The position numbers were made by a program, and so were the translations under genes. From Bacteroidetes bacterium ADurb.Bin217 (GTDB taxonomy: Bacteria; Bacteroidota; Bacteroidia; Bacteroidales; UBA1715), in assembly GCA_002069975.1 (NCBI GenBank), contig MWCJ01000002.1, positions 1 through 64,000 of the forward strand: a stretch of 64,000 bases of DNA, in the 5' to 3' direction. Shown here piece by piece: positions 1 through 64,000 of the stretch; position 1 is the stretch's first letter, and every line of letters starts with the position of its first letter. The notes below the pieces were generated by a model, which ran no database searches, had not been told where the DNA came from, and saw only the letters and a program-made list of their open reading frames with translations.

Positions 1-1
1 A

Positions 2-67
2 ATGGATGAGGAACAAAATGAACTATACAAAATAATCAACAAAAATTTTAGGGTGTCCCAACGCTGA
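2..67 (+). CDS. Possible 3' end of a gene cut by the window edge
   Basis: An open frame runs from the left edge to a TGA at 65-67, giving about 21 charged residues that end in RVSQR. The frame is open to the first base, so the real gene may begin outside the window. The apparent ATG at position 2 may be an internal Met codon. No family can be assigned from so short a tail. It could also be chance, since frames of this length are common in AT-rich DNA. Confidence 0.2.
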   Translation: MDEEQNELYKIINKNFRVSQR

Positions 68-89
68 AAACAGGAAAAAGCATTATAAA

Positions 90-185
90 ACCGCTTATAG
101 ACAGCAATCTTCTGCTTAATAAACACTTATAATATCCCGATATGATTGCGTGTTTATCAATCGAATCTTACTGCCTCTAAGCGGT
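90..185. repeat. Nested inverted repeat, possible structured RNA or small mobile-element end
   Basis: The arms at 90-104 and 171-185 pair at 13 of 15 positions (core ACCGCTTA / TAAGCGGT). Inside them, TAAACAC at 120-126 pairs with GTGTTTA at 150-156, and ATATC/GATAT at 132-143 can close the tip. The element lies in the gap between the fragment at the left edge and the convergent gene ending at 226. No target-site duplication is visible beside the arms. It could be a MITE-like relic, a structured transcript or a complex terminator. Confidence 0.45.
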
Positions 186-225
186 CTGAACTCAAAAATT
201 ACGTCGAGTTGACGTTAAATAATTG

Positions 226-666
226 TTATTGTTGCTTCCATTCTTGCAACAAATCATACAACTCTTGATTCGTAATTTCTATAGAATCTGTATACAAATA
301 CAGTTCTTTTGATGTTGATTGTAATGTAATTACGATACAGGTAAACGGTCCCGAACGCAACAAGGTTTCACGTAATTCTATACCTTGCACATCATTCTTT
401 TGAATAATTCGAGTAAATTTTGTAATTCTATGATTATCAATTATCCTATCGGAATACACACGAATAGCTGATGTTTTGGTTCGTATAAATACAAACAATA
501 AATAAATACCCAACAATACATAAAAAGCAAGTATAACATATAAAAAACCGACTTTTGAAGTATAATTAGAATATAGTACAAAAGGCACAGTCGCCATTAA
601 AAGCAATATACTGCTTGTATACAATCGTTTGTTACTGAATTCAATAACTCTCTGAGCTTGTTCCAT
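226..666 (-). CDS. Small membrane protein with two TM segments and a PH-like domain
   Basis: A 146-residue protein of unknown function. Two adjacent hydrophobic segments (about residues 15-33 and 38-60) form a hairpin in the inner membrane. They are followed by a soluble region of alternating beta-like strands (about 68-130) that begins with the pattern IRVYSDRII. This arrangement resembles bacterial PH-type (YcxB/STM3941-like) membrane proteins, an inference from shape rather than a firm family match. It lies just after the SMP-30-like gene on the same strand, with one base between its start codon and that gene's stop, so the two are probably cotranscribed downstream of dnaG. Confidence 0.7.
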   Translation of the reverse strand: MEQAQRVIEFSNKRLYTSSILLLMATVPFVLYSNYTSKVGFLYVILAFYVLLGIYLLFVFIRTKTSAIRVYSDRIIDNHRITKFTRIIQKNDVQGIELRETLLRSGPFTCIVITLQSTSKELYLYTDSIEITNQELYDLLQEWKQQ

Positions 667-667
667 G

Positions 668-1612
668 TTACTTTTTAAAATAATGCGTTTCTATTCCCGG
701 CACTTCAACCTCAACAGCAAATAAACCACCTGCATGAGGATACCGAATCTCATCGCCGGGTTTCATCCAATTACGAGCAGTAGTTATATACAATGTTTTT
801 TTATCACTTCCTCCTAAAGCTACCGAAGTTACATTAGGCGAAGGAACTGAAATAGTGTCAAGCAATTCACCGGTTTGCGGATTCCAACTACTTACCACAC
901 CGCCTCCCCAATGTGCAACCCACAACATTCCTTGGGCATCTATAGTATTTCCATCGGGAGAGCCCCATTCTTTGGGAGTTTGTATTACAACTCGTTTGTT
1001 CGAAATCTCAGAACGTTTCACATCATAATCGTATGCCACTACCGTATACGTTGGAGAATCTATATAATACATGGTACTACCATCGGGCGACCACGTAATT
1101 CCGTTCGAAACGGTTACACCATCTGCCATTTGTCGTACACTATAATCTGCCGATACACGATACAAAGCTGCAATAGGTTTTGTTACCCCATGATCCATAG
1201 TTCCTACCCACAAAGCTCCATCGGGCGAGCATTTTCCATCGTTAAACCGTACCAAAGCCGTATCAATATCGGGACGAGATTTTTGCACCAATGTTTTGTT
1301 TGAAATACAGAATTCATACATACCATCTGATAATGCAAGCAATACCGTATCTTCAGAAATAGGAACTACAGTACCAATTTCTTTGGGCATAGCATACGAA
1401 TGCATACTAGCATCGTGAGAATTTAAAATATAAAACGTTTTTCCCGTAATATCTATCCACAACAATCTATTGTTTTTATAATCCCACAAAGCCCCCTCGC
1501 CCACTCCGGCTTTGGCATCAAACACTAATTTTACTTCTCGTTTTGTTGTACATTGCGTAAGCATTGTTGCTACCAGTATAATTCCCATATACATTTTCAT
1601 TTTACGAAACAT
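668..1612 (-). CDS. SMP-30/gluconolactonase-like lipoprotein
   Basis: The 314-residue protein begins with a lipoprotein signal (hydrophobic stretch ending TMLTQC, Cys at about residue 21), so it is probably anchored in the periplasm or outer membrane. The mature part shows SMP-30/regucalcin beta-propeller signatures: GEGALWD, RFNDGKCSPDGALWVGTMD, VSNGITWSPDG and GSPDGNTIDAQGMLWVA. These carry the family's metal-binding Glu, Asn and Asp positions. Family members hydrolyse sugar lactones or related esters, but the substrate here is unknown. The start used overlaps the dnaG stop by 11 bases. An alternative ATG at 1600 would remove the overlap and still leave a good signal peptide. Confidence 0.82.
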   Translation of the reverse strand: MFRKMKMYMGIILVATMLTQCTTKREVKLVFDAKAGVGEGALWDYKNNRLLWIDITGKTFYILNSHDASMHSYAMPKEIGTVVPISEDTVLLALSDGMYEFCISNKTLVQKSRPDIDTALVRFNDGKCSPDGALWVGTMDHGVTKPIAALYRVSADYSVRQMADGVTVSNGITWSPDGSTMYYIDSPTYTVVAYDYDVKRSEISNKRVVIQTPKEWGSPDGNTIDAQGMLWVAHWGGGVVSSWNPQTGELLDTISVPSPNVTSVALGGSDKKTLYITTARNWMKPGDEIRYPHAGGLFAVEVEVPGIETHYFKK

Positions 1613-3536
1613 GATGTAATTCTTTTGAAATGATTGTTATTAATTTACTTACCAAAGTTAATCGTCCGCTAATTTCGGTAATTTTTGTTATATCCTGTTC
1701 TTCTTTTAACTGTTCTCTTAATTGATTTGCTTCGTCTTGCAATCTCCTTTTTTTATAGGTACCTATAGTTTCAATTACCAATTCGTTTAATTTTTTTTCT
1801 TCGGTTTCTACCATATTATCTCTTCGTTTCCACAAAGGACTCAATGTTTTATCTTGACTTTTAATATCAACAACCACATTCGTAATTTTTTGATCTTCGT
1901 TGTACAACAGTTGCTTGTCAATATCAATTCCCGATTGCATTGAGGTAAAATAGATATCAAATATTTTTGCAAACACAGCATCTTGCAAGAGCATTTCGCC
2001 CTCTACAATTTCTTGATACATATATTGTTTTACTTTAATTTCGTTTTCTTGAATAAACACATCAAATTCGCCATATTCCAAGAGTAACCGAATTATATCA
2101 AATTCATTAAAATACAAGTCATTGGCAATAGTAGGATGCACCTGCGATTTTTGAATCACAGGTTTAGGAGCCGGAGCGCTTTGTTTTATATATAAGGCAG
2201 AATCTTTGGCACCTTTGGCTGCCGAAATTTTCTGAATTTGTTCAAACAATATATTTTCGGCAATTTGCAGAGTTTTACTACATTCCGACACATATACACT
2301 TTGGGTAATTTTGTCGGGAATTACCGCAATAGAATGCACAATATCGTTTATCAATTTAGCACGTTCTATTGGATCATTTTTAGATTCTTCGGCAAACAAG
2401 CGAGTTTTAAATGTTACAAAATCTGTTTTGTTTTCAAGTATATATTGCTGTAATTCTTGAGATGTATGTTTTTTCGCAAATGAATCAGGGTCGTCGCCAT
2501 CGGGTAGCAATAAAACTTTAACATTTAACCCTTCTTCCAAAATCATATTAATACCCCGAAACGAAGCTTTAATTCCGGCAGAATCGCCATCGTATATAAC
2601 TAATATATTATTTGAAAACCGTTTGATAAGTTGTATTTGCTCTAACGTTAGCGACGTTCCCGACGATGCCACCACATTTGTAATTCCGCTTTGATGCATA
2701 CTCATAACATCGGTGTATCCTTCAACCAGAATACATTCATCTTTTTTGGTTATTTCAGTGCGAGCAAAATAAATTCCGTATAAGGTTTTACTTTTATTAT
2801 ATAATTCCGATTCAGGAGAATTTAGATATTTTGCTAATTTTTTTTCAGGATCATTCCCTACTATTCGCCCACCAAATCCAATAACACTTCCCGACAAATT
2901 ATGTATGGGAAACATTACCCGACCACGAAATCTATCAGCAACATACGTTTGTCCGGAATTTGTTTCACCACTCACGGTAAGTCCGGTACGTTCCAAAAAT
3001 TCTTGTTTATATCCTTGTTTTAAAGCCTCTTGAGTAAAAATATCGCGTCCATCGGGACTATAGCCCAATTCAAATTTTGCAATAGTTTCATCGGTAAACC
3101 CACGTTCTTTGAAATACGAAAGTCCAATAGCTCGTCCTTCCTTACTGTCGAGTAATTTTTGCTTAAAATACGTATTGGCAAAATTGTTAACAACTTGCAA
3201 ACTTTCGCGAATATCTTTTTTCTGCTTATCCTCTTCGCTTACTTGTGTTTCAACAACTTCTATATGATATTTTTTTGCTAAATATTTTAATGCATCAACA
3301 TAGGTCAATCGTTCGTGATCCATAACAAAACTAACAGCATTACCGCCTTTAGCACAGCCAAAACATTTAAATATTCCCTTGGCAGGCGACACCATAAACG
3401 AGGGTGTTTTTTCGTTGTGAAACGGACAGCACCCTTTGTAATTTGACCCCGATTTTTTTAACGAAATAAAATCACTGATAACCTCTTCAATGCGAGCTTT
3501 ATCAAGAATTTGTTCTACCGTATCGGGATGAATCAT
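1602..3536 (-). CDS. dnaG: DNA primase DnaG
   Basis: Synthesises RNA primers at the replication fork for DNA polymerase III, working with the DnaB helicase. The 644-residue length is typical. The N-terminal CHC2 zinc-binding domain has its ligands at C37, H40, C58 and C61. The middle contains the primase core (FGGRIVG) and a TOPRIM fold with VEGYTDVMS around residue 270 and the acidic motif DGDSAG around 315. The C-terminal 200 residues form the weakly conserved helicase-interaction region. It begins a minus-strand run with the SMP-30-like lipoprotein and the PH-like protein and is divergent from gltB. Confidence 0.97.
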   Translation of the reverse strand: MIHPDTVEQILDKARIEEVISDFISLKKSGSNYKGCCPFHNEKTPSFMVSPAKGIFKCFGCAKGGNAVSFVMDHERLTYVDALKYLAKKYHIEVVETQVSEEDKQKKDIRESLQVVNNFANTYFKQKLLDSKEGRAIGLSYFKERGFTDETIAKFELGYSPDGRDIFTQEALKQGYKQEFLERTGLTVSGETNSGQTYVADRFRGRVMFPIHNLSGSVIGFGGRIVGNDPEKKLAKYLNSPESELYNKSKTLYGIYFARTEITKKDECILVEGYTDVMSMHQSGITNVVASSGTSLTLEQIQLIKRFSNNILVIYDGDSAGIKASFRGINMILEEGLNVKVLLLPDGDDPDSFAKKHTSQELQQYILENKTDFVTFKTRLFAEESKNDPIERAKLINDIVHSIAVIPDKITQSVYVSECSKTLQIAENILFEQIQKISAAKGAKDSALYIKQSAPAPKPVIQKSQVHPTIANDLYFNEFDIIRLLLEYGEFDVFIQENEIKVKQYMYQEIVEGEMLLQDAVFAKIFDIYFTSMQSGIDIDKQLLYNEDQKITNVVVDIKSQDKTLSPLWKRRDNMVETEEKKLNELVIETIGTYKKRRLQDEANQLREQLKEEQDITKITEISGRLTLVSKLITIISKELHHVS

Positions 3537-3892
3537 GAATAAATATATCTATATAATTACAATTAAATCAACACAATACACTATCACTATCAGAAAAATC
3601 TGCATCATATGTATTGAATTTGTAAAAATAAAATTTAAAGCTGTGTAAAAAAAATATTTTACCATAGTGTTTTCCACATTTCACAAATAAAGTTGTATAT
3701 TTATGATTATAAAGCATATACAAAAAAACATGATGAATTGCAGTATAAAAATATGTTAAAAATTATAATAAAAAACTTTAAAAAGCTTTTAATTCGTTAT
3801 GTGAAGTATTATTTTTGCTCAAAATTCGTAATCGAAAAACGCTATTTTCGATTAAAATGTAGGATAGAGTATACAATTTATATATAAAGCAA
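3537..3892. other. Divergent intergenic region between dnaG and gltB
   Basis: About 355 bases, very A+T-rich, holding the start regions of two divergent genes. On the plus strand a -7-like box TATTTTTG lies at 3810-3817, about 75 bases before gltB, but no TTG is seen at the expected -33 distance. A single DnaA-box-like TTTTCCACA occurs near 3670, with no cluster around it. A 64-codon open frame at 3693-3887 is Lys/Tyr/Ile-rich and looks like A+T-driven chance coding. No terminator or structured element stands out. Confidence 0.5.
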
Positions 3893-6800
3893 ATGAGTCA
3901 GATTGAAACAAAATCTTTGTATGATCCAAGTTACGAGCACGATGCGTGTGGAATTGGGTTTATAGCAAATCTTAAAGGGGTAAAATCGCACAAAACAATT
4001 GACGATGCCTTAAAGATGCTTGAAAATATGGAGCATAGGGGTGCTGTTGGGTTCGAAGAAAATACAGGCGACGGTGCAGGAGTGTTAATTCAAATGCCAC
4101 ATAATTTCTTTAAAATTACGTGTAAAGAAATTGGTATTGACTTACCAGATTATGGTAAGTATGGCGTGGCAATGATTTACTTTCCTAAGAATGTAGTAAT
4201 GCGCGAAGCTTGTCGTAAAATTTTTAATGATTCTATAGAACATTTAGGTTTAGAATTATTGGGATATCGCAATGTTCCGGTATCGAACAAAACAATCGGA
4301 AAAACGGCAATAAGCACTGAACCTAAAATTGAACAAGCATTTATTGTTGCCAAAGATTCAAATTTGCCAAGTGATGCGTTGGAACGAAAACTTTTCGTAT
4401 TACGCAATTGGTCATATCATCAATTTTGTATAGAATTTCCTGAAAACAAAGACGATTTTTATATAGTATCTAGTTCTTACAAAAATATTACATACAAAGG
4501 ACAGTTAACAACGTTTCAAGTACGCGAATATTTTCTAGATTTGAGCGACGAACGATTAGATTCGGCATTTGCTATGATTCATTCTCGCTTTTCAACGAAT
4601 ACATTTCCGAAATGGAAATTAGCTCAACCATTCCGTTACATTGCACATAATGGTGAAATTAATACAATACGTGGCAATGTTAACTGGGCACATTGTAATC
4701 AAACATTGTTTGAATCTTCATTGTTTAGCAAAGACGAAATCGAAAAATTATTACCAATATGCGACCATGAAAATTCAGATTCGGCAAACCTCGACAATAT
4801 GATAGAAATGTTGGTGTTAGGTGGTCGCGAATTACCTCATGTAATGATGATGTTGGTTCCCGAAGCATGGCAAAACGACGAAGCATTACTTGACCCAAAA
4901 CGTGCATTCTACGAATTTCACAGTTCAATTGTAGAAGCGTGGGATGGTCCTGCATCTATTAGTTTTACCGATGGCCACATTATAGGTGCTACACTCGACC
5001 GTAATGGGTTACGACCTTCTCGCTATTGCTTACTCGACGACGGCACTTTAGTAATGTCTTCGGAAGCCGGGGCTTTACCTGTAGACCAAGCAAAAGTGGT
5101 AAAAAAAGGGCGTTTGGAACCGGGGAAAATGTTTGTTGTAGATCTCGACCAAGGACGTATTATCAGCGACGAAGAGCTTAAACAACGTATATGCAGCGAA
5201 CAACCATATCGCACATGGCTTGAGCAAAACGAAGTACATATAAACAAAATTCCTGCTCCCGAGCAACCAACATACCCCTACAATACAGAGACATTAAAAC
5301 AACGACAAATTTGTTATGGCTATACTACCGAAGCGGTTAAAGAAAATATTGCCGAAATGATTTCGCAAAAAACTGACCCTATCGGGTCTATGGGTAACGA
5401 TACACCATTGGCTATATTATCACAACAAAGTCGACATTTATCGAACTATTTCAAACAGCAATTTGCACAGGTTAGTAACCCTCCTATTGATGCTATTCGC
5501 GAAAAAATAATTATGTCTCTTAAAACGAGTGCAAGCCGTTCGTTTAATATGCTTTCGCAATCATCTGTTCACTGCAAACAAATTACGTTTGACCAACCGG
5601 TATTAACTAATGCTCAATTAGATGCTCTCAGACATATGAGTCATTCTGATTTTCGCGTAACTCAAATAAATGCGGTATTTCCTGCAAATGGAACTTCAGG
5701 TGATTTAGAAAAAGCATTACAAAAAATGTGTGCCGATGCCGATAAAGCTATTTTAGATTACACATCGAATATTTTATTGATTTCTGATAGAAATACCGAT
5801 GCAAACACAGCACCTATACCAACACTACTCGCTACCGGAGCTCTTCACAATCACTTAATTAAAAACGGATTACGTGTACGTGTAGGACTTATAGTAGAAG
5901 CAGGCGATGCATGGGAAACACATCATTTTGCAACTCTTATTGGTTACGGAGCAAATGCCGTTAATCCATATATGGCATTTGAAACTATAACTACTTTAGC
6001 CGATGAACGATACATAGCAAAAGATGTAAACGTAGAATCGGCGAATAAAACATATACCTATGCTATTGGAGCAGGATTACTCAAAATTTTCTCAAAAATG
6101 GGTATCTCAACTCTTCAATCGTACAAAGGAGCACAAATTTTCGAATGTTACGGTATTGGTAAACAAGTAATTGAAACTTGTTTCAACGGAACTGTATCAA
6201 AAATTGGAGGACTCGATTTCGACGATATTGCTCGCGAGGTTCTTGTTCGTCATCAAGCAGCTTATCCTCAATTACCTATTGTAAACCAACGGTTAGAAGA
6301 AGGTGGTATTCACCAATGGAAACATCGTGGCGAAAAACATTTATTCAATCCCGAAACTATAGCATTACTTCAACATGCAGTGCGAACAGGAAATAAAGAA
6401 ATTTATAAACAATATGCAAAAAAAGTAAACGATCAGGCCGAGCAACAATTTACACTACGTGGTTTATTAGAATTCAAAGGAAATCGTAAAGCAATTTCGA
6501 TAGACGAAGTAGAACCTGCAAGTGCTATTTTCCCACGATTTGCAACAGGAGCAATGTCGTTTGGATCTATTTCGCACGAAGCTCACACAACTTTGGCTAT
6601 TGCTATGAACCGCATAGGTGGACGCTCAAATTCAGGCGAAGGCGGCGAAGATGAAATACGATTTGTACAAAAAGAAAATGGCGACTGGGAACGTTCGGCT
6701 ATTAAACAAGTAGCATCGGGACGTTTTGGAGTTACCAGCAACTATTTAGCAAATTGTAACGAAATACAAATCAAAATGGCTCAAGGAGCAAAACCCGGTG

Positions 6801-8419
6801 AGGGTGGACAACTTCCGGGACATAAAGTTGACGACTGGATTGGACGAGTTCGTCACTCAACTCCGGGTGTTGGATTAATTTCTCCTCCCCCACATCACGA
6901 TATTTATTCTATTGAGGATTTAGCTCAATTGATTTTCGACTTAAAAAATGCAAATCCTACAGCTCAAATTAGTGTAAAATTAGTTTCAAAAGCTGGTGTT
7001 GGCACAATTGCAGCAGGGGTTTGTAAAGCTTTTGCCGATAAAGTATTAATTTCGGGACACGATGGTGGAACCGGAGCTTCACCTATCAGTTCTATTCACC
7101 ACACAGGTTCACCCTGGGAATTGGGATTGGCAGAAACTCACCAAACATTAGTTTTAAACAAATTACGCGATAGAATTATTGTACAAGCCGATGGTCAAAT
7201 GAAAACAGGTAGAGACCTTGCTATTGCTGCCCTTTTAGGTGCCGAAGAATGGGGTGTGGCTACTGCTGCTTTGGTTGCCGAAGGTTGTATTATGATGCGT
7301 AAATGTCATTTAAATACGTGCCCGGTAGGTGTTGCAACACAAAACAAAGACTTACGTAAAGTGTTTAAAGGTAAACCTGAACACGTAATAAATCTTATAA
7401 CATTTATGGTTGAGGAATTACGTGAAATAATGGCTCAAAATGGGTTTAAAACCGTAAACGAAATGATTGGACAAAGCGACACATTACGTCAACGAGAAGA
7501 TGTATCGTTTTGGAAAGTTCAAAAACTCGATTTAAGTCCTATTATATACAAAGTTCCTGCAGAACCAGGAGTTGGATTATATAAGTCTATTGCTCAAAAA
7601 CATAAAATTGCAGATGTTTTAGATCGCACATTAATAGAAAAAGCAAAACCTGCATTAGAGAAAAAACAAAAAGTTTCCGCAGAATTTCCTATTATAAATA
7701 CTGACCGAGCTGTGGGAACTATGTTATCGCATGAAATTTCCAAATTATATGGTGGCGAGGGATTACCTGAAGATACCATAACATATAAATTTAGAGGTTC
7801 GGCAGGACAAAGTTTTGGAGCATTCAGTCAAAAAGGTATTCGATTCGAACTCGAAGGTGAAGCTAATGACTATTTTGGCAAAGGCTTAAGTGGTGCTAAA
7901 TTAATAGTTGTTCCCGACAGAGATGCGAAGCTTGTTTCTGAAGAAAACGTAATTGTAGGTAACGTTTCATTTTATGGTGCAACAGATGGCGAAGCATATA
8001 TTAAAGGTATGGCAGGCGAACGATTTTGTATCAGAAACTCGGGAGTAAAAGCTGTAATCGAAGGAATTGGCAGTCACGGATGTGAATATATGACTGGTGG
8101 AATCGTGGTAGTGTTAGGTAAATTCGGACGTAATTTTGCAGCCGGCATGAGTGGTGGTATAGCTTATATTTACGACCCAGAAGGTATACTTCCGCAGACC
8201 TGCAACAAAGAATTGGTTGATTTAGAAGATGTAGCTTTTGAAGACATTCCGGAATTACGTCAACTTATTGAAAATCATAAAAATTACACGGGAAGTTCAT
8301 TAGCTACAAACATTTTAAACAATTGGGACGATTCAATTGACAAATTTGTAAAAGTATTCCCACGCGACTATAAACGAGTGCTTGAAGAACGTAAATTAAA
8401 AAAAGCAGCATCGGTATAA
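3893..8419 (+). CDS. gltB: Glutamate synthase, large (alpha) subunit
   Basis: Transfers the amide nitrogen of glutamine to 2-oxoglutarate, giving two glutamates. The 1508-residue length is typical of the alpha subunit. An N-terminal class II glutamine amidotransferase domain has the expected nucleophile at C19 (DACGIGFIAN), implying removal of an 18-residue propeptide. The central and FMN synthase domains follow, with the GHDGGTGASP loop. The three cysteines of the 3Fe-4S cluster are spaced C-x5-C-x4-C in GCIMMRKCHLNTC. A C-terminal GXGXG-type beta-helix (GGIVVVLGKFGRNFAAGMSG) ends the protein. It is followed 39 bases later by gltD, with which it forms the GOGAT enzyme. Confidence 0.97.
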   Translation: MSQIETKSLYDPSYEHDACGIGFIANLKGVKSHKTIDDALKMLENMEHRGAVGFEENTGDGAGVLIQMPHNFFKITCKEIGIDLPDYGKYGVAMIYFPKNVVMREACRKIFNDSIEHLGLELLGYRNVPVSNKTIGKTAISTEPKIEQAFIVAKDSNLPSDALERKLFVLRNWSYHQFCIEFPENKDDFYIVSSSYKNITYKGQLTTFQVREYFLDLSDERLDSAFAMIHSRFSTNTFPKWKLAQPFRYIAHNGEINTIRGNVNWAHCNQTLFESSLFSKDEIEKLLPICDHENSDSANLDNMIEMLVLGGRELPHVMMMLVPEAWQNDEALLDPKRAFYEFHSSIVEAWDGPASISFTDGHIIGATLDRNGLRPSRYCLLDDGTLVMSSEAGALPVDQAKVVKKGRLEPGKMFVVDLDQGRIISDEELKQRICSEQPYRTWLEQNEVHINKIPAPEQPTYPYNTETLKQRQICYGYTTEAVKENIAEMISQKTDPIGSMGNDTPLAILSQQSRHLSNYFKQQFAQVSNPPIDAIREKIIMSLKTSASRSFNMLSQSSVHCKQITFDQPVLTNAQLDALRHMSHSDFRVTQINAVFPANGTSGDLEKALQKMCADADKAILDYTSNILLISDRNTDANTAPIPTLLATGALHNHLIKNGLRVRVGLIVEAGDAWETHHFATLIGYGANAVNPYMAFETITTLADERYIAKDVNVESANKTYTYAIGAGLLKIFSKMGISTLQSYKGAQIFECYGIGKQVIETCFNGTVSKIGGLDFDDIAREVLVRHQAAYPQLPIVNQRLEEGGIHQWKHRGEKHLFNPETIALLQHAVRTGNKEIYKQYAKKVNDQAEQQFTLRGLLEFKGNRKAISIDEVEPASAIFPRFATGAMSFGSISHEAHTTLAIAMNRIGGRSNSGEGGEDEIRFVQKENGDWERSAIKQVASGRFGVTSNYLANCNEIQIKMAQGAKPGEGGQLPGHKVDDWIGRVRHSTPGVGLISPPPHHDIYSIEDLAQLIFDLKNANPTAQISVKLVSKAGVGTIAAGVCKAFADKVLISGHDGGTGASPISSIHHTGSPWELGLAETHQTLVLNKLRDRIIVQADGQMKTGRDLAIAALLGAEEWGVATAALVAEGCIMMRKCHLNTCPVGVATQNKDLRKVFKGKPEHVINLITFMVEELREIMAQNGFKTVNEMIGQSDTLRQREDVSFWKVQKLDLSPIIYKVPAEPGVGLYKSIAQKHKIADVLDRTLIEKAKPALEKKQKVSAEFPIINTDRAVGTMLSHEISKLYGGEGLPEDTITYKFRGSAGQSFGAFSQKGIRFELEGEANDYFGKGLSGAKLIVVPDRDAKLVSEENVIVGNVSFYGATDGEAYIKGMAGERFCIRNSGVKAVIEGIGSHGCEYMTGGIVVVLGKFGRNFAAGMSGGIAYIYDPEGILPQTCNKELVDLEDVAFEDIPELRQLIENHKNYTGSSLATNILNNWDDSIDKFVKVFPRDYKRVLEERKLKKAASV

Positions 8420-8458
8420 AAATTACTATTATTGAAGAACAATTAAAAAATTACAGCT

Positions 8459-9934
8459 ATGGGAAAACCAACAGGCTTTTTAGAATACGATAGAGAATTA
8501 CCTCAATATAAATCTCCTGCAGAACGTATAAAAGACTACGCAGAGTTTTATTTGGAATTTAGTAGCAAAAAAACAGAAACACAAGCTGCTAGATGTATGG
8601 AATGTGGTGTGCCTTTTTGTCACAATGGCTGCCCACTTGGAAATATTATACCAGACTTTAACGATGCTGTGTATCACCAAAATTGGAAACAAGCATACGA
8701 AATTTTAAGTTCTACCAATAACTTTCCGGAATTTACCGGACGTATTTGTCCGGCTCCATGCGAAGCTTCCTGCGTATTGGGTATAAACAAACCTCCGGTA
8801 GCTATTGAACATATCGAAAAAACAATAATTGAAAAAGCATACCAAAACGGATGGGTAGTTGCTTGTCCACCGCAAGTTCGTACCGGCAAAAAAGTAGCAG
8901 TAGTAGGTTCAGGTCCTGCAGGTTTGGCTACGGCAGCACAACTCAACAAAGCAGGTCATACAGTAACTGTATATGAACGTGATGATAAAATTGGTGGCTT
9001 GCTTCGGTATGGTATACCCGATTTTAAATTAGACAAATCGGTAATTGACCGAAAAATCCAAATTCTCGAAGAAGAAGGTATAAAATTCCAAGTGAATGTA
9101 AACGTTGGCGTAGATGTAACTGTAGACTATTTATTACAGGAATACGATGCAGTAGCACTTTGCGGCGGGTCTACTATTCCTCGCGATTTACCGGCACCGG
9201 GACGAGAAAATAAGGGAATTTACTTTGCAATGGAATTTCTTAAAGACAATAGTAAACGGGTACAAGGAAGCAAAATTTTACGCAATGAACCAATAAACGT
9301 AAAAGGAGCAAATGTTCTTGTAATTGGTGGTGGCGATACAGGTAGCGACTGTGTAGGAACATCAAACCGTCATGGAGCTAAATCTATTACTCAGATAGAA
9401 TTATTACCAAAACCAAAAACAGAACGAGGAACGGAAGACCCATGGCCACTTTGGCCACAAATTTTACGCACCTCATCTTCACATGAAGAAGGCTGTCAAC
9501 GATTGTGGTCGGTAAGCACAAAAGAATTTATTGGTGACGGTAAAGGTAATTTAAAAGCAGTAAAAATTGTTGATTTAGAATGGGAAACACCAAAACCTGG
9601 ACAACGCCCTAATTTTAAAGAGGTTCCCGGAAGCGAACGAGAAATTCCATGTGAATTTGTTTTCCTTGCGATGGGTTTTGTAAATCCTCAACACGAAGGC
9701 TTATTAGACACACTCTCTGTTGCTTATGATGAACGAGGCAATGTAAAAGCTAACTATGGGGATTATGCTACAAGCATTCCAAAAGTTTTTTCTGCCGGCG
9801 ATATGCGTCGCGGACAATCGCTCGTGGTATGGGCAATACACGAAGGTAGAGAATGTGCCGTAGCAATCGACACTTTTTTGATGGGCTATTCGAACCTTGA
9901 ATCAAAAGAGAAATCTAGATATTCATTAAAATAA
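8459..9934 (+). CDS. gltD: Glutamate synthase, small (beta) subunit
   Basis: The 491-residue subunit takes electrons from NAD(P)H and passes them through FAD and iron-sulfur clusters to GltB. The N-terminal part carries two cysteine clusters for 4Fe-4S binding (CMECGVPFCHNGCP and CPAPCEASC). The FAD site is VVGSGPAGLATAA near residue 145 and the nucleotide site is VIGGGDTGSDC near residue 285. A second ATG-proximal signature, SAGDMRRGQSLVVWAI, closes the FAD domain. It is the last gene of the gltBD operon, since a strong terminator follows within 20 bases. Confidence 0.97.
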   Translation: MGKPTGFLEYDRELPQYKSPAERIKDYAEFYLEFSSKKTETQAARCMECGVPFCHNGCPLGNIIPDFNDAVYHQNWKQAYEILSSTNNFPEFTGRICPAPCEASCVLGINKPPVAIEHIEKTIIEKAYQNGWVVACPPQVRTGKKVAVVGSGPAGLATAAQLNKAGHTVTVYERDDKIGGLLRYGIPDFKLDKSVIDRKIQILEEEGIKFQVNVNVGVDVTVDYLLQEYDAVALCGGSTIPRDLPAPGRENKGIYFAMEFLKDNSKRVQGSKILRNEPINVKGANVLVIGGGDTGSDCVGTSNRHGAKSITQIELLPKPKTERGTEDPWPLWPQILRTSSSHEEGCQRLWSVSTKEFIGDGKGNLKAVKIVDLEWETPKPGQRPNFKEVPGSEREIPCEFVFLAMGFVNPQHEGLLDTLSVAYDERGNVKANYGDYATSIPKVFSAGDMRRGQSLVVWAIHEGRECAVAIDTFLMGYSNLESKEKSRYSLK

Positions 9935-9953
9935 AAATCAAGCTATATATACG

Positions 9954-9983
9954 AAAGGCTGTCTCAAAAGGACAGCCTTTTGT
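9954..9983 (+). terminator. Intrinsic terminator after gltD
   Basis: A perfect 10-bp stem, AAAGGCTGTC (9954-9963) with GACAGCCTTT (9971-9980), closes a 7-base loop and is followed by a short T-rich stretch. It lies 20 bases after the gltD stop and ends the gltBD operon. Confidence 0.85.
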
Positions 9984-10090
9984 ATTTGTACACATTGAAA
10001 CAGCATGGATAAACATACTTGTTCCGAACCTAACAGCGTTATTTAACACAAAACAATTGATTTATATACGAATTGGGGAGGGAGAAAAAT

Positions 10091-10158
10091 GTCGCTCCAA
10101 CGGAGCTTAATGTACTAAACATGTCACATGCTACAATACTATCACTCCTACGGAGCTT
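10091..10158. repeat. Two REP-like short palindromes
   Basis: GCTCC-AAC-GGAGC at 10094-10106 and CTCC-TAC-GGAG at 10145-10155 share the pattern CTCCnACGGAGCTT, 50 bases apart. A related hairpin, GCTTC-GTTA-GAGGC, lies in another intergenic region at 47436-47449. Together they look like a dispersed extragenic palindromic family. No associated transposase gene is present in the window. Confidence 0.5.
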
Positions 10159-10207
10159 TCTATGCATGTAAACATCAATAGATAGATTAAATTAGGGTTA
10201 AACACAA

Positions 10208-10261
10208 AGACTTTCAGACATTGAGACATTCCGACATTATAACAATGAACCTTCAGATATC
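10208..10261 (+). repeat. Degenerate 8-bp tandem array (unit near AGACATTC), copy A
   Basis: Consecutive octamers read AGACTTTC, AGACATTG, AGACATTC, CGACATTA, TAACAATG, then two 7-base units ending at 10261. Three further arrays with the same unit occur at 39705-39770, 47305-47330 and 47583-47620, all lying between genes or starting at a gene's stop codon. The period of 8 is not compatible with a coding repeat. Confidence 0.6.
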
Positions 10262-10320
10262 AACTATAAAAACACGTAATCATTATTTTTTTACTTTTTT
10301 TTATTTTTTTTATCATAACA

Positions 10321-10351
10321 TTTGGCTTGTATAAAAAAAATAGTACTTTTG
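10321..10351 (+). promoter_or_regulatory. Promoter for tRNA-Lys
   Basis: TTTG at 10321-10324 is followed after exactly 19 bases by TACTTTTG at 10344-10351. This matches the Bacteroidota primary-sigma form TTG-N19-TAnnTTTG. The mature tRNA starts 28 bases after the -7 box. Confidence 0.8.
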
Positions 10352-10378
10352 CACCGTCTTAAAAAAACAACAAAGACC

Positions 10379-10451
10379 GATTCAGTAGCTCAGTCGGTAG
10401 AGCACATCACTTTTAATGATGGGGTCCTGGGTTCGAATCCCAGCTGAATCA
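10379..10451 (+). tRNA. tRNA-Lys (anticodon TTT)
   Basis: The 73-base cloverleaf has a 7-bp acceptor stem GATTCAG/CTGAATC, an anticodon stem CATCA/TGATG around the loop CTTTTAA (anticodon UUU), and a T arm CTGGG-TTCGAAT-CCCAG. The discriminator base is A. The CCA end is not encoded. Confidence 0.96.
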
Positions 10452-10452
10452 C

Positions 10453-10488
10453 AAAAAACCTGAAATGAATTTTTCAGGTTTTTTTTTA
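10453..10488 (+). terminator. Terminator after tRNA-Lys
   Basis: AACCTGAAA (10457-10465) pairs with TTTCAGGTT (10472-10480) around a 6-base loop, with A-rich and T-rich flanks of 8 or more T. It begins two bases after the tRNA discriminator base and separates the tRNA from porQ. Confidence 0.85.
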
Positions 10489-10573
10489 TATGTATACCAC
10501 AATCTATAAAAATTCGTTACTTTGTAATCCCAAAACAATCGAAGTTTTTGGAATACGAATTTATAATGATATA

Positions 10574-11635
10574 ATGAAATATAGTATCTACTTTTTTATA
10601 CTATTTGTTTGTTCAACAGCTCATGCTCAGTTGGGGGGTACATCAGTATATGAATTTGTAAAAATACCTTATTCTGCTCGCGAAAATGCCTTAGGGGGTG
10701 AATGCATTTCATTGAACGATGGTGATGTTTCATTAGCTTTAAAAAATCCGTCATTACTCGACACATCATATTCGTATGCATTTAGCGGCACATGGGGTGG
10801 ATTTCATATAGCTCAAACAAATATTGGAGCAGGCAGTTTTGCCTGTGCATATACAGTAAATCCAAAAGTTACCGCACTTGCCGGTATTCAATTTATAAAT
10901 TACGGACGATTTTTCGGATACGACGAAGACGGCAATTATACCGGAACATTTTTCGGATCCGACTACCAAATTATTTTAGGCGGGTCGTATCAATTGCATA
11001 AACATCTGTACGGAGGCGTTTCGATAAAACCAATCTTATCGTATTTAGAATCATACAGTTCTTACGGATTGTTAGGCGATATAGCACTCCACTATAAACG
11101 CCCCGAGGAATTTCTATCAATCAGCCTTATAGCACGTAATATTGGTACCCAAATTACAAGCTATACATCGCAACAAAAAGAATCTGTCCCCTACAGTATA
11201 GATTTAGGTATTACAAAACGATTACAACATGCTCCCTTACGGTTTACAATTTCATATTTAGATATTCAACAGTTCAATTTAGATTACGATAATATTTTAA
11301 AACAAAAAACCAACTTAATAAACCAAGAACAAACATCTGATGATAAACTATTTACAACTATCAGAGTTAACACCATGAAACATCTACAATTTTCGGCCGA
11401 ACTTTTACTCTTTAAACATATTGATTTTTTGCTCGGATATAATTATAGAAATTCAGAAGAAATGTCGTTTGGAGCATCGAAAAAAGGTACAGGAATAAGT
11501 GCCGGAGCTCGCATAAAAACGCCATTCGCTCACATAAGTTACGGTTGGTCGAAACAACATGTTGCTGGAGGTTTACATTTCATTTCTCTCACTACAAATA
11601 TTCAAACCATAGTTTCTAAATTCACACCATTATGA
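10574..11635 (+). CDS. porQ: Type IX secretion system protein PorQ
   Basis: An outer-membrane beta-barrel-type protein that belongs to the T9SS surface attachment machinery with PorU, PorV and PorZ. The start at 10574 gives 353 residues with a clear signal peptide (MKYSIYFFILFVCSTAHAQ). An upstream in-frame ATG at 10490 would add 28 residues before the signal peptide and lies in the tRNA terminator tail, so it was rejected. Recognisable features are the opening GGTSVYEFVKIPYSAREN, ALGG, and the run of beta strands ending GRIKTP-like and SYGWS. The order porQ-cmk-ispH supports the call. The stop overlaps the cmk start (ATGA). Confidence 0.88.
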   Translation: MKYSIYFFILFVCSTAHAQLGGTSVYEFVKIPYSARENALGGECISLNDGDVSLALKNPSLLDTSYSYAFSGTWGGFHIAQTNIGAGSFACAYTVNPKVTALAGIQFINYGRFFGYDEDGNYTGTFFGSDYQIILGGSYQLHKHLYGGVSIKPILSYLESYSSYGLLGDIALHYKRPEEFLSISLIARNIGTQITSYTSQQKESVPYSIDLGITKRLQHAPLRFTISYLDIQQFNLDYDNILKQKTNLINQEQTSDDKLFTTIRVNTMKHLQFSAELLLFKHIDFLLGYNYRNSEEMSFGASKKGTGISAGARIKTPFAHISYGWSKQHVAGGLHFISLTTNIQTIVSKFTPL

Positions 11636-12300
11636 TTATAGCAATAGATGGATACTCATCGTGCGGCAAAAGCACAATTGCCAAAGGAATTGCCAAAGAA
11701 TTAGGATATACATATATAGATACCGGTGCCATGTATCGTGCAGTTACTTTATTTTGTTTACAAAACAATAGTATTCAACAAAATGAAATTAACGAATTTT
11801 TACTAAAAAAATATATTGACACTTTACATATAAGCTTTGTTTACGATGCACAAACGCAAACACAACAAACCTATTTAAACGGAGTAAATGTAGAACATGA
11901 AATCCGAAGATTAGAAGTCGCAAATTGGGTAAGTCCGGTAAGTAAAATTGGATTTGTACGTCAAAAACTTGTTGCTATGCAGCGAGAACTTGCAGCTCAT
12001 GGCAATATAGTTATGGATGGCAGAGATATTGGCACTGTTGTATTTCCTCATGCTGATTATAAATTTTTTATAACAGCTTCGGCTCAGATAAGAGCACAAC
12101 GCAGATACGACGAATTATTGGCAAAAGGCGAACAAGTAAATTTTGAGGAAGTTCTACACAATATTGAACAACGCGATTTGATAGATACCACTCGAACCGA
12201 AAGCCCACTAACTCAAGCTGAAGATGCTATTGTATTTGACACAAGTAATGTAACCCGTGAACAACAATTGGAATGGATACTGGAAAAAATTCGCAAATAA
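11632..12300 (+). CDS. cmk: Cytidylate kinase
   Basis: Phosphorylates CMP and dCMP with ATP for nucleotide synthesis in the cytoplasm. The 222-residue protein has the P-loop GYSSCGKSTIAKG near residue 8, the substrate motif YIDTGAMYRA, the DGRDIGTVVFP segment near residue 125 and the arginine-rich lid region around QRDLIDTTR. It overlaps porQ by 4 bases and ispH by 28 bases, so the three genes are a tightly coupled operon. Confidence 0.96.
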   Translation: MIIAIDGYSSCGKSTIAKGIAKELGYTYIDTGAMYRAVTLFCLQNNSIQQNEINEFLLKKYIDTLHISFVYDAQTQTQQTYLNGVNVEHEIRRLEVANWVSPVSKIGFVRQKLVAMQRELAAHGNIVMDGRDIGTVVFPHADYKFFITASAQIRAQRRYDELLAKGEQVNFEEVLHNIEQRDLIDTTRTESPLTQAEDAIVFDTSNVTREQQLEWILEKIRK

Positions 12301-13172
12301 TTCAAATAGATAATAAATCGGGATTTTGTTTTGGGGTAATTAACGCTATAAAACGAGCCGAACAAGCACTTGCCGAAAACGAGACATTATACTGTTTAGG
12401 TGACATCGTACACAATGGTGCCGAAGTAGCCCGATTAGAACATATGGGATTAATAACTATAACCCGCGAAGAATTTGCTAAATTAAAAAATTGCACTGTA
12501 TTGCTCCGTGCTCATGGTGAACCACCCGAAACTTACGAAATTGCAAAACAAAATAATATTACAATTATTGATGCAACATGCCCTGTAGTATTACAATTGC
12601 AACGAAAAATTAAAAAAGGATACGAACAACAAAAACAACAAAATGGTCAAGTACTATTATTCGGCAAACAAGGGCATGCTGAAATTGTTGGATTACAAGG
12701 GCAAACTCAAAATAATGCAATCGTAATTTCTAATATAGACGATTTACAAAAAGTTGATTTTACAAGACCTATCGAGTTGTTTTCACAAACGACTAAAAGT
12801 TTAAATGAATTTAGCGAATTACAGAAAACGATTCAAGACAAAATTCAAAATTCAAATATTCCTGCTCCTCATTTTATTGCTCATGATACTGTTTGCCGAC
12901 AAGTTGCAAACAGGGAAACAGAATTAAAAAAATTTGCATTACAATATGAACTCATTTTATTCGTAAGCGGTAAAAAAAGTTCAAACGGCAAAGTGCTTTT
13001 TGATATTTGCAAACAAGTAAATCCTCAAACATATTTTGTTGCTAATATCGAAGACATTAAAGATGTACCTTTTAAAACAGCTAAATCTATAGGTATATGC
13101 GGAGCTACATCAACACCTATATGGCTTATGGAAGATATTGCAAGTCATATCAAAAAAATGAGCATTCAATAA
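12273..13172 (+). CDS. ispH: 4-hydroxy-3-methylbut-2-enyl diphosphate reductase
   Basis: Last enzyme of the MEP isoprenoid pathway, making isopentenyl and dimethylallyl diphosphate with an iron-sulfur cluster. The 299-residue length fits the family. The three cluster cysteines are C19 (SGFCFGV), C103 (DATCPVV) and C276 (GICGATSTP). The conserved LRAHGEPP and GKQGHAEIVG segments supply substrate-binding histidines. The start lies inside cmk in another frame, and no later ATG precedes the essential first cysteine. It converges on a lipoprotein gene 10 bases away, with no clear terminator between. Confidence 0.95.
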   Translation: MDTGKNSQIIQIDNKSGFCFGVINAIKRAEQALAENETLYCLGDIVHNGAEVARLEHMGLITITREEFAKLKNCTVLLRAHGEPPETYEIAKQNNITIIDATCPVVLQLQRKIKKGYEQQKQQNGQVLLFGKQGHAEIVGLQGQTQNNAIVISNIDDLQKVDFTRPIELFSQTTKSLNEFSELQKTIQDKIQNSNIPAPHFIAHDTVCRQVANRETELKKFALQYELILFVSGKKSSNGKVLFDICKQVNPQTYFVANIEDIKDVPFKTAKSIGICGATSTPIWLMEDIASHIKKMSIQ

Positions 13173-13182
13173 GCTTCTCTAT

Positions 13183-14340
13183 CTAATATCTCGAATAAAA
13201 CGATGACAATCTACTCGTTACCTGATCATAAATAGGTTTTGTAAATTCCACAAACAAATCTTGCGGTGCAGGTGGCTGTACTTCTCGTTGTTTTGTCATA
13301 TTTAACTGTTGTTGCGTTAGTGCTCTATCATCGCCGTTGAAACTTGCCCATTCGCTTATCCATATAAATTCTCCAGGCATTTTGTCTTGCATCAATATTT
13401 TTTTGGTAGCAAATTCTATCACTCGTACATCAACCAAACCTTTTGATATTACTTCTTTACGAAATGAGGTATACTCGGCTGTAACTCGATTTTTAACCGG
13501 AACTTTTGTACCATCGGGTTTAGTATATTCACCAACTTTCACACTATCTTTGCTGGTAACGGTAATCGTTTTTTGAGTCAATTTAGAATTTCCAACTATA
13601 AAATCATCAAATTGAATCCGAATCACATGATCTGGAACTAATTTCAGTTTTTCTGCTTGTCGCGGCAAATACAATTCAATAAATTGACGCGATTTAAACA
13701 TATCGTTGATATATGCTTCAATATTGTTTTGAAAAAATTCGGCACTTATTTGTAATCGACCTGCTCCTACGGGAATTTGTTCGAGTACTACTTTGAGAGT
13801 CGCCAATTCTTTTGCTTGAGGTATCAGTGTTTCTATATCTTTGTACCCGGCAACATAATTGCCTGCTTTCACAAATAAATAATATGCTTCGCGGGCTGTT
13901 TCACGTGTTTTTTTGTCGAATTCTCGTTTACCCGCCGCATAACATTCTTCAGCAGCATTTTTCTTTGCTGTATTCAACTCCGACTCGTAGCGAAACGGCG
14001 AGGGAACTATTTTTTTTGCTGCCGGGCAACGCGAAATTTCATTTGCCAGATTGTTTACCGTTTCCATATACTGTACGGTATATCCCCACTTAAATTGGTC
14101 ATTACTTTTGAGCGACAATTCTATTTGCTCTTTATAATAACTTACAGCCAAAGGATACGCCTGACGAAGAGTAGATGCTGCTTTTTTGTTTGTAGGACTT
14201 TTACGAAGTTTTTGTACCGACTTCAAAACTGCTTCGGCATAATTACCTTTTTCTAAAGCTTTTTTGCCCGAACACTGAACAAACAATACTGATGTAGAAA
14301 ACAAAAGAATTGCTATAACCGACGATGTAAATGCTTTCAT
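13183..14340 (-). CDS. Bacteroidota lipoprotein with helical repeat-like N-terminal half
   Basis: A 385-residue predicted lipoprotein. The signal peptide ends in VLFVQC with the lipidated Cys at residue 23. The next 170 residues are Lys/Ala-rich helices (GNYAEAVLKSVQKLRKSPTNKK, then a second EEC-YAAGKREFDKK-TREAYYLF pattern) that resemble degenerate TPR units. The C-terminal half looks beta-rich. I do not recognise a named family. It converges with ispH and stands alone on the minus strand, and nothing around it points to a pathway. Confidence 0.75.
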   Translation of the reverse strand: MKAFTSSVIAILLFSTSVLFVQCSGKKALEKGNYAEAVLKSVQKLRKSPTNKKAASTLRQAYPLAVSYYKEQIELSLKSNDQFKWGYTVQYMETVNNLANEISRCPAAKKIVPSPFRYESELNTAKKNAAEECYAAGKREFDKKTRETAREAYYLFVKAGNYVAGYKDIETLIPQAKELATLKVVLEQIPVGAGRLQISAEFFQNNIEAYINDMFKSRQFIELYLPRQAEKLKLVPDHVIRIQFDDFIVGNSKLTQKTITVTSKDSVKVGEYTKPDGTKVPVKNRVTAEYTSFRKEVISKGLVDVRVIEFATKKILMQDKMPGEFIWISEWASFNGDDRALTQQQLNMTKQREVQPPAPQDLFVEFTKPIYDQVTSRLSSFYSRY

Positions 14341-14419
14341 AGTAGTTAAAAATTACTGAGTAAAAATAAATGATTTTGAGAATAGTACCTCACCATTTCG
14401 CTTTTCAAACATAATGCCA

Positions 14420-14977
14420 TTACCCCGGCATTTCTGCATACATCAATTTTTTGCCGGTTACCGCAAGCGATATTGCCAAAGCAAGTGTAACAATGCTAGA
14501 TACTAAAATACCAATTTTACTTGCAAACGTATACTCATACACCACAGCAATCACTGCTACGACTATAGAACTCAATATCATAGCCGATCCTATTATAATT
14601 TTACGTCGTAAAGCAATCGTGCTTAGTTTTTTGAAACGCAATTTACCGTCTATTACCCCACTTACAAATGCCCCCACTACAGAAAACGGTAACAATACCG
14701 ACAAAAACAATACAAACGCAGCTATTTCTTGGGATTTAAAATCAGGTAAAACAATATTTAATAAGGCAAATTGCATAATAAACACTGCTATTGTTTGAGG
14801 AAAGTGAACAGCTATGGGATGTAAATCTAAATCAAGGAATTTTCTACGTTTTTCCGACATACGGTCTTTATATGGTTCAAAAACTTTACTCGACACACCG
14901 CAGGCAGGACATTCATCACCCAATTTATCTTTCTCCATGATATAGCCACATGGCTTGCATCTTACTAATTCTTTCAT
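14420..14977 (-). CDS. Rubredoxin-like zinc/iron ribbon plus DUF2231-type membrane protein
   Basis: About 185 residues. The N-terminus has two CxxC knuckles (VRCKPCGYIM and DECPACG), a rubredoxin or rubrerythrin-type metal ribbon. After a charged linker comes LDLHPIAVHFPQ, the opening signature of DUF2231-like membrane domains, then four hydrophobic helices. The histidines of LHPIAVHFP may bind metal or haem (inference). An electron-transfer role in the inner membrane is plausible but unproven. The start at 14977 (MKELVRC) was preferred. A start at 14983 adds only two residues. Confidence 0.75.
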   Translation of the reverse strand: MKELVRCKPCGYIMEKDKLGDECPACGVSSKVFEPYKDRMSEKRRKFLDLDLHPIAVHFPQTIAVFIMQFALLNIVLPDFKSQEIAAFVLFLSVLLPFSVVGAFVSGVIDGKLRFKKLSTIALRRKIIIGSAMILSSIVVAVIAVVYEYTFASKIGILVSSIVTLALAISLAVTGKKLMYAEMPG

Positions 14978-15258
14978 ATACATTAAATTTGGTTACAAAT
15001 ATAAAAAGAATTTCGTAGAGGACTTACATTTTGATTATATAAAAAATATTGCTGTAAGAAGTAACGCACTTATTGAAACTACTATAACTAAAAATTTGGT
15101 AAACATATCTGTAATTTTTAAAGGTTTAATTGTATAGACTTCCAACAAGGCTTTTCATTACAGTTTTTTGAGGAGAATTACATTTTTTATTAGATATGAT
15201 TAATACATTGTATATTTTTGCCTAAAGTTTTAAATATAATTAAAACTCTAAAAAAATT

Positions 15259-16560
15259 ATGGAAGTATTTTTTATTTCAATTGCTTTGATATTCCTTGCC
15301 ATTTATGGCTTAGGCGTGCTCAAAGATTTTATTGAAATGATTTGGAAACTGCGAAGCAAACAAGAATCGTTTAAGGAACAGATTCAAAACAAACGAGTTT
15401 CAAAACTAACAGTAATTCAAGAAGTTGAAGAGATACTTCATACGTCTAGCAATTACTATATACAATTGGACAGCGAACAAAAAAAGAAATTTATACAACG
15501 CACCATGTATTTTATGCAACACACCCAATACAATGTATACGAGGGAGTTGTACTAACAAATGTACTGCGAGTTCTTATTGCTGCCTGTGCAGTCCAAATT
15601 ACATTTGGATTGAATGTTTGCTTGTCGCTCAAAATAAAAAAAATTCGATTGTATCCCGACCTCATGTATATTCGTTCACGCAATACATATGTCAAAGGTT
15701 TTTTTCATCCACATGGCGTGGTGCATGTGTCGGTAAAACATTTTATTGAAGGACACAACAATCAATCCGATGGAATTCATCTTGGATTGCACGAAATGGC
15801 TCATGCTATGGAACAAATTATCCTTAGCAATAATTCTTTTTCGTTTTTATTCAAAGATTTAGTAAGCAAATGGATACATGCAACAGAAGAAACCACTGAT
15901 TATTCTATTGACAAAGAAGAACATGCATTTATACGAAAATATGGCATAACCAATACACATGAATTCTTTGCGGTATGTATCGAAAATTTCTTTGAACGGC
16001 CTCGCGAATTTGCATCAAAACTGCCAATGATTTACAAGCATATGTGTATTATATTGAATCAAAATCCTATTGAACCTCTGCCCCACACATGGGTACCGAT
16101 TACACACAACAATTACACAAAACCAAAATTTACCGAAACCATGCATATGAAACAATTGGCATTGATAACAATATTTTCGGCAATTCTTATAAGCTATCTT
16201 TTATATGAAAGTTTTGAATCGGGGTCGGCAATGCCAATAATATTCTTTGTTTCAACATATAATATTGCAAAAATTATAGAATTTTTCACCGCACGCCGTA
16301 TGGAATTTTATGACAATTATATTCTTTTCCGAAGTATGCTGTGGGGCACTAAAGATATTATACCTACCAAACACTTGTTGTATATATCGGCACATCAAAC
16401 ATTGGCAAGCGATGTACGTAAAAAACTTTCGTTTGTATATCACAAACAAGGATTACAAGAAACGCACGACATATTTATACCCGACAAAACTTTTTTGGAA
16501 CAAGTAAAAGCATACGCCAAAAGCAATAATTTTGTGTTTATTGACAAAACAGAGGGGTAA
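15259..16560 (+). CDS. Membrane-anchored M90 (MtfA-like) zinc peptidase with PH-like C-terminal region
   Basis: A 433-residue protein. An N-terminal TM helix (residues 1-20) is followed by a domain resembling MtfA/M90 peptidases: HEMAH at 178-182 supplies the two zinc histidines and catalytic Glu, and a later HEFFAVCIENFF supplies the distal Glu. MtfA of E. coli is a soluble peptidase of about 265 residues. Here a further 150 residues follow, with two TM helices (about 300-340) and a beta-rich region beginning MEFYDNYILFRS that looks PH-like. A -7-like box TATTTTTG lies at 15213-15220. The substrate is unknown. Confidence 0.8.
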   Translation: MEVFFISIALIFLAIYGLGVLKDFIEMIWKLRSKQESFKEQIQNKRVSKLTVIQEVEEILHTSSNYYIQLDSEQKKKFIQRTMYFMQHTQYNVYEGVVLTNVLRVLIAACAVQITFGLNVCLSLKIKKIRLYPDLMYIRSRNTYVKGFFHPHGVVHVSVKHFIEGHNNQSDGIHLGLHEMAHAMEQIILSNNSFSFLFKDLVSKWIHATEETTDYSIDKEEHAFIRKYGITNTHEFFAVCIENFFERPREFASKLPMIYKHMCIILNQNPIEPLPHTWVPITHNNYTKPKFTETMHMKQLALITIFSAILISYLLYESFESGSAMPIIFFVSTYNIAKIIEFFTARRMEFYDNYILFRSMLWGTKDIIPTKHLLYISAHQTLASDVRKKLSFVYHKQGLQETHDIFIPDKTFLEQVKAYAKSNNFVFIDKTEG

Positions 16561-16604
16561 AAAAATTAAAATCCCCCTACACATCATTTTTTTACAAAAA
16601 AAAA

Positions 16605-16635
16605 TTGCATACCCATAACTATTTATATACTTTTG
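16605..16635 (+). promoter_or_regulatory. Promoter for ornithine aminotransferase gene
   Basis: TTG at 16605-16607 is followed after 20 bases by TACTTTTG at 16628-16635, matching the Bacteroidota consensus. The start codon lies about 46 bases downstream. Confidence 0.7.
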
Positions 16636-16681
16636 GCTCTCATTTTTTAGTACTAATTTTTAAATAAAACAAACAAAGCGT

Positions 16682-17905
16682 ATGGCTCAATTGACTCCTC
16701 AAGATTATATGGCACGCGAAGACAAGTATGGTGCGCATAATTATCATCCGCTTCCGGTAGTGTTGGAAAAAGGCGAAGGTGTATATATGTGGGATGTAGA
16801 AGGAAATAAATACTACGATTTTCTTTCGGCATATTCTGCAGTTAACCAAGGACACTGTCATCCTAAGATTATTAATGCACTCATAGAGCAATCAAAAAAA
16901 CTCACTCTTACATCACGCGCATTCTACAACAATGTATTGGGCGAATTTGAAGAGTATGTAACAAAATATTTCGGATACGACAAGGTATTGCCTATGAATA
17001 CCGGTGCCGAAGCCGATGAAACTGCATTGAAACTTGCTCGCCGTTGGGGAGTTAAGAAAAAAGGTATTGCAAACGAAGAAGTTAAAATTATTTGCTGCGA
17101 AGGAAATTTCCATGGACGTACAATTACTATTGTTTCTATGTCTAACGATCCCGATTCGTTTGCAAACTACGGTCCGCTTACTCCGGGATTTATTCGTATA
17201 CCATACAACGATACCAGAGCATTGGAAGAAGTGCTTGAACAACACGGAAAAACTGTTGCAGGATTCCTTGTAGAACCTATTCAAGGTGAAGCTGGTGTGT
17301 ATGTACCCGATAGTGGATTTTTGAAAAAATCATACGAATTGTGTAAAAAACATAATGTATTATTCATTGCCGACGAAGTACAAACTGGATTGGCACGTAC
17401 CGGTAAAATGTTGGCATGCGACCACGAAGGTGTTCGTCCCGATATTTTGATTTTAGGAAAAGCATTGAGCGGCGGTGTTTTACCCGTATCATGTGCCCTT
17501 GCCGACGACGAAGTGATGCTTTGCATTAAACCCGGAGAACACGGTTCTACCTATGGCGGAAACCCTGTGGCTGGTAAAGTTGCTATTGCTGCGTTAGAAG
17601 TGTTGAAAGAGGAAAATTTATGTGAAAATTCAGAAACGTTAGGTGCATTGTTCCGCGAAGAATTAAACAAAATAAACCACCCAATGAAAAAATTGGTACG
17701 TGGTAAAGGATTGTTGAATGCGGTAGTAATAGAACCTCATAATGGCAAAACAGCGTGGGATTTTTGCTTAGCACTCAAAGAAAACGGATTGCTTGCAAAA
17801 CCTACACACGAACATATCGTGCGTTTTGCACCACCACTTATCATAAACGAAGCTCAAATTCGTGAATGTGTCGCAATTATTGAAAAAACATTTAATCAGT
17901 TTTAA
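16682..17905 (+). CDS. rocD: Ornithine--oxo-acid aminotransferase
   Basis: Converts ornithine and 2-oxoglutarate to glutamate semialdehyde and glutamate, using PLP, and links arginine breakdown to proline and glutamate. The 407-residue length matches the family. Class III aminotransferase signatures include the PLP phosphate site [15 protein letters not shown], the aromatic [10 protein letters not shown], the cofactor Asp in [13 protein letters not shown] and the Schiff-base lysine K260 in GKALSGG. The N-terminal NYHPLPVVL and substrate-site [13 protein letters not shown] favour ornithine over acetylornithine. It is monocistronic, with its own promoter and terminator. Confidence 0.93.
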
Positions 17906-17916
17906 AATAAAACAGA

Positions 17917-17947
17917 ACGGGAGCATTTGTAATTGCTCCCGTTTTTA
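17917..17947 (+). terminator. Terminator after ornithine aminotransferase
   Basis: ACGGGAGCA (17917-17925) pairs with TGCTCCCGT around a short loop, followed by TTTTT. It starts 11 bases after the rocD stop. Confidence 0.88.
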
Positions 17948-18166
17948 ATTTTAAAAGCAATAAAAACAGATTTTAATACTAGAAATTTCAAAATTACAAT
18001 CTATAAATTTGGCACTACAAGACTAATAATTATAGTATTAAACTAGTATTGAAATTAAAAATAACAAAAACAATAAAAAAAAGTGTTAAATAGTTTGTTT
18101 GTTAGTATAAAAATCCATTATTTTGCACCTCGATTTTTAAGAACGTTACAAAAATAAATAACAGAA

Positions 18167-18409
18167 ATGTCAAGAGTTTGTCAAATAACAGGAAAAAAAG
18201 CGATGACAGGTAACAATGTATCGCATTCCAACACAAAAACCAAACGAGTTTTTGATGTAAATTTGTTCGATAAAAAATACTATTTAGCAGAAGAAGACAG
18301 ATGGGTTTCCATTAAAGTATCTGCAAACGGTATTAGAACTATAAATAAAAAAGGCTTATTAAATGCGTTAAAAGACGCTAAAGCAAAAGGTTATATTAAA
18401 TCTTTCTAA
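18167..18409 (+). CDS. rpmB: 50S ribosomal protein bL28
   Basis: An 80-residue ribosomal protein of the large subunit. It starts with the family signature [20 protein letters not shown] and continues with the basic, strand-rich body ([16 protein letters not shown]). The sequence about 40 bases upstream (TTATTTTGCACC) is one mismatch from the -7 consensus. It begins the rpmB-rpmG-DUF4295 operon found in many Bacteroidota. Confidence 0.97.
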
Positions 18410-18420
18410 ACAAATAAACA

Positions 18421-18603
18421 ATGGCAAAAAAAGGTAACAGAGTACAAGTTATTCTTGAGTGTACAGAGCACAAAGAAAGCGGAATGGCCGGAACATCACG
18501 ATATATTACTACAAAAAACCGCAAAAATGTACCGGACAGAATGGAGATGAAAAAATACAATCCCATTTTAAGAAAAATGACTATTCACAGAGAAATTAAA
18601 TAA
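18421..18603 (+). CDS. rpmG: 50S ribosomal protein bL33
   Basis: A 60-residue large-subunit protein with the L33 pattern [15 protein letters not shown] and [17 protein letters not shown]. It has only one cysteine, so it is a zinc-free (C-minus) form, unlike versions with two CxxC pairs. It lies 12 bases after rpmB and 10 bases before the DUF4295 gene. Confidence 0.96.
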
Positions 18604-18612
18604 TTAAAGACT

Positions 18613-18765
18613 ATGGCAAAGAAAGTAGTTGCATCGTTACAAAAAGGAGCCGGTAAAGAATTTACTAAAGTAGTTCGTTGTATTAAATCAGAAACAACCG
18701 GAGCGTATACATTTAAAGAAGAAATGGTACCTAATGCAATGGTACAATCTGTATTGAGCAAATAG
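18613..18765 (+). CDS. DUF4295 small protein
   Basis: A 50-residue basic protein, MAKKVVASLQKGAGKEFTKV onward, ending VQSVLSK. It matches the short DUF4295 family, which in Bacteroidota sits directly after rpmB-rpmG. That position suggests an association with the ribosome, but the function is unknown. It lies 10 bases after rpmG, and a strong terminator follows 21 bases later. Confidence 0.88.
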   Translation: MAKKVVASLQKGAGKEFTKVVRCIKSETTGAYTFKEEMVPNAMVQSVLSK

Positions 18766-18786
18766 TAGTTTCTCATAAACTCACAT

Positions 18787-18826
18787 ATACCCTTATCAAT
18801 ACTCATTGATAAGGGTATTTTTTTAT
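18787..18826 (+). terminator. Terminator of the rpmB-rpmG-DUF4295 operon
   Basis: A perfect 14-bp stem (ATACCCTTATCAAT at 18787-18800 with its complement at 18805-18818) closes a 4-base loop and is followed by a run of T. Confidence 0.92.
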
Positions 18827-18909
18827 CGTTCGTTTATATACTTCAACACACAATAAACAGTACATACCTTAGCACCTCTCCCTAACCTACCACATACTTC
18901 AATTAACAA

Positions 18910-18945
18910 TTAATAATTAATAATTAATAATTATTTCTATATTTG
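18910..18945 (+). promoter_or_regulatory. ftsY promoter region with 7-bp tandem repeats
   Basis: Three perfect copies of TTAATAA fill 18910-18930. They are followed by the -7 box TATATTTG at 18938-18945, about 36 bases before the ftsY start. The repeats occupy the place where the -33 element would be expected, and no TTG is present there. Confidence 0.5.
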
Positions 18946-18980
18946 CACAAATGTTTACAATCAATTAAATAATAAACTAC

Positions 18981-19931
18981 GTGGGACTATTTGATTTTTT
19001 TAGAGGTGAAAAAAAAGAAGTACTTGACAAAGGTTTAGAAAAAACCAAAGATTCAGTATTTAAAAAAATAACACGAACTATTGCCGGGAAATCAAAAGTA
19101 GACGACGAAGTACTTGACGATTTAGAAGAAATACTTATTACTTCAGATGTTGGTGTAGATACCACCATTCGAATTATTGAACGAATTGAAGCACGTGTTT
19201 CTCGTGATAAATTTTTGGGAACAAATGAACTCAATACCATCCTCAAAGAAGAAATAACAGCCTTACTTACCGAAAACGAAAATGATATTTCTGATTCATT
19301 TCTTAAACACATGCCAAAACCATATGTGATTATGGTGGTAGGTGTAAATGGCGTGGGCAAAACTACAACCATAGGTAAGTTAGCACATAAATTTAAACAA
19401 GCTGGGAAAACCGTATATTTAGGAGCCGCAGATACATTTAGAGCAGCTGCCGTAGACCAACTTACTATTTGGGCAGAACGAGTGCAAGTACCTATAGTTA
19501 AACAACAAATGGGTTCAGACCCGGCTTCGGTTGCATTCGACGCTCTTAGCTCTGCGGTTTCGAACAATGCCGATGTGTTAATAATAGATACAGCAGGTAG
19601 ACTTCATAACAAAATAAATTTAATGAACGAACTCTCTAAAATTAAGCGTGTAATGCAAAAAATAGTACCCGATGCTCCACACGAAATTTTATTAGTTCTC
19701 GATGGTTCTACCGGACAAAATGCGTTTGAACAGGCAAAACAATTTACGAAAGCTACCGATGTAAACGCACTCGCTATTACAAAATTAGATGGAACCGCCA
19801 AAGGTGGTGTAGTAATAGGTATATCAGACCAATTTAAAATTCCCGTAAAATATATTGGCGTAGGCGAAGGTATGAATGATTTACAATTTTTTAGAAAAAA
19901 AGAATTCGTAGAATCTTTATTTGGAGAATAA
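18981..19931 (+). CDS. ftsY: Signal recognition particle receptor FtsY
   Basis: The membrane-associated GTPase that receives SRP-ribosome complexes and passes them to the Sec translocon. The start is GTG, and no ATG lies close by in frame. The 316-residue protein has a short charged N-terminal segment and the NG domain: GVNGVGKTTTIGKLA near residue 115, DTFRAAAVDQL, DTAGRLHNK near 200, TKLDGTAKGG near 262 and the closing GVGEGMNDLQFF. The acidic A domain seen in E. coli is almost absent, as in many Bacteroidota. Confidence 0.96.
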   Translation: MGLFDFFRGEKKEVLDKGLEKTKDSVFKKITRTIAGKSKVDDEVLDDLEEILITSDVGVDTTIRIIERIEARVSRDKFLGTNELNTILKEEITALLTENENDISDSFLKHMPKPYVIMVVGVNGVGKTTTIGKLAHKFKQAGKTVYLGAADTFRAAAVDQLTIWAERVQVPIVKQQMGSDPASVAFDALSSAVSNNADVLIIDTAGRLHNKINLMNELSKIKRVMQKIVPDAPHEILLVLDGSTGQNAFEQAKQFTKATDVNALAITKLDGTAKGGVVIGISDQFKIPVKYIGVGEGMNDLQFFRKKEFVESLFGE

Positions 19932-20156
19932 AACCTTTGATATACATCTAAACAATTACAAGCAAAAGAGCAATAAATTTCTATAAACTTCACTATTTAC
20001 AAAATATAGCTCTTGAAAGTCTGCAAAAAAAAACAGCCTTCATACGTTTCTTAAGTTTTCATCGTTTATAACTTGTCAATAAGGTATTTATAGAAAATTT
20101 TTTTAACGCATAAAAAAGAACTACTTTGCATAAAATTTTTATAAAAAAACACATTT

Positions 20157-20879
20157 ATGAATCTATCATCATTATTATTTGGTTTAGTGCAGGTTACCGT
20201 TGAGGGTACCGGTGTCAATTCTGGTGCAGGTAATGTTATAATTAATGCCACTACAGACGATTTAAGTTTCTGGAATATGACGTTAAAAGGAGGTTGGATT
20301 ATGATTCCTATCTTTCTTTTATCAATACTTGCAGTCTATATAATGGTAGAACGATATTTTGCTATTCAAAAAGCCGAAAAAGAAGACGATAATTTTATGA
20401 AAGAAATAAAAACATATATCCAACAAGGCAAAATTGAAGAAGCACGTATTCGTTGCAAAAACAACACATCGCCGGTTGCATTAATGATAGACAAAGGTAT
20501 ATCGCGTATAGGAAAACCACTTGCAGATGTTCGCGAAGCAATAGAAAATGTAGGAAAACTCGAAGTTTTTAAATTAGAAAAACGTCTCCCCCTACTTGCA
20601 ACAGTATCTGGAGCTGCTCCTATGATTGGATTTCTTGGAACAGTATTGGGTATGATACGAGCATTTTACGACATGGCAAATGCCGGAGGTAATTTTAGTA
20701 TTTCAATGCTTTCTAATGGTATTTACACTGCAATGGTAACAACCGTAGCAGGTCTTATTGTTGGTGTTGTTGCATATTTAGGATACAATTTATTGGTAGC
20801 AAAAGTAAATAAAGTTGTAAATAAACTTGAATTACGAGCAACTGAATTTATGGATTTACTAAACGAACCAATTGAATAA
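20157..20879 (+). CDS. exbB: ExbB/TolQ-type proton channel subunit
   Basis: An inner-membrane subunit of the complex that converts proton motive force into motion of a TonB or TolA-type protein. The 240-residue protein has a TM helix near residues 45-62, a cytoplasmic loop (IQQGKIEEARIRCKNNTSPVA), and the MotA/TolQ/ExbB signature LPLLATVSGAAPMIGFLGTV with two further TM helices. The N-terminal 40 residues are weakly hydrophobic and periplasmic. It heads an operon with exbD (2 bases later) and a TonB-like gene. TolQ rather than ExbB remains possible. Confidence 0.92.
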   Translation: MNLSSLLFGLVQVTVEGTGVNSGAGNVIINATTDDLSFWNMTLKGGWIMIPIFLLSILAVYIMVERYFAIQKAEKEDDNFMKEIKTYIQQGKIEEARIRCKNNTSPVALMIDKGISRIGKPLADVREAIENVGKLEVFKLEKRLPLLATVSGAAPMIGFLGTVLGMIRAFYDMANAGGNFSISMLSNGIYTAMVTTVAGLIVGVVAYLGYNLLVAKVNKVVNKLELRATEFMDLLNEPIE

Positions 20880-20881
20880 CT

Positions 20882-21271
20882 ATGGCTATAGGATCACGAA
20901 ATAAAGTAAGCACTGAATTTAACATGTCGTCTATGACAGACATTGTGTTTTTGTTACTTATATTTTTTATGGTAACGTCTACACAAATATCTCCAAACGG
21001 ACTCCAAGTTACTTTGCCTAAAAGTGCTAATCAGGTTACACCAAACCAACGCACGTCGGTTTCTATAACACCCGATTTGCAATTTGCAATAGAAAAACAA
21101 ATTATTCCGTTTGAACAATTAGAAGATGCTTTAAAAACCAAGTTACAAGGCGAAGCTGAACCTACTATATTATTACGAGTTGACAAAGATGTACCTACCG
21201 GCGAAACGGTAAAAGTAATGGATATAGCGAACCGTAATAAATGGAAATTTGTATTGGCAACAAAACCATAA
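20882..21271 (+). CDS. exbD: ExbD/TolR-type protein
   Basis: Partner of the upstream ExbB protein in the proton-driven motor. The 129-residue protein has one N-terminal TM helix with the key proton-path aspartate in the segment MSSMTDIVFLLLIFFMVTS, then a periplasmic domain ending in VMDIANRNKWKFVLATKP. Many Bacteroidota clusters have two exbD genes in a row, but this one has only one. It lies 6 bases before the TonB-like gene. Confidence 0.92.
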   Translation: MAIGSRNKVSTEFNMSSMTDIVFLLLIFFMVTSTQISPNGLQVTLPKSANQVTPNQRTSVSITPDLQFAIEKQIIPFEQLEDALKTKLQGEAEPTILLRVDKDVPTGETVKVMDIANRNKWKFVLATKP

Positions 21272-21277
21272 AATACC

Positions 21278-22048
21278 ATGAACAATAATAAACATAATAT
21301 ATACGGAATCATTGGAACGGTGTTGTTTCATGCTATTCTTATTATTATACTTGTATTGTTCGCATTTAAAGCTCCGGTAGTTGAATTTCCGGAACCTCAC
21401 GGTATAGCCATTACGTTTGGCGAAGAAGTTCAAGGCGATGGTGATGTGCAACCAGATGAAACAGCAGAACAGACACAAGAAGAACAAACTCCGCAAGAAT
21501 CGAGCAATACAGCTGCAAATGACGATGTAATTACCGATAATAATTCCGATGCTACTCCAGTCAGAAAAAATCCTACTACTGCAACTACACAAAAAGAATT
21601 AACTCCCGAAGAAAAAGAACAACTTGAAAAAGAAAAAGCAGAAGAAGAATTTCGTAAACGACAACAACAATTAGCTGGCAATAATTTCTCCAACAATCCG
21701 GGAAATACTGAAAACGGTGCCGAAAATGGAAATCCTGGTGATAAAAACGGAAATCCAGCATCTAAAAATACGAAAGGAACACCAGGTAATCCATTGGGCA
21801 ATAAAGACGCTACACATTTAGAAAAACCACTAAACACTACCAATTGCAACAAACCTATTGAATTAACTGTTAAAATAAATTCTCAAGGAAGCGTAATTGC
21901 AATTACCGATGTAGAAACTGCACTAAGCGAACAATCATGCATTGAGGCAGCTAAATCTGCAGCTAAATTAAATAGATTTGCTTCAGATCCTTCACGTGAA
22001 GTTCGTTATGCTAAAATTACCTATGATTATACCACTTCTAAAAGATAA
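21278..22048 (+). CDS. TonB-like energy transducer
   Basis: A 256-residue protein with an N-terminal TM helix (about residues 9-30) followed by FKAPVVEFPEPHGI. A long acidic and Gln/Glu-rich spacer leads into a Gly/Asn-rich stretch (GNPGDKNGNPASKNTKG), and a C-terminal TonB/TolA-like domain begins around residue 190. Two cysteines in that domain (in NCNKP and EQSCIE) could form a disulfide. The Gly/Asn spacer is unlike the Pro/Lys spacer of classical TonB. Its position after exbB-exbD shows it takes energy from that motor. The outer-membrane partner is unknown. Confidence 0.85.
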   Translation: MNNNKHNIYGIIGTVLFHAILIIILVLFAFKAPVVEFPEPHGIAITFGEEVQGDGDVQPDETAEQTQEEQTPQESSNTAANDDVITDNNSDATPVRKNPTTATTQKELTPEEKEQLEKEKAEEEFRKRQQQLAGNNFSNNPGNTENGAENGNPGDKNGNPASKNTKGTPGNPLGNKDATHLEKPLNTTNCNKPIELTVKINSQGSVIAITDVETALSEQSCIEAAKSAAKLNRFASDPSREVRYAKITYDYTTSKR

Positions 22049-22140
22049 ATAATAATTGATTACAAATAATTTATAAATTAGTATAATCGGTACAAGTATT
22101 TATTTTATTTTTACCGCATTATTTTGTTACCCTATTATAT

Positions 22141-23175
22141 ATGGAATTTACAGTATTAGAAATTGCAAATTTTTTACAAGGTACCGTTGAAGGTAATGCA
22201 CAGGCAAAAATTTCAAAATTGTCTAAAATTGAAGAAGGAGAACCGGGTTCAGTGTCATTTTTGGCAAATCCAAAATACACTCCATTTATATACACATCAC
22301 AAGCTACTGCTGTAATATGTAATAAAACTTTTGTTGCAGAACATGAAATTTCAGCTACACTTATTCGTGTTGACGATGCATATTCTTCGTTTGCAAAGCT
22401 GTTAGACCTATACACAAAACAACAACAAACAAAAAAACCTAAAATTTCGCGAAAAGCAAATATTAGTCGAAAAGCTAAAATTGGCAAACAAGTATCTGTT
22501 GGAGATTTTGTATCAATTGCCGAAGGGGTATGTGTAGGAAACAATACAACAATTCACTCCAATGTAACTATATATCCCGGTGTTCAAATAGGAGAAAATT
22601 GCTTGATTTATGCGGGTGTACGAATTTTAGACAATTGCATAATAGGAAACAATTGCATATTGCAACCCGGAGCAATTATAGGTTCCGATGGATTTGGTTT
22701 TGCCCCTATACAAGATGGTAAATATTATAAAATTCCTCAAACAGGAAATGTAATTCTTGAAGATGATGTTGAAATAGGTGCAAACGCAACTATTGATAGA
22801 GCTACTATGGGCTCAACTATTATTCGTCAAGGAACAAAAATTGATAATTTAATTCAAATAGGACATAATTGCGAAATTGGGTCGAACACCGTAATTGCTG
22901 GTCAAACAGGCATTTCTGGGTCTACCAAAGTGGGCAATAATTGTATGATAGGCGGACAAACTGGTGTGGCAGGTCACTTAAAAATCGGTAACAATGTGAA
23001 AATTGCTGCAAAATCGGGTATTATGATAGATATTCCCGATGGTGATTTCCAAATGGGTGGACCAAGTTTTAACGCACGTGAATACAAAAAATCGTATATT
23101 CATTTTATGAACCTCGACAAATTGGCTAAACGTATAAATCAATTAGAAAAAGCGCTGAAAGACATACGTAAATAA
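22141..23175 (+). CDS. lpxD: UDP-3-O-(3-hydroxyacyl)glucosamine N-acyltransferase
   Basis: Third step of lipid A synthesis: it adds a 3-hydroxyacyl chain to the amino group of UDP-3-O-acyl-glucosamine. The 344-residue length is typical. The N-terminal uridine-binding domain (residues 1-100) contains [12 protein letters not shown]. It is followed by many hexapeptide repeats of a left-handed beta helix ([33 protein letters not shown]). The catalytic histidine is expected in [11 protein letters not shown]. It sits alone after the TonB cluster. Confidence 0.96.
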
Positions 23176-23182
23176 CTATATG

Positions 23183-23338
23183 TTATTGGGTACATGCTAT
23201 TGGTTTACATAATCTATCTTCGACGCTAGCAACTCTTCCGCATTTTTTACATATATACTCAAAATTCACAATCACAGATTGCATTTTTTCAAACGAATCG
23301 GGTAATTCTTTTGCTAATTTACACATAGTTTTCGCCAT
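23183..23338 (-). CDS. Small zinc-ribbon-like protein
   Basis: A 51-residue protein from the ATG at 23338. An in-frame start at 23395 would add 19 residues that run into mnmE and look unlike the rest. The body reads MAKTMCKLAKELPDSFEKMQ, then YICKKCGRVA and a final LCKPIAC. It has five cysteines, with one CxxC pair typical of a metal knuckle. I do not recognise a named function. It lies downstream of mnmE on the same strand and converges with lpxD, 8 bases away. Confidence 0.6.
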   Translation of the reverse strand: MAKTMCKLAKELPDSFEKMQSVIVNFEYICKKCGRVASVEDRLCKPIACTQ

Positions 23339-23384
23339 AGTTTTTTGTTGTATGACGAATAAGGGTAGGCAAAAATTACAACAA

Positions 23385-24794
23385 CTATTTGCCAATACAG
23401 AAATTTTGGAATATATACCCTAACATTTCCTCGGTATTTATAGCTCCGGTGATTTCACCAATATAGTGTAGAACTTGGCGAAGTTCTAAACTCAACAAAT
23501 CGTGCGATAAATTTGAATCAATACCTTGCAAAACAAGTTCTATAGCATCGTGGGCACGCTGCAAAGCCTCGTAATGCCTCACATTTGTAAGTATAATATC
23601 ATCTTGAGTAATATCGCCATAATGCACTTCGTGCAATAATGCTTGAATAAGAGTATCTATATTGCGTTTGTGCTTTGCCGAAATACATATAAAATCATCA
23701 TGTTCGGACAATTCATCAAAATTCTGTTTATTAAACCGTGATTGTAACTGTTCTTTGGTAATTAAATCAATTTTATTAACAACTATATAGAGTTTTGCAT
23801 TATTGGTAATCCTGCGTTTTATACTTGCAATGTTTTTTTTGATATAATTCATTGGCGAAGTTACATCTACTAAAAACAAAACAATTGAAGCAGCATCTAT
23901 TTTAGAAAAGGTTCTATCAATCCCCAATTGTTCAATATGGTTTGTTGTATCGCGTATACCGGCTGTATCCATAAAACGAAACGTTTTACCGCCTATAACC
24001 AGAGTATCTTCTATAACATCGCGTGTAGTTCCTGGTATATCCGAAACTATAGCTTTTTCTTCGTTTAAAATTGTATTAAGCAGAGTAGATTTACCAACAT
24101 TAGGCTCTCCTACAATACATACAGGAATACCTGTTTTAATAGCATTACCTATGGAAAAAGAATTGAGTAGTGATGCAATTCTTTGCTCAACACTGCTTGC
24201 CAATGTTCGCAATTTTTGTCTATCTGCAAATTCAACTTCTTCTTCGCTAAAATCTAATTCAAGTTCAAGCATCGAAAGAAATTGCAGTAATGCATACCGT
24301 AATTCTTGTAATTCACGCGAATATCCACCTTTCATTTGCGAAAGAGCTAATTTGTGCGATGCTGCAGAACTTGATGATATAAGATCGGCAACTGCTTCGG
24401 CTTGCGACAAATCGAGTTTTCCATTAAAAAATGCACGTTGTGTAAATTCTCCCGGACGAGCCAATCGAGCACCATGATGTATTAATAATTTTAAAATTTC
24501 GTTTTGTATATAAACAGATCCATGGCAACTTATTTCAACAGAATCTTCGCCGGTAAATGAATTTGGACTGTTAAAAATTGAAACTATTACATCATCTATT
24601 AATTCATCGTTGTTTTTAATTGCTCCATAATGGAGAGTATAACCGTTTTGCAGCCACTGTTCATTCTTTTTGGCGGGATAAAAAATGTGTTCTAAAATAC
24701 GTTTCGAATCGCTACCGCTTATACGAATAGTAGCAATAGCTCCCCTTCCCGGTGCTGTAGCTATTGCACATATTGTTTCCGATTCCAAAACCAT
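23385..24794 (-). CDS. mnmE: tRNA modification GTPase MnmE
   Basis: With MnmG, installs the 5-carboxymethylaminomethyl group on the wobble uridine of certain tRNAs. The 469-residue protein has the N-terminal folate-binding domain (ICAIATAPGRGAIATIR), a helical domain, and a G domain inserted in it: GEPNVGKSTLLN (near 228), the DIPGTTRD loop, DTAG and NKIDLI. The C-terminal FCIGK motif contains the conserved catalytic-site Cys. The LysE-type gene ends only 4 bases upstream, so the two are probably cotranscribed. Confidence 0.97.
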   Translation of the reverse strand: MVLESETICAIATAPGRGAIATIRISGSDSKRILEHIFYPAKKNEQWLQNGYTLHYGAIKNNDELIDDVIVSIFNSPNSFTGEDSVEISCHGSVYIQNEILKLLIHHGARLARPGEFTQRAFFNGKLDLSQAEAVADLISSSSAASHKLALSQMKGGYSRELQELRYALLQFLSMLELELDFSEEEVEFADRQKLRTLASSVEQRIASLLNSFSIGNAIKTGIPVCIVGEPNVGKSTLLNTILNEEKAIVSDIPGTTRDVIEDTLVIGGKTFRFMDTAGIRDTTNHIEQLGIDRTFSKIDAASIVLFLVDVTSPMNYIKKNIASIKRRITNNAKLYIVVNKIDLITKEQLQSRFNKQNFDELSEHDDFICISAKHKRNIDTLIQALLHEVHYGDITQDDIILTNVRHYEALQRAHDAIELVLQGIDSNLSHDLLSLELRQVLHYIGEITGAINTEEMLGYIFQNFCIGK

Positions 24795-24798
24795 ACTA

Positions 24799-25482
24799 TT
24801 ATTGTTTTAATTTATTTGACATATTTACAATAGGCGATTTTTCTATTGCCTCGCTATTTAACTGAGGATAAAACGCATTGTATAGGGCAATTAACCCAAA
24901 CAAAACTATTAATATACCTGCAACTTTATTAATCCAAAATATAATACGTATTTTAAATAATTTTCGAAAATATGAAACTATTGTAGTAAGAGTAAACCAC
25001 CAAATCATAGCTCCTAAAAATATACCACCAATAAGGGTTCCTGTATGGACTATATTATTTTTAACTACACCTAAACCGGTAAAAACTAAACCAAAAAATA
25101 AAATCGTAAGAGGATTTGATAATGTAAGAACAAATACCGACATAAAATCAGTATACGGATTAGCTCGTTGCATTCTATATTTTTTAACTTCTTTAATAGT
25201 ATCGGTAAAAAACAATCGCAATCCTAAAAACATAAGTATTATAGCTCCACCAAACATTAAATAAAATTGCTGCTCTTCAAAAAAATCAGTTACGAATGTC
25301 AATCCAAAACCTGCAATAAATGCAAACGAAGAATCTGCCATAGCGGCTCCTAATCCAGAAACAAGACCCGATCTACGCCCCTGGTGAACAGTTCGTTGCA
25401 CACACAATACACCTATTGGCCCCATAGGTATGGAAACCAAAATTCCTATAATTAATCCTTCAATAAGTATTGATGACAACAT
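24799..25482 (-). CDS. LysE/RhtB-family membrane exporter
   Basis: A 227-residue protein with about six TM helices. The N-terminus carries the family signature GILVSIPMGPIGVLCVQRT, and a later segment has FVLTLSNPLTILFFGLVF. Family members export amino acids such as lysine or homoserine. The substrate here is not determined by sequence. It lies just upstream of mnmE and 58 bases after nadD on the same strand. Confidence 0.86.
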   Translation of the reverse strand: MLSSILIEGLIIGILVSIPMGPIGVLCVQRTVHQGRRSGLVSGLGAAMADSSFAFIAGFGLTFVTDFFEEQQFYLMFGGAIILMFLGLRLFFTDTIKEVKKYRMQRANPYTDFMSVFVLTLSNPLTILFFGLVFTGLGVVKNNIVHTGTLIGGIFLGAMIWWFTLTTIVSYFRKLFKIRIIFWINKVAGILIVLFGLIALYNAFYPQLNSEAIEKSPIVNMSNKLKQ

Positions 25483-25540
25483 GCTTTTACAGCTCCTTTT
25501 TATTTGAAAACAATAATACTACAATTTTTTCAAAAAATTT

Positions 25541-26122
25541 TTACGAGTTTTTATAAAAATTCATTTCGTCTAAATATTTCCAAGCTGCTTCTGGCATAAA
25601 ACCACGAATATTTTTCCCTTGTTTAATACTTTGTCGAATAAAACTCGATGAAATTTCCATAAGCGGTGCTTTTATATATTGAACAGATGGGTGATCTGCA
25701 AACTCTTCAGGAATATTGGTGTGTGGACGATTATATACTAATAATGTATACGCCTCAAGTATTTCACGATAATTTTTCCAAGTATGAAATGTTTGTAAAT
25801 TATCGCTTCCCATAATCAACGCAAATGAATGTTGTGGATACTTTTCATGTAAATGAATGAGTGTATGAATAGTATATGAAGGTTGTGGTAAAGAAAATTC
25901 AACAGTACTTGCTTTCATTTTAGGAAAAAATTCTATTGCCAATTGCACCATATAATATCGTTGATTATCGGCAAGTAATGTATTTTTTTGTTTTTCGGGG
26001 TTTTGCGGTGTTATTACAAACCATAATTCATCAATATTTGCAAATTCGACCATATAATTTGCTATAGCCAAATGTCCAATATGAATGGGATTAAACGAAC
26101 CAAAAAACAAACCTATTTTCAT
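25541..26122 (-). CDS. nadD: Nicotinate-nucleotide adenylyltransferase
   Basis: Makes nicotinic acid adenine dinucleotide from its mononucleotide and ATP in NAD synthesis. About 193 residues from the ATG at 26122 (MKIGLFFGSFNP). A start two codons earlier is less likely. The nucleotidyltransferase motifs are GSFNPIHIGHLAIA at the N-terminus and SSSFIRQSIKQGKNI near the C-terminus, with the family substrate segments MGSDNLQTFHTWK and NPEKQ between. It is divergent from the inositol-monophosphatase-like gene. Confidence 0.95.
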   Translation of the reverse strand: MKIGLFFGSFNPIHIGHLAIANYMVEFANIDELWFVITPQNPEKQKNTLLADNQRYYMVQLAIEFFPKMKASTVEFSLPQPSYTIHTLIHLHEKYPQHSFALIMGSDNLQTFHTWKNYREILEAYTLLVYNRPHTNIPEEFADHPSVQYIKAPLMEISSSFIRQSIKQGKNIRGFMPEAAWKYLDEMNFYKNS

Positions 26123-26210
26123 GCACAAAGTACTTATTCATTTACGAACAAAATGTGCTCTAATTACAATAAAAAAATACAAGCACGAGTTCGATTAGCC
26201 GTAAAAATAC

Positions 26211-26218
26211 TATTTTTG
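26211..26218 (+). promoter_or_regulatory. -7-like element before the IMPase-family gene
   Basis: TATTTTTG matches the TAnnTTTG box, 16 bases before the ATG at 26235. No TTG is found at the expected upstream distance, so this is a partial promoter match. Confidence 0.35.
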
Positions 26219-26234
26219 AAGAAAAATACAAAAT

Positions 26235-27029
26235 ATGGACTTACAAACTATCTGCCTACAAACTATAGAAATTGCAAAAGAAGTAGGAGAATACATACGA
26301 ACAAGCGGTAAAGTGCTTACACAAAAACAAATAGAAACTAAAGGTGCAAATGATTTTGTTACTGAAATTGATAAAGGTTCTGAAGATCGGTTGGTTAAAA
26401 AATTAGCTCCTTTAATTACATCTGCTGGATTTATTACCGAAGAAGAAACCAACACAACACGTGGAGTTGAATACAATTGGATAATAGATCCTATAGATGG
26501 CACCACCAATTTTATTCATGGCGTACCTCCTCATGCTATAAGTATAGCTTTAATGCAAAATAAAGGAATAGTTCTCGGAGTTGTTTACGAAATTATGATG
26601 GACGAATGTTTCTATTCGTGGCTTGGAGCTCCGGCATATTGCAATGGAAAAGAAATTCATGTTTCACAAACAAACAGCGTTGCTCAATCGCTTATAGGTA
26701 CGGGGTTTCCATACAACGATTATACATTGATAAATCAATACGGAATAGCAATGAACTACTTTATGCAACATTCACATGGATTACGCCGTTTAGGTTCGGC
26801 TGCTACCGATTTGGCATATGTAGCTTGTGGTAGATATGATTCATTTTTTGAATATAGCCTCAAACCATGGGATATAGCAGCGGGTATATTTCTTATACAA
26901 CAAGCCGGAGGTGCATACTCAAATTTTTCGGGAAGCAACGATGTTTTGTTTTCAGGAGAACTCATTGCAAGCAATGGAAAAACACAACAAGAAATGATTG
27001 ATATATTACAACCAATATTGAAAAAATAA
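26235..27029 (+). CDS. Inositol monophosphatase-family phosphatase
   Basis: A 264-residue magnesium-dependent phosphatase of the IMPase/SuhB/CysQ superfamily. Metal ligands are in TEEET near residue 75, in WIIDPIDGTTNFIHG near residue 85-100 (the diagnostic DPIDGTTN), and in KPWDIAAGIFLIQQAGG near residue 210. The substrate could be inositol phosphate, another sugar phosphate or 3'-phosphoadenosine phosphate, and the sequence alone does not decide. The stop codon overlaps the start of the glycosyltransferase gene (TAATG), which suggests coupled translation. Confidence 0.93.
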   Translation: MDLQTICLQTIEIAKEVGEYIRTSGKVLTQKQIETKGANDFVTEIDKGSEDRLVKKLAPLITSAGFITEEETNTTRGVEYNWIIDPIDGTTNFIHGVPPHAISIALMQNKGIVLGVVYEIMMDECFYSWLGAPAYCNGKEIHVSQTNSVAQSLIGTGFPYNDYTLINQYGIAMNYFMQHSHGLRRLGSAATDLAYVACGRYDSFFEYSLKPWDIAAGIFLIQQAGGAYSNFSGSNDVLFSGELIASNGKTQQEMIDILQPILKK

Positions 27030-28042
27030 TGAAACCGGTTGCAGTAGTCATATTAAATTGGAATGGTCAAAAATTTTTAGAAAAATTTTTACCAAACGTT
27101 GTTTCACATTCTGTAACAGACATTTCCGATGTTTTTATTATAGACAATGCATCTACCGATTCAAGCATACAATATCTCAATGATTTTTTCCCTGAAATTC
27201 GGACTATAATGCTCGACAAAAACTATGGTTTTGCCGGAGGTTACAACAAAGGATTAGCTCAAATTCAAGCAGATTATTATGTGCTTTTAAATTCCGATGT
27301 AGAAGTTACAAATCAATGGATATTTCCGCTTTATAATCATATGCAATCAAATAAAACTGTTGCAGTATGCATGCCTAAAATTAAATCATTTCATCAAAAA
27401 GAATACTTTGAATATGCAGGAGCTGCCGGTGGATTTTTAGATATATATGGATTTCCATTTTGTAAAGGACGATTGTTTGATTCAATAGAAAAAGACGAAG
27501 GGCAATATGACTCTTCATACGAGATTTTTTGGAGTTCGGGGGCTGCAATGTTTGTACGAAGTTCTGTATATACCGAATTAGGCGGACTCGACCATGACTT
27601 TTTTGCACATATGGAAGAAATTGATTTTTGTTGGAGAGCTAAAAATTACGGATATAGCATTATGTATATTCCTGAATCTGAGGTTTTTCATGTAGGTGGA
27701 GGAACACTTCCACAATCAAATCCATTTAAAACATATTTAAATTTTAGAAACAATTTATTTTTACTATACAAAAATCTTCCGAGTAAAAAATTACAATACA
27801 CAGTGTTTATCAGAAAAATATTTGACGGTATCGCTTGCGTAAAATTTTTATTTTCAGGACAATGGGGCGACTGCAAAGCAGTAATTAAAGCACATATAGA
27901 TTATTATGCTTCAGTCAAAAATCTTCGAGCTAAACGTAAAAAATTAAATCACACTTTGAGTACGGTTAGTTATGCACAATTGTACAAGCATTCTATAGTT
28001 TGGGAGTATTTTATTCGAAAAAAAAATAAAATCACATTATAA
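27029..28042 (+). CDS. Family 2 glycosyltransferase
   Basis: A 337-residue inverting GT-A enzyme that probably adds sugars to a surface polysaccharide. It opens with VAVVILNWNGQKFLEKFLP, has the nucleotide-sugar site IIDNASTDSS and the metal-binding LLNSDVEV (DxD-like) around residue 90, and the acceptor-side segment MEEIDFCWRAKNYG near residue 195. The pattern is closest to rhamnosyltransferase-like GT2 proteins. The C-terminal 80 residues are hydrophobic and basic and may touch the membrane. It converges with murF and overlaps its last 6 bases. Confidence 0.9.
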   Translation: MKPVAVVILNWNGQKFLEKFLPNVVSHSVTDISDVFIIDNASTDSSIQYLNDFFPEIRTIMLDKNYGFAGGYNKGLAQIQADYYVLLNSDVEVTNQWIFPLYNHMQSNKTVAVCMPKIKSFHQKEYFEYAGAAGGFLDIYGFPFCKGRLFDSIEKDEGQYDSSYEIFWSSGAAMFVRSSVYTELGGLDHDFFAHMEEIDFCWRAKNYGYSIMYIPESEVFHVGGGTLPQSNPFKTYLNFRNNLFLLYKNLPSKKLQYTVFIRKIFDGIACVKFLFSGQWGDCKAVIKAHIDYYASVKNLRAKRKKLNHTLSTVSYAQLYKHSIVWEYFIRKKNKITL

Positions 28043-29326
28043 CGCGGGCAAAACCGTTTCTAATTTCACTCCCCGCGAACCTTTTATAAGAATAGTATAG
28101 CCCTGCAAAGCATATGTTTGCAAATATTCAAATACGTCTTGCGAATTTCCAAAATAATGGATATTATCTTGTTGTATTTGCGGCCAATTCCCAACCAAAA
28201 ATATTTTTTCAATAGCTGATTTTTTTATAAAATCAAGAATGGCAGAATGTTCAGCAATAGAAATATCACCTAATTCATACATTTCTCCCAAAATTACCGC
28301 AGTATTTGGTTTTGAAACAGTAACAAATTGCTCCAAAGCTGCACGCATACTAGTAGGGTTAGCATTATACATATCAAGTATTAATGTATTTTTATCCGTT
28401 CTTTGTAATTGTGAACGATTATTTGAAGGAGCGTATGATTCTAATGCAACCTTTATATCACACATTGGCACTTCAAAAAAATGTCCGATACAAGCAGCTG
28501 CCAACATATTTTTAATATTGTAATTTCCGAATAATTGAGATTGCACATACTCAGAATCCGAACCAATATGTAAGGTAAATGCAGCAAAAAATGCAGAAGC
28601 ATCAACAATACCATATATAGAAGTTAGAGGACTCAGAGCATATTGTTCTACATGAATTCCTTTGGGAGTGTTACTTGTCAACAATTCATTTTCGGCATCT
28701 TGAAAAAGAATACCATTGGTAGAAGCAACTTGTGTATAGAGCTCCAACTTAGTTTGAATTACCATTTCAAAACTACCAAAACCTTCAATATGCCCCTTCC
28801 CAATATTTGTAATTATACCGCAATCGGGAATTGACAAAGCACTTAATTGAGCAATCTCATTTGGATGATTTGCACCCATTTCAACAACGGCAATTTCAGT
28901 TTCGGGAGTTATAGAAAGTAATGTAAGTGGCACACCAATATGATTATTCAAATTACCTTTCGTATACAATACAGTATATTTTTTTGCCAACACAGCGGCA
29001 ATTAATTCTTTAGTCGTTGTTTTTCCATTTGTTCCGGTAATACCAACAACTTTTGCCTTACACTGCAATCTATGATACTGTGCCAATTGTTGCATAAATT
29101 CCAACACCTGAGGAACATATATACATTTTGATTCATGTAACAATGCAATATCATCAACTACAGCATATGCAGCTCCTTTTGCAATTGCATCTTTAGCAAA
29201 TGAATTTCCATTGAAATTAGCACCCGTTAAAGCAAAAAAGATACTTTGAGGAACAATAGCACGAGTATCGGTTGTAACAATAGGATGTGATAAAAAAATC
29301 TGTGTATAAAACTCTTGAACTGTCAT
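28037..29326 (-). CDS. murF: UDP-N-acetylmuramoyl-tripeptide--D-alanyl-D-alanine ligase
   Basis: Adds the D-Ala-D-Ala dipeptide to the peptidoglycan precursor, using ATP. The 429-residue protein shows the ATP site VVGITGTNGKTTTKEL near residue 97, the Mur-ligase segment VVEMGANHPNEI and the C-terminal binding region LILDMYNANPTSM. It lies downstream of gldJ on the same strand, with a terminator in between. murF next to gldJ is also known from gliding Flavobacteriia. Confidence 0.96.
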   Translation of the reverse strand: MTVQEFYTQIFLSHPIVTTDTRAIVPQSIFFALTGANFNGNSFAKDAIAKGAAYAVVDDIALLHESKCIYVPQVLEFMQQLAQYHRLQCKAKVVGITGTNGKTTTKELIAAVLAKKYTVLYTKGNLNNHIGVPLTLLSITPETEIAVVEMGANHPNEIAQLSALSIPDCGIITNIGKGHIEGFGSFEMVIQTKLELYTQVASTNGILFQDAENELLTSNTPKGIHVEQYALSPLTSIYGIVDASAFFAAFTLHIGSDSEYVQSQLFGNYNIKNMLAAACIGHFFEVPMCDIKVALESYAPSNNRSQLQRTDKNTLILDMYNANPTSMRAALEQFVTVSKPNTAVILGEMYELGDISIAEHSAILDFIKKSAIEKIFLVGNWPQIQQDNIHYFGNSQDVFEYLQTYALQGYTILIKGSRGVKLETVLPAL

Positions 29327-29377
29327 AGCAATACGTATAAATTATGGCAATAAAAATAATAAAAAGTAGGGATAAAA

Positions 29378-29401
29378 AAAAAGCCCCGAGTGGGGCTTTT
29401 T
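29378..29401 (-). terminator. Terminator after gldJ
   Basis: AAAAAGCCCC (29378-29387) pairs with GGGGCTTTTT (29392-29401) around GAGT. On the minus strand it is followed by a long run of T, so it ends transcription of gldJ before murF. The stem is symmetrical and could also act on the plus strand. Confidence 0.88.
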
Positions 29402-29420
29402 ATATGAGTTTAAATGTTTT

Positions 29421-30941
29421 TTATCTTTGGAATGAAGTTGGACTTCCCACACGTGTCATTGCACAACGGAAACCAATATCATCTGTAGATTTTGTTTCAT
29501 CAAGGAAACGACGAGAACCTGGAGACAAATAGTATGCACGGTCTTTCCAGCTACCACCTTTATACACACGAGTATGATCATTTACTAAAGTATACCAACC
29601 AGCTTCTGTATATAAATCTTCTTTTTTAGTATTTTTTTGTTGATACATTAAATTAGAACCAGCTAATTTTTCAGGATCATCAATTTCTTCTCGATAATCA
29701 ATACTTGAAGTCTGATCTCCATCTAAATAGTTGATATTATCAGATTTGCGATAATTCATTCTACCATACGCATCATCTTCGGTAACACCTTCTTTAACCA
29801 TTCTACCTAATGAATCTCTTTCTGCAAATGTACCCTTACCCTCTTCACCAAGTTGGTATTTATCATATACATTACCACGATAAGGTCTAAATTCATCAAC
29901 ATCACCGGAAGTTACAGCACGATATACATCAAGTACCCATTCGTTAACATTACCAGCCATACAGTATAATCCATAATCATTTGGCCAGTATGATAAAACA
30001 GGAGCTGTAATATCAGCCATATCATTCAAATATCCAGCAACACCCATTTGATCGCCACGACCTCTTGTGTAGTTAGCCATCATTTGACCACGACTTTTAA
30101 CTTCCGGATTACGTAAATGATGACCATTCCATGGGAACATTCTACGCTCATAAATACGCTCATCAACAGAGTTACCGATAAGAGCTAAAGCTGCATATTC
30201 CCATTCAGCTTCAGTTGGGAGTCGATATTTAGGTAATAATATACCATCTTCTTCGCGAACTATACGAGTTCCTTCGCTATTTGATGGATTATAATCTTGC
30301 ACGTTACTTTTTACAGAACCTTCATATAAACCATTCATATAAGATTCTACGTTAAAGTTTTCCAATCCGATTTGCTCCGGATTTTCATTTAAAACTCCTT
30401 CGCGAATTAAAATACGTTCGTTTACACGGTCTGTTCGCCAAATACAAAAATCATTAGCTTGCAACCAACTGATACCAACTACTGGATAATTTTGGTACGC
30501 AGGGTGACGGAAATAATGTTGAATATACGGCTCATTGTATCCCAATTTACTTCTCCAAACCAACGTATCAGGTAATGCAGCCCAAAATACATTACGGTTT
30601 TCAACAAATACACGGCTAATCCAATGTAAATATTCACGATAGTCCATATTACGTATTTCCGTTTCGTCCATATAAAATGAAGAAACTGATACTTTTCTGG
30701 TAACATTATTCCAATCGTACATTACATCTTGTTGAACAGCACCCATCATAAATGAACCACCTTCAACAAGTACTAAGCCCGGACCGGTTTCTTGTTCGTA
30801 AAAATCATCGTACTTTTGGAAACCGCCATTATTAGAATCATTGTAATTCCAGCCTGTAACTGAAGAAACGTCATCAGCACACGAACTCATAATTATAAGC
30901 CCTACTGATATTGAATACATCAAAAGATTCTTAATATTCAT
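29421..30941 (-). CDS. gldJ: Gliding motility/T9SS lipoprotein GldJ
   Basis: An outer-membrane lipoprotein required for T9SS function and, in gliding species, motility. The start at 30941 gives a signal peptide ending LIIMSSC. ATGs at 30950 and 30965 are less likely. After the lipidated Cys come VTGWNYND and GPGLVLVEGGSFMMG, then a formylglycine-generating-enzyme-like (FGE-sulfatase) domain with METEIRN-like, RLPTEAEWEYAA, GNVNEWVLDVY and the closing KGGSWKDRAY and GFRCAM. The TGWNYND opening and porU-porV next door favour GldJ over its paralogue GldK. It follows the PorP/SprF-like gene by 21-45 bases. Confidence 0.88.
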   Translation of the reverse strand: MNIKNLLMYSISVGLIIMSSCADDVSSVTGWNYNDSNNGGFQKYDDFYEQETGPGLVLVEGGSFMMGAVQQDVMYDWNNVTRKVSVSSFYMDETEIRNMDYREYLHWISRVFVENRNVFWAALPDTLVWRSKLGYNEPYIQHYFRHPAYQNYPVVGISWLQANDFCIWRTDRVNERILIREGVLNENPEQIGLENFNVESYMNGLYEGSVKSNVQDYNPSNSEGTRIVREEDGILLPKYRLPTEAEWEYAALALIGNSVDERIYERRMFPWNGHHLRNPEVKSRGQMMANYTRGRGDQMGVAGYLNDMADITAPVLSYWPNDYGLYCMAGNVNEWVLDVYRAVTSGDVDEFRPYRGNVYDKYQLGEEGKGTFAERDSLGRMVKEGVTEDDAYGRMNYRKSDNINYLDGDQTSSIDYREEIDDPEKLAGSNLMYQQKNTKKEDLYTEAGWYTLVNDHTRVYKGGSWKDRAYYLSPGSRRFLDETKSTDDIGFRCAMTRVGSPTSFQR

Positions 30942-30986
30942 AATTGTCATTTTTATATAATACACTCTATACTTTTTTCTAACTCA

Positions 30987-31970
30987 TTAAAAAAGAGGGG
31001 CTTTAACCGCCTCATACTTTTTTCTTTTTGTTATACAATCAAAATTATAACTTAAAGAAACTTCGTGAGAATTAAAATTATTCTTTATATAAGAATTAAT
31101 TGAAACATCACAATTGTATGCAAATTTAAACTTTTTTTCAAAAAATCCAACAAAAACTTCAAAAGATTCTGCATCAACAGGTAAATTTTGTCGGTAACCA
31201 CCTCCAAATTGTATTCTACCCTTTTGTGCAATCATGCCGATTTGCGTATACGAAACTAATGGTGAAATAGTTACATGCACATATGGATACATAACTATTA
31301 AATACTTCTTAGTGAATGCTTTAGTTGTAGAAAACTCAGTCCCGGCATAGAGTAAAATCACCGGTTCTAATGGGTAATTTTTAGAGTGATTTTTACCAAA
31401 TACCGATTGAATATGTTTAGCTGTTACACCTGCAAAAAAATTATCGCTATAGAGCAAAAAAGCAGGCTCAACAGTTCCAAATAATGATTTTTCATCAAAA
31501 AAAACTTCGTTTGTTTGTTCTAAATCTTCTGAAAAAGGATTAAGCATATCGGAAAAAACTAAATTTTTTGTTTGAATCTTTGTTTGTACTACACCAAAAG
31601 ATAGTGCTGTTTTGAAAAATAGTTTCTTACGTATTTGAAATTCTTTTGCATAAATTCCTTGAAATAAAGTAGAATAATATATCGAATTTTGAATATCATG
31701 AATAAAATAAAACCCGATATCACTTTTTAATTGAGACACATACATATCAAAGGATATAAAATTTGAAGCATAGCCTCCGTCTATTGACGCATATCGAGTT
31801 CTATACGATGTATACGCATGTGGACAATTTGTGATTCCGGCAAATGCAGGATTTGTATAAATATAATTCGTATGACTTTGCGAAAAATCTGGTGTTTGAG
31901 CATAACTCACCATTGAATTTACCACAAGTAATATTCCGAAAAATTTATATTTTATCTCTTTTATTATCAA
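30987..31970 (-). CDS. PorP/SprF-family outer-membrane protein
   Basis: A 327-residue predicted beta-barrel of the T9SS-associated PorP/SprF family. A signal peptide ends in VSYAQ, then the diagnostic opening PDFSQSHTNYIYTNPAFAG. Repeated amphipathic strands follow, including FGGGYRQNLP near residue 255. PorP is a core T9SS component, whereas SprF-like members assist surface display of particular adhesins. Which applies here cannot be told, as no large adhesin gene is adjacent. It is divergent from porU and upstream of gldJ on the same strand. A -7-like box (minus strand, 31991-31998) lies 20 bases before the start. Confidence 0.85.
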   Translation of the reverse strand: MIIKEIKYKFFGILLVVNSMVSYAQTPDFSQSHTNYIYTNPAFAGITNCPHAYTSYRTRYASIDGGYASNFISFDMYVSQLKSDIGFYFIHDIQNSIYYSTLFQGIYAKEFQIRKKLFFKTALSFGVVQTKIQTKNLVFSDMLNPFSEDLEQTNEVFFDEKSLFGTVEPAFLLYSDNFFAGVTAKHIQSVFGKNHSKNYPLEPVILLYAGTEFSTTKAFTKKYLIVMYPYVHVTISPLVSYTQIGMIAQKGRIQFGGGYRQNLPVDAESFEVFVGFFEKKFKFAYNCDVSINSYIKNNFNSHEVSLSYNFDCITKRKKYEAVKAPLF

Positions 31971-31990
31971 GTTTTACTATTTTTACGCGT

Positions 31991-31998
31991 CAAAAATA
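31991..31998 (-). promoter_or_regulatory. -7-like element for the PorP/SprF-like gene
   Basis: On the minus strand this reads TATTTTTG, matching TAnnTTTG, in the 77-base gap shared with porU. No TTG is seen at the -33 position. Confidence 0.35.
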
Positions 31999-32047
31999 CT
32001 ATTTCATATTGTATTTACGTATTATACCGGTTTATATTTTATAGCAC

Positions 32048-35000
32048 ATGAAAATTTTATACTCATGCATAGTTTGTTTTCTTTACTTGTTGACTTTTCT
32101 GTCATCACAAGCTCAATCGGTATTATCTAAAGGAACATGGGCAAAAATTTCTGTAACCGAATCGGGAGTTTATAAAATAACATACGACGAATTACTGGGA
32201 ATGGGATTTTCAAACCCTACAGCTATTAGCATTTATGGAAACGGAGCGCGCACACTTTCGTTGCAAAACCCAGAGGAATTACCTTCGGTTCTGCATGAAA
32301 TAGCTATTTTAGTTGATAAAGGCACCGATAATGTGTTTAATTCGGGTGATTATTTACTATTTTATGGTCAAGCTACAACCGGATGGAATTTTGATACAAC
32401 AAAAAAACAATTTAATTATAACAACCATCCGTATTGTCAAACAAATTATTACTACATCACAGATAAACAGGCAACTAAATACATTCAAACAGCAGCAACA
32501 CCAAATCTACCATACACTAAAACAGTTAACTCGTTCGACGATATGTATATCTATGAACAAAATACAATAAATCCCATAAAATCGGGACGAATGTGGTTTG
32601 AAACTATGGGAAATAAAACGATTTCATTTTCTATACCGCATCTAATTATTAGTAAACCGATTACTATTCATACGCAAGTTGCAGGCAGACATAATACATG
32701 GGGTAACATGTTTATTAAAATTAACAATCAAGCATTTGATACTATTCAAGTATGGGGGACAACTTCAAATTCACCTTATGCTGTTTTAAAATCAAGTCGC
32801 AAGCAATACATTAACAATTCTACGACTCTAAATCTCAATATTTATGCGGGATTTTCGGGTGTCGACAGTCGTTCATATATAGATTTTTGCTCAATTCATG
32901 CACGCAGCAATTTAACATTTCAAAATACACAACTACACTTTAGAGATACAGCTTCAGTTGGACCAAACACCTCAGCACAATTTCAAATTACATCTAATTC
33001 GCAAGCAACAGTGTGGGATATAACAAATCCGGAATTTCCTCAAAAAATAACAACTCAATTCTCAAACAACACCCTGACATTTACCAGTGATGTATCAACA
33101 TTACGAGAATTTATAACATTTTCTAACCAGTATAAATCAGTAACATTTGTATCGGCAATACAAAACCAAGACTTACTTTCGGATACCGATTACGATATGC
33201 TCATAATTTATAATAATCCCTTATTTATACCTTATGCCCAGCAAATAGCAGATGTTCACCAAACTTATGACAATATGCGTACAAGAATAGTTTCGCAGCA
33301 AGATATATTTACCGAATTTTCTGCCGGCAGAATTGATGTAAGTGCTCTTCGAAATTATATTCGTTGGGTTTACACAAAAAACAACGGCACATTACAATAT
33401 GTACTTTTATTTGGCGATGGCACCTATAATAATAATTTATGTTCAAATAACAGTAGCTACATTGCAACATTTCAATCATTAGAAAGTTTATATTCACATT
33501 CATCGTTTGTTTCCGACGATTTTTTTGGAATGCTGCAAAAAGGAGAAGGTGTAACACCGGAAGACACATTTGTTGGCGAATTAGACATTGCAATAGGTCG
33601 TTTTCCTGTAAATACAGAAAAAGAAGCAGAAGCTGTAGTTGCAAAAACTATAGATTACATTACGAAACCAGCTTACCGTGGCGACTGGCAAAATATACTG
33701 TGTTTACTTGCCGACGATGCCGACGAAAATCAGACCTTTCATATGACCGATGCCGATAAATTAGCACAAAATATACTTGAAACATATCCATATTTTAATA
33801 TCGAAAAAATTTACCTTGATGCATACAAACAAATAATTCGCAGTGCCGGACAACGTTATCCCGATGCAAACACAGCTGTAAACGAGCGAATGAAAAAAGG
33901 GTGTTTAGTATTTAATTATACAGGACACGGCAGCGAAATTCAAATGGCAGCAGAAAATATAATAAATGCTTCAGCCATAGAATCATGGAAAAATGGCAAC
34001 AAATTACCTCTTTTTATAACAGCATCATGCGAAATAGCTCGATTCGATGAACCCTCAATTACTTCATTGGGCGAAAAATTTATTTTACAACATAATGGTG
34101 GTGCTGTTGCATTATTTACTACTACGAGAGTTGTGTATGCGTTTTCAAATTACACACTCAATAATAATATATACAAATATCTATTTACGAAAGATGAATT
34201 GGGCAAACCTATTTCGATAGGTGAAGCATTTGTTCAAGCAAAAAAAGTTACACCTAATGATTTTAATCAAAACAAACGGAGCTTTACTCTTTTTGGCGAT
34301 CCGGCTTTACGACTAGCTGTTCCTGAATTAAGTATGCATATTGATTCAATTCAAAATATGCCAATAGCAAGTTTTACCGACACCTTACAATCTAAAACAA
34401 TTGTAACAATAAGCGGCTCTATTAAGAATTTTGAAGATGAAGTTCAGCAAGAATATTCAGGTACTGCATATATAAAAGTGTTTGACAAATCACAAAAAAT
34501 TTCAACATTAGGAAATGATGGTAATACCCCTATAGATTTTACAATTCAAAACAATATTCTGTTTCAAGGTAAAACTAGCGTTACAAACGGGCGTTTTTCA
34601 TCTGAATTTATAATTCCACAAGATATATATTACTTTAAAGGTAATGGGAAAATTAGTTTGTATTGCACAAACGACAGTATTCAAGGAACCGGGTATACGC
34701 ATGTTCCAATAAATGGAACAAATGCCTTTGCCGAAATTGACAGTATTGGTCCTCAAATACGATTATTTATGGGCGATACCCTATTTACATCGGGAGAAAT
34801 AACAAGTCAAACCCCTACTCTTTTGGTATATGTATATGACCAGTCAGGAATAAATATATCTGATGCCGCTATAGGTCATAGTATTACCTTAATACTTAAC
34901 GATGATTTTTCGAATCCAATTATACTTAATGAATTCTATTCTGCATCACTTAACACATACCAATACGGTACAATTCAATACCCGTTTTCTACCTTACCAG

Positions 35001-35401
35001 AAGGCACTCATACTATATATATAAAGGTATGGGATACTCACAACAACATGTCGGAAGAAAGCATAGAATTTAGAGTTGTACACAACTCAAACATTACACT
35101 ATATAATATATACACATTTCCCAACCCAATGAAAGACAACGTACATTTTCATATACAACATAATCAAGAATTAGAAAACATACGTGTACGTATAGTGCTC
35201 TATAATACAAGCGGCATGCGAGTGAAAACCATAGAACAAGAAATGCAACCACAAGGATATACTGAGCAATCGATTCTGTGGGATGGCACTACAGATTCGG
35301 GGTCACATATAGAGCCGGGCATATATCCATTTACTGTAGAATTAACTACAGAACAAGGAACAACAATACGTGGAAATCAAAAAATTTTAGTAATAAAATA
35401 A
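32048..35401 (+). CDS. porU: Type IX secretion C-terminal signal peptidase PorU
   Basis: The surface sortase-like protease of the T9SS. It removes the C-terminal sorting domain of cargo proteins and joins them to anionic lipopolysaccharide. The 1117-residue protein has a signal peptide (ending SSQAQ) and an N-terminal beta domain. A gingipain-type C25 peptidase domain has catalytic H627 (FNYTGHGSE) and C661 (FITASCEIARFD). A C-terminal tail has FPNPMKDNVHF and a FlgD-like WDGTTDSGSHIEPGIYPF. The order gldJ / porU-porV is known from Flavobacteriia. It is divergent from the PorP/SprF-like gene. Confidence 0.94.
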   Translation: MKILYSCIVCFLYLLTFLSSQAQSVLSKGTWAKISVTESGVYKITYDELLGMGFSNPTAISIYGNGARTLSLQNPEELPSVLHEIAILVDKGTDNVFNSGDYLLFYGQATTGWNFDTTKKQFNYNNHPYCQTNYYYITDKQATKYIQTAATPNLPYTKTVNSFDDMYIYEQNTINPIKSGRMWFETMGNKTISFSIPHLIISKPITIHTQVAGRHNTWGNMFIKINNQAFDTIQVWGTTSNSPYAVLKSSRKQYINNSTTLNLNIYAGFSGVDSRSYIDFCSIHARSNLTFQNTQLHFRDTASVGPNTSAQFQITSNSQATVWDITNPEFPQKITTQFSNNTLTFTSDVSTLREFITFSNQYKSVTFVSAIQNQDLLSDTDYDMLIIYNNPLFIPYAQQIADVHQTYDNMRTRIVSQQDIFTEFSAGRIDVSALRNYIRWVYTKNNGTLQYVLLFGDGTYNNNLCSNNSSYIATFQSLESLYSHSSFVSDDFFGMLQKGEGVTPEDTFVGELDIAIGRFPVNTEKEAEAVVAKTIDYITKPAYRGDWQNILCLLADDADENQTFHMTDADKLAQNILETYPYFNIEKIYLDAYKQIIRSAGQRYPDANTAVNERMKKGCLVFNYTGHGSEIQMAAENIINASAIESWKNGNKLPLFITASCEIARFDEPSITSLGEKFILQHNGGAVALFTTTRVVYAFSNYTLNNNIYKYLFTKDELGKPISIGEAFVQAKKVTPNDFNQNKRSFTLFGDPALRLAVPELSMHIDSIQNMPIASFTDTLQSKTIVTISGSIKNFEDEVQQEYSGTAYIKVFDKSQKISTLGNDGNTPIDFTIQNNILFQGKTSVTNGRFSSEFIIPQDIYYFKGNGKISLYCTNDSIQGTGYTHVPINGTNAFAEIDSIGPQIRLFMGDTLFTSGEITSQTPTLLVYVYDQSGINISDAAIGHSITLILNDDFSNPIILNEFYSASLNTYQYGTIQYPFSTLPEGTHTIYIKVWDTHNNMSEESIEFRVVHNSNITLYNIYTFPNPMKDNVHFHIQHNQELENIRVRIVLYNTSGMRVKTIEQEMQPQGYTEQSILWDGTTDSGSHIEPGIYPFTVELTTEQGTTIRGNQKILVIK

Positions 35402-35428
35402 TATGGTCTGCATACTAAAATTAAACTA

Positions 35429-35458
35429 TTTGAGTTACAAAGAAAAATTATATATTTG
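35429..35458 (+). promoter_or_regulatory. Promoter for porV
   Basis: TTTG at 35429-35432 precedes TATATTTG at 35451-35458 by 18 bases, a good Bacteroidota promoter match in the 90-base gap after porU. It suggests that porV has its own promoter as well as any read-through from porU. Confidence 0.7.
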
Positions 35459-35491
35459 CATTTTAAACATTGAATTTAACAAATTAAACTC

Positions 35492-36715
35492 ATGAATACA
35501 AAAATCCGGTTAGTATCTACAATTGCAATATTCTGCTCATTTATATCAATTCAAGCACAAGTTGGCGATGAATACCATGGAGTAACAAGTCAAAATTTAT
35601 CACAAGAATACAATGTTATTACCACAGCTGTTCCGTTTATGACAATTACACCCGATTCTCGTTCGGGTGGTATGGGCGATGTAGGAGCAGCTACTCCTAC
35701 CGACGTATGGTCGCAAAGTTGGAATGCTTCAAAATATGCACTTTCAGAAAAGGACATGTCGGCAGGTATTTCGTACACACCATGGCTAGAAAATATGGGA
35801 ATAAAAGATATAAATTTAATATATGCCGCAGGATATAAAAAACTAAAACAAACCGAAGCTGTTGGAGCATCACTTCGATATTTTTCGTTAGGAGAAATTC
35901 CTGCATACGATGACAACGGTAATGCCGCAGGATATACTATTTCTCCAAAAGAATATGCATTTGACCTTTCATATTCTCGTTTTTTATCTGACTATTTCGT
36001 AATGGCAATGACCGGACGATTTATATATTCGAATCTTACCGGTGATACTGACCCCGATTATAAACCAGGCAAATCGGTAGCCGCCGACATATCAGGTACA
36101 TTTTTCAAAGAATTAACAAATAAAAATTTACTTACAATTGGGTTTAATCTTTCGAATTTAGGTTCTAAAATAGCATATTCATCGACTCAAAAAGATTTTA
36201 TACCTACGAACTTAAAATTAGGGGCAGGTTATAAATTAGCAATTGACAATTATAACAAAGTAGGCTTTTATTTAGACCTCAACAAATTATTGGTACCTAC
36301 GCCACCTAAAAAAATATTTGAAACCGATAGTTTAGGTAATCAAGTTGAAGTAATTTTTGGTAACGATGACGAAAATCTTTCTCCTGTTTCAGGAATGTTC
36401 CAATCGTTTGCCGATGCACCGGGTGGTTTCAAAGAAGAAATGAAAGAATTTATAGTTTCGGGAGGATTAGAGTATTGGTATAATGAGCAATTTGCCATTC
36501 GTGCCGGTTATTTTCATGAAGCAGAAACCAAAGGTGACAGAAAATTCTTTACAGCAGGTGCCGGATTACGATTAAATGTATTTGGATTAGATTTTTCGTA
36601 TTTAATTCCGGTAAACGGCACAAATTCTCCAATAGCAAACACCTTCCGTTTTTCACTTACATTTGATTTCGACGGCTTAGCACAAGAGAGTAAATCAAGC
36701 ATGGATGCAATGTAA
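35492..36715 (+). CDS. porV: Type IX secretion outer-membrane shuttle protein PorV
   Basis: A FadL-like outer-membrane protein that receives T9SS cargo at the translocon and hands it to the PorU attachment complex. The 407-residue protein has a signal peptide ending SIQAQ, then TAVPFMTITPDSRSGGMGD, the diagnostic opening of the family, followed by GDVGAATPTDVWSQSWNASK. Barrel strands continue to the end, including FAIRAGYFHEAETKGDRKFF and a final aromatic strand. It follows porU and is 7 bases from the ispF start. Confidence 0.93.
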   Translation: MNTKIRLVSTIAIFCSFISIQAQVGDEYHGVTSQNLSQEYNVITTAVPFMTITPDSRSGGMGDVGAATPTDVWSQSWNASKYALSEKDMSAGISYTPWLENMGIKDINLIYAAGYKKLKQTEAVGASLRYFSLGEIPAYDDNGNAAGYTISPKEYAFDLSYSRFLSDYFVMAMTGRFIYSNLTGDTDPDYKPGKSVAADISGTFFKELTNKNLLTIGFNLSNLGSKIAYSSTQKDFIPTNLKLGAGYKLAIDNYNKVGFYLDLNKLLVPTPPKKIFETDSLGNQVEVIFGNDDENLSPVSGMFQSFADAPGGFKEEMKEFIVSGGLEYWYNEQFAIRAGYFHEAETKGDRKFFTAGAGLRLNVFGLDFSYLIPVNGTNSPIANTFRFSLTFDFDGLAQESKSSMDAM

Positions 36716-36722
36716 TAATACA

Positions 36723-37202
36723 ATGAATTTTCGCGTAGGACAAGGATACGATGTTCACCAGTTAGCCGAAGGATTACCTTTTATATTAGGTGGTATACCC
36801 ATACCTCATTCTCATGGCATGGTGGCACATTCCGATGGAGATGTTTTACTTCATGCTATATGTGATGCATTGTTAGGAGCTGCCGGAATGCGTGATATTG
36901 GATATCACTTTCCCGACACATCACAAGATTTTAAAAATATAGATAGTAGAATTTTGTTGCGAAAAACTCTGGAATTAATTACAGCACAAGGCTGGCGAAT
37001 AGCAAATATTGACGCTACGGTATGTTTACAAAAACCAAAATTATTACCGTATATTCCACAAATGCAACAAACAATAGCCGAAGATTTGCAAGTAACTATC
37101 AATCAAATTTCAATAAAAGCAACTACTACAGAACGATTAGGTTTTGTAGGACGCGAAGAAGGCATAGCTACTCATGCTGTAGCCTTATTGTTAGGAGAAT
37201 AA
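36723..37202 (+). CDS. ispF: 2-C-methyl-D-erythritol 2,4-cyclodiphosphate synthase
   Basis: Cyclises 4-diphosphocytidyl-methylerythritol 2-phosphate in the MEP isoprenoid pathway. The ATG at 36723 (MNFRVGQGYDVHQL) gives 159 residues, the usual size. An in-frame start at 36705 overlaps porV and adds six unlike residues. The zinc ligands are in GYDVH and in AHSDGDVLLHAICDALLGA, and the C-terminal TTTERLGFVGREEGI forms the substrate site. It converges with pyrF with an 10-base gap and no clear terminator. Confidence 0.96.
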   Translation: MNFRVGQGYDVHQLAEGLPFILGGIPIPHSHGMVAHSDGDVLLHAICDALLGAAGMRDIGYHFPDTSQDFKNIDSRILLRKTLELITAQGWRIANIDATVCLQKPKLLPYIPQMQQTIAEDLQVTINQISIKATTTERLGFVGREEGIATHAVALLLGE

Positions 37203-37212
37203 CTTGTTGTGT

Positions 37213-38043
37213 TTACAATAAGGTCGAAAACCGAGCTAACAAATCAGACATTTCTATTTGCATTTCTTGAGCTTTACGAGCAGCAACTTGAGCAAATTTC
37301 TCAGTAGAATCGGCAAATATTATTGCTCGCGAAGAATTCACCAGTAATCCACATTCGGTATTCATGCCATATTGAGCCACATCAGACAAACTACCGCCTT
37401 GAGCTCCTACACCAGGCACCAATAAAAAATGATTTGGTGCTACACTCCTAATATCTTGCAACATATCGGCTTTAGTAGCTCCAACTACATACATCATATT
37501 TTCGGACGAACCCCACTTTTGTGAAGTTGTAATTACTTGTTTATACAAAGGAGTATTATTCGACTCTAAACATTGAAAATCAAAGGCTCCCTTATTTGAG
37601 GTTAATGCTAATAAAATTACCCATTTGTTTGAATACGATAAAAACGGGGTAACAGAATCTTCGCCCATATAAGGAGCTACAGTAACCGAGTGAAAAGGTA
37701 AATTTTCGAAAAAAGCCTGTGCATACATTTTCGACGTATTACCAATATCACCACGTTTTGCATCGGCAATTATAAAAATATCGGGGTAATTGGCAACTAT
37801 ATACCGAACTGTTTTTTCTAAACTTTGCCATCCACGAATACCGTAACATTCATAAAACGCTATATTTGGCTTATAAGCAACAGTATAGGGCGCTGTAGCA
37901 TCAATTATTTGTTTGTTAAATTCAAAAATCGGATCATCACATGAGTGTAAATGAGCAGGTATTTTAGTAATTTCAGTATCGAGACCAACGCATAAAAAAC
38001 TGCGTTTTTTTTGAATATTTGCTATAAGTTCTTGTTTATTCAT
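37213..38043 (-). CDS. pyrF: Orotidine 5'-phosphate decarboxylase (long type)
   Basis: Last step of UMP synthesis. About 276 residues from the ATG at 38043 ([10 protein letters not shown]). A start at 38049 adds two residues. This is the longer group of the family, with [10 protein letters not shown] near the N-terminus, the catalytic segment [18 protein letters not shown] near residue 95, and PGVGAQGG near residue 220. A -7-like box TATTTTTG (minus strand, 38073-38080) with a TTG 21 bases upstream lies about 30 bases before the start. Confidence 0.95.
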
Positions 38044-38072
38044 AATCAAGTGTAAATCTAATTTTTAAAAGT

Positions 38073-38104
38073 CAAAAATACGACTATTTTTAAAAGTGAA
38101 GCAA
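38073..38104 (-). promoter_or_regulatory. Probable pyrF promoter
   Basis: On the minus strand TTG (38104-38102) is followed after 21 bases by TATTTTTG (38080-38073). The spacer is slightly long, but both boxes match the Bacteroidota form. Confidence 0.5.
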
Positions 38105-38170
38105 TGTATTCTCTCTGTTTTGAAGTAAAAAACTATTTTAAATTTTCATTCTTATACAAAATTCAAATCC

Positions 38171-38464
38171 CTAATCTTCAACCAAATTCATTCCATCGTC
38201 TAAAATTTCAATAGTCCATTTATGAGTACCCGTACCTTCTACAACAAAATTTCCGAAATAATCACCACCAACTTGATGACTTCCTTCTTGTATTGATTTA
38301 TATACCGACTTTTGCTGAACTGCTATAGAATCGAACCGGATGGTGTCATCAATTAGAATTGTAATAGGGTGCTCGCTTAAATTTCTTACACGAACATGAT
38401 GATCGGGGTCTTTTACGCACGACAGAAACATACAGACTGCACATGCTGCTACAAGTAATTTCAT
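38171..38464 (-). CDS. Small predicted lipoprotein
   Basis: A 97-residue protein with a lipoprotein signal (MKLLVAACAVCMFLSC, lipidated Cys at 16). The mature part is short and probably beta-rich (HVRVRNLSEHPITILIDD, then a KWTIEILDDG end). No family is recognised. It lies 18 bases after the nitroreductase gene on the same strand, so the two may be cotranscribed. Confidence 0.65.
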   Translation of the reverse strand: MKLLVAACAVCMFLSCVKDPDHHVRVRNLSEHPITILIDDTIRFDSIAVQQKSVYKSIQEGSHQVGGDYFGNFVVEGTGTHKWTIEILDDGMNLVED

Positions 38465-38482
38465 AATTTCTATATTAATAAG

Positions 38483-39019
38483 TTATTTGGTTACATACAT
38501 ATTTGTATGTAATTTATCGTATTGTAATTTTTCTAAATCAAATTCGGAACGAGACTCGTTTTTGTAGCCAATACTAATAATAGATTCAACTTCAAAATTG
38601 GAGGGTATTTGCAACAATGCTTTTACAACCTCCGAAGACATTACTCCCGAAGCATGTGTCCGTTTACGAACTTGCACCCAACAACTACCCAAGCCCAAAT
38701 CTTCGGCTGCTAATTGCACATATATAGAAGCAATTGAAGTATCTTCAACCCACACATCACTTTTTGTAGGGTCGGCTATTACAACTACTGCCAACGGGGC
38801 ATCTTTAACAAACGACGCTCCATGCGGTTTACACGCTGCCAACGAAGCCAACAATTCTTGATCGTCAACAAATATAAATTCCCACGGATTGCTGCGTTTA
38901 CTTGCCGGCGACATGAGCAATACTTGTTGTAATTTTTTAATTACATCTTCGGGAATTGGTTCTTGTTTATATTTACGGGTACTCCGTCGTGCTTGTACTA
39001 ATGAAAAAAATGATTGCAT
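38483..39019 (-). CDS. Nitroreductase-family flavoprotein
   Basis: A 178-residue FMN-binding NAD(P)H oxidoreductase. It opens with the family signature SLVQARRSTRKYKQEPIPED. It also contains SPASKRSNPWEFIFV, which contacts FMN, and AAEDLGLGSCWVQVRKR near residue 110. Its substrates could be nitro compounds, quinones or others, and the sequence does not decide. It lies between the YqgE-like gene (20 bases upstream) and the small lipoprotein. Confidence 0.9.
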   Translation of the reverse strand: MQSFFSLVQARRSTRKYKQEPIPEDVIKKLQQVLLMSPASKRSNPWEFIFVDDQELLASLAACKPHGASFVKDAPLAVVVIADPTKSDVWVEDTSIASIYVQLAAEDLGLGSCWVQVRKRTHASGVMSSEVVKALLQIPSNFEVESIISIGYKNESRSEFDLEKLQYDKLHTNMYVTK

Positions 39020-39039
39020 ATGGTATAGTTTTTAATACA

Positions 39040-39624
39040 TTAATTTAATGAAGGATCGCGAGGAAAATCAGCCCATGCTTTGTATTTGTTTCCCATATGC
39101 ATGAGCGTAGTGTTCCATAATTTTTCTTCGCTATGTGTCAATATAGTATTGGTTGAAATATCAGTTACAACCCATGAATTTGCTTTGATTTCGTCGTTGA
39201 GTTGCTGTTGCCCCCATCCGGAATATCCCATAAAAAAACGAATTTCATTGGGCTGTATTAGTTTTTTCTTAATAAGACTTCGCACAGCATCAAAATTTCC
39301 TCCCCAAAACAATCCCGGCATTATTTGCATACTATCAGGAATCATATGCCCTAATGAATGAAGCATTTGCAAGGTATCGTTTGCAACCGGACCACCTATA
39401 CCAACAGTAAATCGACCTTTGGGAATATCATCTACCAATTCGTGCAAAAGTAAGGGAATTCGTTTATTAAGAATATACCCCACAGAACCTTCGGAATCGT
39501 GTAATGTAAGCAAAACAACCGCACGACTAAAGTATGTATCGTTTATAAACGGCACCGACAATAACACCTTACCTACCGCAGGTTCAACTTCGTTGTGAGT
39601 TATATTAAAAATATCTAAATTCAT
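39040..39624 (-). CDS. YqgE/AlgH family protein (DUF179)
   Basis: About 194 residues from the ATG at 39624 (MNLDIFNITH). The upstream in-frame start at 39654 adds ten unlike residues. Family signatures are GKVLLSVPFINDTYFSRAV, GSVGYILNKR, GIGGPVANDTLQMLH and the C-terminal FMGYSGWGQQQLNDEIK. The family is widespread, soluble and of unclear biochemical function (AlgH affects alginate regulation in Pseudomonas). It starts a run with the nitroreductase gene on the minus strand. Confidence 0.92.
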   Translation of the reverse strand: MNLDIFNITHNEVEPAVGKVLLSVPFINDTYFSRAVVLLTLHDSEGSVGYILNKRIPLLLHELVDDIPKGRFTVGIGGPVANDTLQMLHSLGHMIPDSMQIMPGLFWGGNFDAVRSLIKKKLIQPNEIRFFMGYSGWGQQQLNDEIKANSWVVTDISTNTILTHSEEKLWNTTLMHMGNKYKAWADFPRDPSLN

Positions 39625-39704
39625 AACAAATAATTGTTCGTTATAAAAATACATATTTATTTTATAATTTCAAAATTGATTTTCAATCTTGTTGTATTGG
39701 GTTA

Positions 39705-39770
39705 GAAGGTTTGAATATCTGAGCGTCTTATTGCCTTAATGTCGGAAGGTCAAAAGAGTCTTAAAAGTCA
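39705..39770 (-). repeat. Degenerate 8-bp tandem array, copy D
   Basis: Read on the minus strand, the array begins at the VanZ-like gene's TGA stop and continues as 8-9 base units close to AGACTTTC, including GACCTTC, CGACATTA, AGACGCTC, AGATATTC and AAACCTTC. It has the same unit as the arrays at 10208, 47305 and 47583. Confidence 0.55.
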
Positions 39771-40154
39771 TTTATTTATACCATTTATAACACAATGCCT
39801 TTTGCACAGTTTACGAAATACTATAATCCCAATAACTACTCCCATTGCATTTGAAACAATATCAACAACTTCAAAGCTACGTTGCGACACAATTGGCTGC
39901 AAAATTTCGATACAAATACTTATACACACAAAACTAATTGGAGTAAGCACATATACACGTTTATTCAATGGGGCATACGACAAATAATTTCGAAGAAATA
40001 ATATCATCAATACACCATACAACATAAAATGAATAAGTTTGTCTTGATGTTTAAACAAAAACCATTCTGGTTCGAGTGAATCTTTAGGAGCTAAACTTCC
40101 ATATAAAATACACAAAAACCACAAAATACTTACCCAGAATTTTCTAATTATCAT
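39768..40154 (-). CDS. VanZ-like membrane protein
   Basis: A 128-residue protein with three or four TM helices. The conserved VanZ-family features are the early SLAPKD and the HQDKLIHFMLYGVLMILF segment, then EILQPIVSQRSFEVVDIVSNAMG near residue 90. VanZ proteins are linked to glycopeptide tolerance in some Firmicutes, but most homologues have no known role. The start overlaps the stop of the thioredoxin-like gene by four bases (ATGA), so they are coupled. Its stop codon is the first triplet of an 8-bp repeat array. Confidence 0.85.
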   Translation of the reverse strand: MIIRKFWVSILWFLCILYGSLAPKDSLEPEWFLFKHQDKLIHFMLYGVLMILFLRNYLSYAPLNKRVYVLTPISFVCISICIEILQPIVSQRSFEVVDIVSNAMGVVIGIIVFRKLCKRHCVINGINK

Positions 40155-41524
40155 AACAACCCGAGTTTTTTCATACTTGCAATATAATCATCATATTCGA
40201 TTGGTTTTGATACAATTACCCCATCTTGAATAATAAAAATAGTTGGCGTTGCGTATACATAAAACGCTTGAGCTAATTGCCCCTCCCATTGTTTTGTATC
40301 ACACACTTGTATGGTTTTGTTCCACTCGGGAATACCACTTGTAAACTGCTTATAATCTGTCAACACCGAATCAAGCGAAACTGTAATTAAAGAATATCCG
40401 GGATCTTTTTTCTTTGCATAATCTAAAACAATAGCGGGTAACATTTGAGTACAATGTCCACACCAGGAAGCCCAAAACACAATAATATGCGTTCCTTTTG
40501 CTACATCAAGTTGAGTAAACGACTTAGCTTGTAACGATGTAAATGAAAAATGAGGAACAGTCTTACCAATTGCCAATTCCGTATTATTTAAAGCCTTACG
40601 TTGCAATGTAGTTTTACTTTGCCCTTCAACACACTGTCGATCTTGCAGATATTTAGCCGAAATATACTGAAGCACATCTTGAGCTCCCATAGTTTCGAAT
40701 CCGTTTAACAAATAATTTACAACAAAATCATGCGTAGTTGGATACGGTTTCGTTTTAGATACAATTACATCAACAGCTTGCATAAATACCGTATTGTTTT
40801 TTGATTTTTGATATTGGTCGGAGAATAATCCCAAATATGTAATACAAGCAGTAGTAAAAATATTAGTATTACATAAAAGCGTATCGGAAAAATCGACACC
40901 ATCGAAAAAATGAGCTATTTGATATGCTTTTTTTTCTTGTTCCGAAACTAATGTAGGCGGCAATATCGGGAGCGACGAACCTATGATTCTATCGACAAAC
41001 AAACCTTGAGATTTAGCACGCATATCGGAAATAGTAGCAGAAAAACTTGCCAACAGCTGCAAATACTCTTGCTTTGTAACTTCTAAATATTTAGACCCGG
41101 TATAATGATCAAAAGTATATTCCAAAATTTCGGCATTACCCAATACGAGTTGTTTATGACGAATAAAAGCATAATACAACCGATTTTCCTCAGATTCTTC
41201 AATTAGCACATTTTGTAACTGAGTAATTTCAGTTCTCATTCGTACATTCTCTTTATTAAAAATAAAGAACACCTCGGCATTACGTAATTGGGGCAACACA
41301 AATGAATACATGCCTACCGGACTTTGATTGGTAAATACAGACCGAAAAGTTCCCGACAAATCAGCAGTAACGGTATCAACAAAATACGACATATCACCAT
41401 TTATTTGAGCCACATAAGCCTGTTGTCCATTAAATCCGGGGAGAGTAAGACTAACTGTGTATTCTTTTGAAAACATTGTATACCAAGCTAAAAGAAATAT
41501 ACAAACACTTAATATTTTTTTCAT
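40151..41524 (-). CDS. TlpA/ResA-like thiol-disulfide protein
   Basis: About 457 residues from the ATG at 41524 (MKKILSVCIFLLAW), with a signal peptide ending near FSKEY. The N-terminal 300 residues are a DUF4369/DUF5106-like region common in Bacteroidota thioredoxin proteins. The C-terminal 140 residues are a thioredoxin fold with WASWCGHCTQM (CxxC) and the cis-Pro segment ATPTIF. It probably reduces or exchanges disulfides in the periplasm. Partners are unknown. It is translationally coupled to the VanZ-like gene. Confidence 0.88.
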   Translation of the reverse strand: MKKILSVCIFLLAWYTMFSKEYTVSLTLPGFNGQQAYVAQINGDMSYFVDTVTADLSGTFRSVFTNQSPVGMYSFVLPQLRNAEVFFIFNKENVRMRTEITQLQNVLIEESEENRLYYAFIRHKQLVLGNAEILEYTFDHYTGSKYLEVTKQEYLQLLASFSATISDMRAKSQGLFVDRIIGSSLPILPPTLVSEQEKKAYQIAHFFDGVDFSDTLLCNTNIFTTACITYLGLFSDQYQKSKNNTVFMQAVDVIVSKTKPYPTTHDFVVNYLLNGFETMGAQDVLQYISAKYLQDRQCVEGQSKTTLQRKALNNTELAIGKTVPHFSFTSLQAKSFTQLDVAKGTHIIVFWASWCGHCTQMLPAIVLDYAKKKDPGYSLITVSLDSVLTDYKQFTSGIPEWNKTIQVCDTKQWEGQLAQAFYVYATPTIFIIQDGVIVSKPIEYDDYIASMKKLGLL

Positions 41525-41652
41525 ATTCAACACCATTACATTAATTTAAAATTTTACACGAAAATACTTGTTTTAATTATTATATCATAATTTAAGAGAT
41601 TGAAGATTGCATTGAATGTTTAAAAATTTATACAATTTCTTAGCCTATTTTT

Positions 41653-41682
41653 TTGATAATTAGAATAAATAATATATTTTTG
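41653..41682 (+). promoter_or_regulatory. Promoter of the rimP-nusA-infB operon
   Basis: TTG at 41653-41655 and TATTTTTG at 41675-41682 are separated by exactly 19 bases, an excellent match to the Bacteroidota promoter form. The rimP start is 60 bases downstream. Confidence 0.8.
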
Positions 41683-41704
41683 CTTCGGATTTTCGAATGA
41701 TATG

Positions 41705-41727
41705 AAGGGACAATTCGTCCCTTTTTT
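41705..41727 (+). terminator. Terminator-like hairpin in the rimP leader (possible attenuator)
   Basis: AAGGGAC (41705-41711) pairs with GTCCCTT (41717-41723) around a 5-base loop and runs into six T. It lies between the predicted promoter and the rimP start, so it would end transcripts before the operon unless antitermination occurs. Confidence 0.7.
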
Positions 41728-41742
41728 ATTAGTATTAATTGT

Positions 41743-42219
41743 ATGACATATAAAATTACAAAAGAACACTTAGAACAATTAGTAAACTCATTTACTGAGG
41801 GTACCAATATGTTTATTGTGGAAATTACCATTTCAAAAGCCAATGCTATTACTATTAGTATAGATTCAGATCAAGGAATTGATATTGATACGTGCGTAGA
41901 ATTAAGCCGATATATTGAGCAGCATCTTGACCGAGAACAAGAAGATTTTGAACTCACAGTTGCCTCTGCAGGATTATCGGAACCATTTAAAGTATACAAA
42001 CAATATGAAAAAAATATAGGAAAACTAGTTAGAGTTCTTACTTCCGACAATAAAAAATATATAGGCACACTTATGTCGGTTAACGAACAAGAAATAATGT
42101 TAACCTACACTGAAATGGTAAAAACGGGACCAAAAGGCAAGAAAAAAGAAGTAGAATCAAAGGTTACAATACCATTTTCTACAATAAAAAAAACAATGTT
42201 AGAAATAATTTTTAAATAA
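41743..42219 (+). CDS. rimP: Ribosome maturation factor RimP
   Basis: Helps assemble the 30S ribosomal subunit. The 158-residue protein has the N-terminal alpha-beta domain with ITISIDSDQGIDIDTCVELSR, the linker LTVASAGLSEPFKVYKQY, and the C-terminal SH3-like domain (LVRVLTSDNKKYIGTL). It heads the classic rimP-nusA-infB operon, 33 bases before nusA. Confidence 0.95.
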   Translation: MTYKITKEHLEQLVNSFTEGTNMFIVEITISKANAITISIDSDQGIDIDTCVELSRYIEQHLDREQEDFELTVASAGLSEPFKVYKQYEKNIGKLVRVLTSDNKKYIGTLMSVNEQEIMLTYTEMVKTGPKGKKKEVESKVTIPFSTIKKTMLEIIFK

Positions 42220-42252
42220 TAATTATATATTCATTTTCAAAATAGTAGAGGG

Positions 42253-43512
42253 ATGAAAATAGAACATCAAAATTTAATAGAAACATTTTCGGAGTTCAAA
42301 GAACTTAAAAATATCAATCGTCCAACCATGATGCACATATTAGAAGATGTGTTTAGAAGTATGTTGAAACGCAAATTCAATATAGAAGAAGATGAAGATA
42401 TTCAAAAAAGTTTCGATATAATTATAAATATTGACAAAGGCGATTTTGAAATTTGGCATAATCGTGAAGTTGTAGCTGATGATGAATTAGAAAATCCATT
42501 ACATCAAATTTCGATAAGCGAAGCAAAAAAAATTGATGAAGATTATGAAATTGGAGAAGATGTAACCAACGAAGTTCGACTAGAAGACTTTGGACGACGA
42601 GAAGTTTTAAGCATTCGTCAAAACTTGATTTCTCGAATTATGGATTTAGAGAAAAACAATGTATATAATAAATATAAAGACCAAGTTGGTGAAATAGTAA
42701 CAGGCGAAGTGTATCAAGTATGGAAAAAAGAAATACTAATACTCGATGATGAAGGAAACGAACTTATTTTACCAAAAACAGAACAAATTCCATCGGATTT
42801 TTTCCGTAAAGGCGACAATGTTCGCGGAGTTGTAGCACGCGTAGAAATGCGAAACGGGAATCCATTAGTAATTATATCTCGCACATCACCATTTTTCCTT
42901 GAACGACTTTTTGAACTTGAAGTTCCGGAAATATTCGACGGTTTAATTACCATCAAAAAAATTGTACGTATACCTGGTGAAAAAGCAAAAATTGCAGTTG
43001 AATCATACGATGAACGCATAGACCCTGTAGGTGCTTGCGTAGGAATGAAAGGTTCGAGAATTCATGGTATTGTTCGTGAATTACGTAACGAAAATATAGA
43101 TGTAATTAACTATACAGCAAATCCACAACTGCTTATACAACGATCATTAAATCCAGCAAAAATATCGTCGATAGTAATAGACGAAGCACATAAAAAAGCT
43201 GAAGTATTTATGAAACCCGATCAAGTATCACTTGCTATAGGTAAAGGTGGAACAAATATTCGTTTAGCAAGTCAACTTACCGGTTACGAACTTGATGTAT
43301 ACCGTGATAATATCGAAGAAGAAGAAGATGTAAATTTAGAAGAATTTGCAGACGAAATAGAAGAATGGATTATTCAAGAATTTAAAAAAGTAGGATGTGA
43401 TACAGCAAAAAGCATCTTAAAATTGAACAAAGAAGAATTGCTAAAACGAACAGATTTAGAAGAAGAAACAATAAACGAAGTATTAGAAATATTACGAGCT
43501 GAATTTGAATAA
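42253..43512 (+). CDS. nusA: Transcription termination/antitermination factor NusA
   Basis: Binds RNA polymerase and controls pausing, termination and antitermination. The 419-residue protein has an N-terminal polymerase-binding domain (with RPTMMHILEDVFRSML), an S1 domain (GEIVTGEVYQVWKKEILIL), and KH domains with the family signatures DPVGACVGMKGSRIHGIVRE and SLAIGKGGTNIRLASQL. A short C-terminal helical region (EEWIIQEFKKVGCDTAKS) ends it. Long acidic repeats of proteobacterial NusA are absent. Confidence 0.97.
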   Translation: MKIEHQNLIETFSEFKELKNINRPTMMHILEDVFRSMLKRKFNIEEDEDIQKSFDIIINIDKGDFEIWHNREVVADDELENPLHQISISEAKKIDEDYEIGEDVTNEVRLEDFGRREVLSIRQNLISRIMDLEKNNVYNKYKDQVGEIVTGEVYQVWKKEILILDDEGNELILPKTEQIPSDFFRKGDNVRGVVARVEMRNGNPLVIISRTSPFFLERLFELEVPEIFDGLITIKKIVRIPGEKAKIAVESYDERIDPVGACVGMKGSRIHGIVRELRNENIDVINYTANPQLLIQRSLNPAKISSIVIDEAHKKAEVFMKPDQVSLAIGKGGTNIRLASQLTGYELDVYRDNIEEEEDVNLEEFADEIEEWIIQEFKKVGCDTAKSILKLNKEELLKRTDLEEETINEVLEILRAEFE

Positions 43513-43566
43513 TATTTATTCAATATAACAGCATGTATTTTTTAGTATGAATTCAAAGAAGGTAAT

Positions 43567-46542
43567 ATGGCCATAAGATTAATAAAAGCATCAAGAGAAT
43601 TTAATGTAGGTATTTCAACTATTGTTGAATTTCTTGAAAAAAAAGGACATGCAATTGATTCGGATCCCAACTCAAAGATTCCCGATGAATTGTATCAATT
43701 AATAGAAAAAGAGTTTCAAACCGAAGGGTCTGTAAAAAAGGCTGCTAAACAAATTGATTTGTCTGAAACTCGAAAAAAACAAGAAATTATTACAATTTCT
43801 GATATGGTTGACCCCCCCAAACAACCGGAAGAAGGAACTATTGAAACAGTTATTCCTGAATTTGAACACAAATTAAATGTTGTAGGGAAAATTGATTTAA
43901 ATTCGCTTAAAAAAGGCAAATTATCAAAACAAGAAGCCCCAAAACAAGAGTCAATTGAAGAAAAAGTAATTACTAAACCTGAAAAACCTATTACACCAGT
44001 TTCTGTTACAATAGAAAAACCACAAGAAATTGAAGAGGTTGAAGAGGATAATGATGAAGACGAAATTGAAGAAACTGACCTTGATAACGAAGATGAGGAT
44101 AACGATGAAGATGAGAATTCTGAAGTTGAACCTAATACTGAATCTATAGGAGATGAAAACGAAACTACAGAAGCTCAAGATGATATTTATAGACCAAATA
44201 AAACAGTATTAGAAAATACGGTTAAAGTATTAGGGCAAATAGATTTATCGTCGTTAAATCAAAAAACAAGACCCGACAGAAAGTCGAAAAAAGAAAAAGA
44301 GCAAGAACGTAAAGCTCGAAAAGATAAATTCAAACAACCATCTACTTCAACGGCTACACCTGAAACAAAAACAGAACAAAATCAGGAACCTCAAAAGCCA
44401 AAAGAATCAAAAGAAGATTTTTATAAAGCTTCGATTGACACCATAAAAAAACCTACAGTAATAGGGAAAATTGAATTAGACCCTGATGCAAAAGACGATT
44501 TTGAGCGTAAAAAACGTAAACGCATTAAAAAAGGAAAAATTGACATATCTGCAAAAGATGTATTTGATTTATATGATAAAGTTGATAAACCTTCGGTAAA
44601 AAAAGGTGTAACTAAAAAACCTCGTATAATTCACGAAGAAGTTAACTTAGAAGATGTAGACAAACAAATTAAAGACACAATGGCTCGCCTTGTAGGTGGC
44701 AAAAAAACCAAATCTTCGAAATATCGTCGCGACAAACGTGATGCTATTCGACAAGAAATGGAAGAACAACAAGAACTTCAAAGTTTAGAAGATAAAATAT
44801 TGAAAGTTACCGAATTTATATCGGCCAACGACCTTTCGAGCATGATGGATATTCCTGCGACTCAAATTATATCTACCTGCATGAGTGTTGGATTGTTTAT
44901 CTCTCTAAACCAACGTTTAGATGCAGAAACCATACAATTAATAGCTGGTGAATTTGGATATGAAGTACAATTTATTTCGGCTGAAATTCAAGAAGCTATA
45001 GATGAGATTGAAGATAAACCCGAAGATTTGATTCCACGTCCTCCTATTGTAACAGTTATGGGACACGTAGATCATGGTAAAACTTCGCTATTGGATTATG
45101 TACGTAAAACAAACGTAATTGCTGGAGAAGCCGGGGGAATAACACAGCATATTGGAGCATACAGTGTTCAATTACCTGATAATAAAAAAATAACATTCCT
45201 TGACACACCAGGTCACGAAGCATTTACCGCAATGCGTGCACGTGGAGCTCAAGTTACCGATATTGTAATTATTGTAGTTGCTGCAGACGATAGTGTAATG
45301 CCTCAAACCATTGAAGCAATAAATCACGCATCAGCAGCCGGTGTTCCAATAATTTTCGCTATTAATAAAATAGATAAAGACGGTGCAAATCCTGATAAAA
45401 TTCGCGAACAATTAGCAAATATGAATTATTTGGTAGAAGAATGGGGCGGAAAATATCAATCACAAGAAATTTCTGCAAAATTCGGAAAAAAAGTAGACGA
45501 GTTAATGGAAAAAGTATTGCTTGAGGCTGAACTTTTAGAACTCAAAGCTAATCCAAATAAACCGGCATACGGAACCGTAATTGAATCGGAACTTGATAAA
45601 GGTCGCGGATATGTTTCTACTATTATGGTTACAGCGGGAACATTGCGTGTAGGCGATATTATGCTTGCAGGTACACATACAGGTAAGGTAAAAGCAATGT
45701 TTAACGAACGTAACCAAAAAATAACAGAAGCTGGTCCTTCTACTCCGGTTATTGTTCTTGGTTTAGATGGAGCACCTCAAGCCGGGGATAAATTCCATGT
45801 TATGAAAACTGAGCGTGAAGCTCGTGAAATTGCAAACAAACGCGAACAATTACAACGTGAACAAGAACTTAAAACTCTTAAACACATTACTCTCGATGAA
45901 ATTGGTCGCCGTATAGCTATAGGAAACTTCCAAGAATTAAGTATTATTATTAAAGGGGACGTTGATGGTTCTGTAGAAGCACTTGCAGATTCGTTGATAA
46001 AACTATCAACCGAAGAAATACAAGTTGCTATAAAACACAAAGCTGTAGGTCAGATTTCCGAATCAGATGTATTGTTAGCTTCGGCATCAGATGCAATTAT
46101 AATAGGATTCCAAGTACGTCCTTCGTTGGCGGCTCGTAAATTAGCCGAAAAAGAAGGTATAGATATCCGTTTATATTCTATAATATACGATGCAATAAAC
46201 GAAGTAAAAGATGCAATGACTGGAATGCTTTCACCTGAAATTAAAGAAGAAATTTTAGGTAGTTGTGAAATTCGTGAAGTATTTAAAATTACTAAAGTAG
46301 GTACTGTTGCTGGTTGCTTTGTTACCGATGGTAAAATTGTGCGTAATGCTAAAATTCGTATTATTCGCGATGGTATCGTAGTATATACAGGCGATTTGGG
46401 TTCACTCAAACGATTCAAAGAAGATGTAAAAGAAGTAACTCGCGGATACGAATGCGGTTTAAATATTCACAATTATAATGATATTAAAGAAGGTGATATC
46501 ATTGAAGCATTTGAACAAAAGGAAGTAAAACGAAAATTATAA
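43567..46542 (+). CDS. infB: Translation initiation factor IF-2
   Basis: GTPase that places initiator tRNA on the ribosome. The 991-residue protein has an N-terminal IF2N-like helical start (IRLIKASREFNVGISTIVEFL). A roughly 350-residue Lys/Glu-rich unstructured region includes a strongly acidic stretch (about 155-200). The G domain starts near residue 495: VMGHVDHGKTSLLD, a G2 GGITQHIG, DTPGHEAF and NKIDKDGANP. The C-terminal domains include GRGYVSTIMVTAG and VFKITKVGTVAGC. The long charged N-terminus is usual in Bacteroidota. Confidence 0.97.
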   Translation: MAIRLIKASREFNVGISTIVEFLEKKGHAIDSDPNSKIPDELYQLIEKEFQTEGSVKKAAKQIDLSETRKKQEIITISDMVDPPKQPEEGTIETVIPEFEHKLNVVGKIDLNSLKKGKLSKQEAPKQESIEEKVITKPEKPITPVSVTIEKPQEIEEVEEDNDEDEIEETDLDNEDEDNDEDENSEVEPNTESIGDENETTEAQDDIYRPNKTVLENTVKVLGQIDLSSLNQKTRPDRKSKKEKEQERKARKDKFKQPSTSTATPETKTEQNQEPQKPKESKEDFYKASIDTIKKPTVIGKIELDPDAKDDFERKKRKRIKKGKIDISAKDVFDLYDKVDKPSVKKGVTKKPRIIHEEVNLEDVDKQIKDTMARLVGGKKTKSSKYRRDKRDAIRQEMEEQQELQSLEDKILKVTEFISANDLSSMMDIPATQIISTCMSVGLFISLNQRLDAETIQLIAGEFGYEVQFISAEIQEAIDEIEDKPEDLIPRPPIVTVMGHVDHGKTSLLDYVRKTNVIAGEAGGITQHIGAYSVQLPDNKKITFLDTPGHEAFTAMRARGAQVTDIVIIVVAADDSVMPQTIEAINHASAAGVPIIFAINKIDKDGANPDKIREQLANMNYLVEEWGGKYQSQEISAKFGKKVDELMEKVLLEAELLELKANPNKPAYGTVIESELDKGRGYVSTIMVTAGTLRVGDIMLAGTHTGKVKAMFNERNQKITEAGPSTPVIVLGLDGAPQAGDKFHVMKTEREAREIANKREQLQREQELKTLKHITLDEIGRRIAIGNFQELSIIIKGDVDGSVEALADSLIKLSTEEIQVAIKHKAVGQISESDVLLASASDAIIIGFQVRPSLAARKLAEKEGIDIRLYSIIYDAINEVKDAMTGMLSPEIKEEILGSCEIREVFKITKVGTVAGCFVTDGKIVRNAKIRIIRDGIVVYTGDLGSLKRFKEDVKEVTRGYECGLNIHNYNDIKEGDIIEAFEQKEVKRKL

Positions 46543-46547
46543 TAACA

Positions 46548-47234
46548 ATGAAATATTACATTCTAGCCATTAAAAAATATGCTACTTTTAGCGGAAGAGC
46601 CTCGCGAAAAGAATTTTGGTATTTTGCTCTTATTAATATGCTCATTTCATATATATTTGGAGTAATTAGTGTTGCATCTGACAATAGTATAAACCTTAAT
46701 AGATTATATACTCTATTTATATTATTGCCAGCAATTGCAGTAACAGTTCGACGACTGAATGATATTGGAAAGCAATGGTGGAATATGTTTATTCCAGTAT
46801 ATAATCTTTTATTAGTTCTGCGCCCGAGCATTCAAGGAATCACAACACATGGCGATGCCCCCGACGCTCAAGATAGTATTTTGTTGGCAGAAATTAGTGA
46901 ATTGGAATTTACAAAACCAGAATTTCTATCACATTCATTTAAAATATTCTTTAAAACTATTTGGTTTATGATTCTCTTTTGTATAGTTGCCCCGTTATCT
47001 CCATTTTTATTAATAGGCGGTGGCGCTTTATCAATATTAGTATTTAACCGAACATTTTCAAATATTGTATCAAGAGTTATACTTGCATGGTTCTTATGGT
47101 TTCCTATACTTACCTGCGTTATAATCGGAGCACTATTACCTACATCTAACTTCACAGTTAAAGAGATTCGATATCAATTACAAAAACTGAATGAGTGGTA
47201 TTCGTACAGAGGACAGGGAATTTTACATTATTAG
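46548..47234 (+). CDS. DUF805-type membrane protein
   Basis: A 228-residue protein whose first half matches the DUF805 pattern: YYILAIKKYATFSGRASRKEFW, two TM helices and AVTVRRLNDIGKQWWNMFIP. The second half adds two or three more TM helices (around 135-190) and is not typical of the short family. The function is unknown. It starts only 5 bases after the infB stop, so it is probably at the end of the rimP-nusA-infB transcript. Confidence 0.8.
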   Translation: MKYYILAIKKYATFSGRASRKEFWYFALINMLISYIFGVISVASDNSINLNRLYTLFILLPAIAVTVRRLNDIGKQWWNMFIPVYNLLLVLRPSIQGITTHGDAPDAQDSILLAEISELEFTKPEFLSHSFKIFFKTIWFMILFCIVAPLSPFLLIGGGALSILVFNRTFSNIVSRVILAWFLWFPILTCVIIGALLPTSNFTVKEIRYQLQKLNEWYSYRGQGILHY

Positions 47235-47245
47235 ACTATATTCAT

Positions 47246-47276
47246 AAAAAAAGGGAGTTAAAAACTCTTTTTTTTA
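47246..47276 (+). terminator. Probable terminator of the rimP-infB operon
   Basis: AAAAAAAGGGAGTT (47246-47259) pairs, with two G-U pairs, with AACTCTTTTTTTTT-like sequence to 47276. It lies just after the DUF805 gene and ends in a T run. Confidence 0.6.
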
Positions 47277-47304
47277 TAACCCATCACTTACTATTCATGG
47301 ATAT

Positions 47305-47330
47305 TGACCTTTTCAGACTTTCAGACATAA
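47305..47330 (+). repeat. Degenerate 8-bp tandem array, copy C
   Basis: TGACCTTTTC is followed by octamers AGACTTTC and AGACATAA. A short version of the unit seen at 10208, 39705 and 47583. Confidence 0.45.
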
Positions 47331-47429
47331 AATGTAACGTACGACACGGCATTAATTCCGTTTGTTCTTTTTCTTACGAACTTAGCACCTAAAAGTACAA
47401 TGGTTTCAAACCAATTTATTTTTTACGGT

Positions 47430-47505
47430 AAGCTTGCTTCGTTAGAGGCAATATATCGGTAGAAAACCAAATATACACATACCCTCCATAGTAGGTGGAG
47501 AAAAT
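47430..47505. repeat. Two short extragenic hairpins (REP-like)
   Basis: GCTTC-GTTA-GAGGC at 47436-47449, followed by ATATCGGTAGAAAA, resembles in reverse orientation the palindromes at 10094 and 10145. A second hairpin, CTCCA (47484-47488) with TGGAG (47496-47500), lies 35 bases later. Neither is followed by a T run. Confidence 0.45.
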
Positions 47506-47582
47506 AATTTCTGACAGAGAGGGGGGTGGTAATAATTTTGAATGTAATTCCAACAATAATTTCATCCTTTCGTGATTAAAAA

Positions 47583-47620
47583 TGACTTTTCAGACCTTGA
47601 GACGCTCAGACATTCTGTCC
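47583..47620 (+). repeat. Degenerate 8-bp tandem array, copy B
   Basis: TGACTTTTC, AGACCTTG, AGACGCTC and AGACATTC follow one another without gaps and end at the stop codon of the arginine decarboxylase gene. Confidence 0.6.
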
Positions 47621-49026
47621 TATTGATTATAACCTAATATTTTAAACATCTCTTCTGCCGACTGTTCTTCTCGATAAACATAATCTATAATATTACCCGT
47701 TTCGTCGCGATCAATAATTATATGCTTAGGCGAAGGAATTAAACAATGCTTAATTCCACCATAGCCACTTATTGAGTCTTGATAAGCTCCGGTATGGAAA
47801 AAACCAATATATAACGGATCTTTTTCCTTTTCGGAATAAGCAGGCAACATTACCTCTTGATTTAAATCCTCCGAATTATAATAATCGGAATGGTCGCAAC
47901 TAATTCCTCCAATATTTACCCGTTTATATTCATTTGTCCACTTATTTACCGGCAATAATATAAACTTCTCGTGAATACTCCAGGCATCAGGGATTGTATT
48001 CATAAGGCTATTATTTATAATATACCAACTTTCGGTATCGTTTTGCTGTTTTTGTTCAAGTACTTTAAAAATTATAGCACCACTCTCCCCTACTGTGTAT
48101 TTACCAAATTCTGTATAAATATGCGGGTCTTCTATTTTTTCTTTAGCACAAGCCTCTTTTATATTTTTAATAATTTCACCAATCATATATTCATAATCAT
48201 ATTCAAAACCTAAATGATTTCGAATTGGGAACCCGCCACCTAAATCGAAAGAGTCGAGTGTGTCGCATTGTTTTTTAAGATGAATATATAATTTAAGAGC
48301 TTTTTGAAATTCTCCCCAATAATACAAACTATCTTTAATACCCGAATCTACAAAGAAATGTAGCATTTTGAGTTCCAAATTCTTTTTAGATTTGATACGT
48401 TTGTTGAAAAAATGAATTATTTCGTTAGGGCGAATTCCTAAACGTGATGTATAATAAGCAGATTGAGATTCTTCGTCAATAGCCATTCGTAAGCCAATTT
48501 GTAATTTTTTGCGTCCTAAAACCTTTTCCAAACGATTTAACTCATCGGTACTGTCAAGAATCGTTATTGTATTTTTAAAACCTAAATCTCGTAACAAAAT
48601 TATTTTTTGCAAATAATCTTCTGTTTTATATCCATTGTGAATAACAATAAGCGACTTATCGATTTTTTTCTCTTGATATAATTTTAAAATCAAATCAATA
48701 TCAAACGATGACGATGTTTCTAAATTTACATTATGCTTAAGAGCTTCATTTATAACATGATAAAAGTGATTGCACTTGGTGCAATAGCAATACTGATAAG
48801 AACCTTTATAATTATAATACTTTATAGCTTTATTGAATAAATTACGAGCTTTTTTAATTTGTTCTCCAATTTTAGGAAGATAAATAAATCGAAAAGGGGT
48901 ATCGTACTTTTCGATTAAATACTTAAGGGAAACACCTTGAAAGGTCAAAAATCCATCTCTGAGGTCGAATCCCTCTTGAGGAAAGTAGAAACTTTGCTCA
49001 ATCAAATTAAAATACGTGTTTTTCAT
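47620..49026 (-). CDS. Arginine decarboxylase (short Bacteroidota type)
   Basis: A PLP-dependent fold III decarboxylase of about 468 residues, shorter than the 600+ residue proteobacterial SpeA. The start at 49026 (MKNTYFNLIEQSF) matches the usual opening of the group. The PLP lysine is expected in the YCYCTKCNHF segment near residue 85. GGGFP near residue 265 binds the phosphate, and the C-terminal CDHSDYYN and GAYQDSISGYGG complete the active site. It probably makes agmatine for spermidine synthesis. Other substrates (ornithine or carboxynorspermidine) cannot be excluded from sequence alone. Confidence 0.82.
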   Translation of the reverse strand: MKNTYFNLIEQSFYFPQEGFDLRDGFLTFQGVSLKYLIEKYDTPFRFIYLPKIGEQIKKARNLFNKAIKYYNYKGSYQYCYCTKCNHFYHVINEALKHNVNLETSSSFDIDLILKLYQEKKIDKSLIVIHNGYKTEDYLQKIILLRDLGFKNTITILDSTDELNRLEKVLGRKKLQIGLRMAIDEESQSAYYTSRLGIRPNEIIHFFNKRIKSKKNLELKMLHFFVDSGIKDSLYYWGEFQKALKLYIHLKKQCDTLDSFDLGGGFPIRNHLGFEYDYEYMIGEIIKNIKEACAKEKIEDPHIYTEFGKYTVGESGAIIFKVLEQKQQNDTESWYIINNSLMNTIPDAWSIHEKFILLPVNKWTNEYKRVNIGGISCDHSDYYNSEDLNQEVMLPAYSEKEKDPLYIGFFHTGAYQDSISGYGGIKHCLIPSPKHIIIDRDETGNIIDYVYREEQSAEEMFKILGYNQ

Positions 49027-49138
49027 TCTTATACCATACAATTAAAATTTTTGCAAATAAAATGCTTTTTTTGAGAGGGGGTATATGTTATTGTATTTTT
49101 TTTAATACAATCCTCATATTTTTTCATATATCAATGAG

Positions 49139-50200
49139 TTACAACCATCTTTTCTTTTTAAAATAGTACAACATTCCACCTGTTAACAACAACATAACTC
49201 CCCACATAATAAAATAACTGTATTTATATTCAAATTCAGGAACATACTCAAAATTTGTCCCATATATACCAACAATAAATGTTAGTGGTATAAATAAAGA
49301 AGCAAACATGGTAAGAAACTTCATAATTTCATTGGATTTATTACTTACATAAGTATTATATACATGTAATTGATCAGTAACCATAGCATGATACATATCC
49401 ACAGATTCTATAGCTTGCGACACCAACTCATGTAAATCTTGCAAATAATCTAATGTACCGGGTTGAATTAATCTTGATTCTGATTTCTGCAATTGCACAA
49501 TCATTTCTTTGAGAGGTCTAACTTGCTTTCGAATATAATTTATTTCATTTTTTAAACTATAGATTTTATGAGCCGTTTTAGGATATGCATGCATAATTTC
49601 CATATCTATCTGCTCTATTTGTTCTCCAATAATTTCAATAGTTTCGAGAGAATTATCAATTAAAGTATCGAGCAACGAATAGAGGAGATAATCTTCATTT
49701 TGACTACAAATTTTACCGGCTTTGGTTCGAATTCGATGTCGTACCGGTTCAAAATACTCGGCAATTCGTTCTTGAAATGTAATTATATAATGAGCCCCGA
49801 GAATGCACGTAATTTGATCGCTATGAACTTTTTTATCGGAAGGAGTATACACCATTGCTTTTACAATACATGCAATATAATCATGCTCTACAACTAAACG
49901 TGGCCTATGATCGGTATTTACAATATCTTCGAGTAATAGTTGCGAAATCGAAAACTGTGTACCAATTTGATTTACAAGCTCCACATCGTGCAAGCCATAG
50001 ACATTAATCCAAGTAACAGAATCTGAAGATAGCAATACATTCGATTTCTGAATAGAATCTACTTCAAATTCAGTATGAGAATCTTCGTTGTACTGAAAAA
50101 CCTTAATTTTTGATTCTTCCATTTTTTTCCTGCCCAAAAAAATTACACTTCCCGGTGCAGCTCCATACACATCTTTACGCTTTTTTAAAAATCTTGCCAT
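49139..50200 (-). CDS. corA: CorA-family divalent cation channel with a GTN motif
   Basis: A 353-residue inner-membrane magnesium/cobalt channel. A large N-terminal cytoplasmic domain (WINVYGLHDVELVNQIG, VDTDHRPR-type segment LLEDIVNTDHRPRLV) is followed by a long helix and two C-terminal TM helices. The signature GMN that lines the pore entrance is replaced by GTN at residues 314-316 (IYGTNFEYVPEF). The segment after it keeps the usual PEF and aromatic pattern. It has a good promoter on its own strand, and the next gene on this strand is more than 1.5 kb away. Confidence 0.9.
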   Translation of the reverse strand: MARFLKKRKDVYGAAPGSVIFLGRKKMEESKIKVFQYNEDSHTEFEVDSIQKSNVLLSSDSVTWINVYGLHDVELVNQIGTQFSISQLLLEDIVNTDHRPRLVVEHDYIACIVKAMVYTPSDKKVHSDQITCILGAHYIITFQERIAEYFEPVRHRIRTKAGKICSQNEDYLLYSLLDTLIDNSLETIEIIGEQIEQIDMEIMHAYPKTAHKIYSLKNEINYIRKQVRPLKEMIVQLQKSESRLIQPGTLDYLQDLHELVSQAIESVDMYHAMVTDQLHVYNTYVSNKSNEIMKFLTMFASLFIPLTFIVGIYGTNFEYVPEFEYKYSYFIMWGVMLLLTGGMLYYFKKKRWL

Positions 50201-50234
50201 ACTATGGTACTGTATTTATGTGTTACAATAGTAC

Positions 50235-50262
50235 CAAAGATACTTATAAAATTTGAATTCAA
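50235..50262 (-). promoter_or_regulatory. Promoter for corA
   Basis: On the minus strand, TTG (50262-50260) precedes TATCTTTG (50242-50235) by 17 bases. The corA start is about 35 bases downstream. Confidence 0.65.
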
Positions 50263-50439
50263 AATATATTTGATTCTGTAATACAATGTAAGGTAAAAAA
50301 ATATTTTTTCAGTTTACTTTACTTGAAAATAATCAGTATTCGTCAGGAATTATAATATCTTTGCAAGCTTCTCTACTATTTAATTATAGGGGTTTATATG
50401 TAAAAGCATAAAAAAAATAAAAAAAATATTTGAAAGCTA

Positions 50440-50469
50440 TTGGAAAAATGAAAATGTAGTATATCTTTG
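50440..50469 (+). promoter_or_regulatory. Promoter for tRNA-Glu
   Basis: TTG at 50440-50442 precedes TATCTTTG at 50462-50469 by exactly 19 bases, with GCACC following as at the tRNA-Lys promoter. The tRNA starts 22 bases later. Confidence 0.82.
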
Positions 50470-50491
50470 CACCCGCAAATAAAAACCAAAC

Positions 50492-50563
50492 GGCTCGTTC
50501 GTCTAGGGGTTAGGACGCCAGGTTTTCATCCTGGTAACAGGGGTTCGATTCCCCTACGAGCTA
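50492..50563 (+). tRNA. tRNA-Glu (anticodon TTC)
   Basis: The 72-base cloverleaf has acceptor arms GGCTCGT and ACGAGCT (first pair G-U), an anticodon stem CCAGG/CCTGG around TTTTCAT (anticodon UUC) and a T arm AGGGG-TTCGATT-CCCCT. The CCA end is not encoded. It lies 17 bases before rpsT and is probably cotranscribed with it. Confidence 0.96.
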
Positions 50564-50580
50564 CTAAAAAAAAAATAAAT

Positions 50581-50835
50581 ATGGCAAATCATAAATCGTC
50601 AATAAAAAGAATTCGTCAAACTGAAACGAAACGTGTACATAATAAATATTATGCTAAAACTACACGTAATGCGGTAAAAAAATTACAAACAGCAACAGAT
50701 GTTTCTGAAGCAAAAGAAATGTTACCAAAAGTAACTGCAATGCTTGATAAACTTGCAAAGAAAAATATCATTCATAAAAACAAAGCTTCAAACTTAAAAT
50801 CTTCGATTACAAAACATGTTAATTCTTTAGCATAA
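50581..50835 (+). CDS. rpsT: 30S ribosomal protein bS20
   Basis: An 84-residue, very basic small-subunit protein with the family opening [20 protein letters not shown] and a helical body ending [11 protein letters not shown]. The start at 50581 was chosen because the frame extends into the tRNA upstream. It shares the tRNA-Glu promoter. Confidence 0.96.
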
Positions 50836-50863
50836 TTTTTTGCTTGAATTCTTATAATATTGG

Positions 50864-50894
50864 AAGCCTCTGTGTTCAACAGGGGCTTTTTTTG
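50864..50894 (+). terminator. Terminator after rpsT
   Basis: AAGCCTCTG (50864-50872) pairs with CAGGGGCTT (50880-50888), with one G-U pair, around a 7-base loop, then a run of T. Confidence 0.88.
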
Positions 50895-50932
50895 TTTAAT
50901 TTTATCATATATTTACCTAAAATTTTGAAAAT

Positions 50933-51946
50933 ATGAAATTAGAAAAAATTATTGTTATAGTAATTGCATGCTTTATAGCTCTGCCAATGAGTTTGTTAGC
51001 AAAAAATTACAAAGGAGCCGAAATATATTCAAATCAATCGTATTTATATGGTCGTTTCGAAATGCGTATCCAATCAGCTCCGGGAAGTGGACAATTATCT
51101 ACATTTTTTTTATACCGAAATAATTCGGAAACAGCAACCACATTATGGCAAGAAATTGATATTGAAATTTTCGGCAAAAACAATAATCAATTTCAATCGA
51201 ATGTAATAATAGAAAAAGTAGAAGGAACAAAAATAATGAGCGAAAAAAAACATACAACTCCAACCTCAACACAAGAGTTTAATATATATGTACTTGAATG
51301 GACACCCGATTCTATAAATTGGTATGTAAACGACTCGTTATATAACACCGAAAAAACGAATGCAGCTTATTGTAATGCAGCAATGAGCATACGATTTAAC
51401 CATTGGGTAGCCAATAATACCGCTTGGGTTGGAGTATTTGATAAAACTGTATTACCTTCATACCAATTGGTCGATTACATTTCGTATTCATCATACACTC
51501 CTGGCACCGGCGATAATGGCAGCGATTATAGTTTTGAATGGAAAGATGATTTTGATTCGTTTAATTCTTCTCGTTGGTCCAAAGCAAATTGGACATTTGG
51601 CGAAAACCTATGCGATTTTTTACCGGAAAATGCGTATACCGAGCAAGGGAATTTAGTGCTAAAACTTCATAGTATAATTCTTCCAACAGATATTGAATCT
51701 ATTTCAACCAATTCAATTCATATTTTCCCCAATCCCTGTACTGATTTTATTTACATTCAGTGCAACGAAGCCATTGAATATGAAATATATTCTTCAATTG
51801 GCAAGTGCGTAGTTCAAAGGCAAACTATAGAAAATCCAAAAAACACTCCTATCTACCTACCTACTCATATTTCGGCAGGAACATATTATATAAGAGTATA
51901 CCGATTGCAACAAGCGAGTAAAGAATTTACGATAATAAAAAGATAG
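50933..51946 (+). CDS. Circularly permuted GH16 lichenase-like glucanase with T9SS tail
   Basis: A 337-residue secreted enzyme likely to cut mixed-linked beta-1,3-1,4-glucans. A signal peptide ends near residue 23. The GH16 catalytic motif is E74-I-D76-I-E78 (WQEIDIEIFG), nucleophile and acid/base. The strands that normally lie at the N-terminus of GH16 lichenases (DDFDSFNSSRW, WTFGENLCDF, NLVLKL) come after the catalytic part, following TPGTGDNGSDYSFEWK. This is the order of the natural permutant from Fibrobacter succinogenes. The last 80 residues (IFPNPCTDFIYI, AGTYYIRVY) are a type A T9SS sorting domain. The gene is alone on its strand. Confidence 0.9.
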   Translation: MKLEKIIVIVIACFIALPMSLLAKNYKGAEIYSNQSYLYGRFEMRIQSAPGSGQLSTFFLYRNNSETATTLWQEIDIEIFGKNNNQFQSNVIIEKVEGTKIMSEKKHTTPTSTQEFNIYVLEWTPDSINWYVNDSLYNTEKTNAAYCNAAMSIRFNHWVANNTAWVGVFDKTVLPSYQLVDYISYSSYTPGTGDNGSDYSFEWKDDFDSFNSSRWSKANWTFGENLCDFLPENAYTEQGNLVLKLHSIILPTDIESISTNSIHIFPNPCTDFIYIQCNEAIEYEIYSSIGKCVVQRQTIENPKNTPIYLPTHISAGTYYIRVYRLQQASKEFTIIKR

Positions 51947-51975
51947 AATATATTAACAGAATTTATTTCAATTTT

Positions 51976-52902
51976 TCACTTCTTATTCCCAAAGATTTTT
52001 TGAAATAATGTACCCAATAAAGGTATATTATATAAAAACAGCACAAGAAGTATTTTATTCGTTTTACCGTTATATCCGGGAGGATACAAAACAAAAGACC
52101 TAATAATAGCCGAATACATACAAGCCAATTCTCTATGAGTATTGCAATACTGTGCAATATGAAAATAACACATACTTAGTAATTTACATTTTGTAACTAC
52201 CGGAAATCTTCGACACAATTCTGGTTTAGCAAATATTCGTTTGTAATTTTCTAATTCTTTAAATGCTTTACGAGAATCGCCTCCGGTAAACGATTCGGCA
52301 TGATGCACATATACAGTAGTCCGCTCTTGTATTTGCAGTACAGGATATTGAGTCGCAATGCGAGCTGCCAAATCTAAATCTTCGCAGACATATACTGCAG
52401 GATCAAACACAAATTGCTGTATAATAGACGAATGAATACACATACGTTGAGGATTAAATGTATACAAACCTATATACTCAAATACATTATAGCGTGTTAT
52501 ATCCGGACAGGGTCGTTCTTGCAATTCGTTATTGTATAAATTCCACGAATTTGTAAAAAACAACGCCGTTGGATTTTGACGTTCAAGAATGTGCGAATAT
52601 AACGTTTGCAAATGATGCGGTAAATGATAATCGTCGCTGTCTAAAAAACAAATATAAGTACCACGAGCCATGGCAATTCCCCTATTACGGCTATTGCAAC
52701 GTTCAATATTTATATCATTTTTCACATATCGAATTCGCGAATCGTGGTACGATTGAATAATTTGAGCTGTATTATCGGTTGAAGCGTCATCAACCAGTAT
52801 CAACTCAAAATCAGTATATGTTTGATTAAGGACACTGTCAACAGCTTTAGCTATGAATTTTTCGCGATTATATACCGGTAATATGACTGAGAAAAATGGC
52901 AT
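51976..52902 (-). CDS. Family 2 glycosyltransferase
   Basis: A 308-residue GT-A enzyme with the usual opening FSVILPVYNREKFIAKAVDS, the nucleotide-binding LVDDASTDNTAQII, the metal-binding CFLDSDDYHL near residue 90 and CEDLDLAARIATQYP near residue 185. It probably works in surface polysaccharide or glycolipid synthesis. It lies 3 bases after the DoxX/thioredoxin-like gene on the same strand and converges on the GH16 gene. Confidence 0.9.
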   Translation of the reverse strand: MPFFSVILPVYNREKFIAKAVDSVLNQTYTDFELILVDDASTDNTAQIIQSYHDSRIRYVKNDINIERCNSRNRGIAMARGTYICFLDSDDYHLPHHLQTLYSHILERQNPTALFFTNSWNLYNNELQERPCPDITRYNVFEYIGLYTFNPQRMCIHSSIIQQFVFDPAVYVCEDLDLAARIATQYPVLQIQERTTVYVHHAESFTGGDSRKAFKELENYKRIFAKPELCRRFPVVTKCKLLSMCYFHIAQYCNTHRELACMYSAIIRSFVLYPPGYNGKTNKILLVLFLYNIPLLGTLFQKIFGNKK

Positions 52903-52905
52903 ATA

Positions 52906-53853
52906 TTATTGTTCGAAGAAAGTGAAAATATCGCCTATATATAAATCACTATAATTTCTAAGATTTTTGATTTGACCATTATCAACAAACATAATAAATG
53001 GTAGTTTATTATGCGAGGTTTTAAAAAAGTCTTCGGCAGGAACAAATGTATAAGGAATAGTTTGAAGTCCAGTTTTAATTCTAACCTCTGATAATAAAGA
53101 ATCGCGCTGCGGAACATCTAAAAAGATAATAGATATAGCAAATTCCGGATGTTTTTTATGAATACTTTCAAGTTTAGAAATAGCAAATTTACAGGTACTA
53201 CATGTAAGAGAAGCAAAACACAGAACATGCTTATTTTGAGTCACATCTACAGTATCTTTCGTATTGAAAACCACCGATTTCATTGAGGGATGTGATATTT
53301 TCATTCCGGGTTTAATAACATAATTCCCCTCTTCGCCGGCAAGTATTGGTATATTAAAAATAAAGGGCATAGCAAAACTGCCGACTATTATTAATGTAGC
53401 TATATACAATTGAAATTTAGAAAACATGTTACTAGGCAATACTGTTTTATTGCGTAAAACATACAAAACAACGAGTATAAGTAAACAATTTTTTATTATT
53501 GATTGAATTGGATTTAATTCTACAATTTCGCCAAAACATCCGCAATTGTCTTGCGAACTGACAAACACATGCAAATAACCTAAAAAAAGAGAAAAACCTA
53601 TAAGCGTAAATAAGGTAACACGTAACGAATGAATAATATATACATTAGCCACGAGCATAAACCCAAGCAAAAATTCAAAACCAATAATACCGCGTGCAGC
53701 AAAAGGCACCAAATTCCATGGCACAATATCGAGTTTCAACAATAAATTTTCGAATGGTGCAATAGGCGACAATTTAAGTATTGCACTCAATATAAATACA
53801 ATACCTATAAGTATTCGCAGAGCTGTAAATTTGTTTTTCAATATAAATTCCAT
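52906..53853 (-). CDS. DoxX/MauE-type membrane protein fused to a thioredoxin-like domain
   Basis: A 315-residue protein. The first 170 residues have four or five TM helices in the DoxX/MauE pattern and a Cys-rich loop DNCGCFGEIVELNP, which suggests redox-active cysteines at the membrane. The rest is a periplasmic thioredoxin-like domain with LTCSTCKFA (CxxC) and PYTFVPAEDFF. The whole may move electrons for disulfide reduction across the membrane, as MauE-type proteins do. The T-rich terminator of a preceding leader lies 12 bases upstream. A GT2 gene follows immediately. Confidence 0.8.
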   Translation of the reverse strand: MEFILKNKFTALRILIGIVFILSAILKLSPIAPFENLLLKLDIVPWNLVPFAARGIIGFEFLLGFMLVANVYIIHSLRVTLFTLIGFSLFLGYLHVFVSSQDNCGCFGEIVELNPIQSIIKNCLLILVVLYVLRNKTVLPSNMFSKFQLYIATLIIVGSFAMPFIFNIPILAGEEGNYVIKPGMKISHPSMKSVVFNTKDTVDVTQNKHVLCFASLTCSTCKFAISKLESIHKKHPEFAISIIFLDVPQRDSLLSEVRIKTGLQTIPYTFVPAEDFFKTSHNKLPFIMFVDNGQIKNLRNYSDLYIGDIFTFFEQ

Positions 53854-53864
53854 AGGGTAAATAT

Positions 53865-53901
53865 AAAAAAAAAGAGGTTATTTGAACTATCAAATAACCT
53901 C
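53865..53901 (-). terminator. Strong terminator 12 bases before the DoxX/thioredoxin gene
   Basis: A perfect 12-bp stem (GAGGTTATTTGA at 53874-53885 with TCAAATAACCTC at 53890-53901) closes a 4-base loop. On the minus strand it is followed by nine T (53873-53865). It may end a short leader RNA or the upstream glsA-glsB-ygjP operon. Confidence 0.9.
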
Positions 53902-54023
53902 ATATTTTATTCAATTACAAATACTATTCAGCATCTTCTGCAGGAACACATACTTTTAATTGTAAAAATAAATAATTTTTTTATTAATTTTTTGTTTTTA
54001 TAAAAAGTGAGTTAATGAATAAT
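53865..54023 (-). ncRNA. Candidate short leader RNA or small RNA
   Basis: A good promoter (TTG at 54059-54057, TATGTTTG at 54037-54030, spacing 19) and a strong terminator at 53865-53901 would give a transcript of about 160 bases. The only tiny open frame with an ATG encodes MCSCRRC and stops. No known RNA family was recognised. It could be a small RNA, or a leader controlling the DoxX/thioredoxin gene. Confidence 0.4.
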
Positions 54024-54029
54024 TGCTTA

Positions 54030-54059
54030 CAAACATACAAAAGATATTTAACTTACCAA
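54030..54059 (-). promoter_or_regulatory. Promoter reading toward the DoxX/thioredoxin gene
   Basis: On the minus strand TTG (54059-54057) precedes TATGTTTG (54037-54030) by 19 bases. It lies after the ygjP-like gene and points at the strong terminator at 53865-53901. Confidence 0.7.
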
Positions 54060-54128
54060 AAAAAAATGAGATTTTTTACTTATTACATTGAGAAAAATCA
54101 CGTACAATCTTTTGATTATACTTCGCCT

Positions 54129-54830
54129 CTAATAAATTTTGTATGATTTTAATTCTTTTTCATATTGCATTTTACAATCACCCACTACCTGTTTCCAAAG
54201 TGCATGAAACTGATCTCCATGATTTTTGTGAACAGTATGACACAATTCGTGTAGAATAATAAAATCTATTAAATGAAGAGGTAAAATCATAATATAACAC
54301 GAAAATGACAATCGATTACCCGCTGAACAGGACCCCCAACGAGTACGAGCACTTGAAACGGAAACATGGGTATATGTAAATGAATGAACACTAGCTAAAT
54401 ATCGAACCCTTTCGGGCAAAACCATTTTAGCCTCAATCCCTAAGGCTTTTTCTCTAATTTTTCTAATAAAAACCTGAATACGTTCTGATGCAACATCATG
54501 CTGTTTCGATACATATAAATAAACTTTATTTTTTTTTATATCTGCCGATATTGTATCCGAATCATGATAATGAATTTCTAATGAATGAAAAGGGGTAAAG
54601 TTTGAAGTGTTTTGAGTATACAACAACGGTTGCATTCGAGGTTTTTGAGCATGTTTAATTATCCAAGATTTTTTTTTCAAAACAAATTGCTCTGCATTAT
54701 CTACCATTTTCGCCTTTGGTATTATTACAGTAACACTTCCTGTCTTTGTAACTTTAATTACAATTCGTTTGTTCTGAGGTTTTATAATATACGTAACAAA
54801 TCCTATTTCAGGATATTCACGAACTATCAT
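54129..54830 (-). CDS. YgjP-like metallopeptidase (DUF45)
   Basis: A 233-residue protein of the YgjP/SprT-like zinc peptidase group. The zinc site is H194-E195-x2-H198 (ILHELCHTVH), with H204 in NHGDQFHALWK as the third ligand. The typical RTRWGSCS segment lies before it near residue 165. The physiological substrate is unknown. The first four bases overlap the end of the glsB-like gene (ATGA), so it is the last gene of that operon. Confidence 0.9.
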   Translation of the reverse strand: MIVREYPEIGFVTYIIKPQNKRIVIKVTKTGSVTVIIPKAKMVDNAEQFVLKKKSWIIKHAQKPRMQPLLYTQNTSNFTPFHSLEIHYHDSDTISADIKKNKVYLYVSKQHDVASERIQVFIRKIREKALGIEAKMVLPERVRYLASVHSFTYTHVSVSSARTRWGSCSAGNRLSFSCYIMILPLHLIDFIILHELCHTVHKNHGDQFHALWKQVVGDCKMQYEKELKSYKIY

Positions 54831-55765
54831 TCTATTGATACTTTTGAATACGAGAACACATATCGTTGCAACTTATCAGAAACAATCTCATCTCGAGTAA
54901 TCAAAATTCCTGTTTCTTCAACATCACCAAAATCGCGATTAAGAGCCGTGCCAAAACTCTTCATTGTATTACTTAAATTTACATACGAACTTATAAGAGG
55001 CGGTATATTATGTTTAAGTTCGCGTACTTTATGAAATAAAATTTTATAATCTTCTTCGGGGGTAGTTCCGGTAAATATCTTAGCTAAATCTTCTTCGGGA
55101 TTATGAAAAGCTAACGGCGATTTAGGATATAGTAATCCTTGGGTATCACCAAAATTCTTTTTCATAAAATACAAAATATAATCTCTGCCTAATTTATTGT
55201 AGTGCAAATACATGGTAACCTTACCAAATAAATACTTAATTTGTGGATTAAGAGCCATAACTGCACCTAACCCTTCCCATAAATTATCGAGCACAAAAAT
55301 CCCCTTACGCCCATGAGTCCCCGACTGATATTCATGATGAACAAACGAACGACCTAACTCAATAACATATGGTAAATAATCGGTTTTAAATGTTTCTGAA
55401 AATTCAAATAAGCCTTTTGTTGCTAAGTGATACACCCCTTGATTGTCGCGGGCATTATTGCACAATATATATCGATATCCTCCTAATATTTGTTTATGCG
55501 AAGGATCCCATACTATTAATTGTTGATACGGAAATTCATTATGAGTATCATAAATATCAATATCGGCAGATTTTCCGGTACCTCCACCCGCTTCGCGGAA
55601 TGCAATTTCACGTAATCTACCAATTTCCAACATTACATTTGGTGCATTATGGTAATTAACTGTATACAGTAAATTTGACCCAAAACTTGTTTTGCGTAAA
55701 AATCTATCAGGACTTAATTCTGCTTCTAGAATACTTCGTTCTATGGGTTCAATTATTGTTTCCAT
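54827..55765 (-). CDS. GNAT-type N-acyltransferase, glycine-lipid GlsB/OlsB-like
   Basis: A 312-residue acyltransferase related to the OlsB family and to the putative hemolysin/GNAT proteins of Bacteroidota. Signatures are GRLREIAFREAGGGTGKSAD, QLIVWDPSHKQILGGYRY and ELGRSFVHHEYQ near residue 135. In Bacteroides, GlsB N-acylates glycine with a 3-hydroxy fatty acid as the first step to glycine lipids. The neighbouring PlsC-like gene, overlapping by 17 bases, would provide the second acylation. The exact amino-acid substrate here is an inference from this arrangement. Confidence 0.75.
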   Translation of the reverse strand: METIIEPIERSILEAELSPDRFLRKTSFGSNLLYTVNYHNAPNVMLEIGRLREIAFREAGGGTGKSADIDIYDTHNEFPYQQLIVWDPSHKQILGGYRYILCNNARDNQGVYHLATKGLFEFSETFKTDYLPYVIELGRSFVHHEYQSGTHGRKGIFVLDNLWEGLGAVMALNPQIKYLFGKVTMYLHYNKLGRDYILYFMKKNFGDTQGLLYPKSPLAFHNPEEDLAKIFTGTTPEEDYKILFHKVRELKHNIPPLISSYVNLSNTMKSFGTALNRDFGDVEETGILITRDEIVSDKLQRYVFSYSKVSIE

Positions 55766-56588
55766 TTGTTTGTTTCGCTAATGCGTATGTTATCTGTTTT
55801 AGTTCTTGAGCCCATTCTTTATCTTTTTTTGCTTCAGAAAAATATGTATAAGAAATTGGCTTTCCAAAAGTTACAGAGATAGTTTCATTTGTATGTTTGT
55901 ATAATTCATCTACTAAATAAAACATCTCAAGATTCGCTTTAATTCCGAATCGTTTTCTTGCGTATGCTAAATTATAAAAGAAATTTGAATTTTTTCCATG
56001 AATAAATATAGGAATTATATCGCGTTTATATTTTTTTGCATACGTCACACACGATTTTTGCCATTCTAAATCGGTAATAACGCCATTAATTTTGCGAGAT
56101 ACTATACCAGCCGGAAACACTATAATTTGGGCATTGGAGGTATATGCTGAATCTATAAGCGTAAGATATTCTTTTGAATTTTTCCCATGTTTATTTAAAG
56201 GCAAAAAAACCTCCTCCATATCGGGCAAATGCAATAACAAATCATTTACTAAAAATTTAATATGTGGAAAAAATTCTGAAATACATGCCATTAACAGTAT
56301 TCCGTCGGGACCACCAAAAGGGTGATTTGCGACAAAAATATATCGACCGTCGGCAGGAATATGCTCTCGACCGTTAATATGAGTTTTAATAGAATGTATT
56401 TCTAAAAATTTCCTCATTTTTTCAGCCCCTTTATATGGTGCAATTATTCTTAAATCTCGGTTTAAGTCGTTTTGGTGAATTATTTTTTTTATGTATGAAA
56501 AAATAAAACGAGGAATCATTGTAAATAATCGAGGATTTTTTTGACGAAAAACCTTTTCAATATCAATATATACATCAGAATTATTCAT
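55749..56588 (-). CDS. PlsC-like O-acyltransferase, glycine-lipid GlsA-like
   Basis: A 279-residue acyltransferase with the PlsC motifs NHPFGGPDGI (the HX4D catalytic site near residue 90), the substrate-binding FPAGIVSRK near residue 155 and the later PIFIHGKNSN. It is first in the three-gene operon, overlapping the glsB-like gene by 17 bases. Paired with that gene, it probably O-acylates the N-acyl-glycine, as GlsA does in Bacteroides. A lysophosphatidate acyltransferase role is the main alternative. Confidence 0.75.
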   Translation of the reverse strand: MNNSDVYIDIEKVFRQKNPRLFTMIPRFIFSYIKKIIHQNDLNRDLRIIAPYKGAEKMRKFLEIHSIKTHINGREHIPADGRYIFVANHPFGGPDGILLMACISEFFPHIKFLVNDLLLHLPDMEEVFLPLNKHGKNSKEYLTLIDSAYTSNAQIIVFPAGIVSRKINGVITDLEWQKSCVTYAKKYKRDIIPIFIHGKNSNFFYNLAYARKRFGIKANLEMFYLVDELYKHTNETISVTFGKPISYTYFSEAKKDKEWAQELKQITYALAKQTNGNNN

Positions 56589-56648
56589 TTTTCCTCAACA
56601 TAGGAATGCAAATGTACAAGTAAATATAATATGATAGAAGATTTTTTT

Positions 56649-56656
56649 TATTTTTG
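56649..56656 (+). promoter_or_regulatory. -7-like element for the Gfo/Idh gene
   Basis: TATTTTTG matches TAnnTTTG, 68 bases before the start codon. No clear TTG is present at the -33 position. Confidence 0.35.
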
Positions 56657-56723
56657 TGCAAAATAGTATTGGAAATATTGTGAAAAATAACCCAATACAA
56701 ATAAAACAATTTAAACATATCTC

Positions 56724-57731
56724 ATGAAAACAATTCAATTTGCTGTTGTAGGTTTGGGGCATATAGGCAAACGTCATGCTCAAATGATAAAACAAGATCC
56801 GGATGCTCGTTTGGTTGCATACTGTGATATAAGACCACGTGAGGAATTAGATTTACAAGAAACCGACGTTCCTTTTTTTAATTCAATTGAAGATATGTTG
56901 AATTCGGGAATAGAAATAGATGTGGTAAATATATGCACTCCCAATGGATTTCATGCTGAACAATCAATTGCAGCACTCGAAAAAAAATGCCATGTAGTAT
57001 GCGAAAAACCAATGGCTCTCACAAAATCCGATGCCGAAAAAATGATATATAAATCACTCGAAGTTTCGCGTAATATTTTTTGTGTTATGCAAAATAGATA
57101 TTCACCACCTTCGGTATGGCTTAAAGAAATAGTTTCGCAACAAATAATTGGCAAACCATTTATGATTCAGCTTAATTGTTATTGGAATAGAGACGAACGC
57201 TATTACAAAAAAGGCGGTTGGCATGGCAATGGCACACTCGATGGCGGCACTCTATTTACCCAATTTTCGCACTTTATTGATATTATGTATTGGTTGTTTG
57301 GCGATATTTCAAATATCAAAGCAAACTTTAAAGATTTTAACCATCAAAACCTTACCGATTTTGAAGATAGTGGTTTTGTTTCGTTTGATTTTGTAAACGG
57401 GGGTATGGGAAGTCTTAATTATTCTACATCGGTTTGGGATTCTAATTTAGAAAGCAGTATAACCATAGTTGGAGAAAAGGGAACTATAAAAGTTGCCGGA
57501 CAATACATGAATGAAGTTGTATATTGTAATATTAAGGACTACAAAATGCCGGAATTGGCACCTTGCAATCCGCCCAATGATTACGGACAATACAAAGGTT
57601 CGGCAGCAAATCATCATTATGTAATACGCAACGTGGTAGAAACATTGCAACAAAAAACTACAATTACCACCAATGCTATGGAAGGATTAAAGGTTGTAGA
57701 TATTATAGAACGAATATACGCCTGTAAATAA
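56724..57731 (+). CDS. Gfo/Idh/MocA-family oxidoreductase
   Basis: A 335-residue NAD(P)-dependent sugar oxidoreductase. The N-terminal Rossmann motif is VVGLGHIGKRHAQM, with VVNICTPNGFHAEQS and the catalytic lysine in CEKPMALTKSDAE. The C-terminal half has RYYKKGGWHGNGTLDGGTLF and HFIDIMYWLFGD, where the conserved His acts in catalysis. The pattern resembles UDP-N-acetylglucosaminuronate or -glucosamine dehydrogenases of polysaccharide pathways (WlbA-like), but no sugar-gene cluster surrounds it. The next gene begins 18 bases later. Confidence 0.88.
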   Translation: MKTIQFAVVGLGHIGKRHAQMIKQDPDARLVAYCDIRPREELDLQETDVPFFNSIEDMLNSGIEIDVVNICTPNGFHAEQSIAALEKKCHVVCEKPMALTKSDAEKMIYKSLEVSRNIFCVMQNRYSPPSVWLKEIVSQQIIGKPFMIQLNCYWNRDERYYKKGGWHGNGTLDGGTLFTQFSHFIDIMYWLFGDISNIKANFKDFNHQNLTDFEDSGFVSFDFVNGGMGSLNYSTSVWDSNLESSITIVGEKGTIKVAGQYMNEVVYCNIKDYKMPELAPCNPPNDYGQYKGSAANHHYVIRNVVETLQQKTTITTNAMEGLKVVDIIERIYACK

Positions 57732-57749
57732 GCCCAACATTCTGTTCTA

Positions 57750-58535
57750 ATGAATACACGTTTTCAACGCTCCGAATTATTGCTTGGAAGCCAATGTATG
57801 CAAAGTATTGCATCACAAAAAGTCATTGTATTTGGAATCGGCGGTGTAGGAAGTTGGTGTACCGAAAGTTTAATTCGTAGTGGCATTAGGCATCTTACTA
57901 TAGTAGATTCAGATATTGTATGCGAAACAAATTGCAACCGACAATTACATGCAACATCAACTACTATTGGTAAACCAAAAGTAGAAGTTATGCGTTCTCG
58001 ATTACTCGAAATCAATCCGCAGGCTCATATTGTAGCTTTGCACAAAACATTTACCCCCTACAATTCTGATGATTTTGAATTACATACCTACGATTATATT
58101 ATAGATTGTATTGATAGTTTAGCATGCAAAATAGAACTTATACGACACGCCACACGAACAAATGCGGTATTTTTTTCATCTATGGGAGCATCACTTAAAA
58201 TTAATCCCCTCTATATTCAAGTAGCAGAATTTTGGAAAGTTCGAGGTTGCCCGTTTGGCTCTATTATTCGTAAACGCATGCGAAAAGGAGAATTGCCTGC
58301 AAAAAAATTTTTATGTGTATATAGCGAAGAAGTACTCGAAAACAAGGGTGAATCGATATTGCCCGAAACTCATTTAGATACTCAGCCCGTATTTACAGCC
58401 CCCGAACACGACCAATGGCAAAGCAAAAAAGCAGTATTAAACGGAACTATGGTTCATGTTACGGCAGTGTTTGGCTTTACCCTTGCCGGTTTAGTAATTC
58501 AGAATGAAGTTAAACGTTTCTCTAACAACAAATAA
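57750..58535 (+). CDS. tcdA: tRNA threonylcarbamoyladenosine dehydratase
   Basis: An E1-like ThiF-family enzyme that cyclises the t6A base of ANN-decoding tRNAs, using ATP. The 261-residue protein has the nucleotide site VFGIGGVGSWCTES near residue 28, the adenylation segment DSDIVCETNCNRQLHA and DYIIDCIDSLACKIELI. The C-terminal GSIIRKRMRKGELPAK and LAGLVIQ segments fit TcdA rather than MoeB. It lacks the paired CxxC zinc knuckles of MoeB/ThiF. Confidence 0.92.
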   Translation: MNTRFQRSELLLGSQCMQSIASQKVIVFGIGGVGSWCTESLIRSGIRHLTIVDSDIVCETNCNRQLHATSTTIGKPKVEVMRSRLLEINPQAHIVALHKTFTPYNSDDFELHTYDYIIDCIDSLACKIELIRHATRTNAVFFSSMGASLKINPLYIQVAEFWKVRGCPFGSIIRKRMRKGELPAKKFLCVYSEEVLENKGESILPETHLDTQPVFTAPEHDQWQSKKAVLNGTMVHVTAVFGFTLAGLVIQNEVKRFSNNK

Positions 58536-58590
58536 TTTGTATCGAAATAGTCGATAACCACGTTATATTAATTTTCACTCAATCAACACA

Positions 58591-59568
58591 ATGATAATTG
58601 AAGCAAAAAACGGAACGTATGAATTTGACGAAACCAAGCAGCGCCAACAAAGCGATGTGAGTTTTTTTACAAGTTTCAAAGGAATTCATAAAGAAACGGG
58701 CAATCCTATTGTTGTTCGAAAGTTATTACATGAATCTCAAATTCCATCAGAAACTCATACAGATGCGGCTGAACAAGTTTTAACACACATTCACAATCTA
58801 CACCCATCTATAGCACAAATACTTGATGTATGCATTGTCAACAACGAAGTATATGTTATTCGAGAATATATTCAAGGTATAAGTTTACAACAATTATTGT
58901 TCACGCCCGATTTCCCTCAATATCGCAATCCGTTTCTTATGTTGCACATAATTAAACAAGTATTAGAACTACTTGAAGTTATTCACAACTATGGAATTAT
59001 TCACCGAAGCATTTGTCCACAACATATATTTATTCCCTGTAACGAACTAGGCGAAATAAACACCCTAGAATTACAAATAAAAGTTGTAGCTTTTGAATAT
59101 GCACAAATACAAGGAAATTCTTTGTTTGCATTTTCTCGCACACCTATTATGCGAACATATTCGCCACCTGAATTAATATTAAAATTCGACATGTTAATTA
59201 CTACTGTAACAGATATATATAGCACAGGGGTTTGTTTATACGAATGTTTTTCGCGTAAACCGGCATTTGATACCGACAACAAAGATTTACTCTTTCATAC
59301 ACAAGTGGCATTTCCGCTTAAAAAACATTGGAATATACCCAAAGAACTGTTTGCTATAATCCAAAAAGCTACTCATAAACATGTATTTACAAAACCACCA
59401 AGCAGATATTCACATGAAAATTTAGAATATGCGTTAAAACTCGCTTGCAGTATGCGCTATTTACAAGCTACCGATATGAAACACGATATAGAACTTTACA
59501 TACAACATTTACATAATTCTAAAAAACAATCATTGTTCAAAAAGATTGCAAATTTTACAAAAAGATAA
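58591..59568 (+). CDS. Protein-kinase-fold protein, probable pseudokinase
   Basis: A 325-residue protein with the outline of a serine/threonine kinase. The beta3 lysine is probably retained (K44 in VVRKLL). The hinge region (EVYVIREYIQG), the PPE triad (192-194) and the DIYSTG helix (208-213) are also kept. The glycine-rich loop is absent (FFTSFKGI), and the catalytic loop reads HRSICPQH at 138-145, so HRD Asp is Ser and the metal-binding Asn is His. The DFG motif is AFE at 167-169. With no catalytic or metal-binding acid residue, it is unlikely to transfer phosphate and may be a scaffold or sensor. Confidence 0.8.
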   Translation: MIIEAKNGTYEFDETKQRQQSDVSFFTSFKGIHKETGNPIVVRKLLHESQIPSETHTDAAEQVLTHIHNLHPSIAQILDVCIVNNEVYVIREYIQGISLQQLLFTPDFPQYRNPFLMLHIIKQVLELLEVIHNYGIIHRSICPQHIFIPCNELGEINTLELQIKVVAFEYAQIQGNSLFAFSRTPIMRTYSPPELILKFDMLITTVTDIYSTGVCLYECFSRKPAFDTDNKDLLFHTQVAFPLKKHWNIPKELFAIIQKATHKHVFTKPPSRYSHENLEYALKLACSMRYLQATDMKHDIELYIQHLHNSKKQSLFKKIANFTKR

Positions 59569-59675
59569 AACGTGAGCTCTCGCTTTTTTGCCAAGAATGA
59601 TACAACAAATAAAATAATACATTAGATTTGTGCTGTTTTATATCCAAATTTACTGTAAGAAAAAAATACTTTGTA

Positions 59676-59683
59676 TACATTTG
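59676..59683 (+). promoter_or_regulatory. -7-like element for the DUF1573 gene
   Basis: TACATTTG matches TAnnTTTG, 40 bases before the chosen start at 59723. No TTG is present 17-21 bases upstream. Confidence 0.3.
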
Positions 59684-59722
59684 GTTTAAATATAATTACA
59701 AACTATTAAAACATTGTGTGTT

Positions 59723-60163
59723 ATGAAACATTTTTTACATATACCATTACTGATATTGTGTATGTTCGCATCACACGTATTTTCACAATCGTTTTCTGAC
59801 GCAACGGTAAAAAAACAAACAAAAGGACCATATATAGAGTTTACAAAAACCACTCATTCATTTGGAACTATCACATTCGGAGAACCAGCTTCGTATAATT
59901 TTGAATTTACCAATACAGGTACAGAACCACTAATAATTACAAATGTACGCAGTACTTGCGGCTGCACTGTTCCTCAATGGAACACTCAAGCTATAGCACC
60001 CGGAGCGTCCGAATCTATTACTGTGAGTTACGACACAAAACGAAGTGGCGGATTTTCAAAAGGAATAACAGTTTATACAAATGCTGTAAATAAAGAAATA
60101 ATACTTATAATAGAAGGCGAAGTTACCGCCAATCCTAATAAACCTGTTTTAGGCGAAAAATAA
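59723..60163 (+). CDS. DUF1573 secreted protein
   Basis: About 146 residues from the ATG at 59723 (MKHFLHIPLLILC), with a signal peptide ending HVFSQ. The upstream in-frame TTG at 59714 was not used. The mature part is an immunoglobulin-like DUF1573 domain: FTKTTHSFGTITFGEPASYN, TNVRSTCGCTVPQW, then TVSYDTKRSGGFSKGI. Two cysteines in the STCGC motif are typical. The function is unknown. It ends 12 bases before the aminotransferase gene and may be in its operon. Confidence 0.88.
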   Translation: MKHFLHIPLLILCMFASHVFSQSFSDATVKKQTKGPYIEFTKTTHSFGTITFGEPASYNFEFTNTGTEPLIITNVRSTCGCTVPQWNTQAIAPGASESITVSYDTKRSGGFSKGITVYTNAVNKEIILIIEGEVTANPNKPVLGEK

Positions 60164-60175
60164 TTAGTTACATAT

Positions 60176-61378
60176 ATGCCAAAAATTTCAGACAGAGGCT
60201 TTACTATGCCTCCATCACCAATCAGAAAATTAGCAAAATATGCCGATGCTGCAAAACTACGTGGCATCGAAGTACTTCATTTAAATATCGGACAACCCGA
60301 TTTGCTCACACCTCAATGTGGCATTGAAGCTGTAAAACAGTTTTCCGATTCATATGTTTCATATTCTCCTTCGGCCGGAAACCTGAGTTTACGAAAAAAA
60401 TTGGCTAATTACTATAAACAAGCAAACATAGATATTTCATACGAAGATATTTTAATCACTACAGGTGGTTCAGAAGCCATTTGTTTTGCGTATTATAGCA
60501 TTTTAAACTACGCCGACGAAGTAATAGTTCCTGAACCTTTTTACTCAAATTATTACGGATTTACAACAGAAACCGGAGCACGAATGATACCCGTAAGGTC
60601 GTCTATAGAAACCGGATTTGCATTGCCTCAAATTGAAGAATTTGAAAAAGCTTTAACACCACGTACAAAAGCTATTATGCTATGTAATCCCAATAACCCA
60701 ACAGGCTATGTGTATTCTAAAAACGAATTAGAACAAATTCGTGATTTAGTAAAAAAATATGATTTGTTTTTAATGTGCGATGAAGTATACCGTGAATTTT
60801 GCTACGATAGCCCACACTATTCGGTAATGAATTTAAAAGGAATAGAAGAAAATACAATACTTATCGATTCTTTTTCGAAACGATACAATGTGTGTGGAAT
60901 TCGAATTGGAGCCTTAATATCACGAAACAAAGAAGTAATAGCTACCTCATTAAAATTTGCTCAAGCACGATTAAGCCCTCCAAGTTTTGGACAAATTGCT
61001 GCAGAGGCTTTACTCGACACTCCTGCCGACTATTTACGCACATCGGCACAAGAATACAAAGAACGTCGCAATTACATTATTAACGAACTCAATGCTATAA
61101 AAGGAGTTCGCTCTCCTATGCCCAAAGGTGCATTTTATTCTATTGTTGAACTACCTATCGACGATGCCGAAAAATTCTGTCAATGGTTACTCGAAGAATT
61201 CGAATTTGAAGGTTCTACCGTAATGTTTGCTCCGGGCAACGGTTTTTACACCGGCAAAAAATTAGGAGAAAACCAAGTTCGTATAGCATATGTGTTAGAA
61301 CACGACAAACTAAAAAAAGCAATTAAATGCTTACGCGAAGCCCTAAAAGTATATCCTGGACGAACCATAGAACAATAA
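60176..61378 (+). CDS. Class I/II PLP-dependent aminotransferase (aspartate aminotransferase-like)
   Basis: A 400-residue fold I aminotransferase. The N-terminal segment reads IGQPDLLTP. The cofactor site contains TTGGSEAICFAYY and NPNNPTGYVYSKNELEQI. The Schiff-base lysine is K235 in DSFSKRYNVCGIRIG, and NQVRIAYV carries the arginine that binds the substrate carboxylate. The pattern is close to AspB/aromatic aminotransferases, but the preferred amino acid cannot be read from sequence. It ends one base before the lipid-kinase-like gene, so the two are coupled. Confidence 0.88.
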   Translation: MPKISDRGFTMPPSPIRKLAKYADAAKLRGIEVLHLNIGQPDLLTPQCGIEAVKQFSDSYVSYSPSAGNLSLRKKLANYYKQANIDISYEDILITTGGSEAICFAYYSILNYADEVIVPEPFYSNYYGFTTETGARMIPVRSSIETGFALPQIEEFEKALTPRTKAIMLCNPNNPTGYVYSKNELEQIRDLVKKYDLFLMCDEVYREFCYDSPHYSVMNLKGIEENTILIDSFSKRYNVCGIRIGALISRNKEVIATSLKFAQARLSPPSFGQIAAEALLDTPADYLRTSAQEYKERRNYIINELNAIKGVRSPMPKGAFYSIVELPIDDAEKFCQWLLEEFEFEGSTVMFAPGNGFYTGKKLGENQVRIAYVLEHDKLKKAIKCLREALKVYPGRTIEQ

Positions 61379-61379
61379 T

Positions 61380-62252
61380 ATGCAGACCAAGGTATTATTT
61401 ATAATTAATCCTAATTCAGGCACAAAACGCAGGAAAAACATTGAAGAACTTGCAAAAACTTATTTGCCCGAATCAGATTTTTTATGCTATTTTATTTATA
61501 CCGAACGTCGCGGACATGCTACCGAAATTTGTAAAAATGCTGTTTTAAATTTCGATATTATTGTTGCTGTTGGAGGTGATGGAACTATTCACGAAGTTGC
61601 ACAACACGTTATTCATTCAAATGCTGCACTTGCTATTATTCCTATGGGATCCGGCAACGGTTTAGCTCGCTTTTTACACATACCGCTTTTGCAAAAAAAA
61701 GCAGTACAACTTATTGCAAAAAAACAAATACATCGCATAGACACAATTTTATGCAACAACGAATATTTTATTAATGTAGCGGGCTTTGGGTTCGATGCTC
61801 GCATAGGCGACGTATTCGATAAAACACCAAAACGTGGAGGAGTAAAATATATAAAACTTGTTGGAAAAGAATTATTTAATTACAAACCACAAACGCTAAC
61901 TTTTTTTGCAGAAGATTCTCAATTTACCAAAACATTTTTTATAGCATCAATTGCAAATTCAAGTCAATGGGGAATGAATGCACACATTGCTCCTTTGGCC
62001 GATATTCGCGATGGATTTTTTGACGTAGTATTTATAAAAAAATTCCCTATTCGTGCAGCTCTTACATTGGTATGGAAATTATTTTCGAAGCAAATACACA
62101 CATCTAAATATGTTGAGACATTTAAAGCTCATTCTCTAACCGTGAACAATAATTCTTCGTGCGTTTTACACCTCGACGGCGAACCACGCACAATCGAAGG
62201 AGATATAGCCTTTACAATTCATAAACATTCGTTAGCAATCATAATGGGCTAA
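61380..62252 (+). CDS. Diacylglycerol kinase-like lipid kinase (YegS/BmrU family)
   Basis: A 290-residue cytoplasmic kinase. The N-terminal ATP site has LFIINPNSGTKRRK and VAVGGDGTIHEVAQHV (the GGDGT motif near residue 63), followed by MGSGNGLARFL. The C-terminal domain has NVAGFGFDARIGDVF and a late HLDGEP motif. It probably phosphorylates diacylglycerol, sphingosine-like or other lipids. The lipid is not determined here. It starts one base after the aminotransferase stop. Confidence 0.9.
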   Translation: MQTKVLFIINPNSGTKRRKNIEELAKTYLPESDFLCYFIYTERRGHATEICKNAVLNFDIIVAVGGDGTIHEVAQHVIHSNAALAIIPMGSGNGLARFLHIPLLQKKAVQLIAKKQIHRIDTILCNNEYFINVAGFGFDARIGDVFDKTPKRGGVKYIKLVGKELFNYKPQTLTFFAEDSQFTKTFFIASIANSSQWGMNAHIAPLADIRDGFFDVVFIKKFPIRAALTLVWKLFSKQIHTSKYVETFKAHSLTVNNNSSCVLHLDGEPRTIEGDIAFTIHKHSLAIIMG

Positions 62253-62355
62253 AAGAGTAAAACCACATATTTACCAATAAGCTCTTAATACATTTTATAC
62301 ACCAAGCATCTCCGTAAAACACGTAAACCATTACGAGCAACTCGTATTTTTTTGA

Positions 62356-63810
<1,455 letters not shown>

Positions 63811-63830
63811 TTCCATTAAAAAAATATCTT

Positions 63831-63866
63831 CAATTGCTCTGCAATTGAACTCGTGAAAAAACACGA
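63831..63866 (+). other. Two small hairpins after gdhA
   Basis: CAATTGC-TCT-GCAATTG (63831-63847) is a perfect palindrome 21 bases after the gdhA stop, followed by TCGTG-AAAAAA-CACGA (63851-63866). Neither is directly followed by a T run, but a T run begins at 63873. They may form part of the 3' end of the gdhA transcript. Confidence 0.5.
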
Positions 63867-63902
63867 ACACGATTTTTTTATGTTTTTTATGTTTTTTTAC
63901 AG

Positions 63903-63939
63903 CCTCCTTACTCTATTTCTGTGAGTAAGGGGGTTTTTT
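63903..63939 (+). terminator. Terminator downstream of gdhA
   Basis: CCTCCTTACTC (63903-63913) pairs with GAGTAAGGGGG (63923-63933), with one G-U pair, around a 9-base loop, and is followed by six T. It lies 93 bases after the gdhA stop. Confidence 0.85.
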
Positions 63940-64000
63940 CTCATTATCCCACAATAGAAAATAATGAGAAAACACATTTCGAAATAAAGTATTGAAGATA

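Follow-up and report, generated by a model that had tools for sequence, protein, structure and literature searches.

The window, by which we mean the whole stretch of 64,000 nucleotides analysed here, carries a gene for a circularly permuted lichenase and, in a separate part of the same strand, adjacent genes for a PorU-like protein and PorV (32048-36715). The features discussed below are the following:

32048..35401, + strand: PorU-like C25 sortase (PF01364, E = 2e-98) with a FlgD_ig C-terminal domain, the predicted processor of T9SS cargo including this enzyme
35492..36715, + strand: PorV, T9SS outer-membrane cargo shuttle (PF19572, E = 2e-60)
50933..51946, + strand: whole lichenase gene, 337 aa with an ATG start, comprising a signal peptide, a circularly permuted GH16 lichenase and a T9SS type A sorting domain
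50933..51001, + strand: signal peptide, residues ~1-23, a hydrophobic N-terminus with an inferred cleavage site; similarity to F. succinogenes mature enzyme sets in at residue 22-23
50999..51493, + strand: catalytic GH16 segment, residues ~23-187, containing EIDIE with E74, D76 and E78
51494..51529, + strand: linker between the ancestral C- and N-termini, residues ~188-199, aligned to F. succinogenes YTPGQGEGGSDF
51524..51670, + strand: relocated segment, residues ~198-246 (DYSFEWKDDFD...NLVLKL), N-terminal in unpermuted lichenases
51722..51943, + strand: T9SS type A C-terminal sorting domain, residues 264-337, with PF18962 and TIGR04183 above cut-off

The lichenase gene forms a single-gene unit behind the rpsT terminator; tRNA-Glu and rpsT lie upstream of it, and the neighbouring GT2 gene is convergent with it. 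No second GH16 gene was detected in the genome, and the G+C content of the lichenase gene (33%) differs little from the 34% of the window. In the sole other sampled genome of the genus (G003), rpsT is followed after 40 bp by a homologous GT2 gene (69% identity), and the rpsT terminator region is common to both loci (479-1700 of L099, contig G003:C283, against 50581-52902 of the window). This rpsT-GT2 junction, together with the shared terminator region, marks the lichenase as a clean single-gene presence/absence difference; the rest of G003 (94% complete) yielded no permuted lichenase.

The first-pass annotation had read this gene as a natural circular permutant on the strength of four conserved segments, all of which we found in the open reading frame in the order that it gave. 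Pfam places GH16 (PF00722) at residues 19-164 (97.1 bits, gathering score 22), stopping where it would be expected to stop if the remainder of the fold sits elsewhere in the chain. A phmmer search of PDB sequences agrees with the proposed likeness to the Fibrobacter enzyme: residues 22-245 are collinear with F. succinogenes 1mve (E = 4.9e-59), whereas the alignment of the unpermuted lichenases 3wvj, 3o5s, 1mac and 1gbg is confined to residues ~25-187. The engineered permutant 1cpm aligns to residues 29-245. Searched alone, the segment after residue 187 matches residues 168-225 of the F. succinogenes enzyme (E = 2e-15) and also, though weakly, the N-terminus (residues 12-51) of unpermuted 3wvj (E = 0.024). 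Further, unpermuted Bacteroidota relatives match the two parts of the window domain in reverse order inside one protein, as in L083, where the counterpart of the C-terminal segment lies at 115-164 and that of the catalytic segment at 171-345 (E = 8e-10 and 2e-20, in a small database). A profile check agrees with the rotation but is not independent of it, because the profiles were built with rotated unpermuted rows. Taken together, these sequence comparisons place the permutation of the domain far beyond chance, and we regard it as confirmed. A permuted jelly roll is predicted for the protein from its 42% identity to 1mve; AlphaFold models built from two shallow inputs, a single sequence and a three-row alignment, were too poor to bear on the fold (pLDDT 36.7 and 47.6).

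The T9SS sorting tail that had been proposed behind the permuted domain was recovered by two models, Por_Secre_tail (PF18962) at residues 264-330 (30.8 bits, cut-off 27) and TIGR04183 at residues 264-336 (26.3 bits, cut-off 23). The genome also encodes SprA (E = 4e-151) and ~60 other TIGR04183 tails. Such a sorting tail, in a genome with SprA, PorU and PorV, suggests that the protein is a T9SS type A cargo. The lignocellulolytic enzymes of F. succinogenes have themselves been proposed as T9SS cargo (PMC6851124), so the T9SS link of the window enzyme is not unusual.

The catalytic segment points to a mixed-linkage glucanase. Lichenases of the subfamily GH16_21 are marked by an EXDXE motif without a beta-bulge and by lichenase aromatic residues, and cleave beta-1,4 bonds in mixed-linkage glucan (PMC6827312). 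The window protein has these features, with EIDIE at residues 74-78 without a beta-bulge and conserved lichenase aromatics including W158 and W165, and its catalytic segment groups in the tree with lichenases and not with more distant GH16 rows. Across 13 permuted proteins from several lineages, E30, W72, E74, D76, E78, N90, W123, N156, W158 and W165 are invariant. We infer an exported mixed-linkage beta-glucan hydrolase acting as a retaining endo-1,3-1,4-beta-glucanase. The signal peptide would direct Sec export, and the permuted chain would, by homology, adopt the beta-jelly-roll of F. succinogenes 1mve, and E74 and E78 would serve as nucleophile and acid/base, respectively, in a retaining mechanism. 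The C-terminal domain would then route the protein through SprA and PorV, with PorU removing the tail and the enzyme being released or anchored at the surface, where it may hydrolyse beta-1,4 bonds adjoining the beta-1,3 kinks of mixed-linkage beta-glucan. It is also conceivable that the protein, though permuted, has laminarin or some other glucan as its main substrate, or is inactive. Two homologues in a genome of the same family (G002) lend this some colour, the copy on C46 adjoining a laminarinase-like GH16 gene and that on C95 an alginate-lyase-like gene; the EIDIE motif without a beta-bulge and the conserved lichenase-type aromatic positions speak against it, as does the fact that the nearest solved homologues are 1,3-1,4-beta-glucanases, and we judge it distinctly improbable. 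An exported member of a natural clade of permuted GH16 lichenases (GH16_21-like), working by the steps proposed here, is very probably the best explanation overall.

We used the window protein as query in a census of overlapping samples summing to 1,743 genome look-ups, in which the counts depend on the way the genome samples were drawn. Matches spanning the full domain came from the classes to which G022 (42/294 genomes), G019 (all 4 genomes) and G293 (3/98 genomes) belong, and from the window's own class, Bacteroidia (10/395 sampled genomes). The rarity of the permuted form that the first-pass annotation implied is thus not what we observe: homologues sharing the rotation occur widely across Bacteroidota, and the window gene is an ordinary member among them. 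Nor is the union of permuted domain and T9SS tail special, since many permuted homologues in Bacteroidota carry such tails. A scan of viral contigs found no relative, the one scan of genome contigs found just two, both unpermuted, and plasmids gave no match spanning 80% of the query, those listed stopping at residue 187-194. Open-library searches found no survey of permuted lichenases, which is not proof of absence; the text of the GH16 subfamily paper mentions neither permutation nor Fibrobacter (PMC6827312).

The permuted homologues show three main architectures. The first is short and joins a signal peptide, the permuted GH16 domain and a T9SS tail (the window, G002, G171 and family f195); the second is ~600 aa long, with malectin and a T9SS-type tail; the third, in genus g3, is lipoprotein-like and lacks a T9SS tail, some members having Listeria-Bacteroides repeats. 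The g3 forms (L054 4929-6158; L007 892-2187; L053 2084-2989) look like a different surface route within the same family. Divergent permuted lichenases of families f188 and f8 (L106-L109; L048 4810-6063) have a CBM48/AMPK-CBM-like domain behind the permuted domain. In G002, an alginate-lyase-like T9SS protein and a hybrid two-component regulator are encoded immediately ahead of one permuted lichenase (L046 18-7734). At another locus (L045, contig G293:C420), a permuted and an unpermuted lichenase lie ~6.5 kb apart (5153-7027 and 13478-14485) in one sugar-related cluster that also has, by names read from sequence, an MFS porter, a GH125-like protein, a ROK kinase and LamG-like T9SS proteins. This pair is a candidate place for tracing the route of duplication. 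No duplication intermediate, in which the relocated segment flanks the catalytic part on both sides, was present among 77 proteins.

A tree of the catalytic segment requires no rotation of any sequence; it was outgroup-rooted, and several of its unpermuted rows are long. All 59 permuted rows lie on one side of a single branch (support 99/93) with the 17 unpermuted rows opposite, a pattern that fits a single origin of the permutation. In this phylogeny, which the first-pass annotation had proposed as a check, the window protein does not group with unpermuted GH16 enzymes. Independent rotation in the window lineage and in Fibrobacter would have some precedent in the tolerance of the jelly roll to permutation, the engineered forms 1cpm, 1cpn, 1ajk and 1ajo having solved structures. 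Against such convergence, the two are cut at the same point and have similar linkers (YTPGxGxxGSDF/Y), and the placement of all permuted rows beyond one branch of the catalytic-only tree led us to reject it as exceedingly improbable.

In the domain trees, for which unpermuted rows were rotated before inclusion, F. succinogenes is joined to genus g3 (100/97) within a clade of 15 rows (100/100); every other row of that clade, the window protein included, comes from the window's class. Approximately unbiased (AU) tests, for groups that were named after a tree had been seen, rejected a position of F. succinogenes outside all permuted Bacteroidota (p = 0.001) and did not reject one just outside the 14 other rows of its clade, all Bacteroidia (p = 0.15); positions outside the window's family (f1) alone and outside f1 plus f195, a family of another order in the same class, gave p = 0.066 and p = 0.094 and were likewise not rejected. 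An earlier tree without f195 had given p = 0.038 for the f1-only test, and we prefer the later figures. An exclusive group of f1 and F. succinogenes, seen in the first tree, was dropped once f195 was added.

The nesting of F. succinogenes among Bacteroidota sequences makes Bacteroidota to Fibrobacter the likelier direction of transfer, and its copy was probably acquired, to go by these trees, from within the Bacteroidota radiation or from a close unsampled relative. The Fibrobacterota are represented by one sequence, taken from the PDB alignment, and more could shift the donor or reveal a radiation of their own. That single sequence leaves some room for a permuted lichenase born in Fibrobacterota or in an unsampled FCB lineage and moved into Bacteroidota once or repeatedly, as does the patchy distribution in the window's order, where full-domain matches are confined to f1 among 393 genomes. 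Permuted rows of several Bacteroidota classes fall outside the F. succinogenes clade, however, and a position of F. succinogenes beyond all of these is the one that the AU test rejected, so we consider such an origin unlikely. With moderate confidence we favour a permutation that arose once in Bacteroidota/FCB and spread widely, often as T9SS cargo, the F. succinogenes permutant being a laterally acquired Bacteroidota enzyme. Transfer and shared ancestry of the permuted form had been offered by the first-pass annotation as separate possibilities; both find support, the former in the nesting of F. succinogenes and the latter in the single-origin pattern.

The F. succinogenes lichenase is a standard example of natural circular permutation, and a rotation common to a broad Bacteroidota clade, with Fibrobacter nested in it, gives that example an evolutionary history. 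The many natural homologues could also serve in experiments on what stability and secretion owe to the position of the termini and to C-terminal modules (T9SS tail, malectin, CBM48-like). Interest lies in how the permuted form is distributed and in the nested position of the Fibrobacter enzyme; the window gene itself is ordinary.

Among known enzymes, the F. succinogenes 1,3-1,4-beta-D-glucanase (1mve, 1zm1, 2r49, 3h0o) has the same rotation, cut point and catalytic residues as the window protein and a similar linker, with 42% identity across the domain. In the full-length F. succinogenes enzyme the domain is followed by Ser/Pro-rich repeats and then a basic C-terminal region, whereas in the window protein a type A T9SS sorting domain can be recognised shortly past the catalytic domain. 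The permuted lichenases of G002 have the same domain order and 63-66% domain identity, and those of genus g575 (family f195) the same order and 53-55%; in both G002 copies and in L103 the sorting domain exceeds the Pfam cut-off, and in L104 and L105 it falls slightly short of it. The G002 copies adjoin other polysaccharide genes, whereas the window gene stands alone behind rpsT. The ~600 aa permuted lichenases (class of G022, family f14) resemble the window protein in having the permuted GH16 domain near the N-terminus; those scanned have a T9SS-type tail (under cut-off in 1/3) but differ in the malectin between catalytic domain and tail, and mostly show 32-41% domain identity. The Bacillus and Clostridium lichenases (1gbg, 2ayh, 3wvj) share family and catalytic motif with the window protein but are unpermuted: the window's catalytic segment (~23-187) is the counterpart of the C-terminal three quarters of the Bacillus enzymes, and the segment relocated in the window sits at the N-terminus of these lichenases.
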